64,000 bases of DNA from Sphingomonas sp. (GTDB taxonomy: Bacteria > Pseudomonadota > Alphaproteobacteria > Sphingomonadales > Sphingomonadaceae). The stretch's first letter is position 1, and every line of letters starts with the position of its first letter. Both the position numbers and the translations under genes were made by a program. Below the pieces are notes generated by a model. The model was not told the origin of the DNA, ran no database searches, and worked only from the letters and a program-made list of their open reading frames with translations. Location: the NCBI GenBank assembly GCA_013001055.1, contig JABDNH010000003.1:186001-250000 (forward strand), read 5' to 3'. This document shows, piece after piece, positions 1-64,000 of the stretch.

Positions 1-1
1 C

Positions 2-721
2 ACCAATTCGGCCAAATATGGCAGCCTGTCAGATAAAGGCGAAGTGACGATCCATTGGGCGCGCGATAATGAAGGCACGCTAACGATAGAATGGGAAGAA
101 CATGGCGGCCCCGCTGTCCAGAAGCCGATGCGCAAGGGCTTCGGCACGACCATCATCGAACATAGCGTTCCTTATGACCTTGGTGGTACGGCCAAGACGG
201 ATTTCGATCCGGCGGGCCTGAAAGCCATTTTCACGATCCCGACCAGACATCTTCATGACGGGCCAAAGCCGATGGAATCCCAAATGCCACCTTCTCCTTC
301 AAGCGCAAAAGACGGCGTGCCAGTGATCAAAAGCGAAGTCGATCCGGAGCTGCTCGCCGGCCAGCGGGTGTTACTGGTCGAAGACAGCCTTATCATCGCG
401 CTCGATGCCGAGGACATTCTGGTTCGGCTGGGCGCGCGCGACGTGGTCACCGAAGCAACAGTAGAAAACGCGCTGGCAGCGATCGATAAAGAAGAACCAG
501 ATTTCGCGCTGCTGGATATCAATCTCGGCGAACGCGACAGCTTCAGCGTTGCCGACGTCTTGCTGGCGAGAGATATCCCGTTCGTTTTTGCGTCAGGATA
601 TGGTGAGCAGGCCGCTTTGCCGGAACAGCATGCAGACCGTCTGGTCCTGCAAAAACCTTATACGATCGCTACTGTCTCGCGTCGCCTGACCGCTTGGAAA
701 GAGGGTGAGAACAAGGCCTAG
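2..721 (+). CDS. Hybrid HWE-type sensor histidine kinase, C-terminal part (5' end outside window)
   Basis: This is the 3' part of a signalling protein that begins before the window. The frame is open from base 2, so the GTG at 44 used by the ORF track is internal. The first residues, TNSAKYGSLSDKGEV, match the N-box of HWE-family kinase ATPase domains, and GFGTTIIEHSV resembles the later G-box. After a Pro/Ser linker comes a receiver domain with the acidic pair in RVLLVED, the phospho-acceptor Asp in LLDINLG and the conserved Lys in LQKPY. The order kinase then receiver makes it a hybrid kinase, of the kind used in general-stress or light signalling in alphaproteobacteria. The input domain is not visible, so the stimulus is unknown. 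Its stop overlaps the stop of the convergent hydrolase gene by 4 bp. Confidence 0.85.
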   Translation, partial: TNSAKYGSLSDKGEVTIHWARDNEGTLTIEWEEHGGPAVQKPMRKGFGTTIIEHSVPYDLGGTAKTDFDPAGLKAIFTIPTRHLHDGPKPMESQMPPSPSSAKDGVPVIKSEVDPELLAGQRVLLVEDSLIIALDAEDILVRLGARDVVTEATVENALAAIDKEEPDFALLDINLGERDSFSVADVLLARDIPFVFASGYGEQAALPEQHADRLVLQKPYTIATVSRRLTAWKEGENKA

Positions 722-1608
722 CGCGGGGAGTAATCGGTCTCGCCCGTCAGGCTCTTGTACACCGCTTCGACGAACTTCGCGCCGGTTATGAAGCCTTCCT
801 GCGTGTCATAGGGTTGCGTAAGGTCGCGGGACTGCACCTGCTCAAGACTTTCCCCGGCGTCGATACCTGCCTTCACGCCATCGCGGATGGCGATCAGCAT
901 GTCATGATAGGCCTGCAAATCCGCCCGGGTCGCAAGCGGGCCGTGACCGGGGATGATCCTGGTATCGGCATTGCTGTGGTCGAGCACGCGCTTGGCCGTC
1001 GCGATGACCCCCTCGATCGAGCCGCCGGCCTTGAGGTCGATATAGGGCCAGGTCACCTTGTTGAAAAACGTGTCGCCCATATGGACGACATTGGCGCCGC
1101 GCCAATGCACGATACTGTCGCCATCCGTATGAGCATGGTGCACGTGCATGACGTGAATTTCGTCGCCATTCCAGTGGAAGGTCACGCCGTCGGAAAAGGT
1201 GATGACCGGCAGGCCGCCGTCGCTGTCGCCTTCCTCGAGCGCCGCAGCAAGACGCGCGCGCACATTGTCATGCGCCATGATCAGCGTGCCGCCTTCACCG
1301 AGGTTCTCGTTACCGCCGGTGTGGTCGCCATGATAATGCGTGTTGAAGACGAAGCGGATCGGGTCGTCGTCGAGCGCCATGGCGGCGGCGACGATCTTGT
1401 CGGTCAGCGGAGCATACTGGTCATCAACGAGGATCGTACCGTCATCGCCATAGCTCACACCAATATTGCCGCCGGCACCGAAAAGCACTGCCACACCGGG
1501 GGCAATCTCCTGCGTTTCGATCTCAACGCCGGCAAAACGGTCCTGGTGAGCTGCCGTCGGCACGGTGACTGTAGCCACAGCGGTAGCAGCGAGAATGTGA
1601 CGGAACAT
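718..1608 (-). CDS. Secreted metallo-beta-lactamase-fold hydrolase
   Basis: This 296-aa protein has an N-terminal signal peptide (MFRHILAATAVATVTVPTAAHQ), so it acts in the periplasm. The zinc-binding signature THYHGDHTGG (HxHxDH), a later HAHTDGDS segment and PGHG near residue 230 define the metallo-beta-lactamase fold. It resembles the SoxH-like or quinoprotein-relay group of MBL hydrolases more than true carbapenemases, and the substrate cannot be read from sequence. I chose the ATG at 1608 because GGGAGG lies just upstream and the signal peptide starts there; the ORF-track start at 1719 would add a non-signal tail and run into dnaJ. The gene follows dnaJ on the same strand after about 40 bp and could be co-transcribed. 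Confidence 0.85.
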   Translation of the reverse strand: MFRHILAATAVATVTVPTAAHQDRFAGVEIETQEIAPGVAVLFGAGGNIGVSYGDDGTILVDDQYAPLTDKIVAAAMALDDDPIRFVFNTHYHGDHTGGNENLGEGGTLIMAHDNVRARLAAALEEGDSDGGLPVITFSDGVTFHWNGDEIHVMHVHHAHTDGDSIVHWRGANVVHMGDTFFNKVTWPYIDLKAGGSIEGVIATAKRVLDHSNADTRIIPGHGPLATRADLQAYHDMLIAIRDGVKAGIDAGESLEQVQSRDLTQPYDTQEGFITGAKFVEAVYKSLTGETDYSPR

Positions 1609-1651
1609 GTAAAGCCTCCCCGAAGAGTGATGGAGGCGTAACGAGGCGGGC

Positions 1652-2800
1652 TTACTCGTTGTTCCCCTCGAACAGGGTCTTGATACGCGCGAAGAAGCCC
1701 TGGCTTTGCGGGCATTCATCGCCTGTCTCGGTCTCGCGGAATTTCGCCAGCAGCTCTTTTTGCTTCTTGCTCATCCTGGTCGGGGTTTCGACGAGAATAC
1801 GCGCAACCATGTCACCGCGGCCCTTGCCCTGAAGCACGCTCATGCCTGCGCCGCGTTTCCGCAGCGCCTCTCCCGATTGCGTGCCCGCCGGAATCTTGAA
1901 GGCGATCTTCTCGCCATCGACGCCCGGAACCTCTATCTCGCCGCCCAAGGCTGCGGTGGTGAAACTTACCGGGCAATCGGCGACCAGTGTCGTACCCTCG
2001 CGCGCAAAAATTGGATGCCGCTTCATGTGTACGAACAGGTACAGGTCGCCCGCTGGCGACCCGCGCACCCCGGCTTCGCCCTCTCCGGCAACGCGGATGC
2101 GGGTGCCCTCGTCGACGCCCTTGGGTACCGTCACGGTCAGCTTGCGCTTCTTTAGCGATCGCCCTTCGCCATCACACTTGGGACACGGATCGGCGATCGT
2201 CTGGCCCGAGCCCATGCACACGGCGCAACCGCGCTCGACCACGAAGAAACCCTGCTGCGCGCGCACCCGTCCCGCCCCGCCACAAGCGTGGCAGACTTCG
2301 GGAGTGGACGCTCCTCGCGATCCGTTGCCACCGCAAGGTTCGCACGGCGCCAACGCATCGATCGTGATGGTCTTTTCAGCGCCCGCAAACGCTTCTTCCA
2401 ATGTCAGATCGAGATCGTAACGAAGATCGGACCCACGACCGACGTTGGCCGCGCCACCGCGGCCGCCGCCAGCGCGCTGCTGGTCCATAAAATCGCCGAA
2501 GATCGACGAGAAGATATCGGAGAAGTCCTGGGAACCACCGCCAAAGGGGCCCTGCCCGCCACCTGCTCCGCCGTTGGTGAAGGCTTCATGGCCGAACCGG
2601 TCATAGGCGGCGCGCCTCTGGTCGTCCTTGAGGCAGTCATAAGCCTCGTTCACGGCCTTGAACTTGGCCTCGGAAACCTTGCACCCGCCCTTGCGATCAG
2701 GGTGATGTTCCATCGCCAGCTTGCGATAGGCGCGCTTTATCGTGGCCGCGTCTGCATTGCGCGCCACGCCCAGCGTTTCATAATAATCGGTAGTTGTCAC
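1652..2800 (-). CDS. dnaJ: Chaperone protein DnaJ
   Basis: A co-chaperone of 382 aa, the usual length. It stimulates DnaK ATP hydrolysis and delivers unfolded substrates in the cytoplasm. An N-terminal J domain with the HPD motif (EHHPDRKGG) is followed by a Gly/Phe-rich linker around residues 75-115. Then come four zinc-binding repeats, CEPCGGNG, CHACGGAG, CAVCMGSG and CPKCDGEG, and the C-terminal substrate-binding region. The start appears to be GTG at 2800. It lies 61 bp downstream of dnaK on the same strand, the classical dnaK-dnaJ order, and is probably read from the heat-shock promoter before dnaK. The identification is secure. Confidence 0.97.
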   Translation of the reverse strand: MTTTDYYETLGVARNADAATIKRAYRKLAMEHHPDRKGGCKVSEAKFKAVNEAYDCLKDDQRRAAYDRFGHEAFTNGGAGGGQGPFGGGSQDFSDIFSSIFGDFMDQQRAGGGRGGAANVGRGSDLRYDLDLTLEEAFAGAEKTITIDALAPCEPCGGNGSRGASTPEVCHACGGAGRVRAQQGFFVVERGCAVCMGSGQTIADPCPKCDGEGRSLKKRKLTVTVPKGVDEGTRIRVAGEGEAGVRGSPAGDLYLFVHMKRHPIFAREGTTLVADCPVSFTTAALGGEIEVPGVDGEKIAFKIPAGTQSGEALRKRGAGMSVLQGKGRGDMVARILVETPTRMSKKQKELLAKFRETETGDECPQSQGFFARIKTLFEGNNE

Positions 2801-2861
2801 TCAAACCCGCCCCGGTCGCTAAGCGGCGCCGACCGCTTACTCGCAGTCGGCGCCGTCATAC

Positions 2862-4802
<1,941 letters not shown>

Positions 4803-4873
4803 AAAATCTATCCCTCTCTCGAGCCCTGTTGAGCCGTCCCTTGGGAACGTGCAATGTAAGTTTCTGAGAGGCG

Positions 4874-4901
4874 ATATAGGTGCGCAATTTTCAACCACAA
4901 G
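4874..4901 (-). promoter_or_regulatory. Predicted RpoH (heat-shock sigma-32) promoter of dnaK
   Basis: Read on the minus strand, CTTG (4901-4898) is followed after 17 nt by CCTATAT (4880-4874). This fits the alphaproteobacterial RpoH consensus CTTG-N16-18-CYTATNT. It lies 72 bp upstream of the dnaK ATG. The match is seen in the sequence; function is inferred from position and consensus. Confidence 0.7.
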
Positions 4902-4932
4902 GCTCAACCAGAAGTCTTGGAAATCAGCCGCA

Positions 4933-6141
4933 ATGTTGAGTTCGTTACGGGACGGTAACTGGCTTGGCATCGAGCGGACGCGGCGAATTGCGACGATCAT
5001 GCTGGGCCTGGGCGTGCTCTGGTTGGCGCTTTTATGGGGCACTGCCGACGGAACGATCGACCGCTTCGGACGCCCCGTCGGCGCCGATTTCAGCCAGGTC
5101 TATGCGGCCGGCCAGATGGTGTGGGCGGGCGATGCCGCCGGGGTTTGGAATTGGACCGCGCATGGCTTGGTGCAGCAAGCGATCCACGGATCGACCAATG
5201 TCGACCTTTACGGCTGGCATTATCCTCCGCCCTTCCTGCTCATCGCCGCACCGCTTGCGCTTTTACCCTATTGGGCAGCGCTGATTGTGTGGCAGACTGT
5301 GACGCTCGGTGCGTTCGCCCTGCTTGCGCGCGCCGCCATCGACCGAAAGGACTGGTGGCTCTGGATCCTCGGTGCGCCGGTCACCTTCATTTGCATCGGC
5401 CATGGACATAACGGCTTCCTCACCGCGGCGCTGTTCGGCGGCGGGATGCTCCTAATGGAAAAACGGCCCTGGGTAGCGGGGCTGCTGATCGGCGCGCTCG
5501 TCTACAAGCCGCATTTTGCGCTGCTTCTTCCACTTCTCTTGCTGGTCCTGCGCGCATGGCGCACCATTGCCGGTGCGGCAATCTCCAGCCTCGGCCTGAT
5601 TGCAATCACGCTTGCCATTTGGGGCTGGCCGGTCTGGCAGGCGTTCATCGACAGCCTCGACCTAACGCGCACGGTCATACTCGAAGAAGGCCGCACCGGC
5701 TTCTTCAAGATCATGAGCGCCTTTGCCTGGGTGCGCCTCTGGGGCGGCAGCGTCCCGCTCGCCTACGCCGCGCAGCTGCTTGTAACCATCATCGCCATCG
5801 GCACGACGCTCTGGCTTGCTACCAAGGGTCGCCCCGATCTTACAAAGGCTGCCGCAGCGACCGCCGCCTTGCTGGCAACGCCCTACCTGCTCGATTATGA
5901 CCTCGTCCTGCTCTTGGTCGCCACCTACTTCCTGTGGCGTGATGCGCAGACGCTCGGCTATCTCGATTGGGATCGAACCCTGATCGGCTGGAGCTGGGCC
6001 GCCCCGCTTTTTGCGCGCGTCGCGGCGCTGACCGCAGCGATTCCCCTCGGCCCGATATCGCTGATGCTGACGTTATGGGTTGCGGTACGACGCCTTAAGG
6101 CATCGCCATCCCGCCATTCACGTGAAGGGTCTGCCCCGTAA
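4933..6141 (+). CDS. GT87-like (DUF2029) polytopic membrane glycosyltransferase
   Basis: A hydrophobic protein of 402 aa with roughly nine predicted membrane spans. Features of the GT87/DUF2029 family, which includes polyprenyl-phosphate-dependent mannosyltransferases, are visible: an early acidic motif ([11 protein letters not shown]), the YPPPFLL-type segment [18 protein letters not shown], and [14 protein letters not shown] mid-protein. It probably transfers a sugar from a lipid-linked donor at the inner membrane; acceptor unknown. I start it at the ATG at 4933, because the ORF-track start (4543) lies inside dnaK on the other strand. It is divergent from dnaK. Its 3' end overlaps the end of convergent fabG by 47 bp. 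Confidence 0.75.
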
Positions 6142-6832
6142 TATAGCTGGCTTCGTCGCTAGCCAGATAGGCGACCGCAGCGCCGATATCGCCGCCCGTG
6201 CCCATCTTGCCCATCGGGATTCGCGACAGGATTGCATCGCGCTGCTTGTCGTCGAGCGAATCGGTCATCGCGCTTTCCATGAAGCCCGGCGCCACCGCGT
6301 TCACCGTGATCCCGCGGCTCGCGACTTCCTGCGCCAATGCCTTGCCCATGCCGACCAGGCCCGCCTTGGCCGCGACATAGTTCACCTGCCCCGGATTGCC
6401 CGTCTCACCCACGACCGAGCTGATATTGATAATGCGTCCGCCGCGCGCGCGCATCATCGGTTTGACGGCCGCACGCATCAGCCGGAAGGCAGCCTCAAGA
6501 TTGACCTTGATGACCTGCTCCCATTCCTCGTCCTTCATGCGCATCGCGAGATTATCGCGCGTAATGCCCGCATTATTGACGAGAATGTCGAGCTTGCCGA
6601 GCGCCTCGACCGCCGCGGGCACGAGCCCATCGACGCTTTCCGCATCCGACAAATCGGCCACCAACGTCACGTGATCGCCGCCAAGTTCGGCGGCAAAAGC
6701 CTTGAGCTTCTCCTCGTTCGAGCCCGACAGCGCGAGGCGCGCCCCCTGCGCCGCGAGCGCCTTCGAAATCTCCGAGCCCAGCCCGCCCGATGCACCCGTG
6801 ACGAGCGCGGTTTTACCTTCGAGTGAAAACAT
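6095..6832 (-). CDS. fabG: 3-oxoacyl-[acyl-carrier-protein] reductase FabG
   Basis: A 245-aa short-chain dehydrogenase that reduces 3-oxoacyl-ACP with NADPH in fatty-acid elongation. It has the Rossmann motif TGASGGLGSEI near residue 13, NNAG around residue 85, the catalytic Ser in NISSVVG, the YxxxK pair in YVAAKAG, and the C-terminal VNGGMAM. The start codon overlaps the fabD stop (TGATG), so the pair is translationally coupled. Adjacency to fabD supports FabG over one of the many other SDR enzymes. Confidence 0.93.
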   Translation of the reverse strand: MFSLEGKTALVTGASGGLGSEISKALAAQGARLALSGSNEEKLKAFAAELGGDHVTLVADLSDAESVDGLVPAAVEALGKLDILVNNAGITRDNLAMRMKDEEWEQVIKVNLEAAFRLMRAAVKPMMRARGGRIINISSVVGETGNPGQVNYVAAKAGLVGMGKALAQEVASRGITVNAVAPGFMESAMTDSLDDKQRDAILSRIPMGKMGTGGDIGAAVAYLASDEASYITGQTLHVNGGMAMP

Positions 6833-7755
6833 CAGACTTCCTTCGCAAATGCTTCGATATCATCCATCGACACGAGATTGACCGTCTCCGCGTCGGGCGC
6901 GATTTTCTTGACCATGGGGCCAAGCACCTTGCCGCCCACTTCGACGAACTGGGTGACACCCTGGTCGGCCATCCACGCCACGCTTTCGCGCCAGCGCACG
7001 CGGCCCGTCACCTGCGTCACCAGCTGGTCGCGGATCGCATCGACATCGGCGCCAGCCGACGCGGTGACGTTAGCAACCAGCGGGACGCTTGGGCTATGCA
7101 TGCTGGCCCGACCCAGCGCTTCGGCCATGCGGTCGGCGGCGGGCTGCATCAGCGAGCAATGAAAGGGCGCCGACACCGGCAGCTTGATCGCGCGCTTGGC
7201 ACCCATGTCCTTGGCGCGTTCGACGACGCGGTCGATGGCACCTGCATGGCCCGATAGCACCACCTGCCCCGGGTCGTTGTCATTGGCTACTTCGCATACT
7301 TCGCCTTCGGCGCAGGCTGCGGCAATCTCTTCTGCCATTGCGATATCGACGCCCAGCAGCGCCGCCATCGCACCGACGCCGACCGGCACCGCTGCCTGCA
7401 TCGCATTGCCGCGTATGCGCAAGAGCTTGGCCGTCTCGGCCAGTGCGAACGTTCCGGCTCCGCAAAGCGCGGAATACTCGCCGAGCGAGTGGCCAGCCAC
7501 AAAATCGGCATTGCCATCAAGATCGACTCCCAGCGTTCGCAACACCGCGATCGAGTGCGCCATGATTGCCGGCTGCGCGTTGGCCGTCATCGTCAGCTCG
7601 CCTGCTGGCCCCTCTGCCATCAGCTTGGCGAGATGCTGGCCCAGCGCCTCATCGACTTCGCCGAACACGTCTCGCGCGGCGCCGCTGGCGTCCGCCAACT
7701 CCACGCCCATGCCGACTTTCTGGCTGCCTTGACCCGGAAAAATAAATGCACGCAT
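6832..7755 (-). CDS. fabD: Malonyl CoA-acyl carrier protein transacylase FabD
   Basis: This 307-aa enzyme loads malonyl groups from malonyl-CoA onto ACP. It begins MRAFIFPGQGSQKVGMG, the family N-terminus. The catalytic serine lies in GHSLGEYSAL, the second catalytic residue in the FHCSLM segment, and a QFVEVGGKVL motif is near the end. The ATG at 7755 is preceded by an SD-like GGGAGG; the ORF-track extension to 7812 adds nothing conserved. It is the first gene of a fabD-fabG operon on the minus strand. Confidence 0.95.
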   Translation of the reverse strand: MRAFIFPGQGSQKVGMGVELADASGAARDVFGEVDEALGQHLAKLMAEGPAGELTMTANAQPAIMAHSIAVLRTLGVDLDGNADFVAGHSLGEYSALCGAGTFALAETAKLLRIRGNAMQAAVPVGVGAMAALLGVDIAMAEEIAAACAEGEVCEVANDNDPGQVVLSGHAGAIDRVVERAKDMGAKRAIKLPVSAPFHCSLMQPAADRMAEALGRASMHSPSVPLVANVTASAGADVDAIRDQLVTQVTGRVRWRESVAWMADQGVTQFVEVGGKVLGPMVKKIAPDAETVNLVSMDDIEAFAKEV

Positions 7756-7966
7756 CGATGCGGACCTCCCTGTGTTTGGGCTCCGACTAGGAAGCAATGC
7801 GCGCACTGGCAAGAGCGTCTCGTCGCTTTTGCTGAACCATGCATAACGCTGCGGTCAGAAAAGGCTCACCCGACTCTTGCAATCGAATAAGCACGCACCA
7901 GATGGCGCGTCCAATAGGAATGGCACAGGGTTCAAAACCCGCCAAAAAAGGAATTGGAGTTTAGTA

Positions 7967-8563
7967 ATGAAGAAGTTTTTGTTCGCCGCTGCAGCGGCCA
8001 CCACTGCATTCGCTACGCCCGCGATGGCGCAGGACAGCCAGGCCGACTTCCACGCCGGCGCGACCGTTGGTTACCACCAGATCGAAACGATCGATTTCAA
8101 CGATATCGGTATCAACGCCGAAAGCGACATTGACGGCATGACCTACGGCGGCTTTGCCGGCGTCACTTTCCCGGTGGGCGAGCAGCTGTTTGCTGGCGCC
8201 GAAGGCGAATTCCGCTTCGGCACCGATGCCATCGACAACGAATATGGCGTCAGTGGCATGTTCGGCACGATGGTCGGCGAAAACACGCGCCTCTACGTGC
8301 GTGGCGGCTACCAGTGGATCGAATATGACATCGGTTCGATCGCCGAGGACGTTGCCGACGATCTCAACCTGTCGGGCGCCGATCGCGATGCCTTCATCGC
8401 CGGCGTAATCGACGGTGTCGGCAATGACGACAATGACAGCGGCTTCCTCGTGGGCGCCGGTGCGGACATCGGTCTTGGCGAAGCGGCGTTCCTTCGCCTT
8501 GGCGCCGACACGATCGAATTCGACACGCTGCGCCTGACCGCGGGTGTCGGCATCAAATTCTAG
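7967..8563 (+). CDS. Outer-membrane beta-barrel (porin-family) protein
   Basis: This protein of 198 aa has a clear signal peptide (MKKFLFAAAAATTAFATPAMAQD) and then alternating short beta-type segments ending in a terminal aromatic residue (GVGIKF), typical of small outer-membrane beta-barrels of the OmpA-like/Opacity group. The loops are rich in Asp and Gly. It is probably structural or a small pore in the outer membrane; no specific ligand can be inferred. The ATG at 7967 follows an SD-like GGAG and gives the signal peptide directly, whereas the ORF-track start at 7877 places extra residues in front of it. A strong terminator follows. Confidence 0.8.
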   Translation: MKKFLFAAAAATTAFATPAMAQDSQADFHAGATVGYHQIETIDFNDIGINAESDIDGMTYGGFAGVTFPVGEQLFAGAEGEFRFGTDAIDNEYGVSGMFGTMVGENTRLYVRGGYQWIEYDIGSIAEDVADDLNLSGADRDAFIAGVIDGVGNDDNDSGFLVGAGADIGLGEAAFLRLGADTIEFDTLRLTAGVGIKF

Positions 8564-8583
8564 GTCTTCCCCCAGACCCGGAA

Positions 8584-8622
8584 GAAAGGGGTCGGGCGCG
8601 TTCCTGCGTCCGGCCCCTTTTT
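8584..8622 (+). terminator. Rho-independent terminator after the beta-barrel gene
   Basis: A GGGGTCGG/CCGGCCCC stem is flanked by an A-run on the left and TTTTT on the right. The T-run overlaps the stop codon of the convergent Rieske oxygenase gene, so it may stop transcription from both sides. Confidence 0.8.
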
Positions 8623-9766
8623 ATTGGCCGGCGGGCGGCTGCGCGAACCGGGCCTGCGGCAGATATCGCCGCAGTTTCGAGGCAAAGCTGCGCAGGCATA
8701 CTTCGCTCGTTCCCAATGGACCGGGCTCATACGCGCCGCTTTCCATGCCCGCCTGCACGCGCTCGATCAGCACCGTGTCCTCGGCATTCACCTGCCTGTT
8801 GATCCGCCAGTTGAGATAGCGTGCTGCACGCATCTCGCGCCGATTATCGGGCAGCGCGTAGCTGATCTCGCGGATCACCGTTTCGGTTGGGCTGACGGGC
8901 AGGAATTGCATGTAGTCCACCTGGTCCGGGTATATGTCGAACGCGACGTTGGGAAACAGTTTGAAATAGATCCACTTGCGCCGATGGGACGGCGGCAAAT
9001 GCGGCACCTCGGGAAGGAAATGCTGGTAGGCCCGCTCTGACGGATTGGCCGATGGCGTATCGCGCAAATCGCCCCACATCTTGTCGGCATGTTCGCGCGC
9101 CTCGATGCCATAGCTCTTGCCGAACAAGCGCGTCAGCCCGGGATGCCCTACCGAAATATGTAGCCCGTCCGAATAATTGTCGGCGATGGTTTTCCAATTC
9201 AATCGCCGCGGCCTGAGCGTTACCCGCCCGATCGGCTCCAGTTCCTCGAAGCGGTAAGGCGCGATTTCGTCCTGGTATGGCGCCATCATCTCGGCCACGC
9301 TCGGAGCGCCGCGTTCCAGCGTCACGAAGTAGAAGCCCTGCCATTCTTCCAGCGCCACCGGCTTAAGTCCCAGCCGTTCCTCATCGAGCGCCGGATAATC
9401 GGCGCGGCTCGGGACGCCCTTGAGCGCTCCCTCGCGGCTCCAGCTCCAACCATGATAGGGGCAGGTCAGCAGCTTGGCACAGCCACCGTGGTCATCGACG
9501 ATCCGGCTGCCGCGATGGCGGCAGACATTATGGAACGCGCGCACCGCTCCATCGTCGCCGCGGATGACGATCACGCTCTCGCCAAGATAGTCGAGCTTGC
9601 GCCAGTCGCCGGGGTTTGGGATTTCGCTCACGTGGCAAACAACCTGCGGCGCGGCCCTCAGGAAAGCGTTTTTCTCGGCTTCGAAGAATCCAGCGTCGTG
9701 ATAGACCCAGCCGGGAAGGCTCTCACCAGCCTGCGGATCGGGCTCTTCAAGACGTCGCGTCGCCAT
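8621..9766 (-). CDS. Rieske-type aromatic ring-hydroxylating oxygenase, alpha subunit
   Basis: A protein of about 381 aa. The N-terminal Rieske [2Fe-2S] domain has CRHRG and CPYHGW ligand motifs. The C-terminal catalytic domain shows NWKTIADNYSDGLHISVGHPG, in which the Asn/Asp and two His match the mononuclear-iron site. Family members hydroxylate or demethylate aromatic or quaternary-amine compounds using electrons from a separate reductase. No beta subunit, ferredoxin or reductase gene is next to it, so the substrate is unknown. The start is uncertain: ATG 9766 (MATRRLEEPD) gives a normal N-terminus, while the ORF-track start at 9889 would leave only 39 bp for the divergent rpsF promoter. 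Confidence 0.85.
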   Translation of the reverse strand: MATRRLEEPDPQAGESLPGWVYHDAGFFEAEKNAFLRAAPQVVCHVSEIPNPGDWRKLDYLGESVIVIRGDDGAVRAFHNVCRHRGSRIVDDHGGCAKLLTCPYHGWSWSREGALKGVPSRADYPALDEERLGLKPVALEEWQGFYFVTLERGAPSVAEMMAPYQDEIAPYRFEELEPIGRVTLRPRRLNWKTIADNYSDGLHISVGHPGLTRLFGKSYGIEAREHADKMWGDLRDTPSANPSERAYQHFLPEVPHLPPSHRRKWIYFKLFPNVAFDIYPDQVDYMQFLPVSPTETVIREISYALPDNRREMRAARYLNWRINRQVNAEDTVLIERVQAGMESGAYEPGPLGTSEVCLRSFASKLRRYLPQARFAQPPAGQ

Positions 9767-9928
9767 GTCCAAGGGCTTGCCACAGCGCGATAATTCCGGC
9801 AATGGGCGCCTCGCAGCATCGGACGGAAGCGATTCCGCCCCCACTTGTTGCATCGAATGACTAGACGACAGCCGGAGGGGCGTTTGCATGGTGCAGCGTC
9901 AGCGATCGGCCAAAATGAGAGAAGAAGC

Positions 9929-10276
9929 ATGGCGCTCTATGAGCACATCTTCCTCGCGCGTCAGGACCTTGCGCAAGCGCAGGTCGACACGATGACCGAG
10001 GAAGCGACCAAGATCATTGCCGATAATGGCGGCAAGGTGGTCGACACCGAAAATTGGGGCCTCAAGTCGATGGCCTACAAGATCCAGAAAAATCGCAAGG
10101 CGCATTATGTGATGCTCCGCCTCGACACGCCGCCCGCGGCGATCGCCGAACTGGAACGCCTCACCCGCGTCAACGAAGACATCGTGCGCTACATGACCAT
10201 CAAGGTTGAAGAGCACGAAGAAGGCCCCTCGGCCATGATGCGCAAGGAAAAGCGCGGAAAGAAGGAGCGTAACTAA
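9929..10276 (+). CDS. rpsF: 30S ribosomal protein bS6
   Basis: A 115-aa ribosomal protein that binds the central domain of 16S rRNA as a complex with bS18. It begins [20 protein letters not shown] and contains the conserved [10 protein letters not shown] segment and a basic tail ([10 protein letters not shown]). The start at 9929 is preceded by GAGAGAAGAAGC; the ORF-track start at 9845 is too long. It is first in the rpsF-rpsR-rplI operon, and its stop overlaps the rpsR start (TAATG). Confidence 0.97.
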
Positions 10277-10500
10277 TGGCCCGTCCGTTTTTCCGCCGCC
10301 GCAAGTCCTGCCCGTTTTCCGGCAAGGACGCGCCCGTCATCGATTACAAGGACGTCCGCCTGCTTCAGGGGTTCACCTCCGAGCGTGGCAAGATCGTCCC
10401 GTCCCGCATCACCGCAGTGTCGGCCAAGAAGCAGCGCGAACTCGCCAAGGCGATCAAGCGCGCGCGTCACATCGGCCTCCTGCCCTACCTCGTGAAGTAA
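10276..10500 (+). CDS. rpsR: 30S ribosomal protein bS18
   Basis: A small basic ribosomal protein of 74 aa that partners bS6 on the small-subunit platform. The conserved regions [12 protein letters not shown], the GKIVPSRIT segment and [11 protein letters not shown] are all present. It is preceded without a gap by rpsF and followed 12 bp later by rplI, the standard bacterial order. Confidence 0.97.
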
Positions 10501-10512
10501 GGAGAACTCGAC

Positions 10513-11250
10513 ATGGATGTGATCCTGCTTGAACGCGTCGAAAAGCTTGGCACCATCGGTGACGTTGTCACCGTGAAGAACGGTTATGCCCGTAACTTCC
10601 TGCTGCCCAACAAGAAGGCCCTGCGCGCCAACAAGGCGAACAAGGAAATCTTCGAAGCCAATCGCGAGCGTCTCGAAAAAGAAAACGCCGAAAAGCGCTC
10701 GGGCGCCGAGGCCGAAGGCAAAAAGATGGACGGCACCACGCTGGTCCTCATCCGCCAGGCCTCGAACACCGGCCAGTTGTACGGCTCGGTGTCGACCCGC
10801 GACATGGTCACCAGCATGAAGGAAGAAGGCTTCGACATCGAACGCAGCCAGGTCCAGCTGGTCCGCCCGATCAAGACCATCGGCATGCATGACGTGAATG
10901 TCGTGCTGCACCCCGAGGTCACCATCGTGGTCAAGGCTAACGTGGCCCGTTCGCCTGAAGAAGCCGAACTGCAGGCGCAGGGCGTCGACATCATCCAGCA
11001 GATGCTGGAAGATGAAGAAGAAGCGATCAAGGAAGCTGCCGAAGATGCAGCGCCGACGCTTGAGCCCGGCCAGGTCATCAACGAAGATGGCGAAGTCGAG
11101 CCTGCCGATGGTCCGGCTGTCGAGTCCGTGGAAGTTGTCGAAGCCGGCGCCGAAGCCGGTGACGAAGCTGGTGACGAAGCCGTTGCCGATGCAGCTCCCG
11201 AAGTGGAGGCTTCCGACGAGGAGGCCAAGAAGTCCGGCGAGGAAGAGTAA
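10513..11250 (+). CDS. rplI: 50S ribosomal protein bL9 with a long acidic C-terminal tail
   Basis: A large-subunit protein that binds near the L1 stalk. The N-terminal half is canonical: MDVILLERVEKLGTIGD and KNGYARNFLLPNKKA. The connecting helix and the C-terminal domain (LYGSVSTRDM, VVLHPEVT) end near residue 155. The remaining 90 or so residues are an acidic, low-complexity Ala/Glu/Asp/Gly tail ending EEAKKSGEEE. E. coli L9 is about 149 aa, so 245 aa is long; alphaproteobacterial L9 often carries shorter acidic extensions. The tail is likely disordered. A terminator follows. Confidence 0.95.
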   Translation: MDVILLERVEKLGTIGDVVTVKNGYARNFLLPNKKALRANKANKEIFEANRERLEKENAEKRSGAEAEGKKMDGTTLVLIRQASNTGQLYGSVSTRDMVTSMKEEGFDIERSQVQLVRPIKTIGMHDVNVVLHPEVTIVVKANVARSPEEAELQAQGVDIIQQMLEDEEEAIKEAAEDAAPTLEPGQVINEDGEVEPADGPAVESVEVVEAGAEAGDEAGDEAVADAAPEVEASDEEAKKSGEEE

Positions 11251-11280
11251 GCCTCGTCAGCTTCATCGCAGAATGAAAAC

Positions 11281-11312
11281 AGGCCGTCCGCTCTTCAGCG
11301 GGCGGCCTTTTT
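11281..11312 (+). terminator. Rho-independent terminator of the rpsF-rpsR-rplI operon
   Basis: AGGCCGTCCGCT and AGCGGGCGGCCT form a GC-rich hairpin around a TTC loop, followed by TTTTTC. It starts 30 bp after the rplI stop. Confidence 0.85.
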
Positions 11313-11369
11313 CATTGCGGAACGCCGAACGCTCTTCGCCCGTTATGTCCTTGAATAAGGAGATAAAGA

Positions 11370-11525
11370 ATGAGCAAGCACAAAGACGACAAACCCGAAG
11401 TCATGGAACGCCTGGAAGCGATGGAAGTCGATACGTTCGATCCCGTCGAGTATCAGGAAGAGGGCCAGGGCAAGCCGCACAAGGGCCTCAAGAAAGAGCT
11501 CAAGAAAGACGCGCGCCGCCGATGA
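11370..11525 (+). CDS. Small charged hypothetical protein (51 aa)
   Basis: This ORF is below the length cut-off of the track. It reads MSKHKDDKPEVMERLEAMEV and ends KKELKKDARRR. A good Shine-Dalgarno (AAGGAGATAAAGA) precedes the ATG at 11370. The protein is highly charged, with an acidic middle and a basic end, and has no signal peptide or membrane segment. Its stop overlaps the start of the next small ORF (ATGA), which suggests translational coupling. I do not recognise a family. The SD and the coupling make it likely to be expressed. Confidence 0.6.
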   Translation: MSKHKDDKPEVMERLEAMEVDTFDPVEYQEEGQGKPHKGLKKELKKDARRR

Positions 11526-11656
11526 AGAAACGCAAGCCACTGGAACGCGAACAGGTAGCCAATGAAATGGCACCGGCGCTTCGGCGCGTTGATCGCATGG
11601 CTGCACTCGCCCCCGTTCGACCCAAAGCCGGCCCCTCGCCCGGCAAGCCGATCTAG
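11522..11656 (+). CDS. Small basic hypothetical protein (44 aa)
   Basis: It starts at an ATG overlapping the stop of the preceding 51-aa gene. The product is MKKRKPLEREQVANEMAPAL... ending GPSPGKPI: basic, Pro-rich at the end, no membrane segment. The ORF track shows this frame only as part of a longer shadow (10898-11656). The overlap with the upstream gene and the sensible composition support it; there is no recognisable domain. Its end overlaps the convergent BTAD regulator by 4 bp. Confidence 0.45.
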   Translation: MKKRKPLEREQVANEMAPALRRVDRMAALAPVRPKAGPSPGKPI

Positions 11657-12414
11657 GCTGCCCAGGGCTTGCGAGGTGGTGACACGGCGCGGGTCAGCGC
11701 CCCGATCAATTCCGCCTCGAGCTTTGTTGTTTCGAACGTTGGCGACACACCAAGCTCGTCGCGAATCCTAGTCGCAAACTCGCGGTAGCGCTTGCGTATC
11801 GCTGCGGCATGGCCGCATTGATATTCGGCCACCATCGCAAATTGCAGGAAATCCTCATTGAGCGGGTCGATCCGTTGCAACCTGCGGATCAAAGGAAGCA
11901 ATTTGGGCCCATGCCCGAGATCCAACTGCTGGCGTACGTGTGCGGCCGCTTCTTCTACCATAGCTTCTGTCAGGCGAGCGCGTTCCTGCGCGAGCCAGCT
12001 ATCGAAACTTTCGGAGATACCGTCCAGGTCTTCGAGCGGCTCACATTCGCCGTCATCATCATCGCCCACGCTTAACCCTGCAATGCGGACCGCATTTTCA
12101 TCAAGTCGCGCATGGTGGCGATCGGCGATAATGGGCGAAGCGTCGCAGCCCGTAGCGCTGCGTACATCGCACAGTGCTTGGCGCAAGCTGGCGCGGGCAT
12201 GCGCTTCGTCGCTTTCCTGCCAAAGCATGGCCGCAAGTCTATCTCGCGGCACATTTTGCCCCTGTCGCCCGGCCAGGTATGCCAGCAGCGCACAAGCCTT
12301 GCGGCTTTGCGGCGTGACATTGCGCCCGCTCTGGATGTCGTGGATCGAAAAGCAGCCGGTCAGTCCCAGCTCCCAACGGCAGTTTGCCTCTGCATTCCCC
12401 GGCGCGGAAGCCAT
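11653..12414 (-). CDS. BTAD/SARP-like transcriptional regulator
   Basis: A 253-aa protein resembling SARP-type regulators. Residues 15-100 form a winged-helix domain of the OmpR/SARP kind (GLTGCFSIHD, RKACALLAYLAGR, RDRLAAMLW, ARASLRQALCDVR). Residues 140-245 fit the all-helical bacterial transcriptional activation domain (LGHGPKLLPLIRRLQRIDPLNEDF, GHAAAIRKRYREFATRIRDELGVSP). Such proteins are common in actinobacteria and less so in sphingomonads. Lacking ATPase and TPR parts, it is a minimal SARP. No biosynthetic cluster is adjacent, so its targets are unknown. Confidence 0.75.
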   Translation of the reverse strand: MASAPGNAEANCRWELGLTGCFSIHDIQSGRNVTPQSRKACALLAYLAGRQGQNVPRDRLAAMLWQESDEAHARASLRQALCDVRSATGCDASPIIADRHHARLDENAVRIAGLSVGDDDDGECEPLEDLDGISESFDSWLAQERARLTEAMVEEAAAHVRQQLDLGHGPKLLPLIRRLQRIDPLNEDFLQFAMVAEYQCGHAAAIRKRYREFATRIRDELGVSPTFETTKLEAELIGALTRAVSPPRKPWAA

Positions 12415-12618
12415 GAGCTCCCCTCCTGTTCGTGCCGTGACGCAAGCACCGGATTACGTTTGTAGGCGGCGGCACGCGCGGGGCTAGGGGTACTTCGATG
12501 AACGGACGTAAGCTTCCGGCAATCGGTCGACAATTGTCGATGAACTGCCTTTAACGGATGCGCGATGGGCGCAAGGAGCCTGCCGGTCCCTTGCGCCCAC
12601 GTCCCTTGGAACAGGTCG

Positions 12619-12978
12619 TTAACGGTTGCTGGCGGCAACCACGAACGCTGCATCCACGGCATAAGCAAAGCCTTGAGCGGCACGATCGTGCAACGCATCG
12701 GCCTGCGCATATCCGTCGGCACGCGCAGTGGAATAACATTGCTGGCGCGCGGCGCGCTCGGAAAGCGTCGCTTGGTAATGCACCAGGCACATATCCTTGG
12801 CTGCGCCGCGAACCCGCTGCTTGAGCGTGTTCAGTCCGGCCTTGTCGGAGAGGTTGAGGTCTCCATAGACGACGCGCGCCTGGGGTGCATCGGACGAGCC
12901 GAAAACGGTGACCGGTTCGGCGATTGCGGGGGTGGCCAGGGATAGGGTTGCGGCGGCGATCAGAAACGTTTTCATCAT
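12619..12978 (-). CDS. UrcA family secreted protein
   Basis: A periplasmic protein of about 119 aa. It has a signal peptide (MMKTFLIAAATLSLATPAIAEP) and the UrcA signature RVVYGDLNLSDKAGLNTLKQRVRGAAKDMC, with a second Cys about 25 residues later (ARQQC), likely disulfide-bonded. UrcA proteins are widespread in Sphingomonadales and Caulobacterales and have no established function. ATG ATG at 12978/12975 follows GGAGAGAG; either could be the start, and the ORF-track start at 12990 is less likely. Confidence 0.8.
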   Translation of the reverse strand: MMKTFLIAAATLSLATPAIAEPVTVFGSSDAPQARVVYGDLNLSDKAGLNTLKQRVRGAAKDMCLVHYQATLSERAARQQCYSTARADGYAQADALHDRAAQGFAYAVDAAFVVAASNR

Positions 12979-13137
12979 TGCTCTCTCCATTTCTCGGACC
13001 GGCCAGTGGGGGCGACCGGATGCGAAGAGAGGTAGCGCGTGGCCATAGGGCCAGCCGTTCCTTTACCGTCAAAAAACCGTCGAACTAACCGCCGTTTGTC
13101 GATTGATGGGGCATGCCGACAGCATATGCACGACGTC

Positions 13138-13797
13138 CTAGTCGCGCGGCGCACCCATCTTTTCGAAAAAAGCGCGCTCGCGCGCCACCGAACCGGCAAG
13201 GCACGGATGCGCCAGCATTGAATCCGTCCATGCTTTCACTCTTGCAAAGCGCCCCTCGTCGATACTGACGCCCGCGTGGCTAAGATTTGCAAAAGGGCTG
13301 GCGAGCGAAATGTCGGCCAGGCTGAGCGAATCGCCGACCAGAAATGATCCCGCGTCAGGGACTTCGCGTTCAAGGTAGTCGAGGATGACCGGCAATTCGT
13401 CGGCTTCGGCCTTGTCTGCCATCTCGTCATCCCCAGGCATCTTCATGAAGACCGGGGCCACGACGCGGTTGAAGAAAATCTTGCCGCCAGTCGGCATCAA
13501 TACCGTGTCGGCATATTTGTCCCACCAGATCACGCGACCCCTGTCCTCCGCCGCGCCTGGGATCAGTGTCGGTTCGGGATGCCGTGCCTCTATATAATGG
13601 CAAATCGCACTACTATCGGCGAGTTTGTAGCCGTCATCGTCGATCGCCGGCATCTTGCCGAGCGGGCTCGCTGCGCGAAAGTCGGGGTCAGGATCCTGAA
13701 ATCCGACGGACTTCAGGTTGAAGTCGACCCCCTTGACCGTAAGCACCGCGATGACCTTGCGCACAAACGGGCTCATGCTCGACCCATAGACAATCAT
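13138..13797 (-). CDS. Glutathione S-transferase family protein
   Basis: A cytosolic GST of 219 aa. The N-terminal thioredoxin-like domain starts MIVYGSSMSPFVRKV and includes the cis-Pro and Glu/Ser glutathione-binding segments (GKMPAIDDDG, LADSSAICHYIE). The C-terminal helical domain contains the SLADISLASPF motif. The enzyme probably conjugates or reduces electrophilic compounds with glutathione. The ATG at 13797 follows GGGAGC. It lies 22 bp downstream of the DUF6456 gene on the same strand and may share its transcript. Confidence 0.88.
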   Translation of the reverse strand: MIVYGSSMSPFVRKVIAVLTVKGVDFNLKSVGFQDPDPDFRAASPLGKMPAIDDDGYKLADSSAICHYIEARHPEPTLIPGAAEDRGRVIWWDKYADTVLMPTGGKIFFNRVVAPVFMKMPGDDEMADKAEADELPVILDYLEREVPDAGSFLVGDSLSLADISLASPFANLSHAGVSIDEGRFARVKAWTDSMLAHPCLAGSVARERAFFEKMGAPRD

Positions 13798-13819
13798 CAA
13801 TTGTGCTCCCTCGATCCGA

Positions 13820-14305
13820 TCAGTTTATCCGGTAATAATCGGCGACCCGATCAAGCGCTAGGGTCAGCACCAACTTGCCCGAGCGCGCGGGCCATCCAAG
13901 CGCGGTTTCCGCATCGCGCATCCCCTCGCCGGCACACGCAATCCGCCACAAGATATCGCCCAAACCGGGCCCCGCCTGGTGTAGCGCTTCCTCGAAGCGC
14001 CGCTTGGCATCGAGTGCACCTGCACCAAGGTCGGGCGCGCTACCGCGCGAACGGTCGCGGGTCGCAGGCATTGCGTCCCAGCGCATGGTAATCCGGCTGC
14101 CGAGCTGCGCGCGTTCCCAATCGCAGCGCAATTTCTCACCGGCCGCGAACTGCCGTTCGGAGACGTGGCCGCGCGCGCGCAGCCAACCGAGCGGACTTTC
14201 AAGTCGATTGACCGTGACGCTGCGTTTCCCGGCGTCGCGGCGACCGCCGGCTACTTCGCCTTGTAGTGCCACGTCTTCGAGCCATCTATTAGCGCGCGCC
14301 GTCAT
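13820..14305 (-). CDS. DUF6456 domain-containing protein
   Basis: A 161-aa protein matching the DUF6456 pattern found in alphaproteobacteria: an N-terminal ESPLGWLRARGHVSERQFAAGEKLR segment, ERAQLGSRITMRWD, then a helical end (RFEEALHQAGPGLGDILWRI, LGWPARSGKLVLTLALDRVADYY). The function is unproven, but the domain often accompanies helix-turn-helix regulators. The ATG at 14305 has AGGAG seven bases upstream; the long ORF-track N-terminus (to 14710) is the shadow of the divergent XRE gene. Only 100 bp separate it from that regulator. Confidence 0.75.
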   Translation of the reverse strand: MTARANRWLEDVALQGEVAGGRRDAGKRSVTVNRLESPLGWLRARGHVSERQFAAGEKLRCDWERAQLGSRITMRWDAMPATRDRSRGSAPDLGAGALDAKRRFEEALHQAGPGLGDILWRIACAGEGMRDAETALGWPARSGKLVLTLALDRVADYYRIN

Positions 14306-14405
14306 GTCATTTCTCCTGTTTGCCGGTTCGAATCGAAGAAAGGACTTGCCATGAACGGTTATCTGTAGGACAGAAGAAAAACCGATTTGGTTCAAGAGGT
14401 GAACG

Positions 14406-14969
14406 ATGATCAGCCGAATTCGTGACGTTCGCAAAGCAAAGCGCATGACGCTCGACGACGTCGCCAAGGCATGTGATCCACCCACGACACCCCAAACGAT
14501 CGGGCGCCTCGAAACCGGGATGCGCACTTTGTCCGTCGACTGGATCAACCGCATCGCCGCCGCATTGGGGGTCGAGGCAAGCGCGCTGGTGGTGAGTGAA
14601 GATCGCGAAGATATCGGCATTGCTGCCGTGCTTGGCGCCAACGGCGTGAGGGCCCCGCGCCGAGCGGGCATCGTCGTGCCCCCCAGCGCTTCATCGGACC
14701 AGGTCGCCATCAGCGTCGCAACCGGGATCGGCGACTATCGTGCCGGCGATGAAATCTGGTGTCGCAAGGTCGCGCCTGCCGATTACGGCAAAGCCTTGAA
14801 CCGGGACGTTCTTGTCCCTCGACCCGCGGGCCGCTTCCTGTTCGGCCGCCTGATCGACCAGGGAGATGGTCAGTTGTTGATCCTGCCGCTGGGCGCTGGC
14901 CAACGGCAAAGCGTGGTCAAGGATCCGGAATGGGCCGCAGTAGCGGAAACGCTGGTGCGTAAACTTTAG
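14406..14969 (+). CDS. XRE-family transcriptional regulator with S24-like C-terminus
   Basis: This 187-aa protein has an N-terminal XRE helix-turn-helix (ISRIRDVRKAKRMTLDDVAKACD, TPQTIGRLETGMRTLSVDWINRIAAALGV). Its C-terminal half (DQVAISVATGIGDYRAGDEIWCRK, NRDVLVPRPAGRFLFGRLID) resembles the dimerisation domain of phage-type S24 repressors. I do not see a convincing catalytic Ser-Lys pair, so autocleavage cannot be claimed. An SD-like sequence (AAGAGG) precedes the ATG. It is divergent from the DUF6456-GST genes and probably controls them, itself or both; this is inferred from layout. Confidence 0.8.
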   Translation: MISRIRDVRKAKRMTLDDVAKACDPPTTPQTIGRLETGMRTLSVDWINRIAAALGVEASALVVSEDREDIGIAAVLGANGVRAPRRAGIVVPPSASSDQVAISVATGIGDYRAGDEIWCRKVAPADYGKALNRDVLVPRPAGRFLFGRLIDQGDGQLLILPLGAGQRQSVVKDPEWAAVAETLVRKL

Positions 14970-15478
14970 GCGCCTTTGACGTCTTCCAGGGTCTCGAGCA
15001 CTCCGCGCCCCTCCTTTTTGCCGATCGTGCTGAGCGTGCCATCGGCTTCCAGCACCACCGCAGCCACCTCGTCCAATCGCCCGAACCCGCCATCGCGTAG
15101 AACCTGCATGAGATCGCCGCGCGTCACGCGCTCGTCCTTGAGCGCCTGTTCATCGATGACGCCGTCCTTGAGCAGGATGCGAGGGCAAGCGCGGATCAGG
15201 TCCTGAAAAGCATTCGATCGCACCGACAACCAGCTCACCATCGTCTGCATTACGATCAGCACCCCCATCGCCAATGCTGCCTGCGCAAGCGCAAGGTCTG
15301 TCGCAGTCAGCGCGTTGGCAAGGATCGAGCCGATCGCGATCGTCACGACGAAATCGAAGGCGTTGAGCTTGGCAAGGCTGCGTTTGCCGCCAAGGCGCAG
15401 GAACAGGATGAGCAGACCATAGGCAACAAGCCCGGGGCCAAGCACGCGTAACAAGTTCTGGGGATCAGCTAACCACAT
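14966..15478 (-). CDS. DUF421 (YetF-like) membrane protein
   Basis: A protein of 170 aa. Two to three N-terminal transmembrane helices (LGPGLVAYGLLILFLRLGGKR, FDFVVTIAIGSILANALTATD, AALAMGVLIVMQTMVSWL) are followed by the YetF C-terminal domain (PRILLKDGVIDEQALKDERVTRGDLMQVLRDGGF, VVLEADGTLSTI). The family is of unknown biochemical role. It overlaps the XRE gene 3' end by 4 bp on the opposite strand. Confidence 0.85.
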   Translation of the reverse strand: MWLADPQNLLRVLGPGLVAYGLLILFLRLGGKRSLAKLNAFDFVVTIAIGSILANALTATDLALAQAALAMGVLIVMQTMVSWLSVRSNAFQDLIRACPRILLKDGVIDEQALKDERVTRGDLMQVLRDGGFGRLDEVAAVVLEADGTLSTIGKKEGRGVLETLEDVKGA

Positions 15479-15512
15479 GCAGCCTCAACGGATTGGCGTG
15501 CACAATGTGCCA

Positions 15513-15588
15513 TGGTGGGCGGTGACGGGCTCGAACCGCCGACCCTCTCGGTGTAAACGAGATGCTCTACCAACTGAGCTAACCGCCC
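15513..15588 (-). tRNA. tRNA-Val (anticodon TAC)
   Basis: On the minus strand the sequence begins GGGCGGT and ends ACCGCCC plus an encoded CCA, giving a perfect 7-bp acceptor stem. The D arm is GCTC-AGTTGGTA-GAGC, the anticodon arm TCTCG-TTTACAC-CGAGA with anticodon TAC (valine, codons GTA/GTG), and the T arm GGCGG/TTCGAGC-type. Length is 76 nt including CCA. Confidence 0.97.
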
Positions 15589-15635
15589 TTATTGCGAGCG
15601 GCTCCCTAGCCGCAATGACGGGCCTCGCGCAAGCC

Positions 15636-16505
15636 TCAAGCCTGGGCGTTGGCGAAATAAGCGTGCATGGCCGCGCGCGCATCGGGCTCCAGCTCCAGGA
15701 AGACCCGCCGTCCGTCTCGCGCATCGGGGCGCCTGCGAAAGATCTCGCGCTGGCACATCGTGCGGATCCAGCGCAGCGCTGTCGTTGGCGGCACATTGGC
15801 GGCCATGCAGAGCGCACTGACAGGCACGTCCTGCCGCTTGAGGTCTGCCTCGGTCAGCTCCAGCAGCATGTCCCACGCCGGGTCGGAGAATAAGGTGCGA
15901 TCGAAATGGTCGAAGCGCCTGCGACGCGCCTGGATTTCGCGCCGCACTTGTTCGGCATGAACGGACCCAGGCGACGCTGCGGGTTTATCGGTTCTCACCG
16001 CCGGCCCGCTTGGCTGCGTCAGCATGGCAAGCGACGAAGCTATTCGCGCCACTTCCTGCGCAAGCCGCTCCAGATCGGCGCCTACTCCGGCCTCATTGGC
16101 CTCGCGGGCACCGGAAAGCAGCGCCTTGTTGCGCGCCTGCAGCAACGCGAGCGCGGTCATCTTCTCGCCGACATCGGGATCGACCAGTATTTCCACTTCG
16201 GCGCCATCCAGCCGCGCGGTGGTCATGTCGAGCATCGCGTACGGAATGACGATTGTCGCCGGAACGCCGCAAAGCGCATTCTCCAGTCCCGACAGCCAGG
16301 TCTCGATCTGGGCATCATCGCGTGACAATTCGATCCACACCGGCGCCCCCGGCCCGTCGAGCCTCGCAGTTTCAACCCGTTGCGGCCTGGAGACGGCCAC
16401 TCCCTCACCCATCAGGAACACATAGGCCTCGCGGCCATTCCTGTCCTCGTCACTGATCAAAAGGATCTGTCCATCGCGCTCACGCGCATATTCGGGCCCG
16501 GCCAT
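15636..16505 (-). CDS. Winged helix-turn-helix (MarR-like) regulator
   Basis: A protein of about 289 aa. The N-terminal 180 residues have no recognised domain (RDGQILLISDEDRNGREAYVF...). After a low-complexity linker, the last 90 residues form a MarR-like winged helix: LFSDPAWDMLLELTEADLKRQDVPVSALC, then VPPTTALRWIRTM and RRPDARDGRRVFLELEPDA. This architecture recurs in sphingomonads as a putative transcriptional regulator. The start is uncertain. ATG 16505 follows GGGGAAG and is preferred; the ORF track extends to 16619, which leaves 43 bp to the divergent gene. Confidence 0.7.
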   Translation of the reverse strand: MAGPEYARERDGQILLISDEDRNGREAYVFLMGEGVAVSRPQRVETARLDGPGAPVWIELSRDDAQIETWLSGLENALCGVPATIVIPYAMLDMTTARLDGAEVEILVDPDVGEKMTALALLQARNKALLSGAREANEAGVGADLERLAQEVARIASSLAMLTQPSGPAVRTDKPAASPGSVHAEQVRREIQARRRRFDHFDRTLFSDPAWDMLLELTEADLKRQDVPVSALCMAANVPPTTALRWIRTMCQREIFRRRPDARDGRRVFLELEPDARAAMHAYFANAQA

Positions 16506-16662
16506 CACTTCCCCACGGGTGCGCAGGCGCTTGCATGCCGCGCGCTGCCATTGTCCGAGCAGCGCCGAGACTAGTCCGTAATGGAGCGAACACAACCGTC
16601 TCGCCACCATTTCGGACATTCATTTAGCCGCCCGCTTACGCCTGCGCGCCTACGCCCGCGCC

Positions 16663-16935
16663 ATGGACGTGATCCCACCCACGCACCGAGCCGCCGCTCG
16701 CGCGCAATGGCTCAACGCCTTGGAAGCTGCGCTCGATCATTGCGACGCGCTCGCCCGTACGCTGCGCAATTGCGCGGAGGATAGTCAGCAGGCCGAAGTG
16801 CTGCGCCGCGATATTGCCGCCGCAAAGGAAGAGATTTCGCGCATCCGCCGCGCGCGTCCGTTGGGCATTGGCGAGAACAGCCGACCTGTCGCCCAGTCCA
16901 GCCTCGCTACATGGCGCGGCAACCGGATCGACTAG
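16663..16935 (+). CDS. Hypothetical protein (90 aa), predicted helical
   Basis: This short protein begins MDVIPPTHRAAARAQW and is rich in Ala/Arg/Glu with heptad-like spacing (ALEAALDHCDALARTLRNC, EVLRRDIAAAKEEISRIRRA), suggesting a short coiled coil. It has no signal peptide or membrane segment, and I do not recognise a family. It is divergent from the winged-helix regulator and overlaps the end of the convergent phosphatase gene by 4 bp, a spacing seen at several real gene boundaries here. Confidence 0.5.
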   Translation: MDVIPPTHRAAARAQWLNALEAALDHCDALARTLRNCAEDSQQAEVLRRDIAAAKEEISRIRRARPLGIGENSRPVAQSSLATWRGNRID

Positions 16936-17720
16936 GCGTTGATCGCGGGAGCCTTCCAGCCGCCCGTCGCGCAGAAACCGGGATTAAGATAGGCCTTCTT
17001 GCCATACTGCAGCGGCGTGCCGTCCATGCCGTCGCACCGGCCACCTGCGGCAAGCAAGATTGCGTGACCCGCAGCAGTGTCCCATTCGCTGGTTGGTCCG
17101 ACGCGCGGATAGATGTCGGCTTGCCCTTCGGCGAGGATTGTGAACTTCAGGCTCGAACCAAATTCCTCGCGTTCCACCGGCTCTCCTGGGAAAGCGCGCT
17201 CCAGATAGTCGATCGCTCCTTGCGTGAAGTGCGAGCGGGAGGTTAGCGCGACCAGAGGACGGCCACGGTCGCGGGTGGAAATGGCGCGTCGCTGCCCGTC
17301 AACCTCAACGAGCGGACTGCCGCCTGCACGCCCCAGATGCAGTTTGCCCGACGCCGGCGCGAAGATGACGCCGAGTGTCGGGACGCCGTTTTCGATCAGC
17401 CCGATATTGACGGTGTAATCGGGTCGGCCCTCGACGAAGGCCTTGGTTCCGTCGAGCGCATCGACAAGGAAGAAAGTGTCTTCATGGGGCGGGATATTTC
17501 CCGCCTCGACTTGCTCTTCGGCGACCACCGGCACATCGGGCACAAACCGGCGCAACGCATCGAGGAGTACCGCTTCCGACGCATGATCGGCGTCGGTCAC
17601 GGGCGAAGCATCGGTCTTCTTTTCGGCGGTGAAGCCCTTGCGAACCACCTCGAGGATGACGGCGCCCGCTTCGCGCGCCGCCTCCCCGAGCTGGTTCATC
17701 AATTTCTCGTCGGCGATCAA
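16932..17720 (-). CDS. cysQ: 3'(2'),5'-bisphosphate nucleotidase CysQ-like inositol-phosphatase family enzyme
   Basis: A magnesium-dependent phosphatase of the inositol monophosphatase superfamily, about 262 aa. The metal-binding motifs are present: VVAEEQ (Glu), VDALDGTKAF (DxxDGT) and TSEWDTAAGHAIL (WDxAA). The sequence GSSLKFTILAEGQADIYPRVGPT is typical of CysQ, which removes phosphate from adenosine 3',5'-bisphosphate in sulfur assimilation. A TTG start at 17720 overlaps the stop of the upstream SDR gene (TTGA), implying coupling; an ATG seven codons in (17699) is an alternative. Substrate assignment rests on family resemblance. Confidence 0.82.
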   Translation of the reverse strand: MIADEKLMNQLGEAAREAGAVILEVVRKGFTAEKKTDASPVTDADHASEAVLLDALRRFVPDVPVVAEEQVEAGNIPPHEDTFFLVDALDGTKAFVEGRPDYTVNIGLIENGVPTLGVIFAPASGKLHLGRAGGSPLVEVDGQRRAISTRDRGRPLVALTSRSHFTQGAIDYLERAFPGEPVEREEFGSSLKFTILAEGQADIYPRVGPTSEWDTAAGHAILLAAGGRCDGMDGTPLQYGKKAYLNPGFCATGGWKAPAINA

Positions 17721-18496
17721 CGCGGCGCCATGCGGATACCGCCATCGAGGCGAATGGCTTCCGCGTTGAGATAGGGCGTCGCACAGATGAAGGACGCGAG
17801 GTCCGCATATTCCTCGGCCTTTCCGAGGCGCTTGGGAAACGGCACCTGCTGACCCAGCGCGTCCTGCACCTTTTCGGGCATCATCGCGACCATCGGCGTC
17901 TTGAATACGCCCGGCAGGATGGTGTTGACGCGCACGCCGTCATTCATGAGGTCGCGCGCGATCGGCAGCGCCATCGCCAGCACGCCGCCTTTGGAGGCCG
18001 AATACGCCGCCTGTCCGATCTGCCCGTCCTGCGCCGCGACGCTGGCGGTATTGATGATGCAGCCACGCTCGCCGTCTTCCAGCGGGTCAAGACCGACCAT
18101 ACCCTGCGCCGAATGCGCAATGCATCGGAACGAGCCGATAAGGTTGATGTTGATGGCCAGCTCGAACTGGATCATCGGGTAGAGCAGTCGCTCGCCCGTT
18201 TCCTTGTTGGTGCCGACCGTCTTGGCGGCATTGGCCACGCCCGCGCAGTTGACCAGGATGCGCTCCTGCCCATGCGCTTCTCGCGCTTTTTCGAACCCGG
18301 ACTTAACGCTGTCGTCGCTGGTCACATCGACTTCGCAGAACACACCGCCGATTTCGTCGGCGACCTTCGCGCCAGCATCCGCGTTGCGGTCAAAAATCGC
18401 GACCTTCGCACCCTGCGAGGCGAGCTTGCGCGCCGTAGCTTCACCGAGCCCCGAGGCGCCGCCGGTCACGACTGCGGCCATGCCATTCACGTCCAT
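17717..18496 (-). CDS. Short-chain dehydrogenase, 3-hydroxyacyl-CoA dehydrogenase type
   Basis: A 259-aa NAD-dependent SDR. Rossmann motif TGGASGLGEATA, acidic residue after the second strand (FDRN, favouring NAD), NCAG, Ser in INTASVAAQ, catalytic YSASKGG, and C-terminal IRLDGGIRMAP. The insertion around residues 95-115 and the overall pattern resemble type II 3-hydroxyacyl-CoA dehydrogenases (HSD17B10-like), which act in fatty-acid and branched-chain degradation. This would suit the nearby leucine catabolism genes, but is inference. It overlaps cysQ by 4 bp. Confidence 0.82.
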   Translation of the reverse strand: MDVNGMAAVVTGGASGLGEATARKLASQGAKVAIFDRNADAGAKVADEIGGVFCEVDVTSDDSVKSGFEKAREAHGQERILVNCAGVANAAKTVGTNKETGERLLYPMIQFELAININLIGSFRCIAHSAQGMVGLDPLEDGERGCIINTASVAAQDGQIGQAAYSASKGGVLAMALPIARDLMNDGVRVNTILPGVFKTPMVAMMPEKVQDALGQQVPFPKRLGKAEEYADLASFICATPYLNAEAIRLDGGIRMAPR

Positions 18497-18650
18497 CCGT
18501 CCATCCTTTGCATATTGTGAACTCGCCCCCGCTTAGGCGGGCGCGCACGGAATGCCAAGCCGCCCCTGCCCCGACTGCTCCGAGGGCCGAGATTCGACCG
18601 ACTCGACCCCAAAGGTGTATGATGCGCAGCGGCTATCAAGGAGAGCCGCC

Positions 18651-19250
18651 ATGCCACATCCATATCTACATGCACTGCTTGGCGCCGCTGCCGCCAGCCT
18701 GTTGGCGAGCGCCGCCGGTGCCGGTCCCGTCTTCCTCAAGATCGACGACATCGAAGGCGAGTCCACCGACGCCGATCACAAGGACTGGATCGTCATTGAA
18801 TCGGTCAGCTTCCCCAGCGCTTCGCCCGATGGCGAATTCTGGTTCGAAGGGTTGCGGCCAGGCGCCGCGCAAGACGCCAAACCGCGGCTGCGAGCGCGAA
18901 GCCGCCAAGTGGAGCGGGCCAGTCCGCGGCTGAGCCAGGCATCCAACAGCGGCAAGGCCAAGGTCGTAATGCACCGCCCGCTAGCCAAGGGCACTCCGCT
19001 GATGGTCGTTGCCGGTCACTTCGCCAGCTGCAAGCCGGGCCAGATGCACGACGCCTTGCGCATCCGTTCGGACGATGGCGAATGGCTGCTGACGGGGGCG
19101 CGAGTAGAAGGTTGTGCCAAGACCATTGCGTCCAGCGGCGACGCCGATGACCGTCCGACCGAAGAAGTGGCCTTCTATTACAACAAAATCGCCTTCAGCT
19201 ATGACAAGCGCGATCCCGTGATCAAAGGCAGCAAGATAAACGAGAATTAG
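18651..19250 (+). CDS. Secreted Hcp-like (type VI tube family) protein
   Basis: A 199-aa protein with a signal-like hydrophobic N-terminus (LHALLGAAAASLLASAAGAG), then an Hcp1-family pattern. FLKIDDIEGESTDADHKDWI matches the first strand of Hcp tube proteins, a central RASPRLSQASNSGKAKVVMHR matches the SPxLxxAxxxGK segment, and PTEEVAFYYNKIAFSYDKRD matches the C-terminal strands. Cytoplasmic Hcp rings lack a signal peptide, so this is an atypical exported member. No other type VI gene is nearby. The ATG at 18651 follows AAGGAGAG; the ORF-track start at 18552 is upstream of the SD. Its 3' end overlaps the convergent carboxylase gene by 4 bp. Confidence 0.65.
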   Translation: MPHPYLHALLGAAAASLLASAAGAGPVFLKIDDIEGESTDADHKDWIVIESVSFPSASPDGEFWFEGLRPGAAQDAKPRLRARSRQVERASPRLSQASNSGKAKVVMHRPLAKGTPLMVVAGHFASCKPGQMHDALRIRSDDGEWLLTGARVEGCAKTIASSGDADDRPTEEVAFYYNKIAFSYDKRDPVIKGSKINEN

Positions 19251-21115
19251 GCGTCCTCAGATACCGCTTCGACCCGCGCCAGCAGCGTTTCCACCTGAAC
19301 CTGCTGGCCGGGTTCGGCAGCCAACTCGGTGATCGCGCCATCGAAGGGCGCGGTAAGCGAATGCTCCATCTTCATCGCTTCTAACGTCATCAACTTTTGT
19401 CCTGCGACAACCTTTTCGCCTTCGGAAATATCGACATTGATGACTTTTCCGGGCATCGGGGCGAGAATGGCACCGTCGCTGGCGATACCCGCGGCCCCTG
19501 CCCGCGTCGACAACGCAAATTCGGTCGCTTCGCCATCGACGAACAGCACGACGCGCTCACCGTCATCGAAGCCGGAAGCCGGGAGTGTCTCAGTAGAGTC
19601 AGCCAGATCGATCGAGCGCGTTTCACCTTTGTACGTTAGCGATACGGAGGTGCGAGGAGCCGCATTCATTCGAAATCCCGCCAGCGGCTGCGCGTCCGGC
19701 TCGGCGACTGCAATCATTGCCGCAGTCTGCCAGTGCGCATCAGTCGGACCTGATCGTGGTATCAGGTCTTCTTCGTGCGCTGCAATGAAGCCCGTATCCA
19801 GCTTCGCATCGACGAAGTCGTCATGCGTTACCGCGCGCTTCAGGAAGGCCGCGTTGGTGCGCACCGGCCATATTTCCAGCTCTTCGATCAGCATCGAAAG
19901 TTTGCCGATGGCATTTTCTCGGTTCCGGCCGTGCGCAACCAGCTTTGCGATCATCGGGTCATAGTGAGGACTGATGTCGTCGCCTTCTTCGACACCGGTT
20001 TCGACTCGACCGACGTCACCCAACTCGAAATGCTCCAGCTTTCCAGTCGACGGCAGAAACCCAGACGCCGGGTCTTCGGCGTATAGCCGCGCCTCGATCG
20101 CATGACCGTTGATGCTGAGCTCGTCCTGCCCCAGCGGCACCTTCTCTCCCGCAGCAGCGCGCAGCTGCCATTCGACCAGGTCGACGCCGGTAATCTCTTC
20201 GGTCACCGGATGTTCGACCTGCAGGCGGGTGTTCATTTCCATGAAGTAGATGCGGTCGGCGCGTAGACCTTCGGATGCGTCCGCGATGAACTCCACCGTG
20301 CCCGCGCCTTCATAATTCACTGCTTCGCCCGCACGCACCGCAGCCGCGCACACTTCGGCGCGTGTTTCCTCATCCATGCCGGGCGCTGGCGCTTCCTCGA
20401 TCACCTTCTGGTGGCGGCGCTGGAGCGAGCAATCGCGTTCGAACAGGTGCACCACGGTACCATGGCTGTCGCCGAACAGCTGCACCTCGATATGGCGCGG
20501 GCTTTCGATCCATTTTTCGAGGATCACGACATCGTTACCGAAGCTCGCCTTGGCCTCGCGCCGGCAACTTTCCAGCGCGTCTTCGAAATTCCCGGGATCA
20601 TCGACCTTGCGCATGCCCTTGCCGCCGCCCCCCGCGACCGCCTTGATCAGCACCGGATAGCCGATCTTTTCGGCTTCGGCCTTCAACGTCGCGACCGACT
20701 GGTCATCGCCCATGTAGCCCGGCGTCACGGGCACCCCAGCCTCAGCCATCAGTTTCTTGGCGGCGTCCTTCAAGCCCATCGCGCGGATGCTATCGGGCTT
20801 GGGGCCGACCCACACCAGCCCCGCATCGATTACCGCCTGCGCAAAGTCCGCATTTTCAGACAGGAAACCATAGCCAGGGTGGATCGCCTCGGCGCCCGTT
20901 GCCTTGGCCGCCGCGATGATCTTGTCACCGCAAAGATAGCTCTCGGCCGAAGGCGCCGGTCCGATGCACACCGCCTCGTCCGCCATGCGGACGTGCAGCG
21001 CTTTCGCATCGGCCTCCGAATAGACGGCGACGCATTCGATCCCCATGGCCTGCGCAGTGCGCATGACCCGGCACGCAATCTCGCCGCGATTGGCGATCAG
21101 GAGTTTTGCAAACAT
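19247..21115 (-). CDS. liuD: 3-methylcrotonyl-CoA carboxylase, biotin-carrying alpha subunit
   Basis: A 622-aa subunit with biotin carboxylase and biotin carrier domains. The carboxylase domain begins FAKLLIANRGEIACRV, has the ATP-grasp glycine loop AVAGGGGKGMRKV and MEMNTRLQVEHPVTE. The C-terminal biotinyl domain carries the attachment motif EAMKMEH. It carboxylates biotin, which the beta subunit uses to carboxylate 3-methylcrotonyl-CoA in leucine degradation. The assignment over propionyl- or acetyl-CoA carboxylase rests on the linked liuB-like and isovaleryl-CoA dehydrogenase genes (about 3 kb and 7 kb upstream on the same strand). The ATG at 21115 is at the conserved N-terminus. Confidence 0.85.
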   Translation of the reverse strand: MFAKLLIANRGEIACRVMRTAQAMGIECVAVYSEADAKALHVRMADEAVCIGPAPSAESYLCGDKIIAAAKATGAEAIHPGYGFLSENADFAQAVIDAGLVWVGPKPDSIRAMGLKDAAKKLMAEAGVPVTPGYMGDDQSVATLKAEAEKIGYPVLIKAVAGGGGKGMRKVDDPGNFEDALESCRREAKASFGNDVVILEKWIESPRHIEVQLFGDSHGTVVHLFERDCSLQRRHQKVIEEAPAPGMDEETRAEVCAAAVRAGEAVNYEGAGTVEFIADASEGLRADRIYFMEMNTRLQVEHPVTEEITGVDLVEWQLRAAAGEKVPLGQDELSINGHAIEARLYAEDPASGFLPSTGKLEHFELGDVGRVETGVEEGDDISPHYDPMIAKLVAHGRNRENAIGKLSMLIEELEIWPVRTNAAFLKRAVTHDDFVDAKLDTGFIAAHEEDLIPRSGPTDAHWQTAAMIAVAEPDAQPLAGFRMNAAPRTSVSLTYKGETRSIDLADSTETLPASGFDDGERVVLFVDGEATEFALSTRAGAAGIASDGAILAPMPGKVINVDISEGEKVVAGQKLMTLEAMKMEHSLTAPFDGAITELAAEPGQQVQVETLLARVEAVSEDA

Positions 21116-21148
21116 GGGCCATCGCTTATCGGGCAGAGCGGTCGTGGT

Positions 21149-22405
21149 CTAGGGGGCGCAGGCCTCCGGGAAGATGTCGCCGCGGATCGTCTGGCCCTCG
21201 CGCATGCCGCCGAGCACATTGCGCCAGCCGTACCAGCTTCCTTCAGGGTTGAACCGCATGACGATAAAGCTCGCCTCCTGCCCGGGCGCGATCCGCCCAA
21301 CGTCGCGTTCGGGAAAAGCCAGCTCGATACCGTTGGTAGTGCCGATTTCGATCAACTCCGCGCCCGAATACAGCCCGGTCGAATGCAGTATGTCGAGTTC
21401 GCTGAGCGCTGTCGCGCCGCCGCGGTCGGCGCCCGCTGCGATGCGCACGCCTGCCGCCATCAACAGCGACAGATTGTGCCGCCAGATCCCCCGCGCTGCT
21501 TCCAGCTCCTCGCCGAAAAGAGCGTTGAAGCCCACCGCCAGCGTCGGCACCACGAAAACCTCGTTTTGCGCCGCGATGGCCGCGTCTTCGGCGGTGATCA
21601 TCAGCCGCTCGGGGTCCTCCCCGCGAGGCCACGCGCCCGGCATGTGCACCATTGCATGCACGCCCGCTTCCGCGGCGAGCCGGAAATCGGCGCGGCTGTT
21701 GACATGAACAACAGGATGCAGTCCGGCTTCGCGCGCGAAATGCACGGCATGGCGGAAATTCTTGGCGGTCAGGCCGGTGGAGTCCGGTTGTTCGTGATGG
21801 GTCAGATAGAGTTTGATATGGCTCGCGCCCTGCCGCTTCACTTCGGCAACGGCGGCGCGTGCGTCTGCCTCGTTCGACACCTCGTGATAGGCCCGTCCGG
21901 CAAGCTCTTCCTTGCTCATCGGGTAAACGCCCCAGTCGACCAGTTGTTCGTACAGCGGGCGCGGATGGCCGCCTGCTCCGGTCAGGCCGCCGCCCGTATA
22001 GCTGCCATCGACCGTCTCATGACTGGTCGGAAGCGCGTCATCGAAACGGATGTTGTTGGGGTTCAGCACGAAATAGATGCCCTGATCGAGATAGTCCGAA
22101 TGACTGCGCGCACCCGATGGGCGCGGTTCATCGATCATATGCGTGTGGACGTCCGCCAAAGGCGGCAGGATCGTCCAGCGGGCCGCATTCAACCGCTCGG
22201 CACCTTCGGGCACATGCGTGACAAAACGCCCATTGGAAACCGCGAGGTCGCGTGTCTCGAAGCCTGTCCCAGTGAAGACAGTCGCGCCTTCGAGGACGAT
22301 GTCGCAGCGCGCCGCGTCCTGCGCCAATGCGGCTTCGCTGCCGAGCGTCGCATAAATCCCCGCACTTGCTCCCAGTAACAGCCAGATCCGATAGGTCATC
22401 CACAT
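21149..22405 (-). CDS. Secreted amidohydrolase-family protein
   Basis: A metal-dependent hydrolase of 418 aa exported through an N-terminal signal (IWLLLGASAGIYATLGSEAALAQ). The metal ligands of the amidohydrolase superfamily are visible: VHTHM after the short beta-sandwich, His in PVVHVNS, MVHMPG, and AAGADRGG near the end. Such periplasmic enzymes hydrolyse dipeptides, lactones or amides; the substrate is unknown. The ATG at 22405 has AGGA eight bases upstream, while the ORF-track frame is extended to 22603 without support. It lies 33 bp upstream of liuD on the same strand. Confidence 0.8.
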   Translation of the reverse strand: MWMTYRIWLLLGASAGIYATLGSEAALAQDAARCDIVLEGATVFTGTGFETRDLAVSNGRFVTHVPEGAERLNAARWTILPPLADVHTHMIDEPRPSGARSHSDYLDQGIYFVLNPNNIRFDDALPTSHETVDGSYTGGGLTGAGGHPRPLYEQLVDWGVYPMSKEELAGRAYHEVSNEADARAAVAEVKRQGASHIKLYLTHHEQPDSTGLTAKNFRHAVHFAREAGLHPVVHVNSRADFRLAAEAGVHAMVHMPGAWPRGEDPERLMITAEDAAIAAQNEVFVVPTLAVGFNALFGEELEAARGIWRHNLSLLMAAGVRIAAGADRGGATALSELDILHSTGLYSGAELIEIGTTNGIELAFPERDVGRIAPGQEASFIVMRFNPEGSWYGWRNVLGGMREGQTIRGDIFPEACAP

Positions 22406-22497
22406 GCCAAAATTCCTTTCGCCGCGCTTATGATCGTCGAGCCGGTACGCTTCCGGGAAAAGCTGCGAATCGACACAATCTTCGGTGAACGGACAGT

Positions 22498-23295
22498 CTA
22501 AAGTGTGCGTTCGCGCAGGATTTTGGCACCGGCGCGGCTGGCAATGACGGAGTCGCTGCCTGCCAGATGCACGCTGATTCGTCCCGAACCCGCCGGTTCG
22601 CACCGCACCACGCGATCGAGGTTGACGATGGCCGAGCGGTGCACGCGCACGAAGTTATCGGGCAGGTCGCTTTCAAATTCGCCGAGACGACGGCGCACGA
22701 GGTGATCGCCTTTGGCGGTACGCACTTCGCAATAATCGTCCGCCGCGACAATGGCGATGATCTCTCCGGGTTCGATCGTCACCATTTCATCGCCGGTCCT
22801 GAGCAGAAGTCGCTCGGGCAATTTGCGTGTAGGCTCGTCTACCGGCATGGCTGGTTCCTTGATCGCCGCGTGCACCAGTCCCGCCAATGCGCCGTAAAGG
22901 GCAAAGCCCTGGAAATATTGCCACAAAAAGGCGGGCCCGCGGAACGGCTCGATTTGCGCGCCGGTCGCCAGGCTGCCATAGGACCACCCCTGCATGGTGA
23001 TATTTATGATATACCAGGCCAGTGCGAAAACCGCGCCCGCCAACACGTGAAAGCCCAGCAACGCGCTCGGCGAGAAACGTGGCAGCCACCGCTTCATCGG
23101 CCATGCAAACAAAGCGCCGGTGATAAAAGCGCTGAGCGTGTTGATAATGGTCGAAGGCAGCACCCGCGGATTGAGGTTTCCGCCCGAGAAGATCAGGTAA
23201 TAGCCCAAAGTGAGCAAAAGCAGCCCAAGCCCCCACGGCAAGAGGATCGGCGCGCGCCTGAAGGCGGCAGCAAGCTTGGTGTCGAATCTGTTCAT
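22498..23295 (-). CDS. Membrane-bound LytTR-domain transcriptional regulator
   Basis: A one-component regulator of about 265 aa. Four predicted membrane helices occupy residues 15-145 (PWGLGLLLLTLGYYLIF, INTLSAFITGALFAW, LGFHVLAGAVFALAWYII, YFQGFALYGALAGLVHA). A C-terminal LytTR DNA-binding domain follows (MVTIEPGEIIAIVAADDYCEVRTAKGDHLVRR, NFVRVHRSAIVNLDRV). It lacks a receiver domain, so the membrane part presumably senses the signal directly. ATG 23295 is preferred over the GTG at 23307. It may control the neighbouring amidohydrolase; that is inferred only from position. Confidence 0.85.
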   Translation of the reverse strand: MNRFDTKLAAAFRRAPILLPWGLGLLLLTLGYYLIFSGGNLNPRVLPSTIINTLSAFITGALFAWPMKRWLPRFSPSALLGFHVLAGAVFALAWYIINITMQGWSYGSLATGAQIEPFRGPAFLWQYFQGFALYGALAGLVHAAIKEPAMPVDEPTRKLPERLLLRTGDEMVTIEPGEIIAIVAADDYCEVRTAKGDHLVRRRLGEFESDLPDNFVRVHRSAIVNLDRVVRCEPAGSGRISVHLAGSDSVIASRAGAKILRERTL

Positions 23296-23337
23296 CGCCG
23301 CAGCCACGCTAGCGCATGGCGCGCAGATGCCAAGATT

Positions 23338-23718
23338 CTAGTGTTTTGCCTGTCGAATGATTTCGCCGGTAATCGAAAACACGGCACTGCCAGCGACCAG
23401 ACCGAGCAAGAGAGCCAGCCCCGACAGGGTGGACGCCCATGCCTTCGCTGTCTCGGACAAGAAATTCACGCTGCGGAAAACCGCGAAGCCCATCGAGCTG
23501 CCTGCCATCAGGATCGAATAGCGCCCCAATACCGCGCCGACGTATCCGCTCTGTTCGCGACAACGCCGCGCTTCGTCGCGCACCCAGCCGTAGCCGCCGC
23601 GCAGCACTTCCGGGATTTCCCGTCGAAGGTAAGAGATAAGGATCACGACGAGCGCGATCAGAGAGGAGATACGGATCAAGTTGATCTCGGCGGCAGGCGC
23701 GCTGATGAGTTCAGTCAT
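23338..23718 (-). CDS. Hypothetical membrane protein (126 aa)
   Basis: Three hydrophobic segments are visible (ISSLIALVVILISYL, YSILMAGSSMGFAVF, LSGLALLLGLVAGSAVFSI), with a charged stretch between the first two. The start at 23718 (MTELISAPAAE) follows the stop of the next upstream gene by two bases, so the pair is probably co-translated. The ORF-track start at 23847 lies inside that gene. I recognise no family. It is downstream of the 83-aa and 110-aa genes and the carboxyltransferase gene, probably at the end of that transcript. Confidence 0.55.
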   Translation of the reverse strand: MTELISAPAAEINLIRISSLIALVVILISYLRREIPEVLRGGYGWVRDEARRCREQSGYVGAVLGRYSILMAGSSMGFAVFRSVNFLSETAKAWASTLSGLALLLGLVAGSAVFSITGEIIRQAKH

Positions 23719-23720
23719 CG

Positions 23721-23972
23721 TCAGCGCTTCCGTGCCAGCAGGATCAGCAAGGTGACAGTGAAGAGGAAGAAGACACCAGCAAGGCCCGCATAGGCCGCAA
23801 AATAGTCCTCCGTCGGCCAGCAGGACGCGCTGCGCGCACCCTCGCACGCCCGCCCGTCATGCGCTTGAAACGCTAGCCATGCGAGCACCAGCGTCGGCAG
23901 CCCAAACAGCCCGACAATTCCGGCGAAAGCGCAACCTTTGTTGGTGGAGTGGCGATATCGAACTTCAGACAC
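23721..23972 (-). CDS. Hypothetical two-span membrane protein (83 aa)
   Basis: It starts with GTG at 23972, overlapping the end of the upstream 110-aa gene by 8 bp. Two hydrophobic spans (GIVGLFGLPTLVLAWLAF, AYAGLAGVFFLFTVTLLILLA) flank a Cys-containing hydrophilic loop (ACEGARSASCW), and it ends in a basic ARKR. The two Cys would lie on one side and could form a disulfide. No family is recognised. The overlaps with its neighbours support expression. Confidence 0.5.
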   Translation of the reverse strand: MSEVRYRHSTNKGCAFAGIVGLFGLPTLVLAWLAFQAHDGRACEGARSASCWPTEDYFAAYAGLAGVFFLFTVTLLILLARKR

Positions 23973-24297
23973 TGATCTTGGCCCATATCAGATGGCCGGG
24001 GCCTTGGTCATTTCCGTTGAGATAACCGAGCAACGCCTCCAGCACGTCTTCCCGGTCAACCTTGTCCACGGGGAGCGGGCCGCCCTCCTTTTCGGCGCGA
24101 TAATGGTGTTCCGCGCCGCCCGTCCGTTTTTCCAACCACCAGCCGTCATCATGGGCAAGCGTTTGCATATAATGATCTTCGTCGTTCTCGATTATGACAA
24201 AGCGATTTCGCGTCGCATCGGCCGCGCTTTCCAATGCGGCCCGAACGTCCTCAGCGTCAGGATTGTCGGACCAGCCATGCCGAGTGCGCATCAACAT
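23965..24297 (-). CDS. Hypothetical cytosolic protein (110 aa) between the carboxylase genes
   Basis: This acidic protein of 110 aa contains MLMRTRHGWSDNPDAEDVRAALESA, an IENDEDHYMQTL strand and a WWLEKRTGGAEHHYRAE segment. The alternating strand pattern faintly resembles small Imm1-like folds, but I would not assign it. It begins three bases after the carboxyltransferase stop, which strongly suggests co-transcription with liuB. No signal peptide or membrane span is seen. Confidence 0.6.
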   Translation of the reverse strand: MLMRTRHGWSDNPDAEDVRAALESAADATRNRFVIIENDEDHYMQTLAHDDGWWLEKRTGGAEHHYRAEKEGGPLPVDKVDREDVLEALLGYLNGNDQGPGHLIWAKISV

Positions 24298-24300
24298 TGA

Positions 24301-25905
24301 TTACATCCTGAACACGCCGAATTTCGGCTGGTCGGGTACGGACGCATTCAAGCAGGCCGCGAAGGCCAGTCCCAACACGTCGCGCGTCTGCGCTGGATCG
24401 ATAATACCGTCGTCCCACAGCCGCGCGGTGGCGTGCCAGGGGTTGCCCTCATCCTCATATTTCTGGCGGATCGGGGCCTTGAATTCTTCGGCTTCTTCCG
24501 CGCTCCATTTGTCTGCATCGCGGTGCACGGTCGCGAGCACGCTTGCCGCCTGCTCCCCGCCCATCACGCTGATGCGCGAATTGGGCCAGCTGAACAGGAA
24601 ATTGGGCGAATAGGCCCGCCCCGCCATGCCATAATTGCCCGCGCCAAAGCTGCCGCCGATCAACACCGTGATCTTGGGCACCTGCGCGGTCGCCACCGCG
24701 GTCACCAGCTTGGCGCCGTGTTTGGCGATTCCCTCGGCCTCGTATTTGCCGCCCACCATGAAGCCCGAGATATTCTGCAGGAACAGCAGCGGGATCTTGC
24801 GCTGCGCGGCCAGCTCGATGAAGTGCGCGCCCTTCACCGCGCTCTCTGAGAACAGCACACCATTATTGGCGAGGATAGCGACCGGTATGCCATGGATATG
24901 CGCAAAGCCGCACACCAGCGATTGCCCGTACAGCGCCTTGAACTCGTTAAACTCCGAGCCGTCGACAATCCGCGCAATCACTTCGTGGACGTCATAAGGC
25001 GCGCGCACGTCTTCAGGAATGATCGAATAAAGCTCTTCAGGATCGAACTTCGGCGGGCGGGCTTCGGCAAAGTTGAGATCCGCATTTTCTGCCCCGCCGG
25101 GCACGGTCGACAAAATATCGCGAACTATGGTCAGTGCGTGCTCGTCATTCTCGGCGAGGTGATCGACCACGCCAGATTTCTTGGCATGGAGCGCGCCGCC
25201 GCCCAGGTCCTCGGCCGAAATCTCTTCGCCCGTCGCGGCCTTCACCAGCGGCGGCCCGGCAAGGAAGATCGTGCCCTGTTCCTTCACGATGACGCTCTCA
25301 TCGCTCATCGCGGGCACATAGGCGCCTCCCGCGGTGCAGCTGCCCATGACGCAAGCGACCTGCGGAATGCCCTTCGCGCTGAGGTTGGCCTGGTTGTAGA
25401 ATATCCGCCCGAAATGATCGCGGTCGGGAAACACCTCCGCCTGGTGCGGCAAGTTCGCGCCGCCGGAATCGACGAGGTAGATGCACGGTAAACGGTTCTG
25501 CTCGGCAATTTCCTGCGCGCGCAGGTGTTTCTTCACCGTCATCGGGTAATAGGTACCACCCTTCACGGTGGCATCATTGCACACGATCATGGCCTGCCGG
25601 CCCGATACGCGGCCGATGCCGGCGATCACGCCAGCGCCCGGTACTTCGCCGCCATACATGTCGCACGCCGCCAATTGCCCGATCTCCAGAAAGGGCGAGC
25701 CCGGATCGAGCAACCGCTCGACCCGATCGCGCGGCAGCAATTTGCCGCGCGACAGATGCCTTTCGCGCGAACGTTCTGAGCCACCCACGGCGGCCTCGGC
25801 GACGTCTTCGCGCAATTTCTGCGCGAGTTCACGGTTATGCTTGGCGCGGGCCTTTGCTTCGGGCCCGTCCATGTCGATCTTGCTGGTCAGGGTCGGTGCA
25901 CTCAT
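24301..25905 (-). CDS. liuB: 3-methylcrotonyl-CoA carboxylase, carboxyltransferase beta subunit
   Basis: A 534-aa carboxyltransferase that moves the carboxyl group from biotin to 3-methylcrotonyl-CoA. Both crotonase-fold halves are present: the CoA-binding half with [25 protein letters not shown] and [24 protein letters not shown], and the biotin-binding half with [23 protein letters not shown] and [10 protein letters not shown]. These motifs are typical of MCC beta (including the mitochondrial enzyme) rather than propionyl-CoA carboxylase. Its partner liuD is on the same strand downstream, and the presumed upstream enzyme, isovaleryl-CoA dehydrogenase, is 1.8 kb upstream. Confidence 0.92.
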
Positions 25906-25943
25906 GGCCTAGCGGCCTAGCGAACCGGCTTCGACTTGCAAAG

Positions 25944-26789
25944 CTATTGCGCGATATTCCGCTCGGCGCGCTCCTTGACATAGGCGATTATGGCGTCGCG
26001 TTCGCGGTCGGTCAGGTAGGAGAAATGCTCGACCCCAACGAGGCTCATCAGCCCCAGGTCGCGCCCATCCTTGCCGATGCCTTCGGTAAGAAGACGCCGC
26101 AGTTCTGCATTCGAGTAGGCCCCTGCGATATCGAGGTTTGGCGCGAAATCAGGCGAACCTCCAAGTGCAGGTCCGTGACATTCGGCACATGTCGTGGCTG
26201 TGAGGTAGCGCCCCCATTCGCGCGCTTCTCCAAGATCGTCCATCTGCGTAGCATTGAACTGCCTAACCTGCTCACCGCTCGTCGTCAGCGCGCCAGCATC
26301 CACCATCGCTTGTGCCGCCGGTTTGATCTCGGTCGGCGGAGTCGGTTCTCCCGATGGCGGTACGGTTCGAAGATAGGCGATCAGCGCGTCCATGTCGGGC
26401 TCACTCAGGCGATTAATCACGCCCGAAGGCATCAACCACATATCGCCGCGCGTCGGATGGACACCCTTTCGCAGCAGCAATCGCAGCTCGCCATCGTCCA
26501 TCTTGGGCAATTCGGTCGTCAGGTTCGAAGCGTAAATGCCATCGAGCGGCGGCTCGAAATCGCCCATATTGCCGCCCTCGAGATTGACGCGATGACACCC
26601 CTTACACCCGAGAATGTGACTGAGCCTCTCGCCGTGAGCGATGCGTGCACTGGCCTCTGTCGCCATCGCTCCTTCGAAGGCCAGCGCCGCCGTCGCAGCC
26701 TGCCCAGCATCGGCTTCGCTCTCTACCGGCGATTCATTGGAACACGCAAACAGGCTGGCACCTGCCAGCAGGACGAGAAACTGGCGCAT
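25944..26789 (-). CDS. Diheme cytochrome c lipoprotein (copy 1)
   Basis: A protein of 281 aa exported as a probable lipoprotein (LLAGASLFAC is a plausible lipobox). It carries two c-type heme motifs, CKGCH near residue 62 and CAECH near residue 198, each in a cytochrome c domain with distal Met candidates (DMWLMPSG, LGLMSL). It should transfer electrons in the periplasm; the partner is unknown. A paralogue of nearly the same length and motif order lies immediately upstream. It is 38 bp from liuB, and the intervening location inside the leucine degradation cluster is notable. Confidence 0.85.
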   Translation of the reverse strand: MRQFLVLLAGASLFACSNESPVESEADAGQAATAALAFEGAMATEASARIAHGERLSHILGCKGCHRVNLEGGNMGDFEPPLDGIYASNLTTELPKMDDGELRLLLRKGVHPTRGDMWLMPSGVINRLSEPDMDALIAYLRTVPPSGEPTPPTEIKPAAQAMVDAGALTTSGEQVRQFNATQMDDLGEAREWGRYLTATTCAECHGPALGGSPDFAPNLDIAGAYSNAELRRLLTEGIGKDGRDLGLMSLVGVEHFSYLTDRERDAIIAYVKERAERNIAQ

Positions 26790-26846
26790 CCTGCATCTCC
26801 CCTACATCTTGCAGCGGTTTAACACAGGTTAATGTGAGTCGCCAGC

Positions 26847-27683
26847 CTATTCGGCCTTTTCGGGCGGCCCCAGCGCCACCAGATAATCGAGCAACGCATC
26901 CCTTTCCGCGTCCTCCAGCGACGACAGATTGCGCACTGCCACGAACTTCATCACGCCATGGCTCATGCCATCGTCGCGCGTCCCCGTGCGCAGCAGCATG
27001 GCCAGCCGCTCACGCCCCAAGGCGGAAACACCCGTCAGCGGCGGCGCGCTCGACGTGCCTTGCAGCGCCGCGCCGTGGCATTCGGAACACGTGACCGAGG
27101 CCACATAGCGCCCCAGCGCCAGCGCATTGCCCCGATCAGGGGGGAGATTGCGCCGGTATTCTTCGACCAAGGCTGGCGACTGGTCGATGATGCCGTAATC
27201 GAGCAACGCACCGGTCGCCTCGCCCCCGCGCGGCAGCGGCCAGTCGCGCCCGGCGGGTTCCAGGGTCCGCAGGAAAGCGATCAGCGCGTCTGTGTCGGGC
27301 GCGCTCAACCGCTGTAGTGTCTTGGCCGGCATGTACCAAAGCGCATCGCGCCGCGGATGCACGCCTTCGCGCATCAGTTTGATCAGCTGTTCGTCGGTCA
27401 GATCGGGCATCCGCCGCGTGAGGTTGGACGCGAAGATGAATCCGCCGTCGGGATCATCGCTATAATTGCCGCCGCGATAGTCCGCCCCGTGGCAACTGTT
27501 GCAGCCAAGAACGACGCTGAGCCGCTTGCCATGATCGCGCTTGGCATCGCCTGTGGCAGCTTCGGCGCCGACAAAGCTTGCCGGCATCGCTGCGGGCGCG
27601 GCTTCGACCGACGCTGGATCCTCGACGGGCATCGTACATCCGGCCAGCAGGCTGGCCAAAATCATAGAAACCAACGGGCGCAT
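26847..27683 (-). CDS. Diheme cytochrome c lipoprotein (copy 2)
   Basis: A 278-aa paralogue of the neighbouring cytochrome. It has a lipobox (LASLLAGC), two heme-binding motifs, CNSCH and CSECH, and the shared motifs HGKRLSVVLGC, FASNLTRRMPDL, LMREGVHPRRDALWYMP and DTDALIAFLRTL. Membrane-anchored and periplasmic, it probably passes electrons between a dehydrogenase and a terminal oxidase. The second ATG (27683) has GGGAGG six bases upstream and is preferred to the first (27689). It is separated from copy 1 by 57 bp. Confidence 0.85.
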   Translation of the reverse strand: MRPLVSMILASLLAGCTMPVEDPASVEAAPAAMPASFVGAEAATGDAKRDHGKRLSVVLGCNSCHGADYRGGNYSDDPDGGFIFASNLTRRMPDLTDEQLIKLMREGVHPRRDALWYMPAKTLQRLSAPDTDALIAFLRTLEPAGRDWPLPRGGEATGALLDYGIIDQSPALVEEYRRNLPPDRGNALALGRYVASVTCSECHGAALQGTSSAPPLTGVSALGRERLAMLLRTGTRDDGMSHGVMKFVAVRNLSSLEDAERDALLDYLVALGPPEKAE

Positions 27684-27753
27684 GGGCATCCTCCCTGATT
27701 AACTGGGACTATACTACGAAACCAATTGGCCCGCCGCCTTGAGCAGGATCAAA

Positions 27754-28914
27754 CTAGCCCCCGGCGCCCACCAGCTCGCGACCGATCAGCATGCGGCGGA
27801 TTTCGTTGGTGCCCGCGCCGATGTCGAGCAGCTTGGCATCGCGCATGTAGCGTTCGACCGGCCAGTCCTTGGTGTAGCCCGCGCCGCCAAGCGCCTGCAC
27901 GGCTTCGCCCGCTACCTTGAACGCGCTTTCGCTCGCCAGCAGGATCGCACCCGCCGCATCGAAACGCGTCGTCTTGCCCGCATCGCAATTCTTGGCGACG
28001 GTATAGACATAGGCCCGCGCCGAATTGAGCGCGACATACATGTCGGCGACCTTCGCCTGGATCAGCTGGAAATTGCCGATCGGCGTGTCGAACTGCTTGC
28101 GCTCGCGCACATATGGCAGAACCACATCGAGGCAGGCCTGCATGATACCGAGCTGGATGCCCGACAGCACTGTGCGCTCGTAATCGAGCCCGCTCATCAG
28201 CACCGCAACGCCGCCATTGACCGGGCCCATCACGCGATCTTCGGGTACGAAACAGTCGTTGAAGACCAACTCCGAAGTCGGCGAACCGCGCATTCCCACC
28301 TTGTCGATTTTCTGACCGATCGAGAATCCTTCATCGTCCTTCTCGATCAGGAAGGTGGTGATGCCGCGCGAGCCTTCGCCTGTCTTGGCATAGACGACCA
28401 ACGTCTCGGCATAGGCGCCATTGGTAATCCAGAACTTGGTGCCGTTGAGGCGATAGCCGCCATCGACCTTGTCGGCCTTCAGCTTCATGCCGACGACGTC
28501 CGAGCCCGCACCCGCCTCGCTCATTGCCAGCGCACCGACATGCTCGCCCGAAATCAGGCCCGGCAGATATTTCTCTTTTTGCTCGGGGTTCGCCCACTTG
28601 GCGATCTGGTTGATACACAGGTTGGTGTGCGCACCATAAGAAAGACCGACCGACGCGGAGGCGCGTGCAATTTCTTCCTGCGCCACGCAATGTTCCAGAT
28701 AGCCGAGCCCCAACCCGCCATCGTCTTCGGGGACGGTAATGCCGTGCAGGCCGAGCTCACCCATTTGCGGCCAGAGCTCGATCGGAAAGCGGTCTTCGCG
28801 GTCGATTTCCTCTGCAATAGGCTCGATCTTGTCCATCGAGAAGCGGCGCGTGAGGTCGCGGATCTCGTCCGCCATTTCCCCGAGCTGGAAGTCGAGGCCG
28901 GGCATGTCGTTCAT
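27754..28914 (-). CDS. liuA: Isovaleryl-CoA dehydrogenase
   Basis: An FAD-dependent acyl-CoA dehydrogenase of 386 aa, oxidising isovaleryl-CoA to 3-methylcrotonyl-CoA in leucine breakdown. It shows the acyl-CoA dehydrogenase signatures ALAMSEAGAGSDV and WITNGA, and the C-terminal QALGGAGYTKDWPVERYMRDAK and GTNEIRRMLIGREL. The Glu in GLDYERTVLSG sits where isovaleryl-CoA dehydrogenases carry their catalytic base, unlike most family members, which supports this assignment. It is the first of the leucine catabolic genes on this strand, 70 bp from the cytochrome gene. Confidence 0.92.
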   Translation of the reverse strand: MNDMPGLDFQLGEMADEIRDLTRRFSMDKIEPIAEEIDREDRFPIELWPQMGELGLHGITVPEDDGGLGLGYLEHCVAQEEIARASASVGLSYGAHTNLCINQIAKWANPEQKEKYLPGLISGEHVGALAMSEAGAGSDVVGMKLKADKVDGGYRLNGTKFWITNGAYAETLVVYAKTGEGSRGITTFLIEKDDEGFSIGQKIDKVGMRGSPTSELVFNDCFVPEDRVMGPVNGGVAVLMSGLDYERTVLSGIQLGIMQACLDVVLPYVRERKQFDTPIGNFQLIQAKVADMYVALNSARAYVYTVAKNCDAGKTTRFDAAGAILLASESAFKVAGEAVQALGGAGYTKDWPVERYMRDAKLLDIGAGTNEIRRMLIGRELVGAGG

Positions 28915-28974
28915 GGGGTGTTTTCTCCTGTTCGCGCCGCGCCTAGCATTGGCTGCGCTTGGGCGACAAGAGGA

Positions 28975-29400
28975 TTAGCCTTCCGGTGATGGGACCATCG
29001 TAGCAGGCCGCAATTCGCCGCGATGGCAAGTGTAGCAGGTCACCCGGTTCTCGCTCATGTCCGTCAGGCTTACTCGTTCTTCTCCGGGCAGTTTTTCATC
29101 CATGTTGAGCTTGTGCGTCAGCAGCAGCATCTGGCGCGCACGTTCCTTGGCGGGCTTGGCGTCGCTTTCGAAGTCGTAAGTCGACAAGGGTGCGCCTTCT
29201 TCGCCGACATGGCAGTAGGAACAACGCACGCCCAGCGATTGCGCGAAATGTTTCATCAGCTCGGTACGCGCTCCCCGGTCCATGTCCGCTGGCAGGACAT
29301 TCTTGCTCTCATGCTCGGCCGCGTCGGGATGGGCGATCGCCATCGACAAACCCATGGTGCAAAGTCCGGCCGACAGCACCGCCGCTGCAATCTTGCGCAT
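28975..29400 (-). CDS. Small c-type cytochrome, photosynthetic reaction-centre subunit C-like
   Basis: A periplasmic protein of 141 aa with a signal peptide (MRKIAAAVLSAGLCTMGLSMAIAHP) and two heme motifs, CSYCH and CYTCH. The pattern FAQSLGVRCSYCHVG, DAKPAKERARQMLLLTHKLN and VTCYTCHRGELRP is that of the small c-type cytochromes related to reaction-centre cytochrome subunits, common in non-phototrophic bacteria too. ATG 29400 follows GGGAGG; the ORF-track start at 29421 is upstream of that SD. No photosynthesis genes are in the window. Confidence 0.8.
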   Translation of the reverse strand: MRKIAAAVLSAGLCTMGLSMAIAHPDAAEHESKNVLPADMDRGARTELMKHFAQSLGVRCSYCHVGEEGAPLSTYDFESDAKPAKERARQMLLLTHKLNMDEKLPGEERVSLTDMSENRVTCYTCHRGELRPATMVPSPEG

Positions 29401-29590
29401 TTCCGTACCTCCCGATTTCAAGCGAACGCTACTCCCACAAGTAGCGGCGACGCAAGGTGCAGCACGACCGGCGTGTCAAATACCGCCCTAGAGAACATTC
29501 TCGTCCGATCGGAACACTCAGGACTCGATTTTGGGCGTCGCGAGACCTACGTAGCGCACGAAGCAATTCTAAACGACCGGAGCCCGACCA

Positions 29591-30769
29591 ATGACCGACA
29601 CCGTTATTCTTTCCTATGCCCGCACTCCGATGGGATCGATGCAGGGCGCACTTGCGGACGCCAGTGCGACGGATCTGGGCGCCACCGCGGTTAAGGCCGC
29701 GGTTGAGCGTGCCGGTGTCGACGGCGACAAGATCGACCGTATCTACATGGGCTGCGTGCTGCCCGCGGGCCTCGGTCAGGCCCCGGCGCGCCAGGCGGCG
29801 CTAAAAGCTGGCCTGCCCAAATCGGTGCAGGCCACCACCGTCAACAAGGTTTGCGGCAGCGGCATGCAAACGGTCATCCAGGCCGACGAAGCGATCAAGG
29901 CGGGCAATGCCACCACGATCATCGCGGGCGGCATGGAGAGCATGACCAACGCGCCTTACCTGTTGAAGAAGCACCGCTCGGGCGCGCGCATCGGGCACGA
30001 TACCGCCTATGACCACATGTTCCTCGACGGTCTCGAAGACGCTTATGACCAGGGCCGCGCCATGGGCACCTTCGCGCAGGATACGGCCAACGAGTACCAG
30101 CTGACCCGCGAGGATATGGACGAATATTCCATCGAAAGCCTCGCCCGCGCCCAGCGCGCGATCAGCGAAGGTGACTTTGCCGACGAAGTCGTCCCCGTCA
30201 CGATGAGCACGCGCAAGGGCGATGTGGTTGTCGATACCGACGAAGCGCCTGGCCGCGGCCGCCCCGACAAGATCCCGACGCTGCGCCCAGCCTTTGCCAA
30301 GGACGGCACGATTACCGCTGCCACCAGCTCGTCCATCTCGGACGGCGCGGCTGCTGTCGTCGTCACTTCGCGCGATGCTGCCGAAGCCGCAGGCAAAACG
30401 CCGGTCGCGCATATCGTCGCCACCGCCGCGCATGCGCGCGAGCCCAAGGACTTCACGGTCGCCCCCATCGGCGCGATCGAAAAGGTGCTCGAGAAAGCCG
30501 GCTGGGACGTCGCCGATGTCGACCTGTGGGAGATCAACGAAGCCTTTGCATGCGTCGCCATGTTCGCGATGAAGGACATCGGCATCCCGCATGACAAGAT
30601 CAACGTGAATGGTGGTGGCACCGCGCTAGGTCACCCGATCGGCGCTAGCGGCACACGCATCATCGTCACGCTCTTGAACGCGCTAAAGAAACGCGGGCTC
30701 AAGAAGGGCGTCGCGTCGCTGTGCATCGGCGGCGGCGAAGCCACCGCGATCGCGCTTGAACTGGCCTAA
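29591..30769 (+). CDS. Acetyl-CoA C-acetyltransferase (thiolase)
   Basis: A biosynthetic-type thiolase of 392 aa that condenses or cleaves acetoacetyl-CoA. The acylated Cys lies in VNKVCGSGMQT, the GGMESM motif follows, and the active-site His and second Cys lie in NVNGGGTALGHPIGASG and SLCIGGGE. It could complete leucine breakdown (acetoacetate to acetyl-CoA) or feed polyhydroxybutyrate; no phaB or phaC is nearby. It is divergent from the cytochrome gene, and a terminator follows. Confidence 0.92.
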   Translation: MTDTVILSYARTPMGSMQGALADASATDLGATAVKAAVERAGVDGDKIDRIYMGCVLPAGLGQAPARQAALKAGLPKSVQATTVNKVCGSGMQTVIQADEAIKAGNATTIIAGGMESMTNAPYLLKKHRSGARIGHDTAYDHMFLDGLEDAYDQGRAMGTFAQDTANEYQLTREDMDEYSIESLARAQRAISEGDFADEVVPVTMSTRKGDVVVDTDEAPGRGRPDKIPTLRPAFAKDGTITAATSSSISDGAAAVVVTSRDAAEAAGKTPVAHIVATAAHAREPKDFTVAPIGAIEKVLEKAGWDVADVDLWEINEAFACVAMFAMKDIGIPHDKINVNGGGTALGHPIGASGTRIIVTLLNALKKRGLKKGVASLCIGGGEATAIALELA

Positions 30770-30791
30770 CGCCCGGCCTCGATAATGATAG

Positions 30792-30824
30792 AGCCCTCTT
30801 CGCCATGGCGGAGAGGGCTTTTTT
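30792..30824 (+). terminator. Rho-independent terminator after the thiolase gene
   Basis: AGCCCTCT pairs with AGAGGGCT around a CGCC/GGCG-containing loop and is followed by TTTTTT. It starts 23 bp after the stop codon. Confidence 0.85.
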
Positions 30825-30973
30825 GTTGGTCACAAAAGATCATCAGCTTCCCTGGATCCGGCTGGTGAACCCAGAACGCCAGCGCCCAGATCTGAGCCCA
30901 GCTTCGACATTCGCCTAACTGAAATCATTATGCTATGTCCCCCTTTCTCTGAACAGAGGGGGAGAAGCACGAC

Positions 30974-31387
30974 ATGAAGAAATTGATCCTTTTAGCGGGC
31001 GCTGCAACGCTTGCCGCCTGCTCGGCGAACGATAGCGCCTATGACGATGAAGAAGCGGTCGACGAGACCGCTATGGAAGACACCGCGATGGAGGAAGCCG
31101 CGCTGGCACCCGATGGCGGGCCGATCGCCGGTACTTACGAAGTGACGCCCGAAGAAGGCGATGCGTGGACCACGGCGATCGCCGCAGATGGCTCGTATAC
31201 GACCACCTATGCCGATGGCACCGTGGAAACCGGTACGATGGCCATGCAGGACGAAATGACCGCCTGCTTTGACAATGCGGCCGATGAGGAAGGCCCGATG
31301 TGCAGCGAAAGCAGCATCGGCGAAGACGGTGCCTGGACTGCAACCGGTGAACGGGGCACGGTGACGGTCGCACGTGTCGAAGGCTAG
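30974..31387 (+). CDS. Small acidic lipoprotein, member 1 of a local family of three
   Basis: A protein of 137 aa with a lipoprotein signal (KLILLAGAATLAACS). An acidic linker of about 30 residues leads to a compact domain: GTYEVTPEEGDAWTTAIAADGSYTTTYADGTVETGTM, with two Cys (ACFDN, MCSES) and a C-terminal VTVARVEG. The DGSY-YADGTV pattern recurs in the 32038 gene and, more weakly, in the 31544 gene. It is probably periplasmic and anchored in the outer membrane, function unknown. The gene has an SD-like GGGGGAGAAG and its own terminator. Confidence 0.7.
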   Translation: MKKLILLAGAATLAACSANDSAYDDEEAVDETAMEDTAMEEAALAPDGGPIAGTYEVTPEEGDAWTTAIAADGSYTTTYADGTVETGTMAMQDEMTACFDNAADEEGPMCSESSIGEDGAWTATGERGTVTVARVEG

Positions 31388-31412
31388 GCACTAATTTGAC
31401 AGACCGATCGGA

Positions 31413-31444
31413 AAGGGGCGGCCACATGTGTGCCGCCCCTTTTT
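31413..31444 (+). terminator. Rho-independent terminator after lipoprotein gene 30974
   Basis: AGGGGCGGC and GCCGCCCCT form the stem around an ACATGTGT-type loop, followed by TTTTT. Confidence 0.85.
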
Positions 31445-31543
31445 GCATTTCACATTAACCATTTATCGTCCCGAAGCGGGATAACGTTTGAACGCGCCGC
31501 TGTAGCTGTTTGTTATTGCCTCAAACGACTTTGAGGACAGAAC

Positions 31544-31996
31544 ATGAAACAGCTCATTATTGCTTCGACTGCAGTGCTCGCGCTTTCCGCCTGCGGCGAG
31601 GCCGAACCGAGCCTGGAACCGCTCGACGAAACCGCAATTCCCGAGAGTGAGACCGATCTCGCCGGCGAGGTGAAGGACGCCGACCCGCGTTTTGCCGACA
31701 CGGCTTGGGAATGGCAGTCTGCCGAAGCCACCATCGTGACCACCAATCTCGATGCCGCCGGCACCTATCGCACCGCGGGAGCAGGCGAACTGCTCGACCA
31801 GGGGCGATGGCAGGTCAAGGATGATCGGCTGTGCTTCGACAGCGAACTGCTCGACGACGAACCCGGCTGCTTCCTCGCCAAAAAATTCTATCCGCTCGAC
31901 GTCGGCGAAACGTGGGAGACGGAAAATGACGATGGCGAAACCGCCCGTTTCACCCGCGTCGCCTACCAACCGATTGCCTTCATTCCTGCGGGCTAA
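31544..31996 (+). CDS. Small lipoprotein, member 2 of a local family
   Basis: A 150-aa lipoprotein (QLIIASTAVLALSACG) with an acidic linker and then a domain WEWQSAEATIVTTNLDAAGTYRT, RWQVKDDRLCFDSELLD and CFLAKKFYPLDVGETWETENDDGE. The two Cys in CFDSELLDDEPGCF match the spacing seen in member 1 (CFDNAADEEGPMC), suggesting a shared disulfide-bonded fold, although other identity is low. Function unknown. An SD-like GAGGACAG precedes the ATG. Confidence 0.65.
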   Translation: MKQLIIASTAVLALSACGEAEPSLEPLDETAIPESETDLAGEVKDADPRFADTAWEWQSAEATIVTTNLDAAGTYRTAGAGELLDQGRWQVKDDRLCFDSELLDDEPGCFLAKKFYPLDVGETWETENDDGETARFTRVAYQPIAFIPAG

Positions 31997-32037
31997 TTGC
32001 GCTGGCCATGATGGCGCGGCAATCGCATAAGGGGCGC

Positions 32038-32421
32038 ATGAAATATGCGCTCCTGCTCCTCGGGCTTCCCGCCCTGCTACCCGCGTGCTCGAACGACACG
32101 ATCGATGAGGGTGACAACGTCGTGATACTCGATAGCGGTGTGAGTAGCGGACCCACAGGCGTTGGCAGCTTCGAGGTCATCGTAGACGGCGAATTGATGG
32201 GCACGACCGACATCGAGCCCGATGGTCGCTACGCGTCGAAATACGCCGACGGCACCGTTGTCACCGGCCAGATCAGGCGCGAATCCGGCACGCGCGTCTG
32301 CTTCCTGCCCGATGGCGACTATGAGACCACCTGTTTCAGCGAGGGCGATACGCGCCCCGATGGCAGCTACGAAGTGGTCGGCGATGACGGTTCGGCCGCC
32401 ACGATCCGGCCGGCCGGTTGA
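32038..32421 (+). CDS. Small lipoprotein, member 3 of a local family
   Basis: This 127-aa lipoprotein (LLLLGLPALLPACS) has the domain pattern GSFEVIVDGELMGTTDIEPDGRYASKYADGTVVTGQI, close to member 1 in layout (DGxY, YADGTV, TG). Two Cys follow (RVCFLPDGDYETTCF), then DGSYEVVGDDGSAATI. I chose the ATG at 32038, where the signal peptide begins, over the ORF-track start 32008. It lies 41 bp after member 2, so the two may be co-transcribed; no terminator lies between them. Confidence 0.65.
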   Translation: MKYALLLLGLPALLPACSNDTIDEGDNVVILDSGVSSGPTGVGSFEVIVDGELMGTTDIEPDGRYASKYADGTVVTGQIRRESGTRVCFLPDGDYETTCFSEGDTRPDGSYEVVGDDGSAATIRPAG

Positions 32422-32427
32422 AGAAAT

Positions 32428-32901
32428 CTATTCGAACGTCTCGCCTGGATCGACGCCCCACAGCACGTCTTGCGAGACCCAGCCATCGCGGCTGTCGTCC
32501 ATCACCATCAGGCAGAAGGTGCCGTTGCATTCGTCCAGTTTGCCGACCACGCCCGGTTCTGCGCGATAGCGTATCGGTGCTTCGAAATCGGGCGTCACGT
32601 AAAGCGGAACGGCCTCGTCGCCCCGGATCATCCCGGTGCGCCGCTCCGAAAGTAGGGCAACCGCCATCCAGCCGGTTTCGCCGTCCGGATCGGTAATCTT
32701 GCGCCAATTGTCATAGCGCTGCGTGATTCTCACCGGCAGGTCGCGGCGCTGATACTTCCAGGTCGCGGGATAGGTCTTGCCGGGCCCCGTGCGCATCAGC
32801 GCTTCACCCGAACTGATCGACGCCCAATATTGGACGTCCTCGGCCTCTTGAGCCGCTGCCGGCGCCGCCAGCATCAGAAGTAGGACCGCCCAGCGCGTCA
32901 T
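32428..32901 (-). CDS. Secreted bacterial SH3-domain protein
   Basis: A protein of 157 aa with a signal peptide (RWAVLLLMLAAPAAAQE). Two SH3-like repeats are visible: ASISSGEALMRTGPGKTYPATWKY...DNWRKITDPDGETGWMAVALL, and VPLYVTPDFEAPIRYRAEPGVVGKLDEC...GWVSQDVLWGV. Such domains bind cell-wall peptides or mediate periplasmic contacts. Its start overlaps the stop of the flavoprotein gene by 4 bp, so it is the second gene of that transcript. Confidence 0.8.
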   Translation of the reverse strand: MTRWAVLLLMLAAPAAAQEAEDVQYWASISSGEALMRTGPGKTYPATWKYQRRDLPVRITQRYDNWRKITDPDGETGWMAVALLSERRTGMIRGDEAVPLYVTPDFEAPIRYRAEPGVVGKLDECNGTFCLMVMDDSRDGWVSQDVLWGVDPGETFE

Positions 32902-34304
32902 GCGCCGGTCAGGATCCGGTCGACCAATTGCTTCACCGTCGGCACGAAGCCATTCGAGTAGAAGGGGTCGGACTTGAAGCGGAACGCCGAGTGGCCCGCA
33001 AACATGAGGTTTTCGTCCACCGGGCCGCCGTGCGCGATATCCTGCAGCGTTTTCTGGATGCAGAACGAACGCGGATCGGCCAGTCGCCCGGTCGTGTTTT
33101 TCTCATTGTCCGCCCAGCTCGAAAAGCTGCACTGCGAGAGGCAACCCATGCAATCGGCCTGGTCCTTGCGGATTTCCTTCATTTCTTCGGGCGTGACAAA
33201 GATCAGCGTATCTTCGGGCGTCTTCATTGCCTCGGTAAAGCCGGCGCCATGCCATTCGCGCGCATGGTTGAGGTCGCCCTTGGTGACCCAGAATTGCTTC
33301 CTGCTCTTGACGCCAACATCGAGCGTGAACTTGTGCTCGCCGACTTCTTCCTTGGTGAACGCGATCTGGCGCTGCGACCGCGCCTCGAGGTTGCGCAGGA
33401 ACGGATTGCGCACTGCGGAAGAATAGAAGCCGGTGGGGCTGAATTTGTGGAGAAGGATATCGCCTTCCTCCAGCGTCATCAGCCGCGCCTTCCACTCGGG
33501 CGGGATCGGGCTTTCCTGGGTCAGCAGCGGCCGGGTGCCGAACTGGAAAGCGATGGCGCCTAGTTCCTCATTGTCGATCCAGTCGTTCCATTCGTCGAGG
33601 CGCCAGACGCCGCCTGCCATGATGATCGGCACCTCTTCCGACACGCCCTCGGCGCGCATCATCTTTCGAAGCTCGGCGACGCGCGGATACGGGTCCTGCG
33701 GCTTCTTGGGGTCTTCGGCATTGGACAGGCCGTTATGCCCGCCTGCCAGCCACGGATCTTCATAGACGACTGCGGCCAAGCCTTCTTCGAACTTCGAATA
33801 GGCCCGCTTCCAGAGCGCGCGGAAGGCGCGGCCCGAGGAAACGATGGGGAGATATTTCACCCCGTACTGTGCCGCGATTTCCGAAAGCTTGTAGGGCATT
33901 CCTGCACCGCAGGTGACCCCGTCGACCAGCCCCTTGCAGCGCTCTAGAACGCCGTGCAGCACGCGCTGCGCGCCGCCCATTTCCCACAACACATTGATAT
34001 TGATCGCGCCCTTGCCCGATGCAACGTCGTAGGCGCGCTCGACCTGCGCGCTCGCGCCGTCGATGGCGTACTGGATCAGCTCTTCGTGGCGCCCGCGCCG
34101 CGTCATCTCTTCATAGACCTGCGGGACGATGCGTCCTTCGGCGTCATAGCTGTCGGCATTGACCGCGCTGACCGTGCCGATCCCCCCGGCAGCGGCCCAG
34201 GCGCCCGACGATGCATGATTGGTCGCCGAAACGCCCTTGCCACCCTCGATCAACGGCCAGACTTCCTTGCCGTTATACTGGATGGGCTTCAAACCCTTGA
34301 ACAA
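32898..34304 (-). CDS. Nitronate monooxygenase-like NAD(P)H-dependent flavin oxidoreductase
   Basis: An FMN-binding TIM-barrel protein of 468 aa. The pattern SATNHASSGAWAAAGGIGTVSAV, GMPYKLSEIAAQYGVKYLPIVSS, YEDPWLAGGHNGLSN and PIIMAGGVWRLDEWNDWI is that of the nitronate monooxygenase/2-nitropropane dioxygenase family. About 120 extra residues at the C-terminus include clustered Cys (CMGCLSQCSF, FCIQKT), which could hold a metal or Fe-S centre and are unusual. No ATG fits; a TTG at 34304 with AGGAGA eight bases upstream gives a normal N-terminus (FKGLKPIQYNGK). Substrate not known. Confidence 0.78.
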   Translation of the reverse strand: MFKGLKPIQYNGKEVWPLIEGGKGVSATNHASSGAWAAAGGIGTVSAVNADSYDAEGRIVPQVYEEMTRRGRHEELIQYAIDGASAQVERAYDVASGKGAININVLWEMGGAQRVLHGVLERCKGLVDGVTCGAGMPYKLSEIAAQYGVKYLPIVSSGRAFRALWKRAYSKFEEGLAAVVYEDPWLAGGHNGLSNAEDPKKPQDPYPRVAELRKMMRAEGVSEEVPIIMAGGVWRLDEWNDWIDNEELGAIAFQFGTRPLLTQESPIPPEWKARLMTLEEGDILLHKFSPTGFYSSAVRNPFLRNLEARSQRQIAFTKEEVGEHKFTLDVGVKSRKQFWVTKGDLNHAREWHGAGFTEAMKTPEDTLIFVTPEEMKEIRKDQADCMGCLSQCSFSSWADNEKNTTGRLADPRSFCIQKTLQDIAHGGPVDENLMFAGHSAFRFKSDPFYSNGFVPTVKQLVDRILTGA

Positions 34305-34358
34305 AATACTCTCCTGTGTTGGCGACGCTATAGGCCGCCGATGCCCTAGGGGCAATCA

Positions 34359-35201
34359 CTACTGCAAGGCGTAATCGAGCCCGATATCCACGGCCTCGCT
34401 GCCCATCGTTATGCGGCTGGTCGAGATATAGTCGACCCCCGTTTCGGCGACCGCGCGTATGGTGTCGAGAGTGATCCCGCCCGAGGCTTCCAGCGGCACC
34501 CGTCCGGCAACAAGCGCGACTGCTTCGCGCAGCACCGCGGGCGGCATGTTGTCGAGCAGCAGGCGATCTGCACCCGCCATCAGCGCCGGTTCGATCTGGT
34601 CGAGACGATCGACTTCAACCTGCACCCGAAGACCATGATTGCCGGCCTTTGCCGCTGCAACCGTCTTCGCCACGTCGCCGCCATTCACGGCGATATGATT
34701 GTCCTTGATGAGCAGCCCGTCATCCATGCGCATGCGGTGGTTGGTCGCACCGCCCATCTTGCTCGCATATTTGGACAGAGCGCGAAGCCCGGGGATTGTC
34801 TTGCGCGTATCGAGAACCTTGGCACCCGTGCCCTCGATCGCTTGCGCATAGCGCCGCGCCATTGTCGCGATCCCGCACAGCACCTGCAGCGTGTTGAGCG
34901 CCGATCGCTCCGCCGCCAGCATCGCGCGCGCATTACCCGATAGGTGCATCAGATCGGTCCCCGCAGGCACGCGGTCGCCATCGGCTACCAATCGTTTGAC
35001 GCTGATGTCAGGATCGAGCGTTTCGAAGAACGCTGCCGCCACTCCAATGCCCGCGATGACGATATCTTCGCGCGTATCCATGACGGCCGTAAATTTCGCG
35101 TCGGCGGCAATCGTGTTGTTGCTGGTGACATCGCCGCCCTCCCCCAGATCCTCGGCCAGGACGCTGCGGACATAAGCTTCAAGGTCGAAATTCTCGATCA
35201 T
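34359..35201 (-). CDS. nadC: Nicotinate-nucleotide pyrophosphorylase (carboxylating)
   Basis: A 280-aa quinolinate phosphoribosyltransferase of NAD biosynthesis. Conserved segments: EDLGEGGDVTS near the N-terminus, LSGNARAMLAAERSALNTLQ, the basic site KVLDTRKTIPGLRALSKYA, GGATNHRMRMDDGLLIKDNHI, and LEASGGITLDTI. The ATG at 35201 has GGGG upstream, while the ORF track extends the frame to 35345 into the neighbouring gene. It stands alone from nadA/nadB here; neighbours do not suggest a shared pathway. Confidence 0.95.
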   Translation of the reverse strand: MIENFDLEAYVRSVLAEDLGEGGDVTSNNTIAADAKFTAVMDTREDIVIAGIGVAAAFFETLDPDISVKRLVADGDRVPAGTDLMHLSGNARAMLAAERSALNTLQVLCGIATMARRYAQAIEGTGAKVLDTRKTIPGLRALSKYASKMGGATNHRMRMDDGLLIKDNHIAVNGGDVAKTVAAAKAGNHGLRVQVEVDRLDQIEPALMAGADRLLLDNMPPAVLREAVALVAGRVPLEASGGITLDTIRAVAETGVDYISTSRITMGSEAVDIGLDYALQ

Positions 35202-35226
35202 GCGATCCCCTTTTCGACCGTTGGCG

Positions 35227-36102
35227 CTAATCGCTCTCGACGTCGCGGGCAAGCTGCGCGACGACGCTCGCCGCGCTAGCCTCGGTCGGCTGCCAATGCG
35301 CCTCGTCATGATCGCGCAGATAGCGGTGCTGGCGACGCTCGACAAAATTGTCGCCGTCCCAGCCGATCACGCGGATATGGCAGTCGGTACGATGCGCGTT
35401 TATGATGTTGAAACTTGGCGGTTCGGTCCGCAGCCTTGTCGAAAAAGCAGTGCCCGCCTGGATCGCCAGCGCGCTGCCGTCGCCATGTGGCAGGTCGAGC
35501 GTGCGATGCACGCTGCTGGTGTGGTTGTGCCCCGTCAGCACGAGGTCGATGCCGACATCGTCTGTCGCATTGACCACGGCCATCTGGTTCTGGATCGCAT
35601 CGCCCGGATCGTCGCCGCGCGGTAGTTCCCACAACGGGTGATGACACATCAGGACGCGCAGGGCGTCATCCGCCGCGCTGGCGAACCTCTCGCGCATCAT
35701 CTGGATTTGGTCTTCGGAAATCTTGCCGTTCTTTACCACCAGGCCGCGCGCCGAATTGAGGCCCAGGATCGCCAGCCCGGGCTCTTCATGCCACCAGTTG
35801 CGGTGCTCTTCGCCCATATATCTGTCCCAGCGCCCGTGCGGCTTGACGAAGCGCTCGAACAGGTTGACCGCGGGGACATCGTGGTTGCCGGGTACGAACA
35901 GTACCTTGTGTCCATGGCCCTCGATCTTGTCGAGCCACGCTTCGGCCAGGTCGAATTCTTCCTTGGATGCCCACTGGGTGAGGTCGCCCGCAACGAGCAC
36001 GAGATCGGCGTCGGCTTTGGCTATCCATCGTTCGCAAGCATCAACGATATGGTCCTCGTGGATGCCGAAATGAATGTCGGACAAGTGTACAAATGTATGC
36101 AT
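35227..36102 (-). CDS. Calcineurin-like metallophosphoesterase
   Basis: A protein of 291 aa. The five motifs of the superfamily are present in order: DIHFG, GDLTQW, GNHDVP, MCHHPLW and GHNHTSSVH, giving a dinuclear metal site. It resembles class III cyclic nucleotide phosphodiesterases (CpdA-like) in size and motif spacing. It probably hydrolyses a phosphodiester in the cytoplasm; whether cAMP is the substrate cannot be decided from sequence. The ATG at 36102 gives a normal N-terminus (MHTFVHLSDIHFG). It lies 25 bp upstream of nadC. Confidence 0.85.
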   Translation of the reverse strand: MHTFVHLSDIHFGIHEDHIVDACERWIAKADADLVLVAGDLTQWASKEEFDLAEAWLDKIEGHGHKVLFVPGNHDVPAVNLFERFVKPHGRWDRYMGEEHRNWWHEEPGLAILGLNSARGLVVKNGKISEDQIQMMRERFASAADDALRVLMCHHPLWELPRGDDPGDAIQNQMAVVNATDDVGIDLVLTGHNHTSSVHRTLDLPHGDGSALAIQAGTAFSTRLRTEPPSFNIINAHRTDCHIRVIGWDGDNFVERRQHRYLRDHDEAHWQPTEASAASVVAQLARDVESD

Positions 36103-36158
36103 AATTCCCGAACGCACGAAGGCTGACTTTCGTTCACCCCCGCGCTATCGCTGGCTCC

Positions 36159-37226
36159 ATGGATCGCACCACAGACAATAGCGGCACCCGCGAGGTCGCC
36201 GACGCGCTCAAATTTGAAACGGCTGCGCTCGAATATTGGATGCGCGCAAATGTCGATGGCTATCACGGCCCGATGGAGGTCAGCCAGTTCAAAGGGGGCC
36301 AGTCCAACCCGACCTACAAGATCGACACGCCGGGCGCCTCTTACGTGCTGCGGCGCAAGCCGCCGGGCAAATTGCTACCGGGCGCGCACGCGGTCGAGCG
36401 CGAATATCGCGTGATGAAGGCGCTCGGCGCACAAGACTTTCCCGTCCCGAAGGTACACTATCTATGTGAAGACGAAGAGATCATCGGCACGCCCTTCTTC
36501 GTCATGGACATGGTATCGGGCCGCATAATCTGGGAAGCGCAATTCCCGATGATGGAGAAGGCCGAACGCGCCGCGCACTTCGACGCGATGAACGCGACGA
36601 TAGCCAAGCTCCATAACTACAAGCCAGCCGCGATCGACCTTGGCGACTACGGAAAGGGCGAGAAATTCGTTGCCCGCCAGGTCGAACGTTGGAGCGACAA
36701 TTATCGCAGGGACGTCGATGCAGGCCGCAATGAGCACATGGACTTGCTGGTGGACTGGCTACACGACAATGCACCCGACATGGATGAACCCGTGCGGCTC
36801 ATTCACGGCGATTTTCGTTGTGACAACATGATCTTCGACGCGCAGAAGCCCGAAGTGCTTGCCGTGCTGGACTGGGAGCTGTCGACGCTGGGCGATCCCG
36901 CCGCCGACTTTGCCTATCACCTCATGATGTACCGCGTGCCCGCGGGCGTCTTCCGCGGTATCCAGGGTCTCGATTTCGACGAGCTCGGTATCCCGAGCGA
37001 GGACGACTATGTCGCGCGCTATTGCGAGCGCACGGGGCGCGATGGCCTGCCGCAGCTTGACTACCTGATCGTCTACAACCTGTTCCGGCTGGCGGGCATC
37101 ATCCACGGCATCAAGGGCCGCGTCGTACGCGGAAACGCATCGAGCGCCCACGCGGCGCAAACCGCGAAGGCGCTCGAACCGTTGGCCGCGCTGGCGTGGC
37201 AGCAAGCCCAGACAGCGCGGCTCTAA
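36159..37226 (+). CDS. APH-fold phosphotransferase (ACAD10-type kinase-like)
   Basis: A kinase-like protein of 355 aa. Motifs: the glycine-rich KGGQSNPTYKI near the N-terminus, the catalytic loop IHGDFRCDNM and the metal-binding VLDWELSTLGDPAADF. This group (aminoglycoside phosphotransferase family in name) includes the N-terminal domain of human ACAD10, and often sits with acyl-CoA dehydrogenase genes. It probably phosphorylates a small molecule such as a 4-hydroxyacid rather than an antibiotic. It is divergent from the metallophosphoesterase gene. Confidence 0.82.
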   Translation: MDRTTDNSGTREVADALKFETAALEYWMRANVDGYHGPMEVSQFKGGQSNPTYKIDTPGASYVLRRKPPGKLLPGAHAVEREYRVMKALGAQDFPVPKVHYLCEDEEIIGTPFFVMDMVSGRIIWEAQFPMMEKAERAAHFDAMNATIAKLHNYKPAAIDLGDYGKGEKFVARQVERWSDNYRRDVDAGRNEHMDLLVDWLHDNAPDMDEPVRLIHGDFRCDNMIFDAQKPEVLAVLDWELSTLGDPAADFAYHLMMYRVPAGVFRGIQGLDFDELGIPSEDDYVARYCERTGRDGLPQLDYLIVYNLFRLAGIIHGIKGRVVRGNASSAHAAQTAKALEPLAALAWQQAQTARL

Positions 37227-37230
37227 CTTC

Positions 37231-39414
37231 CTATTCGTCGTCCCCGGTCGGGAAACCGCGACGCTCGAGCAGTGCCTCCACTTCGGGATCGCGGCCGCGG
37301 AATTTGCGATAGGCCTCGGCCCGGTCGGTGGCGTTGCCCGTCGCCAGCACGTGGATGCGGAAGGCATCGGCAATGCGGCGGTCATAAACGTCGCCAGTGC
37401 TCTCGAAATAGGCCCACGTATCGGCGTCCATCGTTTCCGACCAAAGGTAGCTGTAATAGCCCGCCGAATAGGCGTCCGAGGAGAAGAGGTGATTGAACTG
37501 CGGCAGGCGGTGACGCATCACCGTTTCTTCGGGCATGTTCAGCCGCTCGAGCGTCTCGCGCTCGAACGCATCGACATCGACATCGCCATCGGGATCGGTG
37601 TGCAGCGCCATGTCGACCAGCGCCGACGAGAGATACTGCACGGTCGCATAGCCTTCGCCGAAGGTGCTCGACGCTTCGATCTTGTCGAGCAATTCCTGCG
37701 GCATCGGTTCGCCCGTTTCATAATGCACGGCAAAGCGTTCGAGGATCGGCTTCGACAGCAGCCAATTCTCGTTCACCTGGCTCGGATATTCGACAAAATC
37801 GCGCTGCGCGCCTTGCAACGACGGGTAGTCCACATCGACCAGCATGTAGTGGATGGCGTGACCGAACTCGTGCCACAGCGTCGCGGCGTCATCGAGGCTG
37901 ATCAGCACCGGCTCGCCCGGTCCCGGCTTGTTGAAATTGTTGTTGTTGGTCCACAGCCCCGGCGCACCGCCTTCCATCTCGGTCTCGAGACGGAAGCTGT
38001 TCATCCACGCGCCCGAGCGTTTCCCATCACGCGCATAGGTGTCGAAATAGAACACGCCAAGCACTTCGCCGCTTTTCGAATTGGTCACTTCGAAGGTGCG
38101 GACATCGGGGTGATAGACCGGAACGGCGCCGGTGTTCTCGGTCAACTTGAGATCGTAAAGCTGTTCGGCCGACCAGAACATGCCGTCGATCATGTTGTTG
38201 AGCTCGAAATAGGGCTTCAGCTCGTCAGCGCTAAGATCGTACTTCGCTTCGCGCAGTTTCTCGAGATAGTAGAGATAATCCCACGGCTCGATCTCGCTGA
38301 GACCGTCTTGCGCGGCGAACTCCATCATCTCCGCGACTTCTTCATCGACACGCGCGACGGCGGCCGGCCAGACGCGGTTCATGAGGTCCATCGCCCGTTC
38401 GGGGCTACCCGCCATCGTGTCCTGCATGCGCCAGTCGGCATGGCTTTCGTAGCCCAGCAGATCGGCGCGCTCGGCGCGGATCTTCACGATCTTTGCGATG
38501 ATTTCGTTGGTGTCATTGGCATCGCCATTGTCCCCGCGATTGACGAATTTGCGCCAAATTTCCTCGCGCAGCGCACGATCGGTCGCACCGGTGAGCACCG
38601 GGTCGACCATCGAACGTGTATTCTTGATGGCATAGGTGCCCTCGGGCAGGTCGTTCGCCCGCGCCAGCGCCAGCGCAGCGCTCTTCACGTCGGCCGGAAC
38701 GCCTTCCATCCGCGCCTCGGGCACAGCGGTATAAGTGCTTTCATCGGCAAGCACGCGCTTGGAAAATTCGCTGAACAGACCCGCCAGTTCCTGGTTGTAT
38801 GCCGACAGCTGCTCCTTGCCCGCCTCATCGAGCAGCGCGCCGCCGCGCACATAGGCATCGTAGCGACGCGTCAGAACGCGCATCTGCTGGTCGGTCAGTC
38901 CAAGGCTGTCACGGCGATCATGCAGATACTTGATCCGGTCGAACAGATCCTGGTTCAACGTCACCTGGTCGAACGCGGCCGACAGGCGCGGGCTCCACTT
39001 GGCGTTCAGGTCCTGCACTTCGGGGCTCGATAGATTGTTAGCCCATAGGCCGGTGATTGCGGTGACGCGGCCCAGCCTCTCGCCCGAAAGCTCCAGCGGA
39101 TCGATCGTGTTCGCCCAGGTCGGCGTTTCGGGATTGGTCGCAATCGCCATGACTTCGGCGAGATATTCGTCGATTGCGACCTGCATCGCCTCATCGACCT
39201 GGCTCAGTTCATACTGGTCCCACTGCGGCACGCCTCCGTAGGGTCCGGTCCACTCCGCCAGCAGCGGATTGCTGACGGCAGCTTCGGCTTGCATCATGTC
39301 GGCCGCCTCGACGGCAAACGCTTCGGCGGTGGCGATCGCCTTGTCCTCGCCGATCGTCCCGCAGGCGCCGAGCGCGAGCGTGGCAGTCGAGGTAAAAAGC
39401 AGCTTCTTCAGCAT
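37231..39414 (-). CDS. M3-family metallopeptidase (peptidyl-dipeptidase Dcp-like) lipoprotein
   Basis: A zinc peptidase of 727 aa. The HEFGHAIH motif (HExxH) and the downstream Glu-containing FVEYPSQVNENW mark the M3 family. The N-terminus is a lipoprotein signal (KKLLFTSTATLALGACG), so this copy faces the periplasm, unlike the cytoplasmic E. coli Dcp. It likely removes dipeptides from peptide C-termini. The ATG at 39414 starts the signal peptide; the track extends to 39474. It converges on the APH-fold gene with a 4-bp gap. Confidence 0.9.
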   Translation of the reverse strand: MLKKLLFTSTATLALGACGTIGEDKAIATAEAFAVEAADMMQAEAAVSNPLLAEWTGPYGGVPQWDQYELSQVDEAMQVAIDEYLAEVMAIATNPETPTWANTIDPLELSGERLGRVTAITGLWANNLSSPEVQDLNAKWSPRLSAAFDQVTLNQDLFDRIKYLHDRRDSLGLTDQQMRVLTRRYDAYVRGGALLDEAGKEQLSAYNQELAGLFSEFSKRVLADESTYTAVPEARMEGVPADVKSAALALARANDLPEGTYAIKNTRSMVDPVLTGATDRALREEIWRKFVNRGDNGDANDTNEIIAKIVKIRAERADLLGYESHADWRMQDTMAGSPERAMDLMNRVWPAAVARVDEEVAEMMEFAAQDGLSEIEPWDYLYYLEKLREAKYDLSADELKPYFELNNMIDGMFWSAEQLYDLKLTENTGAVPVYHPDVRTFEVTNSKSGEVLGVFYFDTYARDGKRSGAWMNSFRLETEMEGGAPGLWTNNNNFNKPGPGEPVLISLDDAATLWHEFGHAIHYMLVDVDYPSLQGAQRDFVEYPSQVNENWLLSKPILERFAVHYETGEPMPQELLDKIEASSTFGEGYATVQYLSSALVDMALHTDPDGDVDVDAFERETLERLNMPEETVMRHRLPQFNHLFSSDAYSAGYYSYLWSETMDADTWAYFESTGDVYDRRIADAFRIHVLATGNATDRAEAYRKFRGRDPEVEALLERRGFPTGDDE

Positions 39415-39476
39415 AAAGGTCTCTCCGGTTTGAATAATTTCGCCGCTTGTGGCGCAGCGGCGGTCAACGCGCAAGG

Positions 39477-39968
39477 TCAGGCGAATTGCATCAGCCGCAC
39501 GTCGATCGCGATGCCGTCGTCGCGCTTTTCCTGTACGAAGCGCCGCACGTCACCAAGGGGCACGCGATGTACGAGAATGTCTTCGCTGGCGGTGCCGCCA
39601 CCTGCACCAACTTTTTCAAGGTCATGCGCGCGGACAAGATGGAAGCTTTCGCTGACCATGCCGGGCGAGGAAAAGTAACGGCCGACATATTCGATGCGGC
39701 CAGCCCGATAACCCGTCTCCTCTTCGAGCTCGCGGATCGCGGCAGCCTCTGGCGTGTCGTCTTCGCCGCCATCATCATCGCCGATGAGTCCCGCGGGAAA
39801 TTCGATGCAGCGCTGCTTCAAGGGTGCGCGATACTGCTCCACCAGCAGGATATCACCATCGATGATCGCCTCGATCGCGACCGCGCTCATTCCCCCGACG
39901 CGGCCGACATATTCCCAACCGTCATCGTCATGCATTTCGAGATAGTTGCCGCGCCAGACGCTGGTCAT
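39477..39968 (-). CDS. Nudix hydrolase (ADP-ribose pyrophosphatase-like)
   Basis: A 163-aa hydrolase with the Nudix box (GEDDTPEAAAIRELEEETGY). EYVGRYFSSPGMVSESFHLVRA after it is typical of ADP-ribose pyrophosphatases, as is EQYRAPLKQRCIEFPAGLIGD before it. It would cleave nucleoside diphosphate linkages in the cytoplasm. Its start overlaps the stop of the upstream TPM gene (ATGA), so it ends a lemA-TPM-TPM-nudix operon. Confidence 0.85.
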   Translation of the reverse strand: MTSVWRGNYLEMHDDDGWEYVGRVGGMSAVAIEAIIDGDILLVEQYRAPLKQRCIEFPAGLIGDDDGGEDDTPEAAAIRELEEETGYRAGRIEYVGRYFSSPGMVSESFHLVRAHDLEKVGAGGGTASEDILVHRVPLGDVRRFVQEKRDDGIAIDVRLMQFA

Positions 39969-40636
39969 AGTTCGATGAGCTTATCGGGAATTTCGTTGGT
40001 GTCGTCCGATGATTTGGGGAAATGCTCGGCCAGCACATCGCCGATTTCCTCGATGCAATTGCATATCCCGTCGACCACGCGGCCTTCTTTGAGCGGCCCC
40101 AACAGCGCGATCATCGCCTCGGCCCAAGTATCGGGTTCGACCACTTCGCTGATTGCATCGTCATGCACGATTTCGGCGCGATGCTCACCCATCGACAGAT
40201 AGATGAGGATACCGGTGCGCCCGATCGTCCGCCGCTCGGCCCCCGCCTTGTAGATATCGATGGCGCGCCGCCGCACCCGCCGCGTCTTGGTCGACCCCGG
40301 CGTCAGTGCGAGCCTAAGCGGCATGTGGCGCATGATCCCCAGCACGCCCAGAAATAGCGCCAGCGCGATCCCCAGCAGCAGCGTCAGCTGCCCCTGTAGC
40401 GTTGGCTCGGCCCAGCTATCGAACATCCAGACATAAGGCCGCGTCAGGATCTGAGGCCAGATCGACACCGCCCCCAGCCACAGGAAGGTCGCCAGCACCG
40501 CAAAGTGCAGCGCGACATCGTGATATTTGTCCGAATACTCGGTGGTGACCGCGATAATCTCGCCGTCCGACAGCAATTCCGCCTTGGCAATCGCTTCGGA
40601 TACGCGCTTGTGATCATCTTGCGTCATATCGCGCAT
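39965..40636 (-). CDS. TPM-domain membrane protein
   Basis: A protein of 223 aa. A short N-terminal TPM part (SEAIAKAELLSDGEIIAVTTEYSD) is followed by two membrane helices (VALHFAVLATFLWLGAVSI, LTLLLGIALALFLGVLGIM) and the C-terminal half of the TPM fold (RTGILIYLSMGEHRAEIVHDDAISEVV, FPKSS). The family is linked to membrane-associated quality control but lacks a proven activity. It starts directly after the stop of the upstream TPM gene. Confidence 0.82.
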   Translation of the reverse strand: MRDMTQDDHKRVSEAIAKAELLSDGEIIAVTTEYSDKYHDVALHFAVLATFLWLGAVSIWPQILTRPYVWMFDSWAEPTLQGQLTLLLGIALALFLGVLGIMRHMPLRLALTPGSTKTRRVRRRAIDIYKAGAERRTIGRTGILIYLSMGEHRAEIVHDDAISEVVEPDTWAEAMIALLGPLKEGRVVDGICNCIEEIGDVLAEHFPKSSDDTNEIPDKLIEL

Positions 40637-41518
40637 TTACCAACCCCCCGAGGCGCCGCCGCCCCCAAATCCGCCGCCGCCAAAGCCGCCACCGAAGCCG
40701 CCGCCGCCGCCGAAGCCACCAAAACCGCCGCCGCCAAACCCACCACCGCCGCGGGTCGCAATACGGGTCGCCGCATCGATGCCCCACAGCAGCACGGCCA
40801 GATCGCCGCTATCCATGCCCTTGCGACGCCGCCGCTTGCCCTTATTGCCTTTGCCGCGATAGCGCCTGCCGCCAGCCGACCGCGCGATGCTGAGCACGAC
40901 GAACAGCACGATCATGACAATCATGATGACACTGCCACCGGCAACCTTGGCCGCACCGTCGCGGCTGGTCGAGCGTTCCGCAGCGAGTTCGTCGGCACGC
41001 GCCTGCGCTTCTTCGGGGGTCAGCGCGAGACTTTCGAGCATCGCGTCGGTCCCCGCATCGAAGCCCGCGTAAAAGTTACCCGCCTTGAAGGCCGGCTCGA
41101 TCTGGTTGCGGATGATCCGTCCGCTGATGATGTCGGGCAGGAAAACGCGCGCACCATAGCCTGTCTCGATCCGGATGCGCCGCTCCTCGCGCGCCACGAT
41201 CAGCAATACGCCGTCATCGCGCTCGGCATCGCCGACGCCCCATTCGCGCCCCAGCTGATAGCCATAATTTTCGATCGTCGAGCCCTGCAGGTCCTGCTGC
41301 GTCACGATATAGATTGGCCTGTCCGTCGCCTCGAAACTGTCCTGCAATTTCTGGTTGAGCGCCAATTCTTCCTGGTCCGACAGGAATTCGCCCTGATCGA
41401 GAATCCAGCTATCTTGCGGCGGCGCGGGAAAATCGAGATCCTGTGCAGATGCGGGCGCAGAGAGCGCTGCAAGGAGCAACGCCCAACCGGCAACTATGTG
41501 CGTAATAAGCGCTTTCAC
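40637..41518 (-). CDS. Secreted TPM-domain protein with glycine-rich tail (YgcG family)
   Basis: A protein of 293 aa. Signal peptide (ALITHIVAGWALLLAALSAPASA), TPM domain at residues 30-165 (ILDQGEFLSDQEELALNQKLQ, REWGVGDAERDDGVLLIVAREERRIRIETGYG), one membrane helix (VIMIVMIVLFVVLSIA), a basic stretch, and a terminal (GGGFGG)n tail of about 45 residues. This matches the YgcG/TPM family usually encoded next to LemA. It starts with GTG immediately after the lemA stop. Confidence 0.88.
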   Translation of the reverse strand: MKALITHIVAGWALLLAALSAPASAQDLDFPAPPQDSWILDQGEFLSDQEELALNQKLQDSFEATDRPIYIVTQQDLQGSTIENYGYQLGREWGVGDAERDDGVLLIVAREERRIRIETGYGARVFLPDIISGRIIRNQIEPAFKAGNFYAGFDAGTDAMLESLALTPEEAQARADELAAERSTSRDGAAKVAGGSVIMIVMIVLFVVLSIARSAGGRRYRGKGNKGKRRRRKGMDSGDLAVLLWGIDAATRIATRGGGGFGGGGFGGFGGGGGFGGGFGGGGFGGGGASGGW

Positions 41519-42112
41519 TTACTGGTCGAAATCGACGGTCGGCGCTTCTTCCGCGCCCTCGGCGGCTTCGAACGGCACCTTGGGCTCGGCGTCGTAGAAG
41601 ACCTTCGCACCGATGGCGTCGGGGAAAGTACGGATGGTCGTATTATACTGCCGCACTTCCTCGTTATAATCGCGCCGCGCCACGAGGATCGAATTCTCCG
41701 TCCCTTCGAGCTGCACCATCAGGTCGGCGAAACGCTCCTGGCTGGCAAGCTGCGGATAGCGTTCCATGATCACCGTGCCGAGCAGGCTGCGCGCATTGGC
41801 CAGCTGGCCCTGCGCATTCGCATAGGCTTGCACCGCCTCGGGATTGTCGAGCTGGTCGGGGCTGAGCTGCGCCGACGTCGCGCTGGCGCGCGCTTCGGTG
41901 ATCTGCGTCAGGATCTGCTCTTCGCTATCGGCTGCCGCCTGCACCGTCTCGACAAGGTTGCCGATGAGATCGTTGCGACGCTGATACTCGGCCTGCAGAT
42001 TCCCGAATGCCGCATTCACTTCCTCTTCGGCCGTGGGCACGCTGTTGAGGCCGCAACCGGCAAGGCTAAGCGCGGCAATCGGGGCCAGAATGGCCAGACG
42101 AAGTTTGCTCAT
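41519..42112 (-). CDS. lemA: LemA family protein
   Basis: A 197-aa helical protein with an N-terminal lipoprotein-like anchor (LRLAILAPIAALSLAGC). The family pattern VNAAFGNLQAEYQRRNDLIGNLVETVQ, then LLGTVIMERYPQLASQERFADLMVQLEGTENSI and YNTTIRTFPDAIGA is complete. LemA proteins are membrane-anchored four-helix-type proteins of unknown role; the lemA-TPM pairing is conserved widely. It is first in the operon. Confidence 0.92.
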   Translation of the reverse strand: MSKLRLAILAPIAALSLAGCGLNSVPTAEEEVNAAFGNLQAEYQRRNDLIGNLVETVQAAADSEEQILTQITEARASATSAQLSPDQLDNPEAVQAYANAQGQLANARSLLGTVIMERYPQLASQERFADLMVQLEGTENSILVARRDYNEEVRQYNTTIRTFPDAIGAKVFYDAEPKVPFEAAEGAEEAPTVDFDQ

Positions 42113-42237
42113 ATTTCGAATTTCCCCATTTTTGTACTGTGTTACCCTAATAGGTAGGTATTGGAGGCCCCCCTTTCAATGTCGGAAAAATTTCATAAGG
42201 TGCCCATCGTCATCAAAATGAAGGGGGAATACAGGGC

Positions 42238-42666
42238 ATGTTGAAAGAATTTCGCGATTTTATCGCCAAGGGCAATGTCATCGATCTTGCTGTCGCGGTC
42301 ATTATCGGCGGCGCCTTTGCGCTCATCACCGCCAGCCTGACGGACGATATCATCATGCCGATCGTCGGCGCAATCTTCGGTGGCGCGGACTTCTCCAATT
42401 ACTTCACGCTCCTCAGCGACCTGCCAGAAGGATTCGAGGGAAACCCGAACAGCTATGCCGATCTCAAGGAAGCCGGCGCTGCGGTTGTCGGCTGGGGTCA
42501 ATTCATCACCGTGGTGATCAACTTCCTGATCCTCGCCTTCATCATTTTCATCATGGTCAAGCAGGTGAACAAGATGATCGCCAAGAAGGAAGAAGAAGCC
42601 GCCGATCCGGGTCCCAGCGAGACCGACCTCCTCAAGGAGATCCGCGACCTCCTCAAGAAGGACTAG
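42238..42666 (+). CDS. mscL: Large-conductance mechanosensitive channel
   Basis: A 142-aa osmotic safety valve in the inner membrane. It has [26 protein letters not shown] (helix TM1 with the gate) and [21 protein letters not shown] (TM2), and a C-terminal cytoplasmic helix ([12 protein letters not shown]). SD-like AAGGGGGAAT precedes the ATG. It is monocistronic, ending in a clear terminator, and is divergent from lemA. Confidence 0.95.
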
Positions 42667-42681
42667 TTCCAATCAAAGGTA

Positions 42682-42711
42682 AGGGCGCGGTCGGACATGA
42701 CCGCGCCTTTT
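42682..42711 (+). terminator. Rho-independent terminator after mscL
   Basis: GGCGCGGTC and GACCGCGCC form a 9-bp stem, followed by TTTT. It also lies 8 bp before the end of the convergent amidohydrolase gene. Confidence 0.85.
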
Positions 42712-42718
42712 CGTACCT

Positions 42719-44743
42719 CTATTTCGGCATACCGCTAAAGCCCGCCGCCGCGCGCAGCTCATCGCCGTCCATGACATAGCCGTCGCTGACCACCGTCACG
42801 ACGCGGCGCAGCGCGCCAAGCTCTTCGCTCACGTCGCCATCGACCAGCACCATGTCGGCTTCCTTGCCGATGGTGATCGAGCCGGTGCGATCGTCGATTC
42901 CCACCAGCATGGCGGGGTAAAGCGTCGCGGTGCGCAGCGCCTCCTCCTTGGACAAGCCGGCAATTTCGTAGATCTCGATCTCGCGGACCAGTTCGAGCCC
43001 ATAGCCATCGGTGCCGGCCACCATCTTGATACCGTTGTCATCGAGCTTGCCGATAAGGTCGAGCATCTTCTGATAGCTTTTGCGCATATCATCGCGCGTC
43101 AGGTCGCCGAACAGCGGGTACCCCCCTTGGTTGAGCTGGCGTTCGAATACTGCGGGCAAGGTGCCAGCATAGGGTTGGTACGCCGGGGCCAGCTGCGGAT
43201 CGGTATAGGTGAAGCTGCCTTCGAAGATCATGATTGTCGGATCGACCCACGTGCCGCGCTCCTTGAGCAATGCAACAAAGTCGCTCATCACCTCGCCGTC
43301 GAGATCGACGTCCTTGGCATATTGCGCCGGCCCCTCGAAACGCGCCGCGGTGTTGGAGATATCGACCACGCTTTGCGGCAGCGCTTCCATCATGATGAAG
43401 TTGAGGTGCGTGACCTCGTCATACCCTGCCTTCACCGCCTCGGAGGGCCGCATCGTCGCGGGAACGTGGCCAAGGACATTGAGACCCAACCGGTGGGCCT
43501 CCTCGGCGGCCGGTGCGATCCAATCGGGGTTCATCGATGTGTAGAATTTCACGCCCCAGAGCCCGTTTTCATGCGCCTTGCGCACCGCGGCAATCGTCTC
43601 TTCCTCGCTTGACACAAGGTCGGCGCCCTGCGCGGAGAGCGGGTGCCTCTGGTCGATGATGGGGGTCCCGAATATCTCGGGCGCCACGATCCTGCCTTCG
43701 CGCTGCGCGGCGCCGAACCTCACCAGTTCGGCCGTACCGTTGCCCGGGCTACGGATGCTGGTCATCCCCGTTGCCATGTTTGCGAGCAGGTCATAGCCGT
43801 TGGAGAAATGTTTGTGCGCATCCCACAGGCCCGGCACCAGACTTTTGCCGGTGCCGTCGACCACCCGCCAGCCATTGCGCGGTGATATGCTGCCGACCGG
43901 GCCGACGGCCACGATCTTGCCATCGACCGCGGCAACCGACTGGTTAGGGACGAAAGCTCCGGCTTCGGCGTCGAACAGTAACACATTGTGAAACAGCACG
44001 GGTGCGCGTGCTTCTTCGGTCAGGAAGCGAGCTGCGATCGCCTCGGTCGCCTCTGCGGCCGCGTCTTCCTGCACGGCCTTGAGAGTCATGAAGTGCTCTT
44101 CATAGCCCTCGCGCATCAGTCCCATCCAGTTGATGGTAGCCAGATGGCGGCCGTCCTGGTCGAGCCAGACAGGCGTCGGATTGGTGGTGAGCCCGTCGAT
44201 GAACATAAGCTGCGCAGTAATGTCGCCATCATCGTCCTCGATGTCGACCGAAGGACCCATGCGCCTGGTTGCCTTGCCAGTGGGCAACAGGTCTACGTCA
44301 CCCGTCGGATACAGATATTCAGCCAGCAGCCCGAAGATCGCTTCGGGGCCGCCTCTGGGCAAATAGAAGCCTGAATCGCCCTCGCCCTGGTCAGCACCGC
44401 TATCCCAGCGCAGCTTGCCACCCTCGTTTGCCAGCGTTTCCGCGGCGTCGCCCGACGGCGTGACCCCGCGTATTTCAAGGCCGTGGATCCGGCCGTCCGG
44501 TCCAAGTTCGACCAGCGCATCGGTCTCGGTGATCCAGCCGCGCAAACTCTGCGATTTGCGAAACGCCTCTTCACCGCCTTGGGTGGTCCAGCGCCATTCG
44601 CTGCCGTGCTTATTGGTTTCCGAAACGATGATATATTGGGTCGCATTCTCGGGCGGCTCGAAGAGTTCGTCCTTGGGTACCGGTTGCGCCAATGCAGCGG
44701 TGGAAACAAAAAGTCCCGCAGTAAAAAGCGCCAGACGACCCAT
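42719..44743 (-). CDS. Large secreted amidohydrolase-family protein
   Basis: A 674-aa protein with a signal peptide (LALFTAGLFVSTAALAQ). An N-terminal domain of about 250 residues precedes the amidohydrolase core. Metal ligands are visible in LWDAHKHFSNG, the lysine-containing GVKFYTSM, VLGHVPA and VTHLNFI, and VAGTDGYG. The core resembles imidazolonepropionase-like or prolidase-like enzymes exported to the periplasm; the substrate is unknown. The ATG at 44743 has GGGGAG upstream; the ORF track extends to 44800. The long N-terminal domain is unlike the simpler amidohydrolase at 21149. Confidence 0.82.
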   Translation of the reverse strand: MGRLALFTAGLFVSTAALAQPVPKDELFEPPENATQYIIVSETNKHGSEWRWTTQGGEEAFRKSQSLRGWITETDALVELGPDGRIHGLEIRGVTPSGDAAETLANEGGKLRWDSGADQGEGDSGFYLPRGGPEAIFGLLAEYLYPTGDVDLLPTGKATRRMGPSVDIEDDDGDITAQLMFIDGLTTNPTPVWLDQDGRHLATINWMGLMREGYEEHFMTLKAVQEDAAAEATEAIAARFLTEEARAPVLFHNVLLFDAEAGAFVPNQSVAAVDGKIVAVGPVGSISPRNGWRVVDGTGKSLVPGLWDAHKHFSNGYDLLANMATGMTSIRSPGNGTAELVRFGAAQREGRIVAPEIFGTPIIDQRHPLSAQGADLVSSEEETIAAVRKAHENGLWGVKFYTSMNPDWIAPAAEEAHRLGLNVLGHVPATMRPSEAVKAGYDEVTHLNFIMMEALPQSVVDISNTAARFEGPAQYAKDVDLDGEVMSDFVALLKERGTWVDPTIMIFEGSFTYTDPQLAPAYQPYAGTLPAVFERQLNQGGYPLFGDLTRDDMRKSYQKMLDLIGKLDDNGIKMVAGTDGYGLELVREIEIYEIAGLSKEEALRTATLYPAMLVGIDDRTGSITIGKEADMVLVDGDVSEELGALRRVVTVVSDGYVMDGDELRAAAGFSGMPK

Positions 44744-44913
44744 ATTGATTCTCCCCTTCTTGACAGGCGAAACCATGCGCCTGCCCCTTGCTATCCGCAA
44801 GCGATTGAAGCGCCTACTTTAAATAAGGGTTCAATCTTGAAGATTAACTTGTTATAAGTCTTGCTTTCGGGGGCCGCCCATTTGCGGCGCGTCGCACAGG
44901 GAGTAAACGAAGC

Positions 44914-45186
44914 ATGTTCAAGAAATTTGCCACTGCGGCTGCAGCGCTGTCGCTGGTTGCCAGCACGAGCATCGCCAGCGCCGAAACGCGCCCGGCTGCC
45001 GCCGTTCCGGTTGTCGCCGCAAGCAGCGGCGCCGGCGCTTCGAACGCGATGCTGTATGATGACGATGACGGGTTTGAAGCCATCTATATCATCATCGGCG
45101 CCGTCATTATCGTGGCAGCTATCGCGTTCCTGATCGAGCAGGGTCTCGATGACGAAGATGACGATCTGCCGGTCAGCCTCGGCTAA
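44914..45186 (+). CDS. Small exported single-span protein (90 aa)
   Basis: It has a signal peptide (KFATAAAALSLVASTSIASAE), an Ala/Pro/Val-rich linker, an acidic DDDDGFE patch, one hydrophobic helix (AIYIIIGAVIIVAAIAFLI) and an acidic tail (DDEDDDLPVSLG). Such short proteins occur widely in sphingomonads without assigned function. A good SD (GGGAG) lies before the ATG and a strong terminator follows, so it is probably expressed as a single gene. Confidence 0.7.
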   Translation: MFKKFATAAAALSLVASTSIASAETRPAAAVPVVAASSGAGASNAMLYDDDDGFEAIYIIIGAVIIVAAIAFLIEQGLDDEDDDLPVSLG

Positions 45187-45212
45187 ACCTTTCGCGCTTC
45201 GCTAGCGCAGGG

Positions 45213-45249
45213 AAAAAAAGGAGCGGCCCGATGCGGCGGCTCCTTTTTT
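45213..45249 (+). terminator. Rho-independent terminator after gene 44914
   Basis: AAAAAAAGGAGC pairs with GCTCCTTTTTT around a GC-rich loop. The A and T runs make it a possible two-way terminator, between this gene and the oppositely transcribed tmRNA. Confidence 0.85.
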
Positions 45250-45270
45250 GTGCCTGAATGCGATGGAAAA

Positions 45271-45625
45271 AGTGGAGGGTTTCTGTTGCCCGGTACCCTC
45301 CGAACCGCTGGAATCCCCTTCTGTTGCCCGGTGGGGTCCGACCGCGCTTAAGACTTTGTAACTTTCGCCGTTAGGCTAATCGTTACGCAGCAATAGCGAG
45401 CGCCTCGTTATCGTTGGCACTTGTGAATATGAGCCGTCACGGTGGTCTCATACCGATCGGCAACCGAGCCTTTATTACACGCGTCGATCCTGTTTCACCC
45501 CCATCAGCAACCGCGTAAAACTGCGGTATTCGCGGCTGGTGGTGGAGGTGCCGGGGTACTGCCCCCCGGGTCCGCAATGCCTATTCCACTCGATCATCTA
45601 CCGACATAGCTGGCAAGCCAGCGAG
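45271..45625 (-). ncRNA. ssrA: Transfer-messenger RNA, circularly permuted (two-piece) gene
   Basis: Read on the minus strand, the acceptor piece comes first. It ends CACCTCC-A-CCA at 45550-45540, with a T-arm-like CCGGGG-GGCAGTA-CCCCGG just before. A short spacer follows, then the coding piece starting GGGGGTGAAACAGGATCGAC at 45502. GGGGGTG and CACCTCC pair as a full 7-bp acceptor stem, so the two parts form one tRNA-like end. The tag frame GCC AAC GAT AAC GAG ... GCG TAA (45418-45383) encodes ANDNEALAIAA, a normal proteolysis tag. Acceptor-before-coding order is the permuted arrangement known from alphaproteobacteria. The RNA rescues stalled ribosomes. The outer ends are estimates: promoter-derived on the left of transcription, hairpin-derived on the right. 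Confidence 0.92.
45383..45418 (-). other. tmRNA tag-peptide reading frame (ANDNEALAIAA)
   Basis: Twelve codons, GCC through the stop TAA, encode ANDNEALAIAA. With the alanine carried by the tmRNA this gives a tag beginning A-ANDN and ending in two alanines, as recognised by ClpXP-type proteases. Confidence 0.9.
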
Positions 45626-45634
45626 ACCAAGATA

Positions 45635-45661
45635 AGCACTATATGGTTGACAAACAACCAT
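45635..45661 (-). promoter_or_regulatory. Candidate ssrA promoter overlapping a 7-bp inverted repeat
   Basis: On the minus strand TTGTTT (45658-45653) is followed after 17 nt by TATCTT, placing the start near 45625, just before the acceptor piece. The same stretch contains ATGGTTG-acaaa-CAACCAT (45643-45661). On the plus strand TTGACA (45648) could serve the lipoprotein gene. All assignments are by consensus only. Confidence 0.4.
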
Positions 45662-45746
45662 CATGACCGTTCGATACGCGGCGAGGAACCCTGGCGGTCC
45701 ATCCGCGTTGGAGCCTCGATTGGTAATGAGGACAGGAAGATAACTA

Positions 45747-45959
45747 TTGCGTGACGGGCGCAAAAGGTTGGTACTTCTCGCGGCGCCGTTGGCGCTGCTT
45801 TCGCTGTTGGCTTGCGGTGGAGACGCCGAAGGCACGTTGGCGGAGGGCGAGTATGATCCGGATGCGCCCAGCCTCGAGGAGGTCAGCAGTGATGCTGAGC
45901 TCGCCAATACAAATGACTCCATCGAGGAGCCCGTGGCCAATTCAGAGGTCGCGGAATAA
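45747..45959 (+). CDS. Small acidic lipoprotein, array member 1 (70 aa)
   Basis: Probably starts at TTG 45747, with AGGAAG upstream. The sequence RKRLVLLAAPLALLSLLACG is a lipoprotein signal with Cys near residue 23. What remains is about 47 residues, very acidic (GEYDPDAPSLEEVSSDAELA) and ending EEPVANSEVAE, too short and polar for a folded domain. It heads a run of four similar genes. Function unknown. Confidence 0.55.
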   Translation: MRDGRKRLVLLAAPLALLSLLACGGDAEGTLAEGEYDPDAPSLEEVSSDAELANTNDSIEEPVANSEVAE

Positions 45960-46011
45960 GGGCCCGCAAGAGGTCCGCATGTTCCAAAAATTCGAAGAAG
46001 GGGATTTTATT

Positions 46012-46260
46012 ATGAAGAAAGTTGTATTCGCCGTAGTCGGTGCCACCGCTCTTGGCCTTGCTGCCTGCAATCCGTCGGAAGACGCTGCTGGCGACGCCGT
46101 AGCCGAAGAAGCCGAAGCCCAGGAAGAAATTCTGGAAGAAGCTGCTGAAGGCGCAGAAGCAATGGGTGACGAAGCCACTGCCGAAGCGCTCGAAGAGCAG
46201 GCCGAACAGGTCGACGAAGCCGGTGAAGTTGCTGAAGAAGTCGCCGAAGGCGATATGTAA
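46012..46260 (+). CDS. Small acidic lipoprotein, array member 2 (82 aa)
   Basis: A lipoprotein with signal KKVVFAVVGATALGLAACN. The mature part is nearly all Ala, Glu, Asp and Gly (AEEAEAQEEILEEAAEGAEAMGDE) and likely helical, ending EGDM. The ATG at 46012 follows GAAGGGGATT; the track shows this frame only as part of a longer ORF from 45751. Signal peptide and tail resemble members 3 and 4. Confidence 0.7.
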   Translation: MKKVVFAVVGATALGLAACNPSEDAAGDAVAEEAEAQEEILEEAAEGAEAMGDEATAEALEEQAEQVDEAGEVAEEVAEGDM

Positions 46261-46290
46261 TTCAATAATTCGTTGAATAGGAAAATTATC

Positions 46291-46527
46291 ATGAAGAAGA
46301 CTGTTTTCGCAATTGCCGGCGTTGCCGCCCTGGGCATGGCTGCCTGCTCGAACACCGAAGATGCTGCCAGCGACGTCGATGAGGCGATGGAAGCCGACGC
46401 CGAAGCGATGGACGACGAGATCGAAGCTGCTGGCGATGAGCTTGAAGCCGATACCGAGGCGACCGTTGAAGAAGCTGGTGACGAAGCTGCCGAAGCCGGT
46501 GCCGAAATCGAAGAAGCGACCGAATAG
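46291..46527 (+). CDS. Small acidic lipoprotein, array member 3 (78 aa)
   Basis: A lipoprotein with signal KKTVFAIAGVAALGMAACS. The mature part (EDAASDVDEAMEADAEAMDDE, EAGDEAAEAGAEIEEATE) is Ala/Glu/Asp-rich with periodic acidic residues. ATG 46291 follows AGGAAAATTATC. It begins 30 bp after member 2 ends and is almost certainly on the same transcript. Closest to member 2 in sequence. Confidence 0.7.
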   Translation: MKKTVFAIAGVAALGMAACSNTEDAASDVDEAMEADAEAMDDEIEAAGDELEADTEATVEEAGDEAAEAGAEIEEATE

Positions 46528-46558
46528 TCGCTTTCTCGACCGATAAGGATTTGTTCAG

Positions 46559-46813
46559 ATGAAAAAACTGACCTTTGCGATGATGGGTGGCGTTGCGCTG
46601 ACGATTGCTGCCTGTTCCGGCACCGAAGAAGCGGCTGAAGAAGCCATGGAAAACGATGTCGGAGCGGAAGAAATTCTCGACAACGCCATCGAGGCTTCGA
46701 ACGAGGTCCTCGAAGAAGTGGTCGAGGAAGCAGAGCCGACGGCTCCGCCGCCCATTGCCGAAGAGGATCTTACGGTCGAGGATCAGGGCACCGAAGACGT
46801 TCCTGGCATGTAA
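46559..46813 (+). CDS. Small acidic lipoprotein, array member 4 (84 aa)
   Basis: A lipoprotein with signal KKLTFAMMGGVALTIAACS. The mature part is acidic (EEAAEEAMENDVGAEEILDNAIEASNEVLEE) with a Pro-rich hinge (PTAPPPIAEEDL) and ends EDVPGM. The hinge distinguishes it from members 2 and 3. It is last in the array and followed by a terminator, so members 1-4 look like one transcription unit. Confidence 0.7.
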   Translation: MKKLTFAMMGGVALTIAACSGTEEAAEEAMENDVGAEEILDNAIEASNEVLEEVVEEAEPTAPPPIAEEDLTVEDQGTEDVPGM

Positions 46814-46832
46814 GCCGCGCGTCTTTCGGACC

Positions 46833-46868
46833 AAAAAGAGGGGTCGGGCATTGTCCGGCCCCTTTTTT
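46833..46868 (+). terminator. Rho-independent terminator after the small lipoprotein array
   Basis: GGGGTCGG and CCGGCCCC form the stem, preceded by AAAAAG and followed by TTTTTT. The stem is the same as in the terminator at 8584. Confidence 0.85.
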
Positions 46869-46897
46869 GTCGCCGAGATGAGCGCTAGGCCCGGTCC

Positions 46898-47530
46898 ATG
46901 GATGACGCCAAACCTGCTGCCACGCTGATCGTCCTGCGCGATGCACCGAGCGGCCCACCTGAAATGCTGATGGTACGCCGCGATCGCGCCATGGCATTTG
47001 CGGCAGGTGCCTGGGTATGGCCTGGCGGACGCGTCGATCCGGAAGACCGTCTGGCCGCATTGGATGATCTCCACGCCGCGCAGATCGCTGCGGTTCGTGA
47101 AGCCACCGAAGAAGTTGCCATGCCGGCGCTCGATCCCAAGAGCCTCGTCCCCTTCGCCCGCTGGCTCCCCAAGTTCAACGTCGAGCGACGTTTCGACACC
47201 TGGTTCTTCCTGGCGCGCGCGCCGCGAGTCGACTGGACGCTCGATCTTCAGGACGGCGAGATTATCGATGCAATGTGGACTAGCGCACAGGCCATGCTGG
47301 ATCGGATTGCCTGCGGCGACGCCAGCGCCATCTTTCCCACGGTGCGCAACCTCGAGCGGCTTGCAGGGTTCGCGTCCATCGATGAAGCCTTCGCCGATGC
47401 CGCCGCGCACCCGACCGACCCCATCACCCCGTGGATCGAGACGCGAAACGGGGTAGATCATATCGTGATTCCCGAAGGGATGGGCTACCCGGTTACCGCA
47501 GAACCGCTGACCACCGCCACGCGTGCCTGA
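46898..47530 (+). CDS. Nudix hydrolase (NUDT19-like)
   Basis: A 210-aa Nudix hydrolase. The Nudix region is WPGGRVDPED...AAVREATEEVAM, in which the box is spread by an insertion between the glycine and the REA..EE part, as in eukaryotic NUDT19/NUDT7-type CoA diphosphatases. The N-terminus PAATLIVLRDAPSGPPEMLMVRRDRAMAFAAGAWVWPGG is typical of that subgroup. It may hydrolyse CoA or acyl-CoA esters; this is family-level inference. Its end overlaps the extensin-like gene start. Confidence 0.8.
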   Translation: MDDAKPAATLIVLRDAPSGPPEMLMVRRDRAMAFAAGAWVWPGGRVDPEDRLAALDDLHAAQIAAVREATEEVAMPALDPKSLVPFARWLPKFNVERRFDTWFFLARAPRVDWTLDLQDGEIIDAMWTSAQAMLDRIACGDASAIFPTVRNLERLAGFASIDEAFADAAAHPTDPITPWIETRNGVDHIVIPEGMGYPVTAEPLTTATRA

Positions 47531-48260
47531 TCGCTTCCCCTGGAAAGGCTTGCTTATCCTCGCCTTGCTGGCGGCCGTGGCCATCGTCGGGTGGCGCGAA
47601 TATCAGCGATTGTTGCGCGAAGAGCCGCAACTCTTTCCTTGGACCCCGCTCGATCTGAACGATCCGGTTGGCAGTTTTACCGATGACAAGCTTGCCGCGC
47701 TGACAACGGATGCCCCGCGCTGCCGCGCGCTGCTCGAGGCGGCGGGAACTGGCGATGTACCGGCCCCAGCGATGGCGGCCGACACACCACAATGCGGCTA
47801 TCAAGACGGTATCCGCCTCGGTGCCGGCGACGGGTCTCGGCTGGACTATGGTGTTTCAATCACCGCCTGTCCCGTGGCCGCAGCACTCGCCCTGTGGGAG
47901 CGCGATATCCTCCAGCCTGCCGCAGCCCGTCATCTGGGATCCGCTGTCGTGCGCGTGCGCACGCTCGGCAGCTACAGTTGTCGACGCCTATATGGCCGTG
48001 CCGACGGCGCATGGAGTGAGCACGCCACCGCGAATGCCATCGACATATCGGGCTTTGATCTGGCCGATGGGCGCACCCTGACGCTGTCCGGCAACTGGGA
48101 CGGAACGCCTGGAGAAGCCGCCTTCCTGCGAGAGGTGCGCGATGGCGCCTGCACGCTTTTCCGCACGACCCTGTCACCCGATTACAACGCCGCGCACGCC
48201 GACCATCTTCATTTTGACATGGCCTCGGGACGCCCAGCGGGGTGGTCGATTTGCCGTTAG
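47523..48260 (+). CDS. Extensin-like C-terminal domain protein
   Basis: A membrane-anchored protein of 245 aa. One N-terminal hydrophobic helix (GLLILALLAAVAIVGW) is followed by the extensin-like domain: CGYQDGIRL, SITACPVAAALALWERDILQPAA, LGSYSCRRLYG, WSEHATANAIDISGF, HADHLHFDM. The HxxxxAxDxxGF and HxDHxHxD patterns make it a probable zinc peptidase of the D-alanyl-D-alanine type, acting on peptidoglycan. The GTG at 47523 overlaps the Nudix stop by 8 bp, suggesting coupling. Confidence 0.82.
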   Translation: MPDRFPWKGLLILALLAAVAIVGWREYQRLLREEPQLFPWTPLDLNDPVGSFTDDKLAALTTDAPRCRALLEAAGTGDVPAPAMAADTPQCGYQDGIRLGAGDGSRLDYGVSITACPVAAALALWERDILQPAAARHLGSAVVRVRTLGSYSCRRLYGRADGAWSEHATANAIDISGFDLADGRTLTLSGNWDGTPGEAAFLREVRDGACTLFRTTLSPDYNAAHADHLHFDMASGRPAGWSICR

Positions 48261-48304
48261 AGGCGAGTCGCGCCTACGCCACACCCTGAGTCGCTGCGCT
48301 GCAA

Positions 48305-48338
48305 CAAAAAAGGGCCGCGGTTTCCCGCGACCCCTTCT
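48305..48338 (+). terminator. Bidirectional terminator between extensin-like and SWIB genes
   Basis: AAAAAAGGG-CCGCGG-TTTC-CCGCG-ACCCCTTCTT forms a hairpin with A and T tracts on its two sides, located between two convergent genes. Confidence 0.65.
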
Positions 48339-48355
48339 TGTCGATGATAGCGCCT

Positions 48356-48619
48356 CTAGCTGAGGTGCTTCGACAAATGTTTGTTCATTTCGAACATGGT
48401 GACCTTGTCCTGCCCGAAAATCGGACGGAGTTTGTCGTCAGCCATGATTTCCCGCTTATTCTGCGGATTTTGAAGATTATTAGCTTTGATGTACGTCCAC
48501 ATTTTCGAGACGACTTCGCTGCGCGGCAGCGGGGCGGGTCCCACGATTGCCGCCAGTTCGGACGACGGGGTTACCGGACGTGCAAGTCCACCACCTGCTT
48601 TGCGCTTTGAATCTGCCAT
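48356..48619 (-). CDS. SWIB/MDM2 domain protein
   Basis: This protein of 87 aa has a short basic N-terminus (ADSKRKAGGG) followed by a SWIB domain: PSSELAAIVGPAPLPRSEVVSKMWTYIKANNLQNPQNKREIMADDKLRPIFGQDKVTMFEMNKHLSKHL. Bacterial SWIB proteins are found mainly in chlamydiae and some alphaproteobacteria and are thought to associate with DNA or topoisomerase. The start at 48619 (MADSKRK) follows AGGAGGG; the track begins at 48646. It is a stand-alone domain here. Confidence 0.88.
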   Translation of the reverse strand: MADSKRKAGGGLARPVTPSSELAAIVGPAPLPRSEVVSKMWTYIKANNLQNPQNKREIMADDKLRPIFGQDKVTMFEMNKHLSKHLS

Positions 48620-48737
48620 TTGTTTTGGCCCTCCTGTTATTGTCATGAAAAAGTAGAGCGGGCTTTTCCTTCTTTGCCAAGAGAGAGAATCGCAAATTGT
48701 GGATAAGTTTTTCCCTTAGGCGCCCCTTAGGGCCGGT

Positions 48738-49565
48738 TTAGGCAGTCCGCGGGCCGAAAGGGACGATCTTGTTGGCTGCGTCATGACCGATATCAGCACT
48801 TCCGCCGTGTCGGATTCCCGACAGTTCGCACCAGCTTTTGACCATATCATCGAGCCCCTGCCCGAAAGGTACGTCATTCTCCGGAACGTCGCTGAAACGG
48901 CCATGCCGCAATCGCGCGACCCCGCGCACCTCCTCCTGCCCCGTGACGTGAAGAAGTGCACGGTCGGTGGCGTATAGATATTCGCCGACATCCTCGATCA
49001 GCAAGTCGACGCCGGTCAGCGTCGGCGCCATCGGTGTGCCGACGAGATGCGATAATACGGTGAGATTGAACGCCATGGCGGGAAGGCCTGGCGAAAGCCC
49101 AGGCTCAAGCGTCGCCTCGTCGCGCCGCATCAGCCACGCTAGCGCGCGGTCGAGCGCTTCTTCGCCGCCTTCGCGCGCGGCATCCTGTGGCATTGGTCCG
49201 TGCACCACGGCGCAGCCGACCTTGTGTAGCGCGGCGAGCAGAAAACCGGCGTCAGAGTACCCCATGTATGCCTTGCCCCGCGCAGCCTCAGGTAAGTCAG
49301 CCATCGCCGCTTCGGCGATCCGCCCTGCCCCGTAGCCGCCGCGCGCAAACCAGACCGCATCGACACGCTCATCCGCCATGACCCGACGCAGCGCATCCAG
49401 ACGCTCGGCATCGCTTCCGGCGAAATGCCCGTCATCGGCAAAACATTGAGGGTGCACGATCAGCTCGGCACCGGCGGCTTCGGCACGCGCCTGCACCAAC
49501 GGCACCAGCGATGCGTCCAACGCGCGCCCCGGTGCGACGACAGCAATGGTGGATGCCTTGCCCAT
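48738..49565 (-). CDS. LD-carboxypeptidase (peptidase S66 family)
   Basis: A serine peptidase of 275 aa that removes the terminal D-alanine from murein tetrapeptides in peptidoglycan recycling. The substrate-pocket GGYG motif (WFARGGYGAGRI), the nucleophile Ser in GYSDAGFLL, the Glu in IEDVGEYLYATDR and the His in GHDAANKIVPFG are all present. No signal peptide is seen, so it acts in the cytoplasm. It is divergent from a Mur ligase gene with a 28-bp gap, and the two probably serve the same recycling route. Confidence 0.85.
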   Translation of the reverse strand: MGKASTIAVVAPGRALDASLVPLVQARAEAAGAELIVHPQCFADDGHFAGSDAERLDALRRVMADERVDAVWFARGGYGAGRIAEAAMADLPEAARGKAYMGYSDAGFLLAALHKVGCAVVHGPMPQDAAREGGEEALDRALAWLMRRDEATLEPGLSPGLPAMAFNLTVLSHLVGTPMAPTLTGVDLLIEDVGEYLYATDRALLHVTGQEEVRGVARLRHGRFSDVPENDVPFGQGLDDMVKSWCELSGIRHGGSADIGHDAANKIVPFGPRTA

Positions 49566-49593
49566 ACACGCGCAATCGCATAGCGCGGAGCTA

Positions 49594-50973
49594 ATGACCA
49601 ACCACTATTTCTTCTGCGGCATTGGCGGCTCCGGAATGCTCCCGCTCGCTGCCATTTTGCGCGCCCGCGGTGCCAAGGTCTCGGGTTCGGATCGCAGTCT
49701 CGATGCGGGACGCATTGCGCCCAAGTTCGACTATCTGCGCAGTATGGGGATCGAGCTATTTGCGCAGGACGGTAGCGGACTGGCCGAGGGGATGACGTTG
49801 GTCGCCAGCGCGGCGGTCGAGGACACGGTGCCCGACATGGTCCGCGCAACCGAGCTTGGGCTTGATCGTGTGACCCGCCCCGAACTTCTTTCGCAGCAGT
49901 TGAACGCCGCCGCGAAATCGATCGCCATCGGCGGCACCAGCGGGAAATCGACGGTCACCGGTATGGTCGCCTGGATGCTGGTAGCCACGGGCCGCGAACC
50001 CACTGTCATGAATGGCGGCGTGATGAAGAATTTTGCGTCGCCCAGCGCACCCTTTGCTTCGGCCTTGTCGGGCGATCCCGACCTGTTTGTAGCCGAGGTC
50101 GACGAAAGCGATGGATCGATCGCGCTCTATACGCCTACGGTAGCGATCGTGAATAATGTCAGCCTCGACCATAAATCGATGGAGGAATTGCGGTCGCTGT
50201 TCGGCAATTTTCTCGATGCGGCTGATAAGGGCGCGGTCAATCGTGACGATGCCGAGGCGCTCGCGCTCGCAGAAGGCCGCGACCACGTTGCAACCTTCGG
50301 CTTCGACGGCGAAGCAACCTACCGCGGTTCTGATCTCCATCTCGAAGATATGGGGCTCACCTTCACGCTGCGGGCCAGGGGCGAGGTGGTGCCGGTCGCG
50401 CTTCCCATGCGCGGTCGCCACAATGCCGAGAACGCGTTGGCCGCGCTTGCGGCCGTCGGTGAACTCGGCGTCCCGCTCGAACAGGCTGCGGGCGCTTTGG
50501 CGCGCTTCCTGGGCCTCAAGCGCCGCCTCGAAAAAGTCGGCGAGGTTGCGGGCGTCGCGGTATATGACGATTTCGGCCACAATCCGGACAAGGTGCGCGC
50601 CACGTTACGCACGCTTTCCCACGATCCGCTGCTCATCATGTTCCAGCCGCACGGCTATGGTCCCTTGAAGCAGATGGGCGAGGAATTGGCTGCCGTCTTT
50701 GCCGAGCATCTCAAGTCCGGCGACAAGCTCTACTTTCCCGATCCCGTCTATCACGGCGGGACTGCAGACAAATCGCGCGGGTCGGACTGGTTGTCTGCCG
50801 AGGTCAGGAGAAATGGCGGCCAGGCGACGCACATTCCCGATCGGGACATCATCGCCGCGCGGCTTGCCGAAGAGGCCGAGCCGGGCGACACGATCCTTGT
50901 CATGGGAGCGCGCGACGATAGCCTGATCGCCTATGCGCAAGGCATTGTCGCGAGCCTTGCCGAGCGAAGCTGA
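49594..50973 (+). CDS. mpl: Mur ligase-family protein (Mpl/MurC-like)
   Basis: A 459-aa ligase. The N-terminal domain (NHYFFCGIGGSGMLPLAAIL), the ATP-binding loop GGTSGKSTVTGM, the Asp/Glu-rich EVDESDGSI and the C-terminal YDDFGHNPDKVRATLRTL and MGARDD match MurC/Mpl. Length and neighbours favour Mpl (murein peptide ligase) in recycling, but the P-loop GGTSGKS differs from the usual GTHGKTT, so it may be a divergent member with another substrate. The ATG at 49594 follows GCGGAG. It is divergent from the LD-carboxypeptidase gene. Confidence 0.7.
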   Translation: MTNHYFFCGIGGSGMLPLAAILRARGAKVSGSDRSLDAGRIAPKFDYLRSMGIELFAQDGSGLAEGMTLVASAAVEDTVPDMVRATELGLDRVTRPELLSQQLNAAAKSIAIGGTSGKSTVTGMVAWMLVATGREPTVMNGGVMKNFASPSAPFASALSGDPDLFVAEVDESDGSIALYTPTVAIVNNVSLDHKSMEELRSLFGNFLDAADKGAVNRDDAEALALAEGRDHVATFGFDGEATYRGSDLHLEDMGLTFTLRARGEVVPVALPMRGRHNAENALAALAAVGELGVPLEQAAGALARFLGLKRRLEKVGEVAGVAVYDDFGHNPDKVRATLRTLSHDPLLIMFQPHGYGPLKQMGEELAAVFAEHLKSGDKLYFPDPVYHGGTADKSRGSDWLSAEVRRNGGQATHIPDRDIIAARLAEEAEPGDTILVMGARDDSLIAYAQGIVASLAERS

Positions 50974-51344
50974 TGCCGCGCGCTGTCGGGTGGATTTTGA
51001 ACGAAGAGGATCGCTCACGCCTGCTCGAGCGTTTCCCCCCACGATATGCCAAGACCATCGCCCACCACGTCACCTTGTCGGGTCACAAGGCCGCCAAACC
51101 GGTTCCTGGCCCGGCAAGTTTTGAAGTCGTCGGTCATGCCGATGACGGCCGCGGGATCGAGGCGCTGGTCGTGACGTGCGATGGCAAAACCGAACGCCCC
51201 GACGGAAGCACCTACCATGTCACTTGGTCGCTCGACCCCGCCAGCGGGCTTGCCCCTAAGCACAGCAACGATCTGATCGCCGAAGCGGGATGGGCGCCGG
51301 TCGAGCCGTCGATCACCTTCGATGCGGAGCCTGGCTTACTGTGA
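50973..51344 (+). CDS. Putative 2H phosphoesterase-like protein (123 aa)
   Basis: It contains two HxT motifs about 63 residues apart, AHHVTLSG and TYHVTWSLD. This is the signature of 2H phosphoesterases, in which two His-x-Thr pairs form the active site; spacing and size fit small family members related to the Swiss-army-knife RNA repair-like proteins. If active it could act on 2',3'-cyclic or 2'-5'-linked phosphates. Assignment is by motif and is tentative. The start overlaps the mpl stop (TGATG) and the end overlaps the next gene (GTGA), so it is translated within this operon. Confidence 0.55.
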   Translation: MPRAVGWILNEEDRSRLLERFPPRYAKTIAHHVTLSGHKAAKPVPGPASFEVVGHADDGRGIEALVVTCDGKTERPDGSTYHVTWSLDPASGLAPKHSNDLIAEAGWAPVEPSITFDAEPGLL

Positions 51345-51823
51345 CACAGCTTTTCCTGGATGTAGACGGCGTGCTTGCCGATTTCGATGGCGGTGTGGTG
51401 CGTATTACGGGACTACCCCCCGAAGAACTTGAAAAGCAGCGTGGGCGCGGTGGTTTCTGGAAAGCGCTGGCGCGCGCCGAGGGGTTCTATGCCAACCTGG
51501 ATCCCCTGCCCGGTGCGCCTCAGATGGTCGAGCAGCTGCGTCATCTCGAGCCTATCCTGCTGACTGGCCTGCCGCTCGGCAAATGGGCGGCCCCGCAGAA
51601 GCGCAAATGGGCGAAGCAGCACTTCCCCGACCTAAAAATCGTCACCTGCATGGCGCGTGACAAATGGCGCTATGCCCGCCCCGGTGATGTATTGGTGGAT
51701 GATCGCGAGAAAGCCCGCAATCCCTGGGTCGAAAAGGGCAAGGGCCGCTTCGTGCTGCACCGCAGTCCCGAAACGACCCTTGAAGAATTGAGCTGGATTT
51801 TTCCGTCCGTCAGCACCGCTTAG
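51341..51823 (+). CDS. HAD-family phosphatase (5' nucleotidase-like)
   Basis: A haloacid dehalogenase-fold phosphatase of 160 aa. The nucleophile motif DVDGVLADFDG near the start, a Thr in LLTGLP, a Lys in KWRYARPGDVLVDDREKA and the acidic VDD motif are present. It resembles 5'(3')-deoxyribonucleotidases (NT5C family). A GTG start at 51341 overlaps the preceding stop. The gene lies downstream of a putative 2H phosphoesterase, so the two could act in sequence on nucleotides; this is inference. Confidence 0.75.
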   Translation: MTQLFLDVDGVLADFDGGVVRITGLPPEELEKQRGRGGFWKALARAEGFYANLDPLPGAPQMVEQLRHLEPILLTGLPLGKWAAPQKRKWAKQHFPDLKIVTCMARDKWRYARPGDVLVDDREKARNPWVEKGKGRFVLHRSPETTLEELSWIFPSVSTA

Positions 51824-52374
51824 GCGGCTGCGGGTTCGACCTTGCTTACCCATTCGGGCCAGAAAACCGGTTCGCGCGTCGACCAGCCGGGTGCGGTCGC
51901 GGCGCTCTCGCTGATCGACTGCAGCAGCGTGCGGCGGCGATCGGGATGCAGATGCGGCAGCGACGCCGCGCCGCAAAAAGCGCTGGGCAGCCACGGGCGC
52001 ACCGCTGCACCCAAAAGACGTTCATAAAGGAAACGATAGGGCGCAAAGGCCAGCAGACGGTCCTGGCCGAGGTCGAAAGCCGACATCGTCACCAGTTCGC
52101 CGAAAAAGGGTTCGAGCATGTCGAGACCGCTGTCGTCGGGGATGTCCGAGCGTACGGGGTCGATATGCCGGTAGATGCGCGCCTGCGCATTGATCGACGC
52201 AGCCTCGATTTCGTCACGCGCCCAGGTGTCGAGCGGATCGGCGCTGCGATTGAATGCAATGTCGAGCGACCGTCGGATGTAGCGCTGCGTAGCTTTTGCA
52301 AAGCCCGCAAACTCCTTCATCTCGCTGATGAGCATTGCGCCTGTCGCGCCAGTGCCCTTCGCCTTCGACATCAT
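51820..52374 (-). CDS. Hypothetical protein (184 aa)
   Basis: A protein without signal peptide or membrane helix; mostly predicted helical, with an N-terminal stretch (EMKEFAGFAKATQRYIRRSLDIAF) and later DPLDTWARDEIEAASINAQARIYRHI and PYRFLYERLLGAAVRPWLPSAFCG. I recognise no family. The TTG-ATG-ATG start region follows AAGGAG, and the ATG at 52374 is preferred. Its 3' end overlaps the HAD gene by 4 bp. Confidence 0.55.
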   Translation of the reverse strand: MMSKAKGTGATGAMLISEMKEFAGFAKATQRYIRRSLDIAFNRSADPLDTWARDEIEAASINAQARIYRHIDPVRSDIPDDSGLDMLEPFFGELVTMSAFDLGQDRLLAFAPYRFLYERLLGAAVRPWLPSAFCGAASLPHLHPDRRRTLLQSISESAATAPGWSTREPVFWPEWVSKVEPAAA

Positions 52375-52426
52375 CAATCTCCTTACTTTACAAGGAGATC
52401 TTAGGCCGACGATCGTTAGCGTTACG

Positions 52427-52441
52427 TTAACTATGCGTTAG
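52427..52441. promoter_or_regulatory. Possible CtrA-like site upstream of gene 51820
   Basis: TTAA-ctatgcg-TTAG resembles the CtrA full site TTAA-N7-TTAA with one mismatch. It sits in an A/T-richer stretch with several further TTA motifs 50-60 bp upstream of the 184-aa gene. Without neighbours known to be CtrA-controlled this is weak. Confidence 0.25.
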
Positions 52442-52611
52442 CGCGACATTAACCCGCCGACCTGATCCCCCACCCGGGATATGGAGCGAGTGAAGCCGCA
52501 AGCGGCTTGGGATACAACCATAGTTTGCGATCGCGACGCGCATTCGCCGGCAACTGTGTGAATTTGGCAACGATCTGAACAGGTTATTGATTACCCGTAT
52601 CAAAACCGTGT

Positions 52612-52797
52612 CTATTCTTCCTCACCCGTCACTGGGTCGCCGCGATAGGCGCCTGGTTGGGTGGACGAGGGCGGATCGCTGGCGTCCATCGATTCATCGC
52701 TGCCGAGATCGACCTGCAGGTCCTCGTTCTCGGGATGTTTGCGCACCTTCTTTTCCAGTTCCGCGCTCGGTTCGTCCTTGGGCTTGTGATCGGTCAT
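52612..52797 (-). CDS. Small acidic hypothetical protein (61 aa)
   Basis: It reads MTDHKPKDEPSAELEKKVRK through SSTQPGAYRGDPVTGEEE. It is charged, Pro-rich and probably disordered, with no hydrophobic segment. SD AGGAGCCCG precedes two ATGs (52800/52797). Such short proteins accompany regulators in sphingomonads, but I cannot name a family. It is divergent from the histidine kinase gene, sharing a short promoter region. Confidence 0.55.
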   Translation of the reverse strand: MTDHKPKDEPSAELEKKVRKHPENEDLQVDLGSDESMDASDPPSSTQPGAYRGDPVTGEEE

Positions 52798-52843
52798 CAT
52801 CGGGCTCCTTCAGTCGTTTTTACTCCAACGAGCCGGCGCGCTG

Positions 52844-54154
52844 TTGCGTTCCGAATTCGACCAGTGGATGCGACGCTTCTACCAGCGCCTCGCTGGCCCC
52901 TTTCCCCGGTTACGCGCTGGGCGTACACCTGCATTCATGCAGCATTCAGCGATTCAAGGTGGTCGGCGTACGTTCGGGGACCTCGGTTTTGCCGCCAAGA
53001 CCATCGGCGCGGTGTGGGCGATCTACATCGTCACCGTCGTCGTGCGCGCCATCCTCTCGGGCGATTTCGATGCCGTGATCATGAACCGCGCGCCGACGAT
53101 CATCACCGGCGTTCTTCTGACCTTTGGCATCTATTTTGCGATCCATTCGGTAGCCGAAGGCGCGGGCGTCAAGCGCCGCACTATCGTGGCCGCCGTGGCC
53201 AGCATCTTTGCCGCCATCGGCCAAGGACTTGCATTCATGCTGCTTGCTCCGCTGATGAACGACAGCAAAGCCGAATATCGCGTCCAGGCACGCGAAGGCG
53301 CCGTCATCGTCCAGCGCGGGCAGGAAATCACCATCAACCGCACAGCCGACGAGCCGCTTGTCCTGACCTTGCCGCGGATCGACGAGCTCGACACGATGGA
53401 CAAGGCGCGGATCGCCGCCGATGCCGCGGTCATCTGGCTCTTCTTCTTTGCCGCGTGGAGCGCCGTTTACATCGCCGGCGTTTCGACTGCGCAGGTCGCC
53501 GAAGGCCGCCGCCGCCTCGCTGCCGCCGAAGCAGCGGCCCAGGCCGCCCAGGTTCGTGCGCTGCGCTACCAGGTCAATCCGCACTTCCTCTTCAATACGC
53601 TCAACAGCCTGTCGTCGCTGGTCATGACGGGCCGCACCGAACGCGCCGAAAGCATGCTGATGGCACTGTCGACTTTCTTCCGCACATCGCTATCGCTCGA
53701 CCCCGCTGAGAGCGTCAGCCTTGCCGAAGAAATCGATCTGCAACGCCTCTACCTCGATATCGAACAAGCGCGCTTCCCCAGCCGGCTCAGCGTCAACATC
53801 GACGTGCCCGACCATCTCTCGCAAGTCGAAGTTCCGGCGCTCATCCTTCAGCCCATCGTCGAGAACGCCATCAAATATGGCGTCAGCCAGACGCGCGAGA
53901 AGGTGACGATCACCATCGCCGCCAAGCCGCTCGGCGATGGACGCATCCAGATCGACGTCCATAATACTTTGCCCCAAGACGTGTCGGCCGACCGGCCACG
54001 CCCGACCGGTACCGGCACCGGCCTCACCAATGTGTGCCAGCGGCTCGAAACCCATTTCGGCGGCCGCGCCGATTGCCGCTTTGGTGCCGTGAGCGACGGC
54101 TACAAGGTTTCAATCGCGGTTCCAGCCCATTCCAACGAGGAAGATGATGACTGA
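52844..54154 (+). CDS. LytS-type sensor histidine kinase (LytTR system)
   Basis: A membrane kinase of up to 436 aa. Four hydrophobic segments (AKTIGAVWAIYIVTVVVRAIL, TIITGVLLTFGIYFAIHSV, IVAAVASIFAAIGQGLAFMLL, AAVIWLFFFAAWSAVYI) precede a His_kinase domain (RYQVNPHFLFNTLNSLSSLV with the phospho-His) and an HATPase region (VENAIKYGVSQ, GTGTGLTNVCQRL). A periplasmic loop of about 60 residues lies between the third and fourth segments. The start is uncertain: the track uses TTG 52844, while ATGs at 52868 and 52937 are alternatives. The cognate regulator overlaps the 3' end. Confidence 0.85.
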   Translation: MRSEFDQWMRRFYQRLAGPFPRLRAGRTPAFMQHSAIQGGRRTFGDLGFAAKTIGAVWAIYIVTVVVRAILSGDFDAVIMNRAPTIITGVLLTFGIYFAIHSVAEGAGVKRRTIVAAVASIFAAIGQGLAFMLLAPLMNDSKAEYRVQAREGAVIVQRGQEITINRTADEPLVLTLPRIDELDTMDKARIAADAAVIWLFFFAAWSAVYIAGVSTAQVAEGRRRLAAAEAAAQAAQVRALRYQVNPHFLFNTLNSLSSLVMTGRTERAESMLMALSTFFRTSLSLDPAESVSLAEEIDLQRLYLDIEQARFPSRLSVNIDVPDHLSQVEVPALILQPIVENAIKYGVSQTREKVTITIAAKPLGDGRIQIDVHNTLPQDVSADRPRPTGTGTGLTNVCQRLETHFGGRADCRFGAVSDGYKVSIAVPAHSNEEDDD

Positions 54155-54899
54155 CAAATTGACGGTGCTCGTCGCCGATGACGAGCCGCTGGCAGCCGAG
54201 CGCCTGCAGATACTGATCGAGCGCATGGACGGGCTCGAACTCGTCGGTATCGCCGAAGATGGCGATGAAGCCGTTGCCAAGGCAAACGAGCTCAAGCCCG
54301 ACATCCTCCTGCTCGACATCGCAATGCCCGGCCTCGACGGGATCGAAGTCGCTCGTGCGCTTGGCAAGCAGCAGGAGCCGCCCGCGGTAATCTTCGTCAC
54401 CGCCTTCGACCAGTTCGCTGTCGCCGCCTTCGAGGTTGCGGCGGTCGATTATGTCATGAAGCCGGTCGATCAGGATCGGCTCGTCACCGCGATCGATCGC
54501 GCCAGGGCGGCGATCGAAACGCGTGAAGAAGACGCCGCTGCGCCTGCCACCGGCGAAGAGAAAAGTCCGTGGCTCGAGGAATTCTGGGCGAGCGACCTGT
54601 CGGGTCTCGTGCGCATCGCCGCGCGCGACATCGAACGCGTGACGGCAGAACGCGACTATATGCGCCTCCATGTCGGCCAACGAAGCTGGCTGATCCACCA
54701 TTCGATGACGGCGTTGGAAGAGGGGCTCGACCCGTCGGTCTTCGTGCGTCTCCATCGCTCCGCAATGGTTCGCCGTGACTTCATTGCCGGTTTTTCGCGC
54801 AACGCGTCAGGCCGGTGGGTCGCCCGCCTGGCAGACGGCACCGAACAACCCGTCGGCCGTCTCTACAGCGAAAAAGTCCGTGAGATTGCCGCCCGCTGA
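54144..54899 (+). CDS. LytTR-family response regulator
   Basis: A 251-aa regulator. The receiver domain has the DDEP acidic pair, the phospho-acceptor Asp in ILLLDIAMPGLDG and the Lys in VMKPVDQ. A linker leads to a LytTR DNA-binding domain (GLVRIAARDIERVTAERDYMRLHVG, SVFVRLHRSAMVRRDFI). It overlaps the upstream kinase gene by 11 bp, giving a standard LytS-LytTR pair. Targets are unknown; LytTR regulators bind direct repeats, none of which I could identify. Confidence 0.9.
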   Translation: MMTDKLTVLVADDEPLAAERLQILIERMDGLELVGIAEDGDEAVAKANELKPDILLLDIAMPGLDGIEVARALGKQQEPPAVIFVTAFDQFAVAAFEVAAVDYVMKPVDQDRLVTAIDRARAAIETREEDAAAPATGEEKSPWLEEFWASDLSGLVRIAARDIERVTAERDYMRLHVGQRSWLIHHSMTALEEGLDPSVFVRLHRSAMVRRDFIAGFSRNASGRWVARLADGTEQPVGRLYSEKVREIAAR

Positions 54900-54967
54900 A
54901 GCGGGCTTCGCAGAATGACAATGGGTGCCGCCCCCAAAGGAGGCGACGCCCTATACTCGGTAATCAC

Positions 54968-55714
54968 TTATTCGGGTTTGACGAAGATATGCACGAAGCG
55001 GCTTGTTTTGCCCGCAATCGCCTCATCGAACACGTTCCGCGACAAATCGTCGTCGTTGTTCACGAGGGCATCGTTAGTGCCTTTCAGATAGAGGCCGGCG
55101 TCCCCGAACAATTCGATGATCGCCGCCGGATCGATCCGGTGCAACGCATTGACCTGCGCCCGCGGATCGTCCGTCGGCGCGCCGCGATGATCGATCAGCA
55201 GTAGCTTGCCACCAGGCGCCAGCGCATCGGCAACCTCCTGTGCATGCGCGGCAGGATCCATCTCGGGAATGTCGAACCGCTCGCTGACGAACCAGAAGTC
55301 GTGCGCATTGAGATTGAGGATGATGAAATCGTAGGCGTCGTCCTCGAAGCTCATATCCTCGAAACGCCCCGACGCGACATCGCCGTGGGGATGAGCCTCC
55401 ACGAAGGCCCCGGTCGCGGCCTGCGCCGGTTCGCCGAAGAATTGCGTTGGCTGCCAGATCGTGTAGCGACCCTCGCTGCCGATCGCGGGGGCGACAATCT
55501 CGGCCCAATAAAGATTGGCACCGAAGATATCGAGCACGCGGTCACCCTGCTCGACCCCCGCCCATTGCAACAACTCGACCGGTTTGCGGCTGGCATCGAG
55601 CGCGACGTTACGTTCGCTCCGCGTCTCCGCAGCAGCGCTCTTGGCGACGTCGGCGGGCGCCGCCATGGCCGCGGATGCCATCATCAAGGCGACCACCGAA
55701 ATAAGCGGTTTCAT
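54968..55714 (-). CDS. Exported SAM-dependent methyltransferase-like protein
   Basis: A protein of 248 aa with a signal peptide (KPLISVVALMMASAAMAAP) and a Rossmann-like methyltransferase core: VEQGDRVLDIFGANLYWAEIVAPAIG, an acidic loop (AHPHGDVASGRFEDM) and DFIILNLNAHDFWF, LAPGGKLLLIDH, HRIDPAAIIELFGDAGL. Export is odd, because S-adenosylmethionine is cytoplasmic. The family occurs repeatedly in sphingomonads and caulobacters as a predicted class I methyltransferase; whether it is an active enzyme is unclear. Confidence 0.75.
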   Translation of the reverse strand: MKPLISVVALMMASAAMAAPADVAKSAAAETRSERNVALDASRKPVELLQWAGVEQGDRVLDIFGANLYWAEIVAPAIGSEGRYTIWQPTQFFGEPAQAATGAFVEAHPHGDVASGRFEDMSFEDDAYDFIILNLNAHDFWFVSERFDIPEMDPAAHAQEVADALAPGGKLLLIDHRGAPTDDPRAQVNALHRIDPAAIIELFGDAGLYLKGTNDALVNNDDDLSRNVFDEAIAGKTSRFVHIFVKPE

Positions 55715-55810
55715 ATCATTCTCCCCTTTTGTTGCAGTCCCGGCTTAGACCTTGCGGAACAATTTGCGCAGGGCACCATCGCTCAATCGGCGAAGCGCCC
55801 TGGTCGTTCG

Positions 55811-56101
55811 TCAATTGGCGAACTTGCGCATCTGTTCCAGGACCCATGACGAGTCGACATCCTTGCCCACCATGTTCCAGCCGATGAAGGCCAAAATGAT
55901 GAGCCAAAAGGGAAAGCCGCAGCCCGACTGGTTGTTCTTCCTATCGCTGCGCTGCCCCCAATTCGCTGGCCAACTTGCCTTACGATCCGAGGTGCGCGCC
56001 TTAGGCGACGTGATGCGCTGCCACTTGGGCAGATCCGGTACATTGACGCCGCGGCGTTTTAGTCCCGGGATATGCGGAATATGAGTGGGGCGTCGTTGCA
56101 C
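55811..56101 (-). CDS. Small hypothetical membrane protein (about 96 aa)
   Basis: The C-terminal end is convincing: a basic stretch (SPKARTSDRKASWPANWGQ), one hydrophobic helix (GCGFPFWLIILAFIGWNMV) and a polar tail. A GTG at 56101 gives about 96 aa. The ORF track extends the same frame to 56533 through a region that looks like structured RNA, so I cut it here. I recognise no family. A real start is the least certain part. Confidence 0.4.
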   Translation of the reverse strand: MQRRPTHIPHIPGLKRRGVNVPDLPKWQRITSPKARTSDRKASWPANWGQRSDRKNNQSGCGFPFWLIILAFIGWNMVGKDVDSSWVLEQMRKFAN

Positions 56102-56177
56102 GAGAGCCACCCTGCGCCAGCACCGCGTCCCGCACAAGCAATCAGTTAGCTGCCGCAAGCGCAAACGCGACGCCCAA

Positions 56178-56211
56178 ACGGAAAAGGGGACCAGCATTGC
56201 TGCTGGTCCCC
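56178..56211 (-). terminator. Rho-independent terminator of the putative structured RNA
   Basis: On the minus strand GGGGACCAGCA-GCAA-TGCTGGTCCCC is followed by TTTTCCGTTT. The 11-bp stem is perfect and the loop is a GNRA tetraloop. No T-run lies on the plus-strand side. Confidence 0.75.
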
Positions 56212-56667
56212 TCTGCGCCGAGCATGGTTTGCCGGTCTTTGCTTCCGTTCGTCCCGAAGGACAACTTTCCACAATCCTTGCGCACCCACTCAGGCGTCGC
56301 TTCCGTGCCGATTGGCCTCCGTGAGGAGCCAATGCTTTCCTTCCGGCTAGCGCAGGTTCCCCTTGCGGTTCCCCTCGCTTTTCCTTCCGGTCCGCATCGG
56401 CCTGGTCATGCAAGCATGCCCACAGCCACTCGGACTTCCGCGGCCCTTCTTGGGCTAGCTCCTTCGCGCCGCTTGACCATTGCCGAAGCTCCGGTCTGCG
56501 CTGCGACAGGAAGACTAGCTCTTCCGGCGCCATCCAACCGACTGGTCTACGTCAGTTCCACGGGGCCTCCCGGAGGAGGCTTACAGACCTGACAAGCGCC
56601 TGTCGGCGGAGATCGGTACTTGGTGATCCCTTCCCCCGAGGGGGCCGGGCACTTCGTCCCGATCACG
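56178..56667 (-). ncRNA. Putative structured non-coding RNA, about 490 nt, unknown family
   Basis: No convincing protein gene covers this stretch, and it carries the marks of an RNA gene on the minus strand. A promoter-like TTGGAA-N17-CATAAC sits directly upstream. At the 3' end an 11-bp perfect stem with GCAA loop is followed by TTTTCC. Between them are many hairpins, including GTCC-TTCG-GGAC, CC-GCAA-GG, a GCCTCC/GGAGGC stem, GCCCCCTCGGGGG, and an outer GTGATC/GATCAC pair at the 5' end. I looked for and did not find motifs of class A RNase P (GAGGAAAGTCC), SRP RNA (GGTCAGG...GGAAGGAAGCAGC) or tmRNA. ORFs on both strands here (56197-56592 +; N-terminal part of 55811-56533 -) are probably spurious. 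Function unknown. Confidence 0.6.
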
Positions 56668-56673
56668 AGTATT

Positions 56674-56702
56674 GTTATGCACGACCCCATGACCCGTTCC
56701 AA
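56674..56702 (-). promoter_or_regulatory. Candidate promoter of the putative structured RNA
   Basis: On the minus strand TTGGAA (56702-56697) and CATAAC (56679-56674) are separated by 17 nt, close to the sigma-70-type consensus. The predicted start, around 56667, is at the outer base of the first predicted stem. Consensus-based only. Confidence 0.5.
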
Positions 56703-56724
56703 CGCCCGAAACGGTGTTTCAGCC

Positions 56725-56733
56725 TGTGGATAA
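56725..56733. promoter_or_regulatory. Single DnaA-box-like 9-mer
   Basis: TGTGGATAA on the plus strand (TTATCCACA on the minus) matches the DnaA box consensus exactly. It is between the structured RNA and the uvrD-like gene. One box alone does not make an origin; it could be a regulatory or titration site. Confidence 0.35.
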
Positions 56734-56907
56734 CGTGGATATCGTGTGTAAGTCGGGGAATTTTGGGGAACATCCCCATTTCAGCCGCGCCTCTAACCTC
56801 CGAAAAGTCGATTCGCAAGCCTGATTCGCCGCGAATCGATGTAAGATTTCACATCGAACCGGCTCTGCCCTCAATTTCGATGGCAGCCCTTTACGCGTGT
56901 TGCCTCT

Positions 56908-59271
56908 ATGTTCCCTCGACCCTATCTGTCTGTGGTGACCGAATCCCTGCCACAACCGACCGAGGTCCCTGACGACGCGCCCTGGCTCGCCGACCTCAAC
57001 GCGCCGCAGCGCGATGCCGTGCTGACGACCGAGGGGCCCGTCCTCATGCTCGCGGGGGCGGGTACGGGTAAGACGCGCGCGCTGACCAGCCGTCTCGCCC
57101 ACATCATCGCGACGCGGCGTGCCTGGCCGAGCCAGATCCTGGCGGTGACCTTTACCAACAAGGCTGCGCGCGAGATGCGCGAGCGCATCAGCGACATCAC
57201 CGGCGGCGCGGTCGAGGGTATGCCCTATCTCGGCACCTTTCACTCGGTGTGCGCACGCATGCTGCGCAGTCATGCCGAACTCGTCGGGCTGCAAAGCAAT
57301 TTCACCATTATCGATACGGACGACCAGCTTCGCCTGCTCAAGCAGTTGATCCAAGCCTCCAACATCGACGACAAGAGATGGCCCGCCCGGCAGCTCGCCG
57401 GCCTAATCGATGAATGGAAGAACAAAGGCGTCACGCCGGACAAGGTCAGCGCTGCCGATGCGGAAGCCTATGCCAACGGCAAGGGCGCCGACCTATATAA
57501 GCAATATCAGCAGCGCCTGCGCGATGTGAACGCCGCCGACTTTGGCGACCTGCTGCTCCACATGCTGCAAATCTTCAAGCAGCATGCCGACGTGCTCGAA
57601 AGCTATCGCAAGCGCTTTAGGTACATCCTCGTCGATGAATATCAGGATACCAATGGCAGCCAGTATGAATGGCTCCGCCTCCTTGCCGCTCCGCGCAACA
57701 ATATCTGCTGCGTCGGCGATGACGACCAGTCGATCTATTCGTGGCGCGGCGCGGAGGTCGCCAACATCCTGCGTTTCGAGAAAGACTTTCCCGACGCCAA
57801 AATCATCCGCCTCGAACAGAATTACCGCAGCACCGGCCACATCCTTGCCGCGGCCAGCGGCGTCATCGCGCACAACGGCTCGCGCCTCGGCAAGACGCTC
57901 TGGACCGAGGCCGACATGGGCGAAAAGGTCAAGGTCGTCGGCGTGTGGGACGGCCCCGAAGAAGCCCGCCGCGTCGGCGAGGAAATCGAGAACCATGTGT
58001 CGAAGGGCGGCAGCCTCAACGATATCGCCATCCTGGTGCGCGCCCAGCACCAGACACGCCTTTTTGAAGACCGTTTCATTTCGATCGGCATCGATTATCA
58101 GATCATCGGGGGCTTTCGCTTCTACGAGCGCGCCGAGATCCGCGACGCCATCGCCTATTTGCGCCTCATCCACCAGCCGCAAGATGACCTCGCCTTCGAT
58201 CGCATCGTCAACACACCCAAGCGCGGCCTAGGTGACAAGGCGGTGCAGACAATCCACCGCTTCGCCCGCGCGGAAAGGCAGCCGCTACTCATGGCCGCCG
58301 CAAATATCCTAGACACGGACGAGCTGCGCCCCGCCGCGCGCAACAGCCTCGCCCGCTTCGTTGGCGACATTGCGCGCTGGCGGCAGATGTATGGCAGCAA
58401 GGGTGACGAAGACGGCATCACGCCGTCCGAGCTTATGCAGGTCGTCATGGACGAATGCGGCTATACCGGCATGCTGCAGGCCGACAAAAGCGCCGAAGCC
58501 GCTGGCCGCCTCGACAACCTGTCCGAGCTGGCGCGCGCGATGGAAGAATATGACACGCTCGAAAGCTTTCTCGAACATGTCAGCCTCGTCATGGATAACG
58601 ATGCCAACAAGAAGGGCGAGCGCGTAACCATCATGACGATCCACGCCGCCAAGGGGCTGGAATTCCCGCTGGTCTTCCTCGCCGGCTGGGAAGAAGGGCT
58701 CTTCCCCTCGCAGCGTGCGCTCGACGAAGGGGGCATCGCGAGTCTCGAGGAAGAACGCCGACTTGCCTATGTCGCGATCACGCGCGCGCGCGAAAAGGCG
58801 ATGATTTTCCATGCCGCCAATCGCCAGATCTATGGCCAGTGGACCAGCAGCATTCCCAGCCGCTTTGTCGATGAACTGCCCGAGGATCACATCGAGACCG
58901 AGGAGACGATGACCGGCGGCGCCTCGCTCTGGCAGGCGCAGTTCAGCGCGCATGACGATCCCTTCGCGCACGTCGCCCGTCCCTCGCGCCGCGGCCCCGG
59001 CTTCCAGCGCGCGCTCAGGAGCGATGGGCTGTCGCGCGAGGAAAAGATGATCCGCTCCAAACGCGCCCAAGGCCCCGTGATCGAAGCCAAGGCGAGCGCT
59101 GTCAGCCTTGGTAATAGGGGCCGCGATGACCTCGAACTGGGTCAGCGTGTCTTCCACCAGAAATTCGGCTACGGCACGATCACCGTCATCGAAGGAAACA
59201 AGCTCGAAGTCGATTTTGAACATTCGGGCAGCAAGCGCGTCCTCGACAGCTTCGTCACCGCCGAGATCTAA
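56908..59271 (+). CDS. UvrD/PcrA-type 3'-5' DNA helicase
   Basis: A superfamily 1 helicase of 787 aa used in nucleotide excision and mismatch repair and for clearing RecA or stalled polymerases. All motifs are present: Walker A AGAGTGKTR, TFTNKAAREM, DEYQDTN (Walker B), GDDDQSIYSWRGA, LEQNYRST, TIHAAKGLEFP and AYVAITRA. The C-terminal QRVFHQKFGYGTI segment is the Tudor-like tail of the PcrA/UvrD group. Length suits PcrA. The first codon is uncertain: ATG 56908 or GTG 56935. It stands alone on its strand. Confidence 0.93.
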   Translation: MFPRPYLSVVTESLPQPTEVPDDAPWLADLNAPQRDAVLTTEGPVLMLAGAGTGKTRALTSRLAHIIATRRAWPSQILAVTFTNKAAREMRERISDITGGAVEGMPYLGTFHSVCARMLRSHAELVGLQSNFTIIDTDDQLRLLKQLIQASNIDDKRWPARQLAGLIDEWKNKGVTPDKVSAADAEAYANGKGADLYKQYQQRLRDVNAADFGDLLLHMLQIFKQHADVLESYRKRFRYILVDEYQDTNGSQYEWLRLLAAPRNNICCVGDDDQSIYSWRGAEVANILRFEKDFPDAKIIRLEQNYRSTGHILAAASGVIAHNGSRLGKTLWTEADMGEKVKVVGVWDGPEEARRVGEEIENHVSKGGSLNDIAILVRAQHQTRLFEDRFISIGIDYQIIGGFRFYERAEIRDAIAYLRLIHQPQDDLAFDRIVNTPKRGLGDKAVQTIHRFARAERQPLLMAAANILDTDELRPAARNSLARFVGDIARWRQMYGSKGDEDGITPSELMQVVMDECGYTGMLQADKSAEAAGRLDNLSELARAMEEYDTLESFLEHVSLVMDNDANKKGERVTIMTIHAAKGLEFPLVFLAGWEEGLFPSQRALDEGGIASLEEERRLAYVAITRAREKAMIFHAANRQIYGQWTSSIPSRFVDELPEDHIETEETMTGGASLWQAQFSAHDDPFAHVARPSRRGPGFQRALRSDGLSREEKMIRSKRAQGPVIEAKASAVSLGNRGRDDLELGQRVFHQKFGYGTITVIEGNKLEVDFEHSGSKRVLDSFVTAEI

Positions 59272-59395
59272 GCGCGCCCGGTGCGCCCGCCGCCTTACCC
59301 ATCACCCACCCGCGTCATCGCGAGGGTTCGCCCCCCCGCTTTCCCGGGCTCGGATTGATCATCAATGGCCGCCCCCCTGAGCCGCACTCAGGACG

Positions 59396-59986
59396 CTATA
59401 CTCGTACCCGCCGGTCTAGCGCCACGAAGAGGAGCGCCAGCAGGAAGAACGCCGCGGATAGACCCGCAATACTTGCCAGTGCGCCCGGCCAGCCTTGCTC
59501 GATCGGATTGAGAAACCAATAGGCATACCAGCCGTCCACCGCGCCGCGCGCCAATGCATACGCACAATAGCCGATCGGCCAGGCCATGGCCCAGGCCGCA
59601 TCGCGTACGCCCAGCGATCCATCGCGCGCGGCGAACCATGTGGCGACAAAAAATAGAGGCTGAGTCGTGTGTAGCCCGACATCCGCAACTAGCACCCAAC
59701 CCTGCGGGTCCCATAAGGACGCCAGAAGCACCCAGTAGGCAATGCCGACAAAGGCGATACCCACCGCCATGGCAAGACGCACCCGAGCACTGGTCAGCCA
59801 GCCTTCCCGCCCCACCGCCATCGCGGTCGCCACCACCGCAACGGCGATGTTCGTCAGGATCGTGAAGAAACCGACAAAGCGCCAAAGGCCGCCTGCGATC
59901 CCCATCTCGGGAACCATCAGCCAGAGCCGCAGCAGCAGGACGGCCCATCCAGCAATGGCGGTAACAGCAGCAATCTTGCGAATCAT
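59396..59986 (-). CDS. Pr6Pr family membrane protein
   Basis: A protein of 196 aa with about six membrane spans. The family marks are seen: RFVGFFTILTNIAVAVVATAM, VGIAYWVLLASLWDPQGW, HTTQPLFFVATW, and ALARGAVDGWYAYWFLNPIEQGW at the end. The family is also called DUF of FAR-17a/AIG1-like type; function unknown. It is 34 bp from the serine hydrolase gene and possibly co-transcribed downstream of it. Confidence 0.85.
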   Translation of the reverse strand: MIRKIAAVTAIAGWAVLLLRLWLMVPEMGIAGGLWRFVGFFTILTNIAVAVVATAMAVGREGWLTSARVRLAMAVGIAFVGIAYWVLLASLWDPQGWVLVADVGLHTTQPLFFVATWFAARDGSLGVRDAAWAMAWPIGYCAYALARGAVDGWYAYWFLNPIEQGWPGALASIAGLSAAFFLLALLFVALDRRVRV

Positions 59987-60019
59987 GATGCCATCCTAGC
60001 GCAGGATTAGCGCCAGTCA

Positions 60020-62008
60020 CTACTCCATCGGCGTGTAGATATATTCATGCTGTGCATCGGCCAGCACCAGTGTGCCATCGTCGCGCATCAGGATCGGCAC
60101 TCCGCGCAGGAAACTGGGCTCGAACGTCACGAAGCTCGTCGAGCCATCTTCTTCCTTACGCGTCGCCACTTCGGCTCGGCCGTTGGGAAAGTCGAAGAAG
60201 AGCCGGTCGCCCTCGGTCACCACCGACAGCTGGCCCAGCGCATCGTTGGTGTAGGCGGGGGCAAGCTTCGCGACCATGTCGGCGTTCGCCGGCCTATCGA
60301 GCTTTTCCCAGAATTTCGGGAAGGCCTCTTCCATCTGCTCGACAGCGCGTTCGATATCGTTTGCCGCATCGGGTTCGTCGCCAAAGACCAGCTCGTTAAA
60401 ACGATCGAAGCTTTCGGCAATGAGCCCCATCCCGCCGCTGCCATTGGTCAGCATCACGATAGCAATGCCGCGGTCGGTATAGACCTGGTAATTGCTCTGG
60501 TAGCCGAAGGTCGAACCGCCATGGAAGGTGGTGGGAAGTCCTTTCACCTCGCCGGTCATGATACCCATGCCGTAATGGCTGTCGGCGCCCATCGCGACCT
60601 GCGGCGCGCGGCGATCGAAGACGGCGGCCTCGGGCATTACCCGCTCGCCCGCCGTGTTGACCCCGCCGCTCATTTCGTTGGCGACATATTTGGCAAAGCT
60701 GTCGATATCCGCCCACAGCGCCCCCGCCGGGCGGACGGGATAGATGGCCTCGTTGAAATCGACCGTGTGTGCAGCCGCATTCATCTCGGCATCGAGACCG
60801 TGGGGCGCGGCATAATTACCCGCCGCCGCTTCGGAAACGCGGAAGGTGACATTGTCCATGCCGAGCGGCGCGAAGACGCGCTCCTGCATGGCGCGGTCAT
60901 AGGCAGCGCCCACTTCCATGTCGGGGTACAGCACGTGCCCTGCGACATAGCCCGCCGCCGCCGCGATGGTGTTGTTATACTGGAAGAGCTCGCCAAAATC
61001 GGTCGTCGGCTGCGTGGCAGCCAACAGGTCGAAAGTGTTCGACGCGGGCGTCCCCTCCGGCTGGTTGAGCACCCATTCGAGGTCCTTACGCGGCAGGCCG
61101 GTACACGCGCAGATGAGATGCTTGACCAGGACCTTCTCGGTCGTTGCGGCATCACCGAGCTTGAAATCGGCCATGTAGTTGGTGACCGGCTGGTCGTAGG
61201 CGATGAGCCCGTCTTCGACCATCGTGCCGATCAGCAGCGTGGTCATGCCCTTGGTGTTAGAGCCGACCATGAAGAGCGTGTCGGTATCCACCGGTTCGCC
61301 CGTCTCGACGCTTTTGACGCCAAGGCCCGCGCTATGGACGATCTGGCCATTCTTGATGATGGCGACCGCCGCGCCGGGGATTTTGAGATCGGCCATCGCG
61401 CCTTCGATAAAGCCGGTCCATTCGGCGATCAGCGCGGGCGTCAATTCTGCTGTGGGATTGTCGGCAAGGCTGACTTCCTCGAAATCGCCCGGCTTGAGGC
61501 CCGCATTGAACTGGCCGAATTGCGCGCCGCGGCGTTCCGCCGTCGCCAGCGCGATATCGGCAAAGATCGCCGTCCATTGACCGTTCTTGAGCAGGGCGAC
61601 GGCCTGCGCGAAGCGGCGCTCGGCCGGCGGATAGGGATAGTTTGCAACATAGCCTGATTCCCAGCCTTGATTGCCGGGGATCTCGGTCTCGTTGGCGGCT
61701 GTGAGCGAGAAGTCGGGATTGACAATCGCCCAGCCCTTGGCGATCGCGTCGGGTCCGTCTTCAGCACCCTCGATTTCGACCAGCGTGATGCTGCTGTCGC
61801 CTTCGGGCAGCGTGAAGACATAAGTGCCGTTTTCGACTGTCATCGTCCAATCATCGGGGATGACGTATTCCGTGCCGCGTGGGGTGGTGGCAGGCGCCTG
61901 CGCGTTGGCCTCCTGCACCGTGGAAAGTGCGGCGGCGGGCGCTAAGGCAAGCGGCGCTGCGGCTGCACTAAGGAATAGCGCAGCGCGCACGGTTGCAGTG
62001 ATTTTCAT
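60020..62008 (-). CDS. Secreted serine hydrolase (class C beta-lactamase-like)
   Basis: An exported protein of 662 aa. A signal peptide (TATVRAALFLSAAAAPLALAPAAA) and an N-terminal region of about 160 residues unique to this type are followed by a penicillin-binding/beta-lactamase-like domain with SxxK (GSNTKGMT), YxN (FQYNN) and HxG (TFHGGST). The C-terminal 130 residues form the lipocalin-like extension of several esterases/D-aminopeptidases. True antibiotic hydrolysis is not implied; peptidase or esterase activity is more typical. ATG 62008 starts the signal peptide. Confidence 0.85.
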   Translation of the reverse strand: MKITATVRAALFLSAAAAPLALAPAAALSTVQEANAQAPATTPRGTEYVIPDDWTMTVENGTYVFTLPEGDSSITLVEIEGAEDGPDAIAKGWAIVNPDFSLTAANETEIPGNQGWESGYVANYPYPPAERRFAQAVALLKNGQWTAIFADIALATAERRGAQFGQFNAGLKPGDFEEVSLADNPTAELTPALIAEWTGFIEGAMADLKIPGAAVAIIKNGQIVHSAGLGVKSVETGEPVDTDTLFMVGSNTKGMTTLLIGTMVEDGLIAYDQPVTNYMADFKLGDAATTEKVLVKHLICACTGLPRKDLEWVLNQPEGTPASNTFDLLAATQPTTDFGELFQYNNTIAAAAGYVAGHVLYPDMEVGAAYDRAMQERVFAPLGMDNVTFRVSEAAAGNYAAPHGLDAEMNAAAHTVDFNEAIYPVRPAGALWADIDSFAKYVANEMSGGVNTAGERVMPEAAVFDRRAPQVAMGADSHYGMGIMTGEVKGLPTTFHGGSTFGYQSNYQVYTDRGIAIVMLTNGSGGMGLIAESFDRFNELVFGDEPDAANDIERAVEQMEEAFPKFWEKLDRPANADMVAKLAPAYTNDALGQLSVVTEGDRLFFDFPNGRAEVATRKEEDGSTSFVTFEPSFLRGVPILMRDDGTLVLADAQHEYIYTPME

Positions 62009-62152
62009 GATGTTCCCCCTAGAATTGGCTCTTGCGTCGATCCAACAACAGGGAGACGGCAAAGTCCATCACGGGACGGCAAGCCGCATCGCTATTCGAC
62101 CAACGGTGACGAGTTCGAGCCCTGGCGGCCCCTGCGCTAAGGCAGTAGAGCG

Positions 62153-62329
62153 CTAGCTGCAGGCATAGCCGCCCGCGTCGACCCCGTCGTAGGTCAGCGT
62201 GCAAAAACCGTCCGCGATGTCTTCGTCAACGGCCCAGCGATTTTTCGCCGGTACGATGTCTCCGGTCACGATTGGCACCAGCAGCGCCACCATGATGACC
62301 ATCGCCATGTTGCTCATTAGCAGTCGCAT
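62153..62329 (-). CDS. Short exported or membrane protein (58 aa)
   Basis: This gene is below the ORF-track length limit. It reads MRLLMSNMAMVIMVALLVPIV then TGDIVPAKNRWAVDEDIADG and ends GYACS, with two Cys (FCTLT, YACS). The N-terminal hydrophobic segment could be a signal peptide or a single membrane anchor. SD GGGGATGGAAG precedes the ATG at 62329. Function unknown. The following 145 bp (upstream of the serine hydrolase start) holds no gene. Confidence 0.5.
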   Translation of the reverse strand: MRLLMSNMAMVIMVALLVPIVTGDIVPAKNRWAVDEDIADGFCTLTYDGVDAGGYACS

Positions 62330-62557
62330 CTTCCATCCCCTTTCGACAAAGCTGTTGTATGCCGGACCCGCGCGAACATCCTTGGAAGATGATGAAAAGA
62401 TTCTGAAAACTTAATCAGGGTTAGTTTTCGCGGCACGTCGAGACATTGATGCCACACCGGCTGCATAACGATTTCCTCAACGTTTTTAGGGGGTTCCATC
62501 ACGCGGCACTTAAAGATAACCCTGTTTGCAGCGTAATTGGGGTTGGGGAACTGGGCC

Positions 62558-62878
62558 GTGGCCGACATTTTCATTTCGTACAAGAAGGAAGACCGGAAGG
62601 TTACCGAGGCGCTTGCGGCCGCGCTTGAGGCCGAAGGTCTGAGCGTTTGGTGGGACAATGCGCTCAATCCGAAAGCGGCTTGGGACTCGATTATCGAGCA
62701 GGAAATCGCTGCGGCGAGGAAGGTGCTCGTCTTGTGGAGCCCGCGCGCGGTCAAGTCGGACTGGGTGCGCTCGGAAGCCCATTATGCGCAAGATCATGGC
62801 AAGATGGTGCCAGTGAAGATTGAGGAGTGCACGCTACCCCTCGCCTTCATGCTTCGCCAGGCGGTGGGACTTGTCTAG
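62558..62878 (+). CDS. TIR-domain protein, N-terminal part of a frame-split gene
   Basis: This reads GTG GCC GAC..., giving MADIFISYKKEDRKVTEAL, then GLSVWWDNALNPKAAWDSIIEQEIAAARKVLVLWSP and SDWVRSEAHYAQDHGKMVPVKI, a complete bacterial TIR domain of about 106 residues. Bacterial TIR domains often cleave NAD+. The stop TAG at 62876 ends the frame right after MLRQAVGLV. Removing one G from GGTGGGAC would instead continue QAVDLSSQDFSQSNPEW into the next frame, as in sphingomonad TIR-TPR proteins. The track's earlier start (62537) has no SD; GTG 62558 is preferred. Confidence 0.7.
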   Translation: MADIFISYKKEDRKVTEALAAALEAEGLSVWWDNALNPKAAWDSIIEQEIAAARKVLVLWSPRAVKSDWVRSEAHYAQDHGKMVPVKIEECTLPLAFMLRQAVGLV

Positions 62879-64000
62879 CCAGGACTTCTCTCAATCCAAT
62901 CCCGAGTGGCAGCGCCTCCTCGAGTGGATTGCGGAGAAAGATAGCGCGCGCGTCACGAGTGAGCAGCTTGGCGAAGCGACACCAGCGCCCCGGCTCAAGA
63001 ACAAAAGCTGGCTCGGCCCCAGGAAGCGACCGGCCATCGCCTTTGGGCTTGCCGGACTGATCGCCATTGGCGCTGCGGGCTTCAGCTTTTTGGGCGCTGG
63101 GCAGGCCGAGCCGGAACTACCCCAGCCGGACGTGGTGATCGACCTGTTCGAATCACGGTCGGACATCATCCCGGCTGGCTTTGTGCAGACCATGCACGAT
63201 GAAATGGCGACCGATTTCTCTGCGTCCTCGCGCATAACACCCGAAGACGGGGACGGTACGCGGCGGCTCGACGCGTACCAGCTTCAAGGCTCGATTGACG
63301 CAACCGACGAAGACGTGCGTATTTTTGCGCGCATTTTTGCCCCCGGCATCGATGGCCCCGTGCTGACGACGCGCATGGAGCGGCCGACCGAACAGATGGA
63401 CGCGCTACCGCTGACCGTCGGCAGCAGGCTAGCCAGCCTCATGCGCTGCGTAGCGACCGCTAGCGACAGCACCGGGAGCGATATCGTTCGCTTGCCCGAG
63501 CCCGCGATCAAACCGTGGGCCGATTTTTGCCGCATGACGACTGTCGAAAGTGCCGATATGGGATCGCGCGTTGCCACGCTGCGGAGCGTGGTTGAAGCGG
63601 CGCCCGACTTTGCCAATGGTTGGGCCAATCTCGGCGAGAATCTTGTTTGGGCGAGCCGCGGCAGAGGCGACGAAGGCCGCGCGATGGTTGCCGAAGCCGA
63701 GGCCGCGCTGGACAGGGCGATCGAGCTCGATGACACTACTGCCAAGGCCTATGCCGTCAAAGCGCTAATCGCGCTCGGGATCACCACCGGCAGTTTCGAC
63801 ACAGACAGTCAGGCCACGACATTGGGCAATTTCGATGAATGGGAGAGGCTTGCGCAGCAATCGCTTGACGCACGACCGAGCGATTGCGGCTGCGAAGGCC
63901 CGCAATATGCCCGCGCCAAGCAAATCCTCGGTCAGCCGTCACAAGCCTTGCCGTTGTATCGCCAGGCTGTGAACCAGGACCGCCGTAACATGGGCCATCT
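62871..64000 (+). CDS. TM-TPR-like continuation of the TIR gene, partial at window end
   Basis: This frame is open from about 62868 to the last base and was missed by the ORF track because it runs off the window. It encodes a link (DLSSQDFSQSNPEWQRLLEW), a basic stretch, one transmembrane helix (AIAFGLAGLIAIGAAGFSFLG), an extracytoplasmic region of about 130 residues (VVIDLFESRSDIIPAGFVQT..., two Cys) and TPR-like helices (ANGWANLGENLVWAS, ALDRAIELDDTTAKAYAVKALIAL). A TTG at 62871 could start it, coupled to the TIR gene, or it may be the displaced second half of one protein. The 3' end lies outside the window. Confidence 0.6.
   Translation, partial: MSSQDFSQSNPEWQRLLEWIAEKDSARVTSEQLGEATPAPRLKNKSWLGPRKRPAIAFGLAGLIAIGAAGFSFLGAGQAEPELPQPDVVIDLFESRSDIIPAGFVQTMHDEMATDFSASSRITPEDGDGTRRLDAYQLQGSIDATDEDVRIFARIFAPGIDGPVLTTRMERPTEQMDALPLTVGSRLASLMRCVATASDSTGSDIVRLPEPAIKPWADFCRMTTVESADMGSRVATLRSVVEAAPDFANGWANLGENLVWASRGRGDEGRAMVAEAEAALDRAIELDDTTAKAYAVKALIALGITTGSFDTDSQATTLGNFDEWERLAQQSLDARPSDCGCEGPQYARAKQILGQPSQALPLYRQAVNQDRRNMGH

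Follow-up and report, generated by a model that had tools for sequence, protein, structure and literature searches.

The four small tandem genes at positions 45747-46813 of the window, as we call the whole 64,000-nucleotide stretch of Sphingomonas sp. DNA that was analysed, are best read as copies of one ancestral lipoprotein gene, located between ssrA and a gene for a NUDIX hydrolase, that multiplied in this lineage. We tentatively favour the view that the encoded proteins (P1-P4) could be abundant structural or polyanionic lipoproteins anchored in the outer membrane, which would have been amplified and acidified once in Sphingomicrobium. This reading of the sequences is drawn from the fixed address of the genes, their expansion in a single clade, the homology of P1, P2 and P4 to proteins of relatives, a conserved C-terminal motif, low synonymous divergence and codon usage. 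It draws further on the acidic tails, a predicted hairpin in P2, the lack of any enzyme match, the lack of Asp at position +2 and the lack of an Lpp over cut-off in 31 genus-level genomes.

Gene organization

Based on the open reading frames of the window, which belongs to a genome of 2.08 Mb, the four genes lie in tandem on the plus strand with the following neighbours.

45292 to 45661, minus strand: ssrA, two-piece alphaproteobacterial tmRNA with tag ANDNEALAIAA, left neighbour
45747 to 45959, plus strand: P1, 70-aa lipoprotein, TTG start, lipobox LLAC, YDxxAPSLEEVxSDAE stretch
46012 to 46260, plus strand: P2, 82-aa acidic lipoprotein, lipobox LAAC, predicted two-helix hairpin
46291 to 46527, plus strand: P3, 78-aa acidic lipoprotein from ATG, lipobox MAAC, family signal peptide
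46559 to 46813, plus strand: P4, 84-aa acidic lipoprotein, lipobox IAAC, Pro-rich part, C-terminal motif EDVPGM
46834 to 46868, plus strand: intrinsic terminator after P4, 16-pair stem-loop ending in T6
46898 to 47530, plus strand: NUDIX hydrolase (PF00293, 1.5e-9), conserved right neighbour by synteny
47523 to 48260, plus strand: extensin-like_C protein (PF06904, 2.8e-55), next gene in most relatives

A sequence-only reading of this region had described four tandem genes of 70-84 codons forming one transcription unit by spacing. The genes were confirmed: the lengths fall in this range (P3 reaches 84 aa from an alternative TTG start at 46273), the gaps P1-P2, P2-P3 and P3-P4 are 52, 30 and 31 nt, and a terminator follows P4. 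The terminator was found by folding, with an energy of -42.2 kcal/mol (z -5.9) for the 76 nt at 46810-46885, and was missed by the terminator part of a sigma-70 scan of the window, which gave no useful promoter for the array. Because of this strong terminator the transcription unit probably ends between P4 and the NUDIX gene, and co-transcription of the array with the latter is unlikely. On the other side, ssrA was matched by Rfam RF01849 at 45310-45661 (216.9 bits) and placed by ARAGORN at 45292-45636. No functional link between the array and its tmRNA neighbour was found beyond their common position, and ssrA is probably not part of the mechanism of the array.

Two further acidic products were observed in the window. 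A 90-aa ORF at 44914-45186, to which no family was assigned and which has 94% identity in the nearest genome (G034), combines a signal peptide with a DDDD run, a single hydrophobic segment and an acidic C-terminal end, and an rplI-like (L9) gene at 10513-11250 carries a long acidic Ala/Glu-rich C-terminal extension.

Lipoprotein signals and acidic tails

All four N-termini have positive residues, a hydrophobic stretch and a lipobox ending in Cys, in agreement with the lipoprotein signal claimed earlier for each; the lipoboxes LLAC, LAAC, MAAC and IAAC were recognised by eye and with a regular expression. The KKxxFAxxGxxAL layout ascribed to members 2-4 was also seen in P2-P4. The mature tails contain 31-43% Asp+Glu and zero Lys or Arg, so that of the Ala/Glu/Asp-rich character described for them the acidic part applies to all four and the Ala-rich part does not extend to P1. 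None of the sequences has Asp at +2, and by the E. coli Lol rule a residue other than Asp at this position allows sorting to the outer membrane; outer membrane sorting of P1-P4 is thus allowed by this rule. The proteins would be secreted, cleaved and lipidated at the Cys, and the lipidated forms would probably be sorted to the outer membrane.

An acidic coat of surface-exposed lipoproteins outside the cell would be compatible with the acidic residues found soon after the Cys, as Bacteroidetes lipoproteins are sent to the surface by a negatively charged signal that follows the Cys (PMC5080379). That export signal is, however, known from Bacteroidetes, requires its own pathway and usually has Lys or Gln-Ala before the acidic residues, and we regard such a coat as quite improbable.

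Conservation of the locus and expansion in a single clade

In 47 genus-level genomes with the NUDIX gene on a usable contig, we took out the stretch to the left of this gene. The usual order was ssrA (minus strand), lipoprotein gene or genes (plus strand) and NUDIX (plus strand), with the extensin-like gene next in most, and P1-P4 occupy this family address between ssrA and NUDIX. In a few loci ssrA was unreported by ARAGORN; the tag ANDNEALAIAA was nevertheless visible in G005. A single lipoprotein gene was present in 37 of the 47 genomes and two to four in the other 10, all of which form one clade on the NUDIX tree (bootstrap 100, SH-aLRT 97, one change). In this specific sense the tandem duplication is uncommon, as the sequence-only reading had supposed. 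Because the lipoproteins expanded a single time, a link of the expansion with acidity or habitat counts as one evolutionary event.

Among named species, the NUDIX neighbour gene points to Sphingomicrobium lutaoense and S. astaxanthinifaciens as relatives. Judged by their names, the named species of the expanded clade seem to be coastal or marine. Several related former Sphingomonas have been transferred to Pseudosphingomonas (PMC12210278), and for this reason the lipoprotein expansion may be a mark of Sphingomicrobium strictly defined.

Across the order, a family profile found matches at E<=1e-6 in 134 genomes out of 301, representing 32 genera; part of these matches may rest on the signal peptide and composition. 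By this profile the family of P2 appears to be Sphingomonadaceae-wide rather than a peculiarity of this locus. Checks of loci in other genera did not reveal the NUDIX neighbour, the plasmids searched with a single-copy member gave no match, and a literature search on an ssrA-NUDIX lipoprotein family found nothing.

Some unusual loci were also observed. In G023 the ssrA-lipoprotein-NUDIX locus occurs twice on contig C1, near 2.156 and 2.170 Mb (L105, L116), about 13.9 kb apart and with identical lipoproteins, and this duplication may be genuine or may come from the assembly. In G150 the usual ssrA-adjacent lipoprotein has a second one nearby (L150, 3051-3314), whose tail repeats ADNxxDNxxA, and no NUDIX gene was found there. 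G159, which belongs to a different genus, shows another arrangement, with a family lipoprotein no more than about 1 kb away from a tmRNA gene (L168).

Relatedness of the members

With sequences of such biased composition, tail homology is difficult to assess. Inside the array, alignment gave weak similarity (P2-P3, z 2.0; P3-P4, z 3.1) and none between P1 and the others, whereas through relatives it was clear for P1, P2 and P4. P2 scored 29.9 bits against a profile built from 29 single-copy genes (0 of 300 shuffles) and z 12-16 against its counterparts in G005, G012, G018 and G201. P1 and P4 both had G268.2 as the best of 61 partners, with z 7.1 and 7.2, respectively, and 0/3000 shuffles each; P1 matched it via the YDxxAPSLEEVxSDAE stretch, and P4 along its length, Pro-rich part and C-terminus included. 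From these matches P1 and P4 may be diverged descendants of one ancestor. The P3 tail gave no signal beyond composition against the single-copy profile (119/300 shuffles). The tandem duplication proposed by the earlier reading is hence upheld for P1, P2 and P4 by their same-address homologues in relatives and not for the tail of P3; likewise similarity by composition alone, which had been named as counter-evidence, describes the P3 tail and not the other three. Chance composition as a full account was ruled out for P1, P2 and P4, P3 excepted, by the shuffles and the matches to relatives. Recent duplication was rejected too, as the tails of the array are weakly alike yet P2 strongly matches its counterparts in other species. 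A helical-period test was significant for segments of P3 and P4 and not for P1, and no conclusion rests on it.

Relative to the nearest genome, G034, protein identities were 89% (P1), 100% (P2), 96% (P3) and 93% (P4), with dN/dS of 0.27, 0, 0.07 and 0.12, respectively. This purifying selection indicates that P1-P4 are genes and not composition artefacts. It also bears on the idea that they are mostly convergent low-complexity lipoproteins, gathered by chance or drift and with little shared function. The P1 tail, unlike the others in the window, and the P3 tail, with no family match beyond composition, would fit that idea; the shared address and signal peptide layout, the strong matches found in relatives for P1, P2 and P4 and the selection on all four speak against it, and we consider it very improbable.

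Paralogues in the own genome were sought by profile and DNA search. Upstream of an rplJ-like (L10) gene on contig C18, near 126.5 kb (L039, 1501-1734 and 1754-2011), two more small acidic lipoproteins stand in tandem with 19 nt between them. A lone acidic lipoprotein on contig C9 near 51 kb (L002, 1406-1660) was also found by the family profile, and its DNA matches part of P2 (84% over 49 bases).

Inferred expression

Synonymous divergence (dS) of P1-P4 from G034 was 0.23-0.27, compared to a median of 0.50 for conserved ORFs of the window, among which some spurious overlapping ORFs are counted. Values were 0.74 and 0.70 for the next two genes downstream of the array and 0.17 and 0.23 for rpsF and rpsR, so that the array diverges as little at synonymous sites as ribosomal protein genes do. 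The codon usage of P2-P4 is that of highly expressed genes, with GAA, GCT, GTT and GGT raised and GTG, GCG and GGG lowered; that of P1 is ordinary. Taken together, low dS and codon usage suggest high expression of at least P2-P4. DNA- or RNA-level constraints offer another explanation of the low dS.

The C-terminal motif

In each of the 47 genomes, one member and no more ends in [VI]x[GA][ML]. In the window it is P4 (EDVPGM), the only such member of the array, and in all expanded loci but one (G018, third of four) the motif bearer is the last gene. The pattern was drawn up after viewing the sequences, and the chance of 0.0015 per protein is only a guide; much of the repetition in 47 of 47 genomes is explained by shared descent. 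Among the sequence features the once-per-genome motif is the strongest sign that one copy may have kept an ancestral role while the others changed: P4 would keep the ancestral C-terminal motif, and the other copies would have lost it.

The main rival to a structural role starts from this motif. The motif-bearing member could dock onto an envelope partner (a beta-barrel, protease or stress sensor), with the extra copies modulating it in a regulatory fashion. Small alphaproteobacterial lipoproteins with partner functions have precedent: LppA of S. meliloti works with the protease JspA (PMC10659215), and DalA of R. sphaeroides is a small lipoprotein at the divisome (PMC10470522). Both are precedents by function alone and are set beside P1-P4 by description. 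However, a partner gene is absent at the locus, and a structural role better suits the high-expression signature and the simple acidic tails seen in P2 and P3, which leaves docking unlikely, though to be taken seriously.

Structure and comparison with known lipoproteins

An AlphaFold2 model of P2, built from seven sequences, predicted a two-helix hairpin (residues 23-50 and 54-78), with block mean pLDDT >90 over residues 31-70 and pTM 0.57; the model of P4 was poor (mean pLDDT 59). A Foldseek search of the P2 model against the PDB gave nothing at E<=0.001. A metal-binding enzyme fold was rejected, as all matches, including rubrerythrin and Dps helices, had E>1 and were of a kind that any helical hairpin yields. 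Sequence search against solved structures was without significant result. No Pfam or NCBIfam model was over cut-off for the proteins scanned singly, members of the alignment gave weak matches only, and no enzyme family or fold match came from Pfam, NCBIfam or the Foldseek search with P2. For the metal binding and surface-layer roles suggested by the sequence-only reading, no specific evidence was found for either.

The array resembles Lpp/OprI (NF040598, PF04728) in being small, Ala-rich, helical, lipid-anchored and probably abundant, and helical tails that bind the outer membrane to peptidoglycan, or link the two, as Lpp-like tethers have to be weighed. No Lpp over the Pfam cut-off was present in 31 genus-level genomes, and genes for the extensin-like protein and an S66 peptidase are nearby. 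Such a tether was proposed for an abundant lipoprotein of Methylacidiphilum (WP_009060351, 139 aa, Verrucomicrobiota), as an outer membrane-peptidoglycan link (PMC10260701); this protein, small, highly expressed and lineage-restricted, is set beside the array by description and is a precedent only. The similarity to the Lpp/OprI alanine-zipper model is weak, with 11.6-15.6 bits for P2-P4 and 27.6 at best in a relative, every score being under the 43-bit cut-off. Unlike Lpp/OprI, the array is strongly acidic and present in tandem copies, P2 is predicted to form a hairpin instead of one long helix, and the tails are without Lys and therefore incapable of an Lpp-type C-terminal Lys linkage. A tethering role of this type is in our opinion rather unlikely.

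A likeness was also seen to PG1828 (NF050142), a short lipoprotein of similar character, with 28.5 (P2), 21.9 (P3) and 18.9 bits (P4), the P2 match being mostly to the signal peptide and first tail residues. These scores are under the 50-bit cut-off, and by that test the proteins do not belong to the same family. Very small tandem lipoproteins are also the layout of entericidin (PF08085) loci, in which the products act as toxin and antidote. P1-P4, however, had no match to PF08085 at E<=1, and they have longer tails of much higher acidity. A pair of entericidin-family matches over cut-off, about 270 bases apart, lies elsewhere in this genome, on contig C18 at 114365 and 114636 (L171, L172), and an entericidin-like role for the array is extremely unlikely.

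Tail acidity and proposed role

The mean Asp+Glu content of the mature tails was 37% in the expanded clade (seven expanded genomes) compared to 22% in single-copy species. The cytosolic NUDIX protein was unshifted (14.8 vs 14.4%) and the extensin-like protein slightly up (13.2 vs 11.4%), and acidification is accordingly mostly specific to the lipoproteins; given the slight shift of this periplasmic neighbour, part of the trend may be general. In composition, the acidified tails of the expanded clade would fit an envelope-charge role.

In the structural or polyanionic role that we favour, abundant short helical polyanionic tails would form a structural or charge layer at the envelope, acting by spacing, hydration or cation holding and without a catalytic role. 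The more acidic tails of the expanded clade would possibly be an adaptation to salt. A bolder version, which we think doubtful, is that of an undescribed Sphingomonadaceae outer membrane family doing the structural job of Lpp without its chemistry, which in Sphingomicrobium would have split, as a salt adaptation, into hairpin-only polyanionic copies and one C-terminal docking copy.

The array is less interesting than first stated in being a familiar type of small lipoprotein, and more interesting in its single-clade expansion, conserved address and once-per-genome motif. A family that no Pfam or NCBIfam model covers, that keeps to one address, seems to be strongly expressed and expanded a single time offers an easy way in for genetics, and all four members fall within about 1.1 kb and are removable by one deletion. 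With no Lpp over the Pfam cut-off in 31 genomes of the genus, how such envelopes are held and charged is the question on which the array bears.
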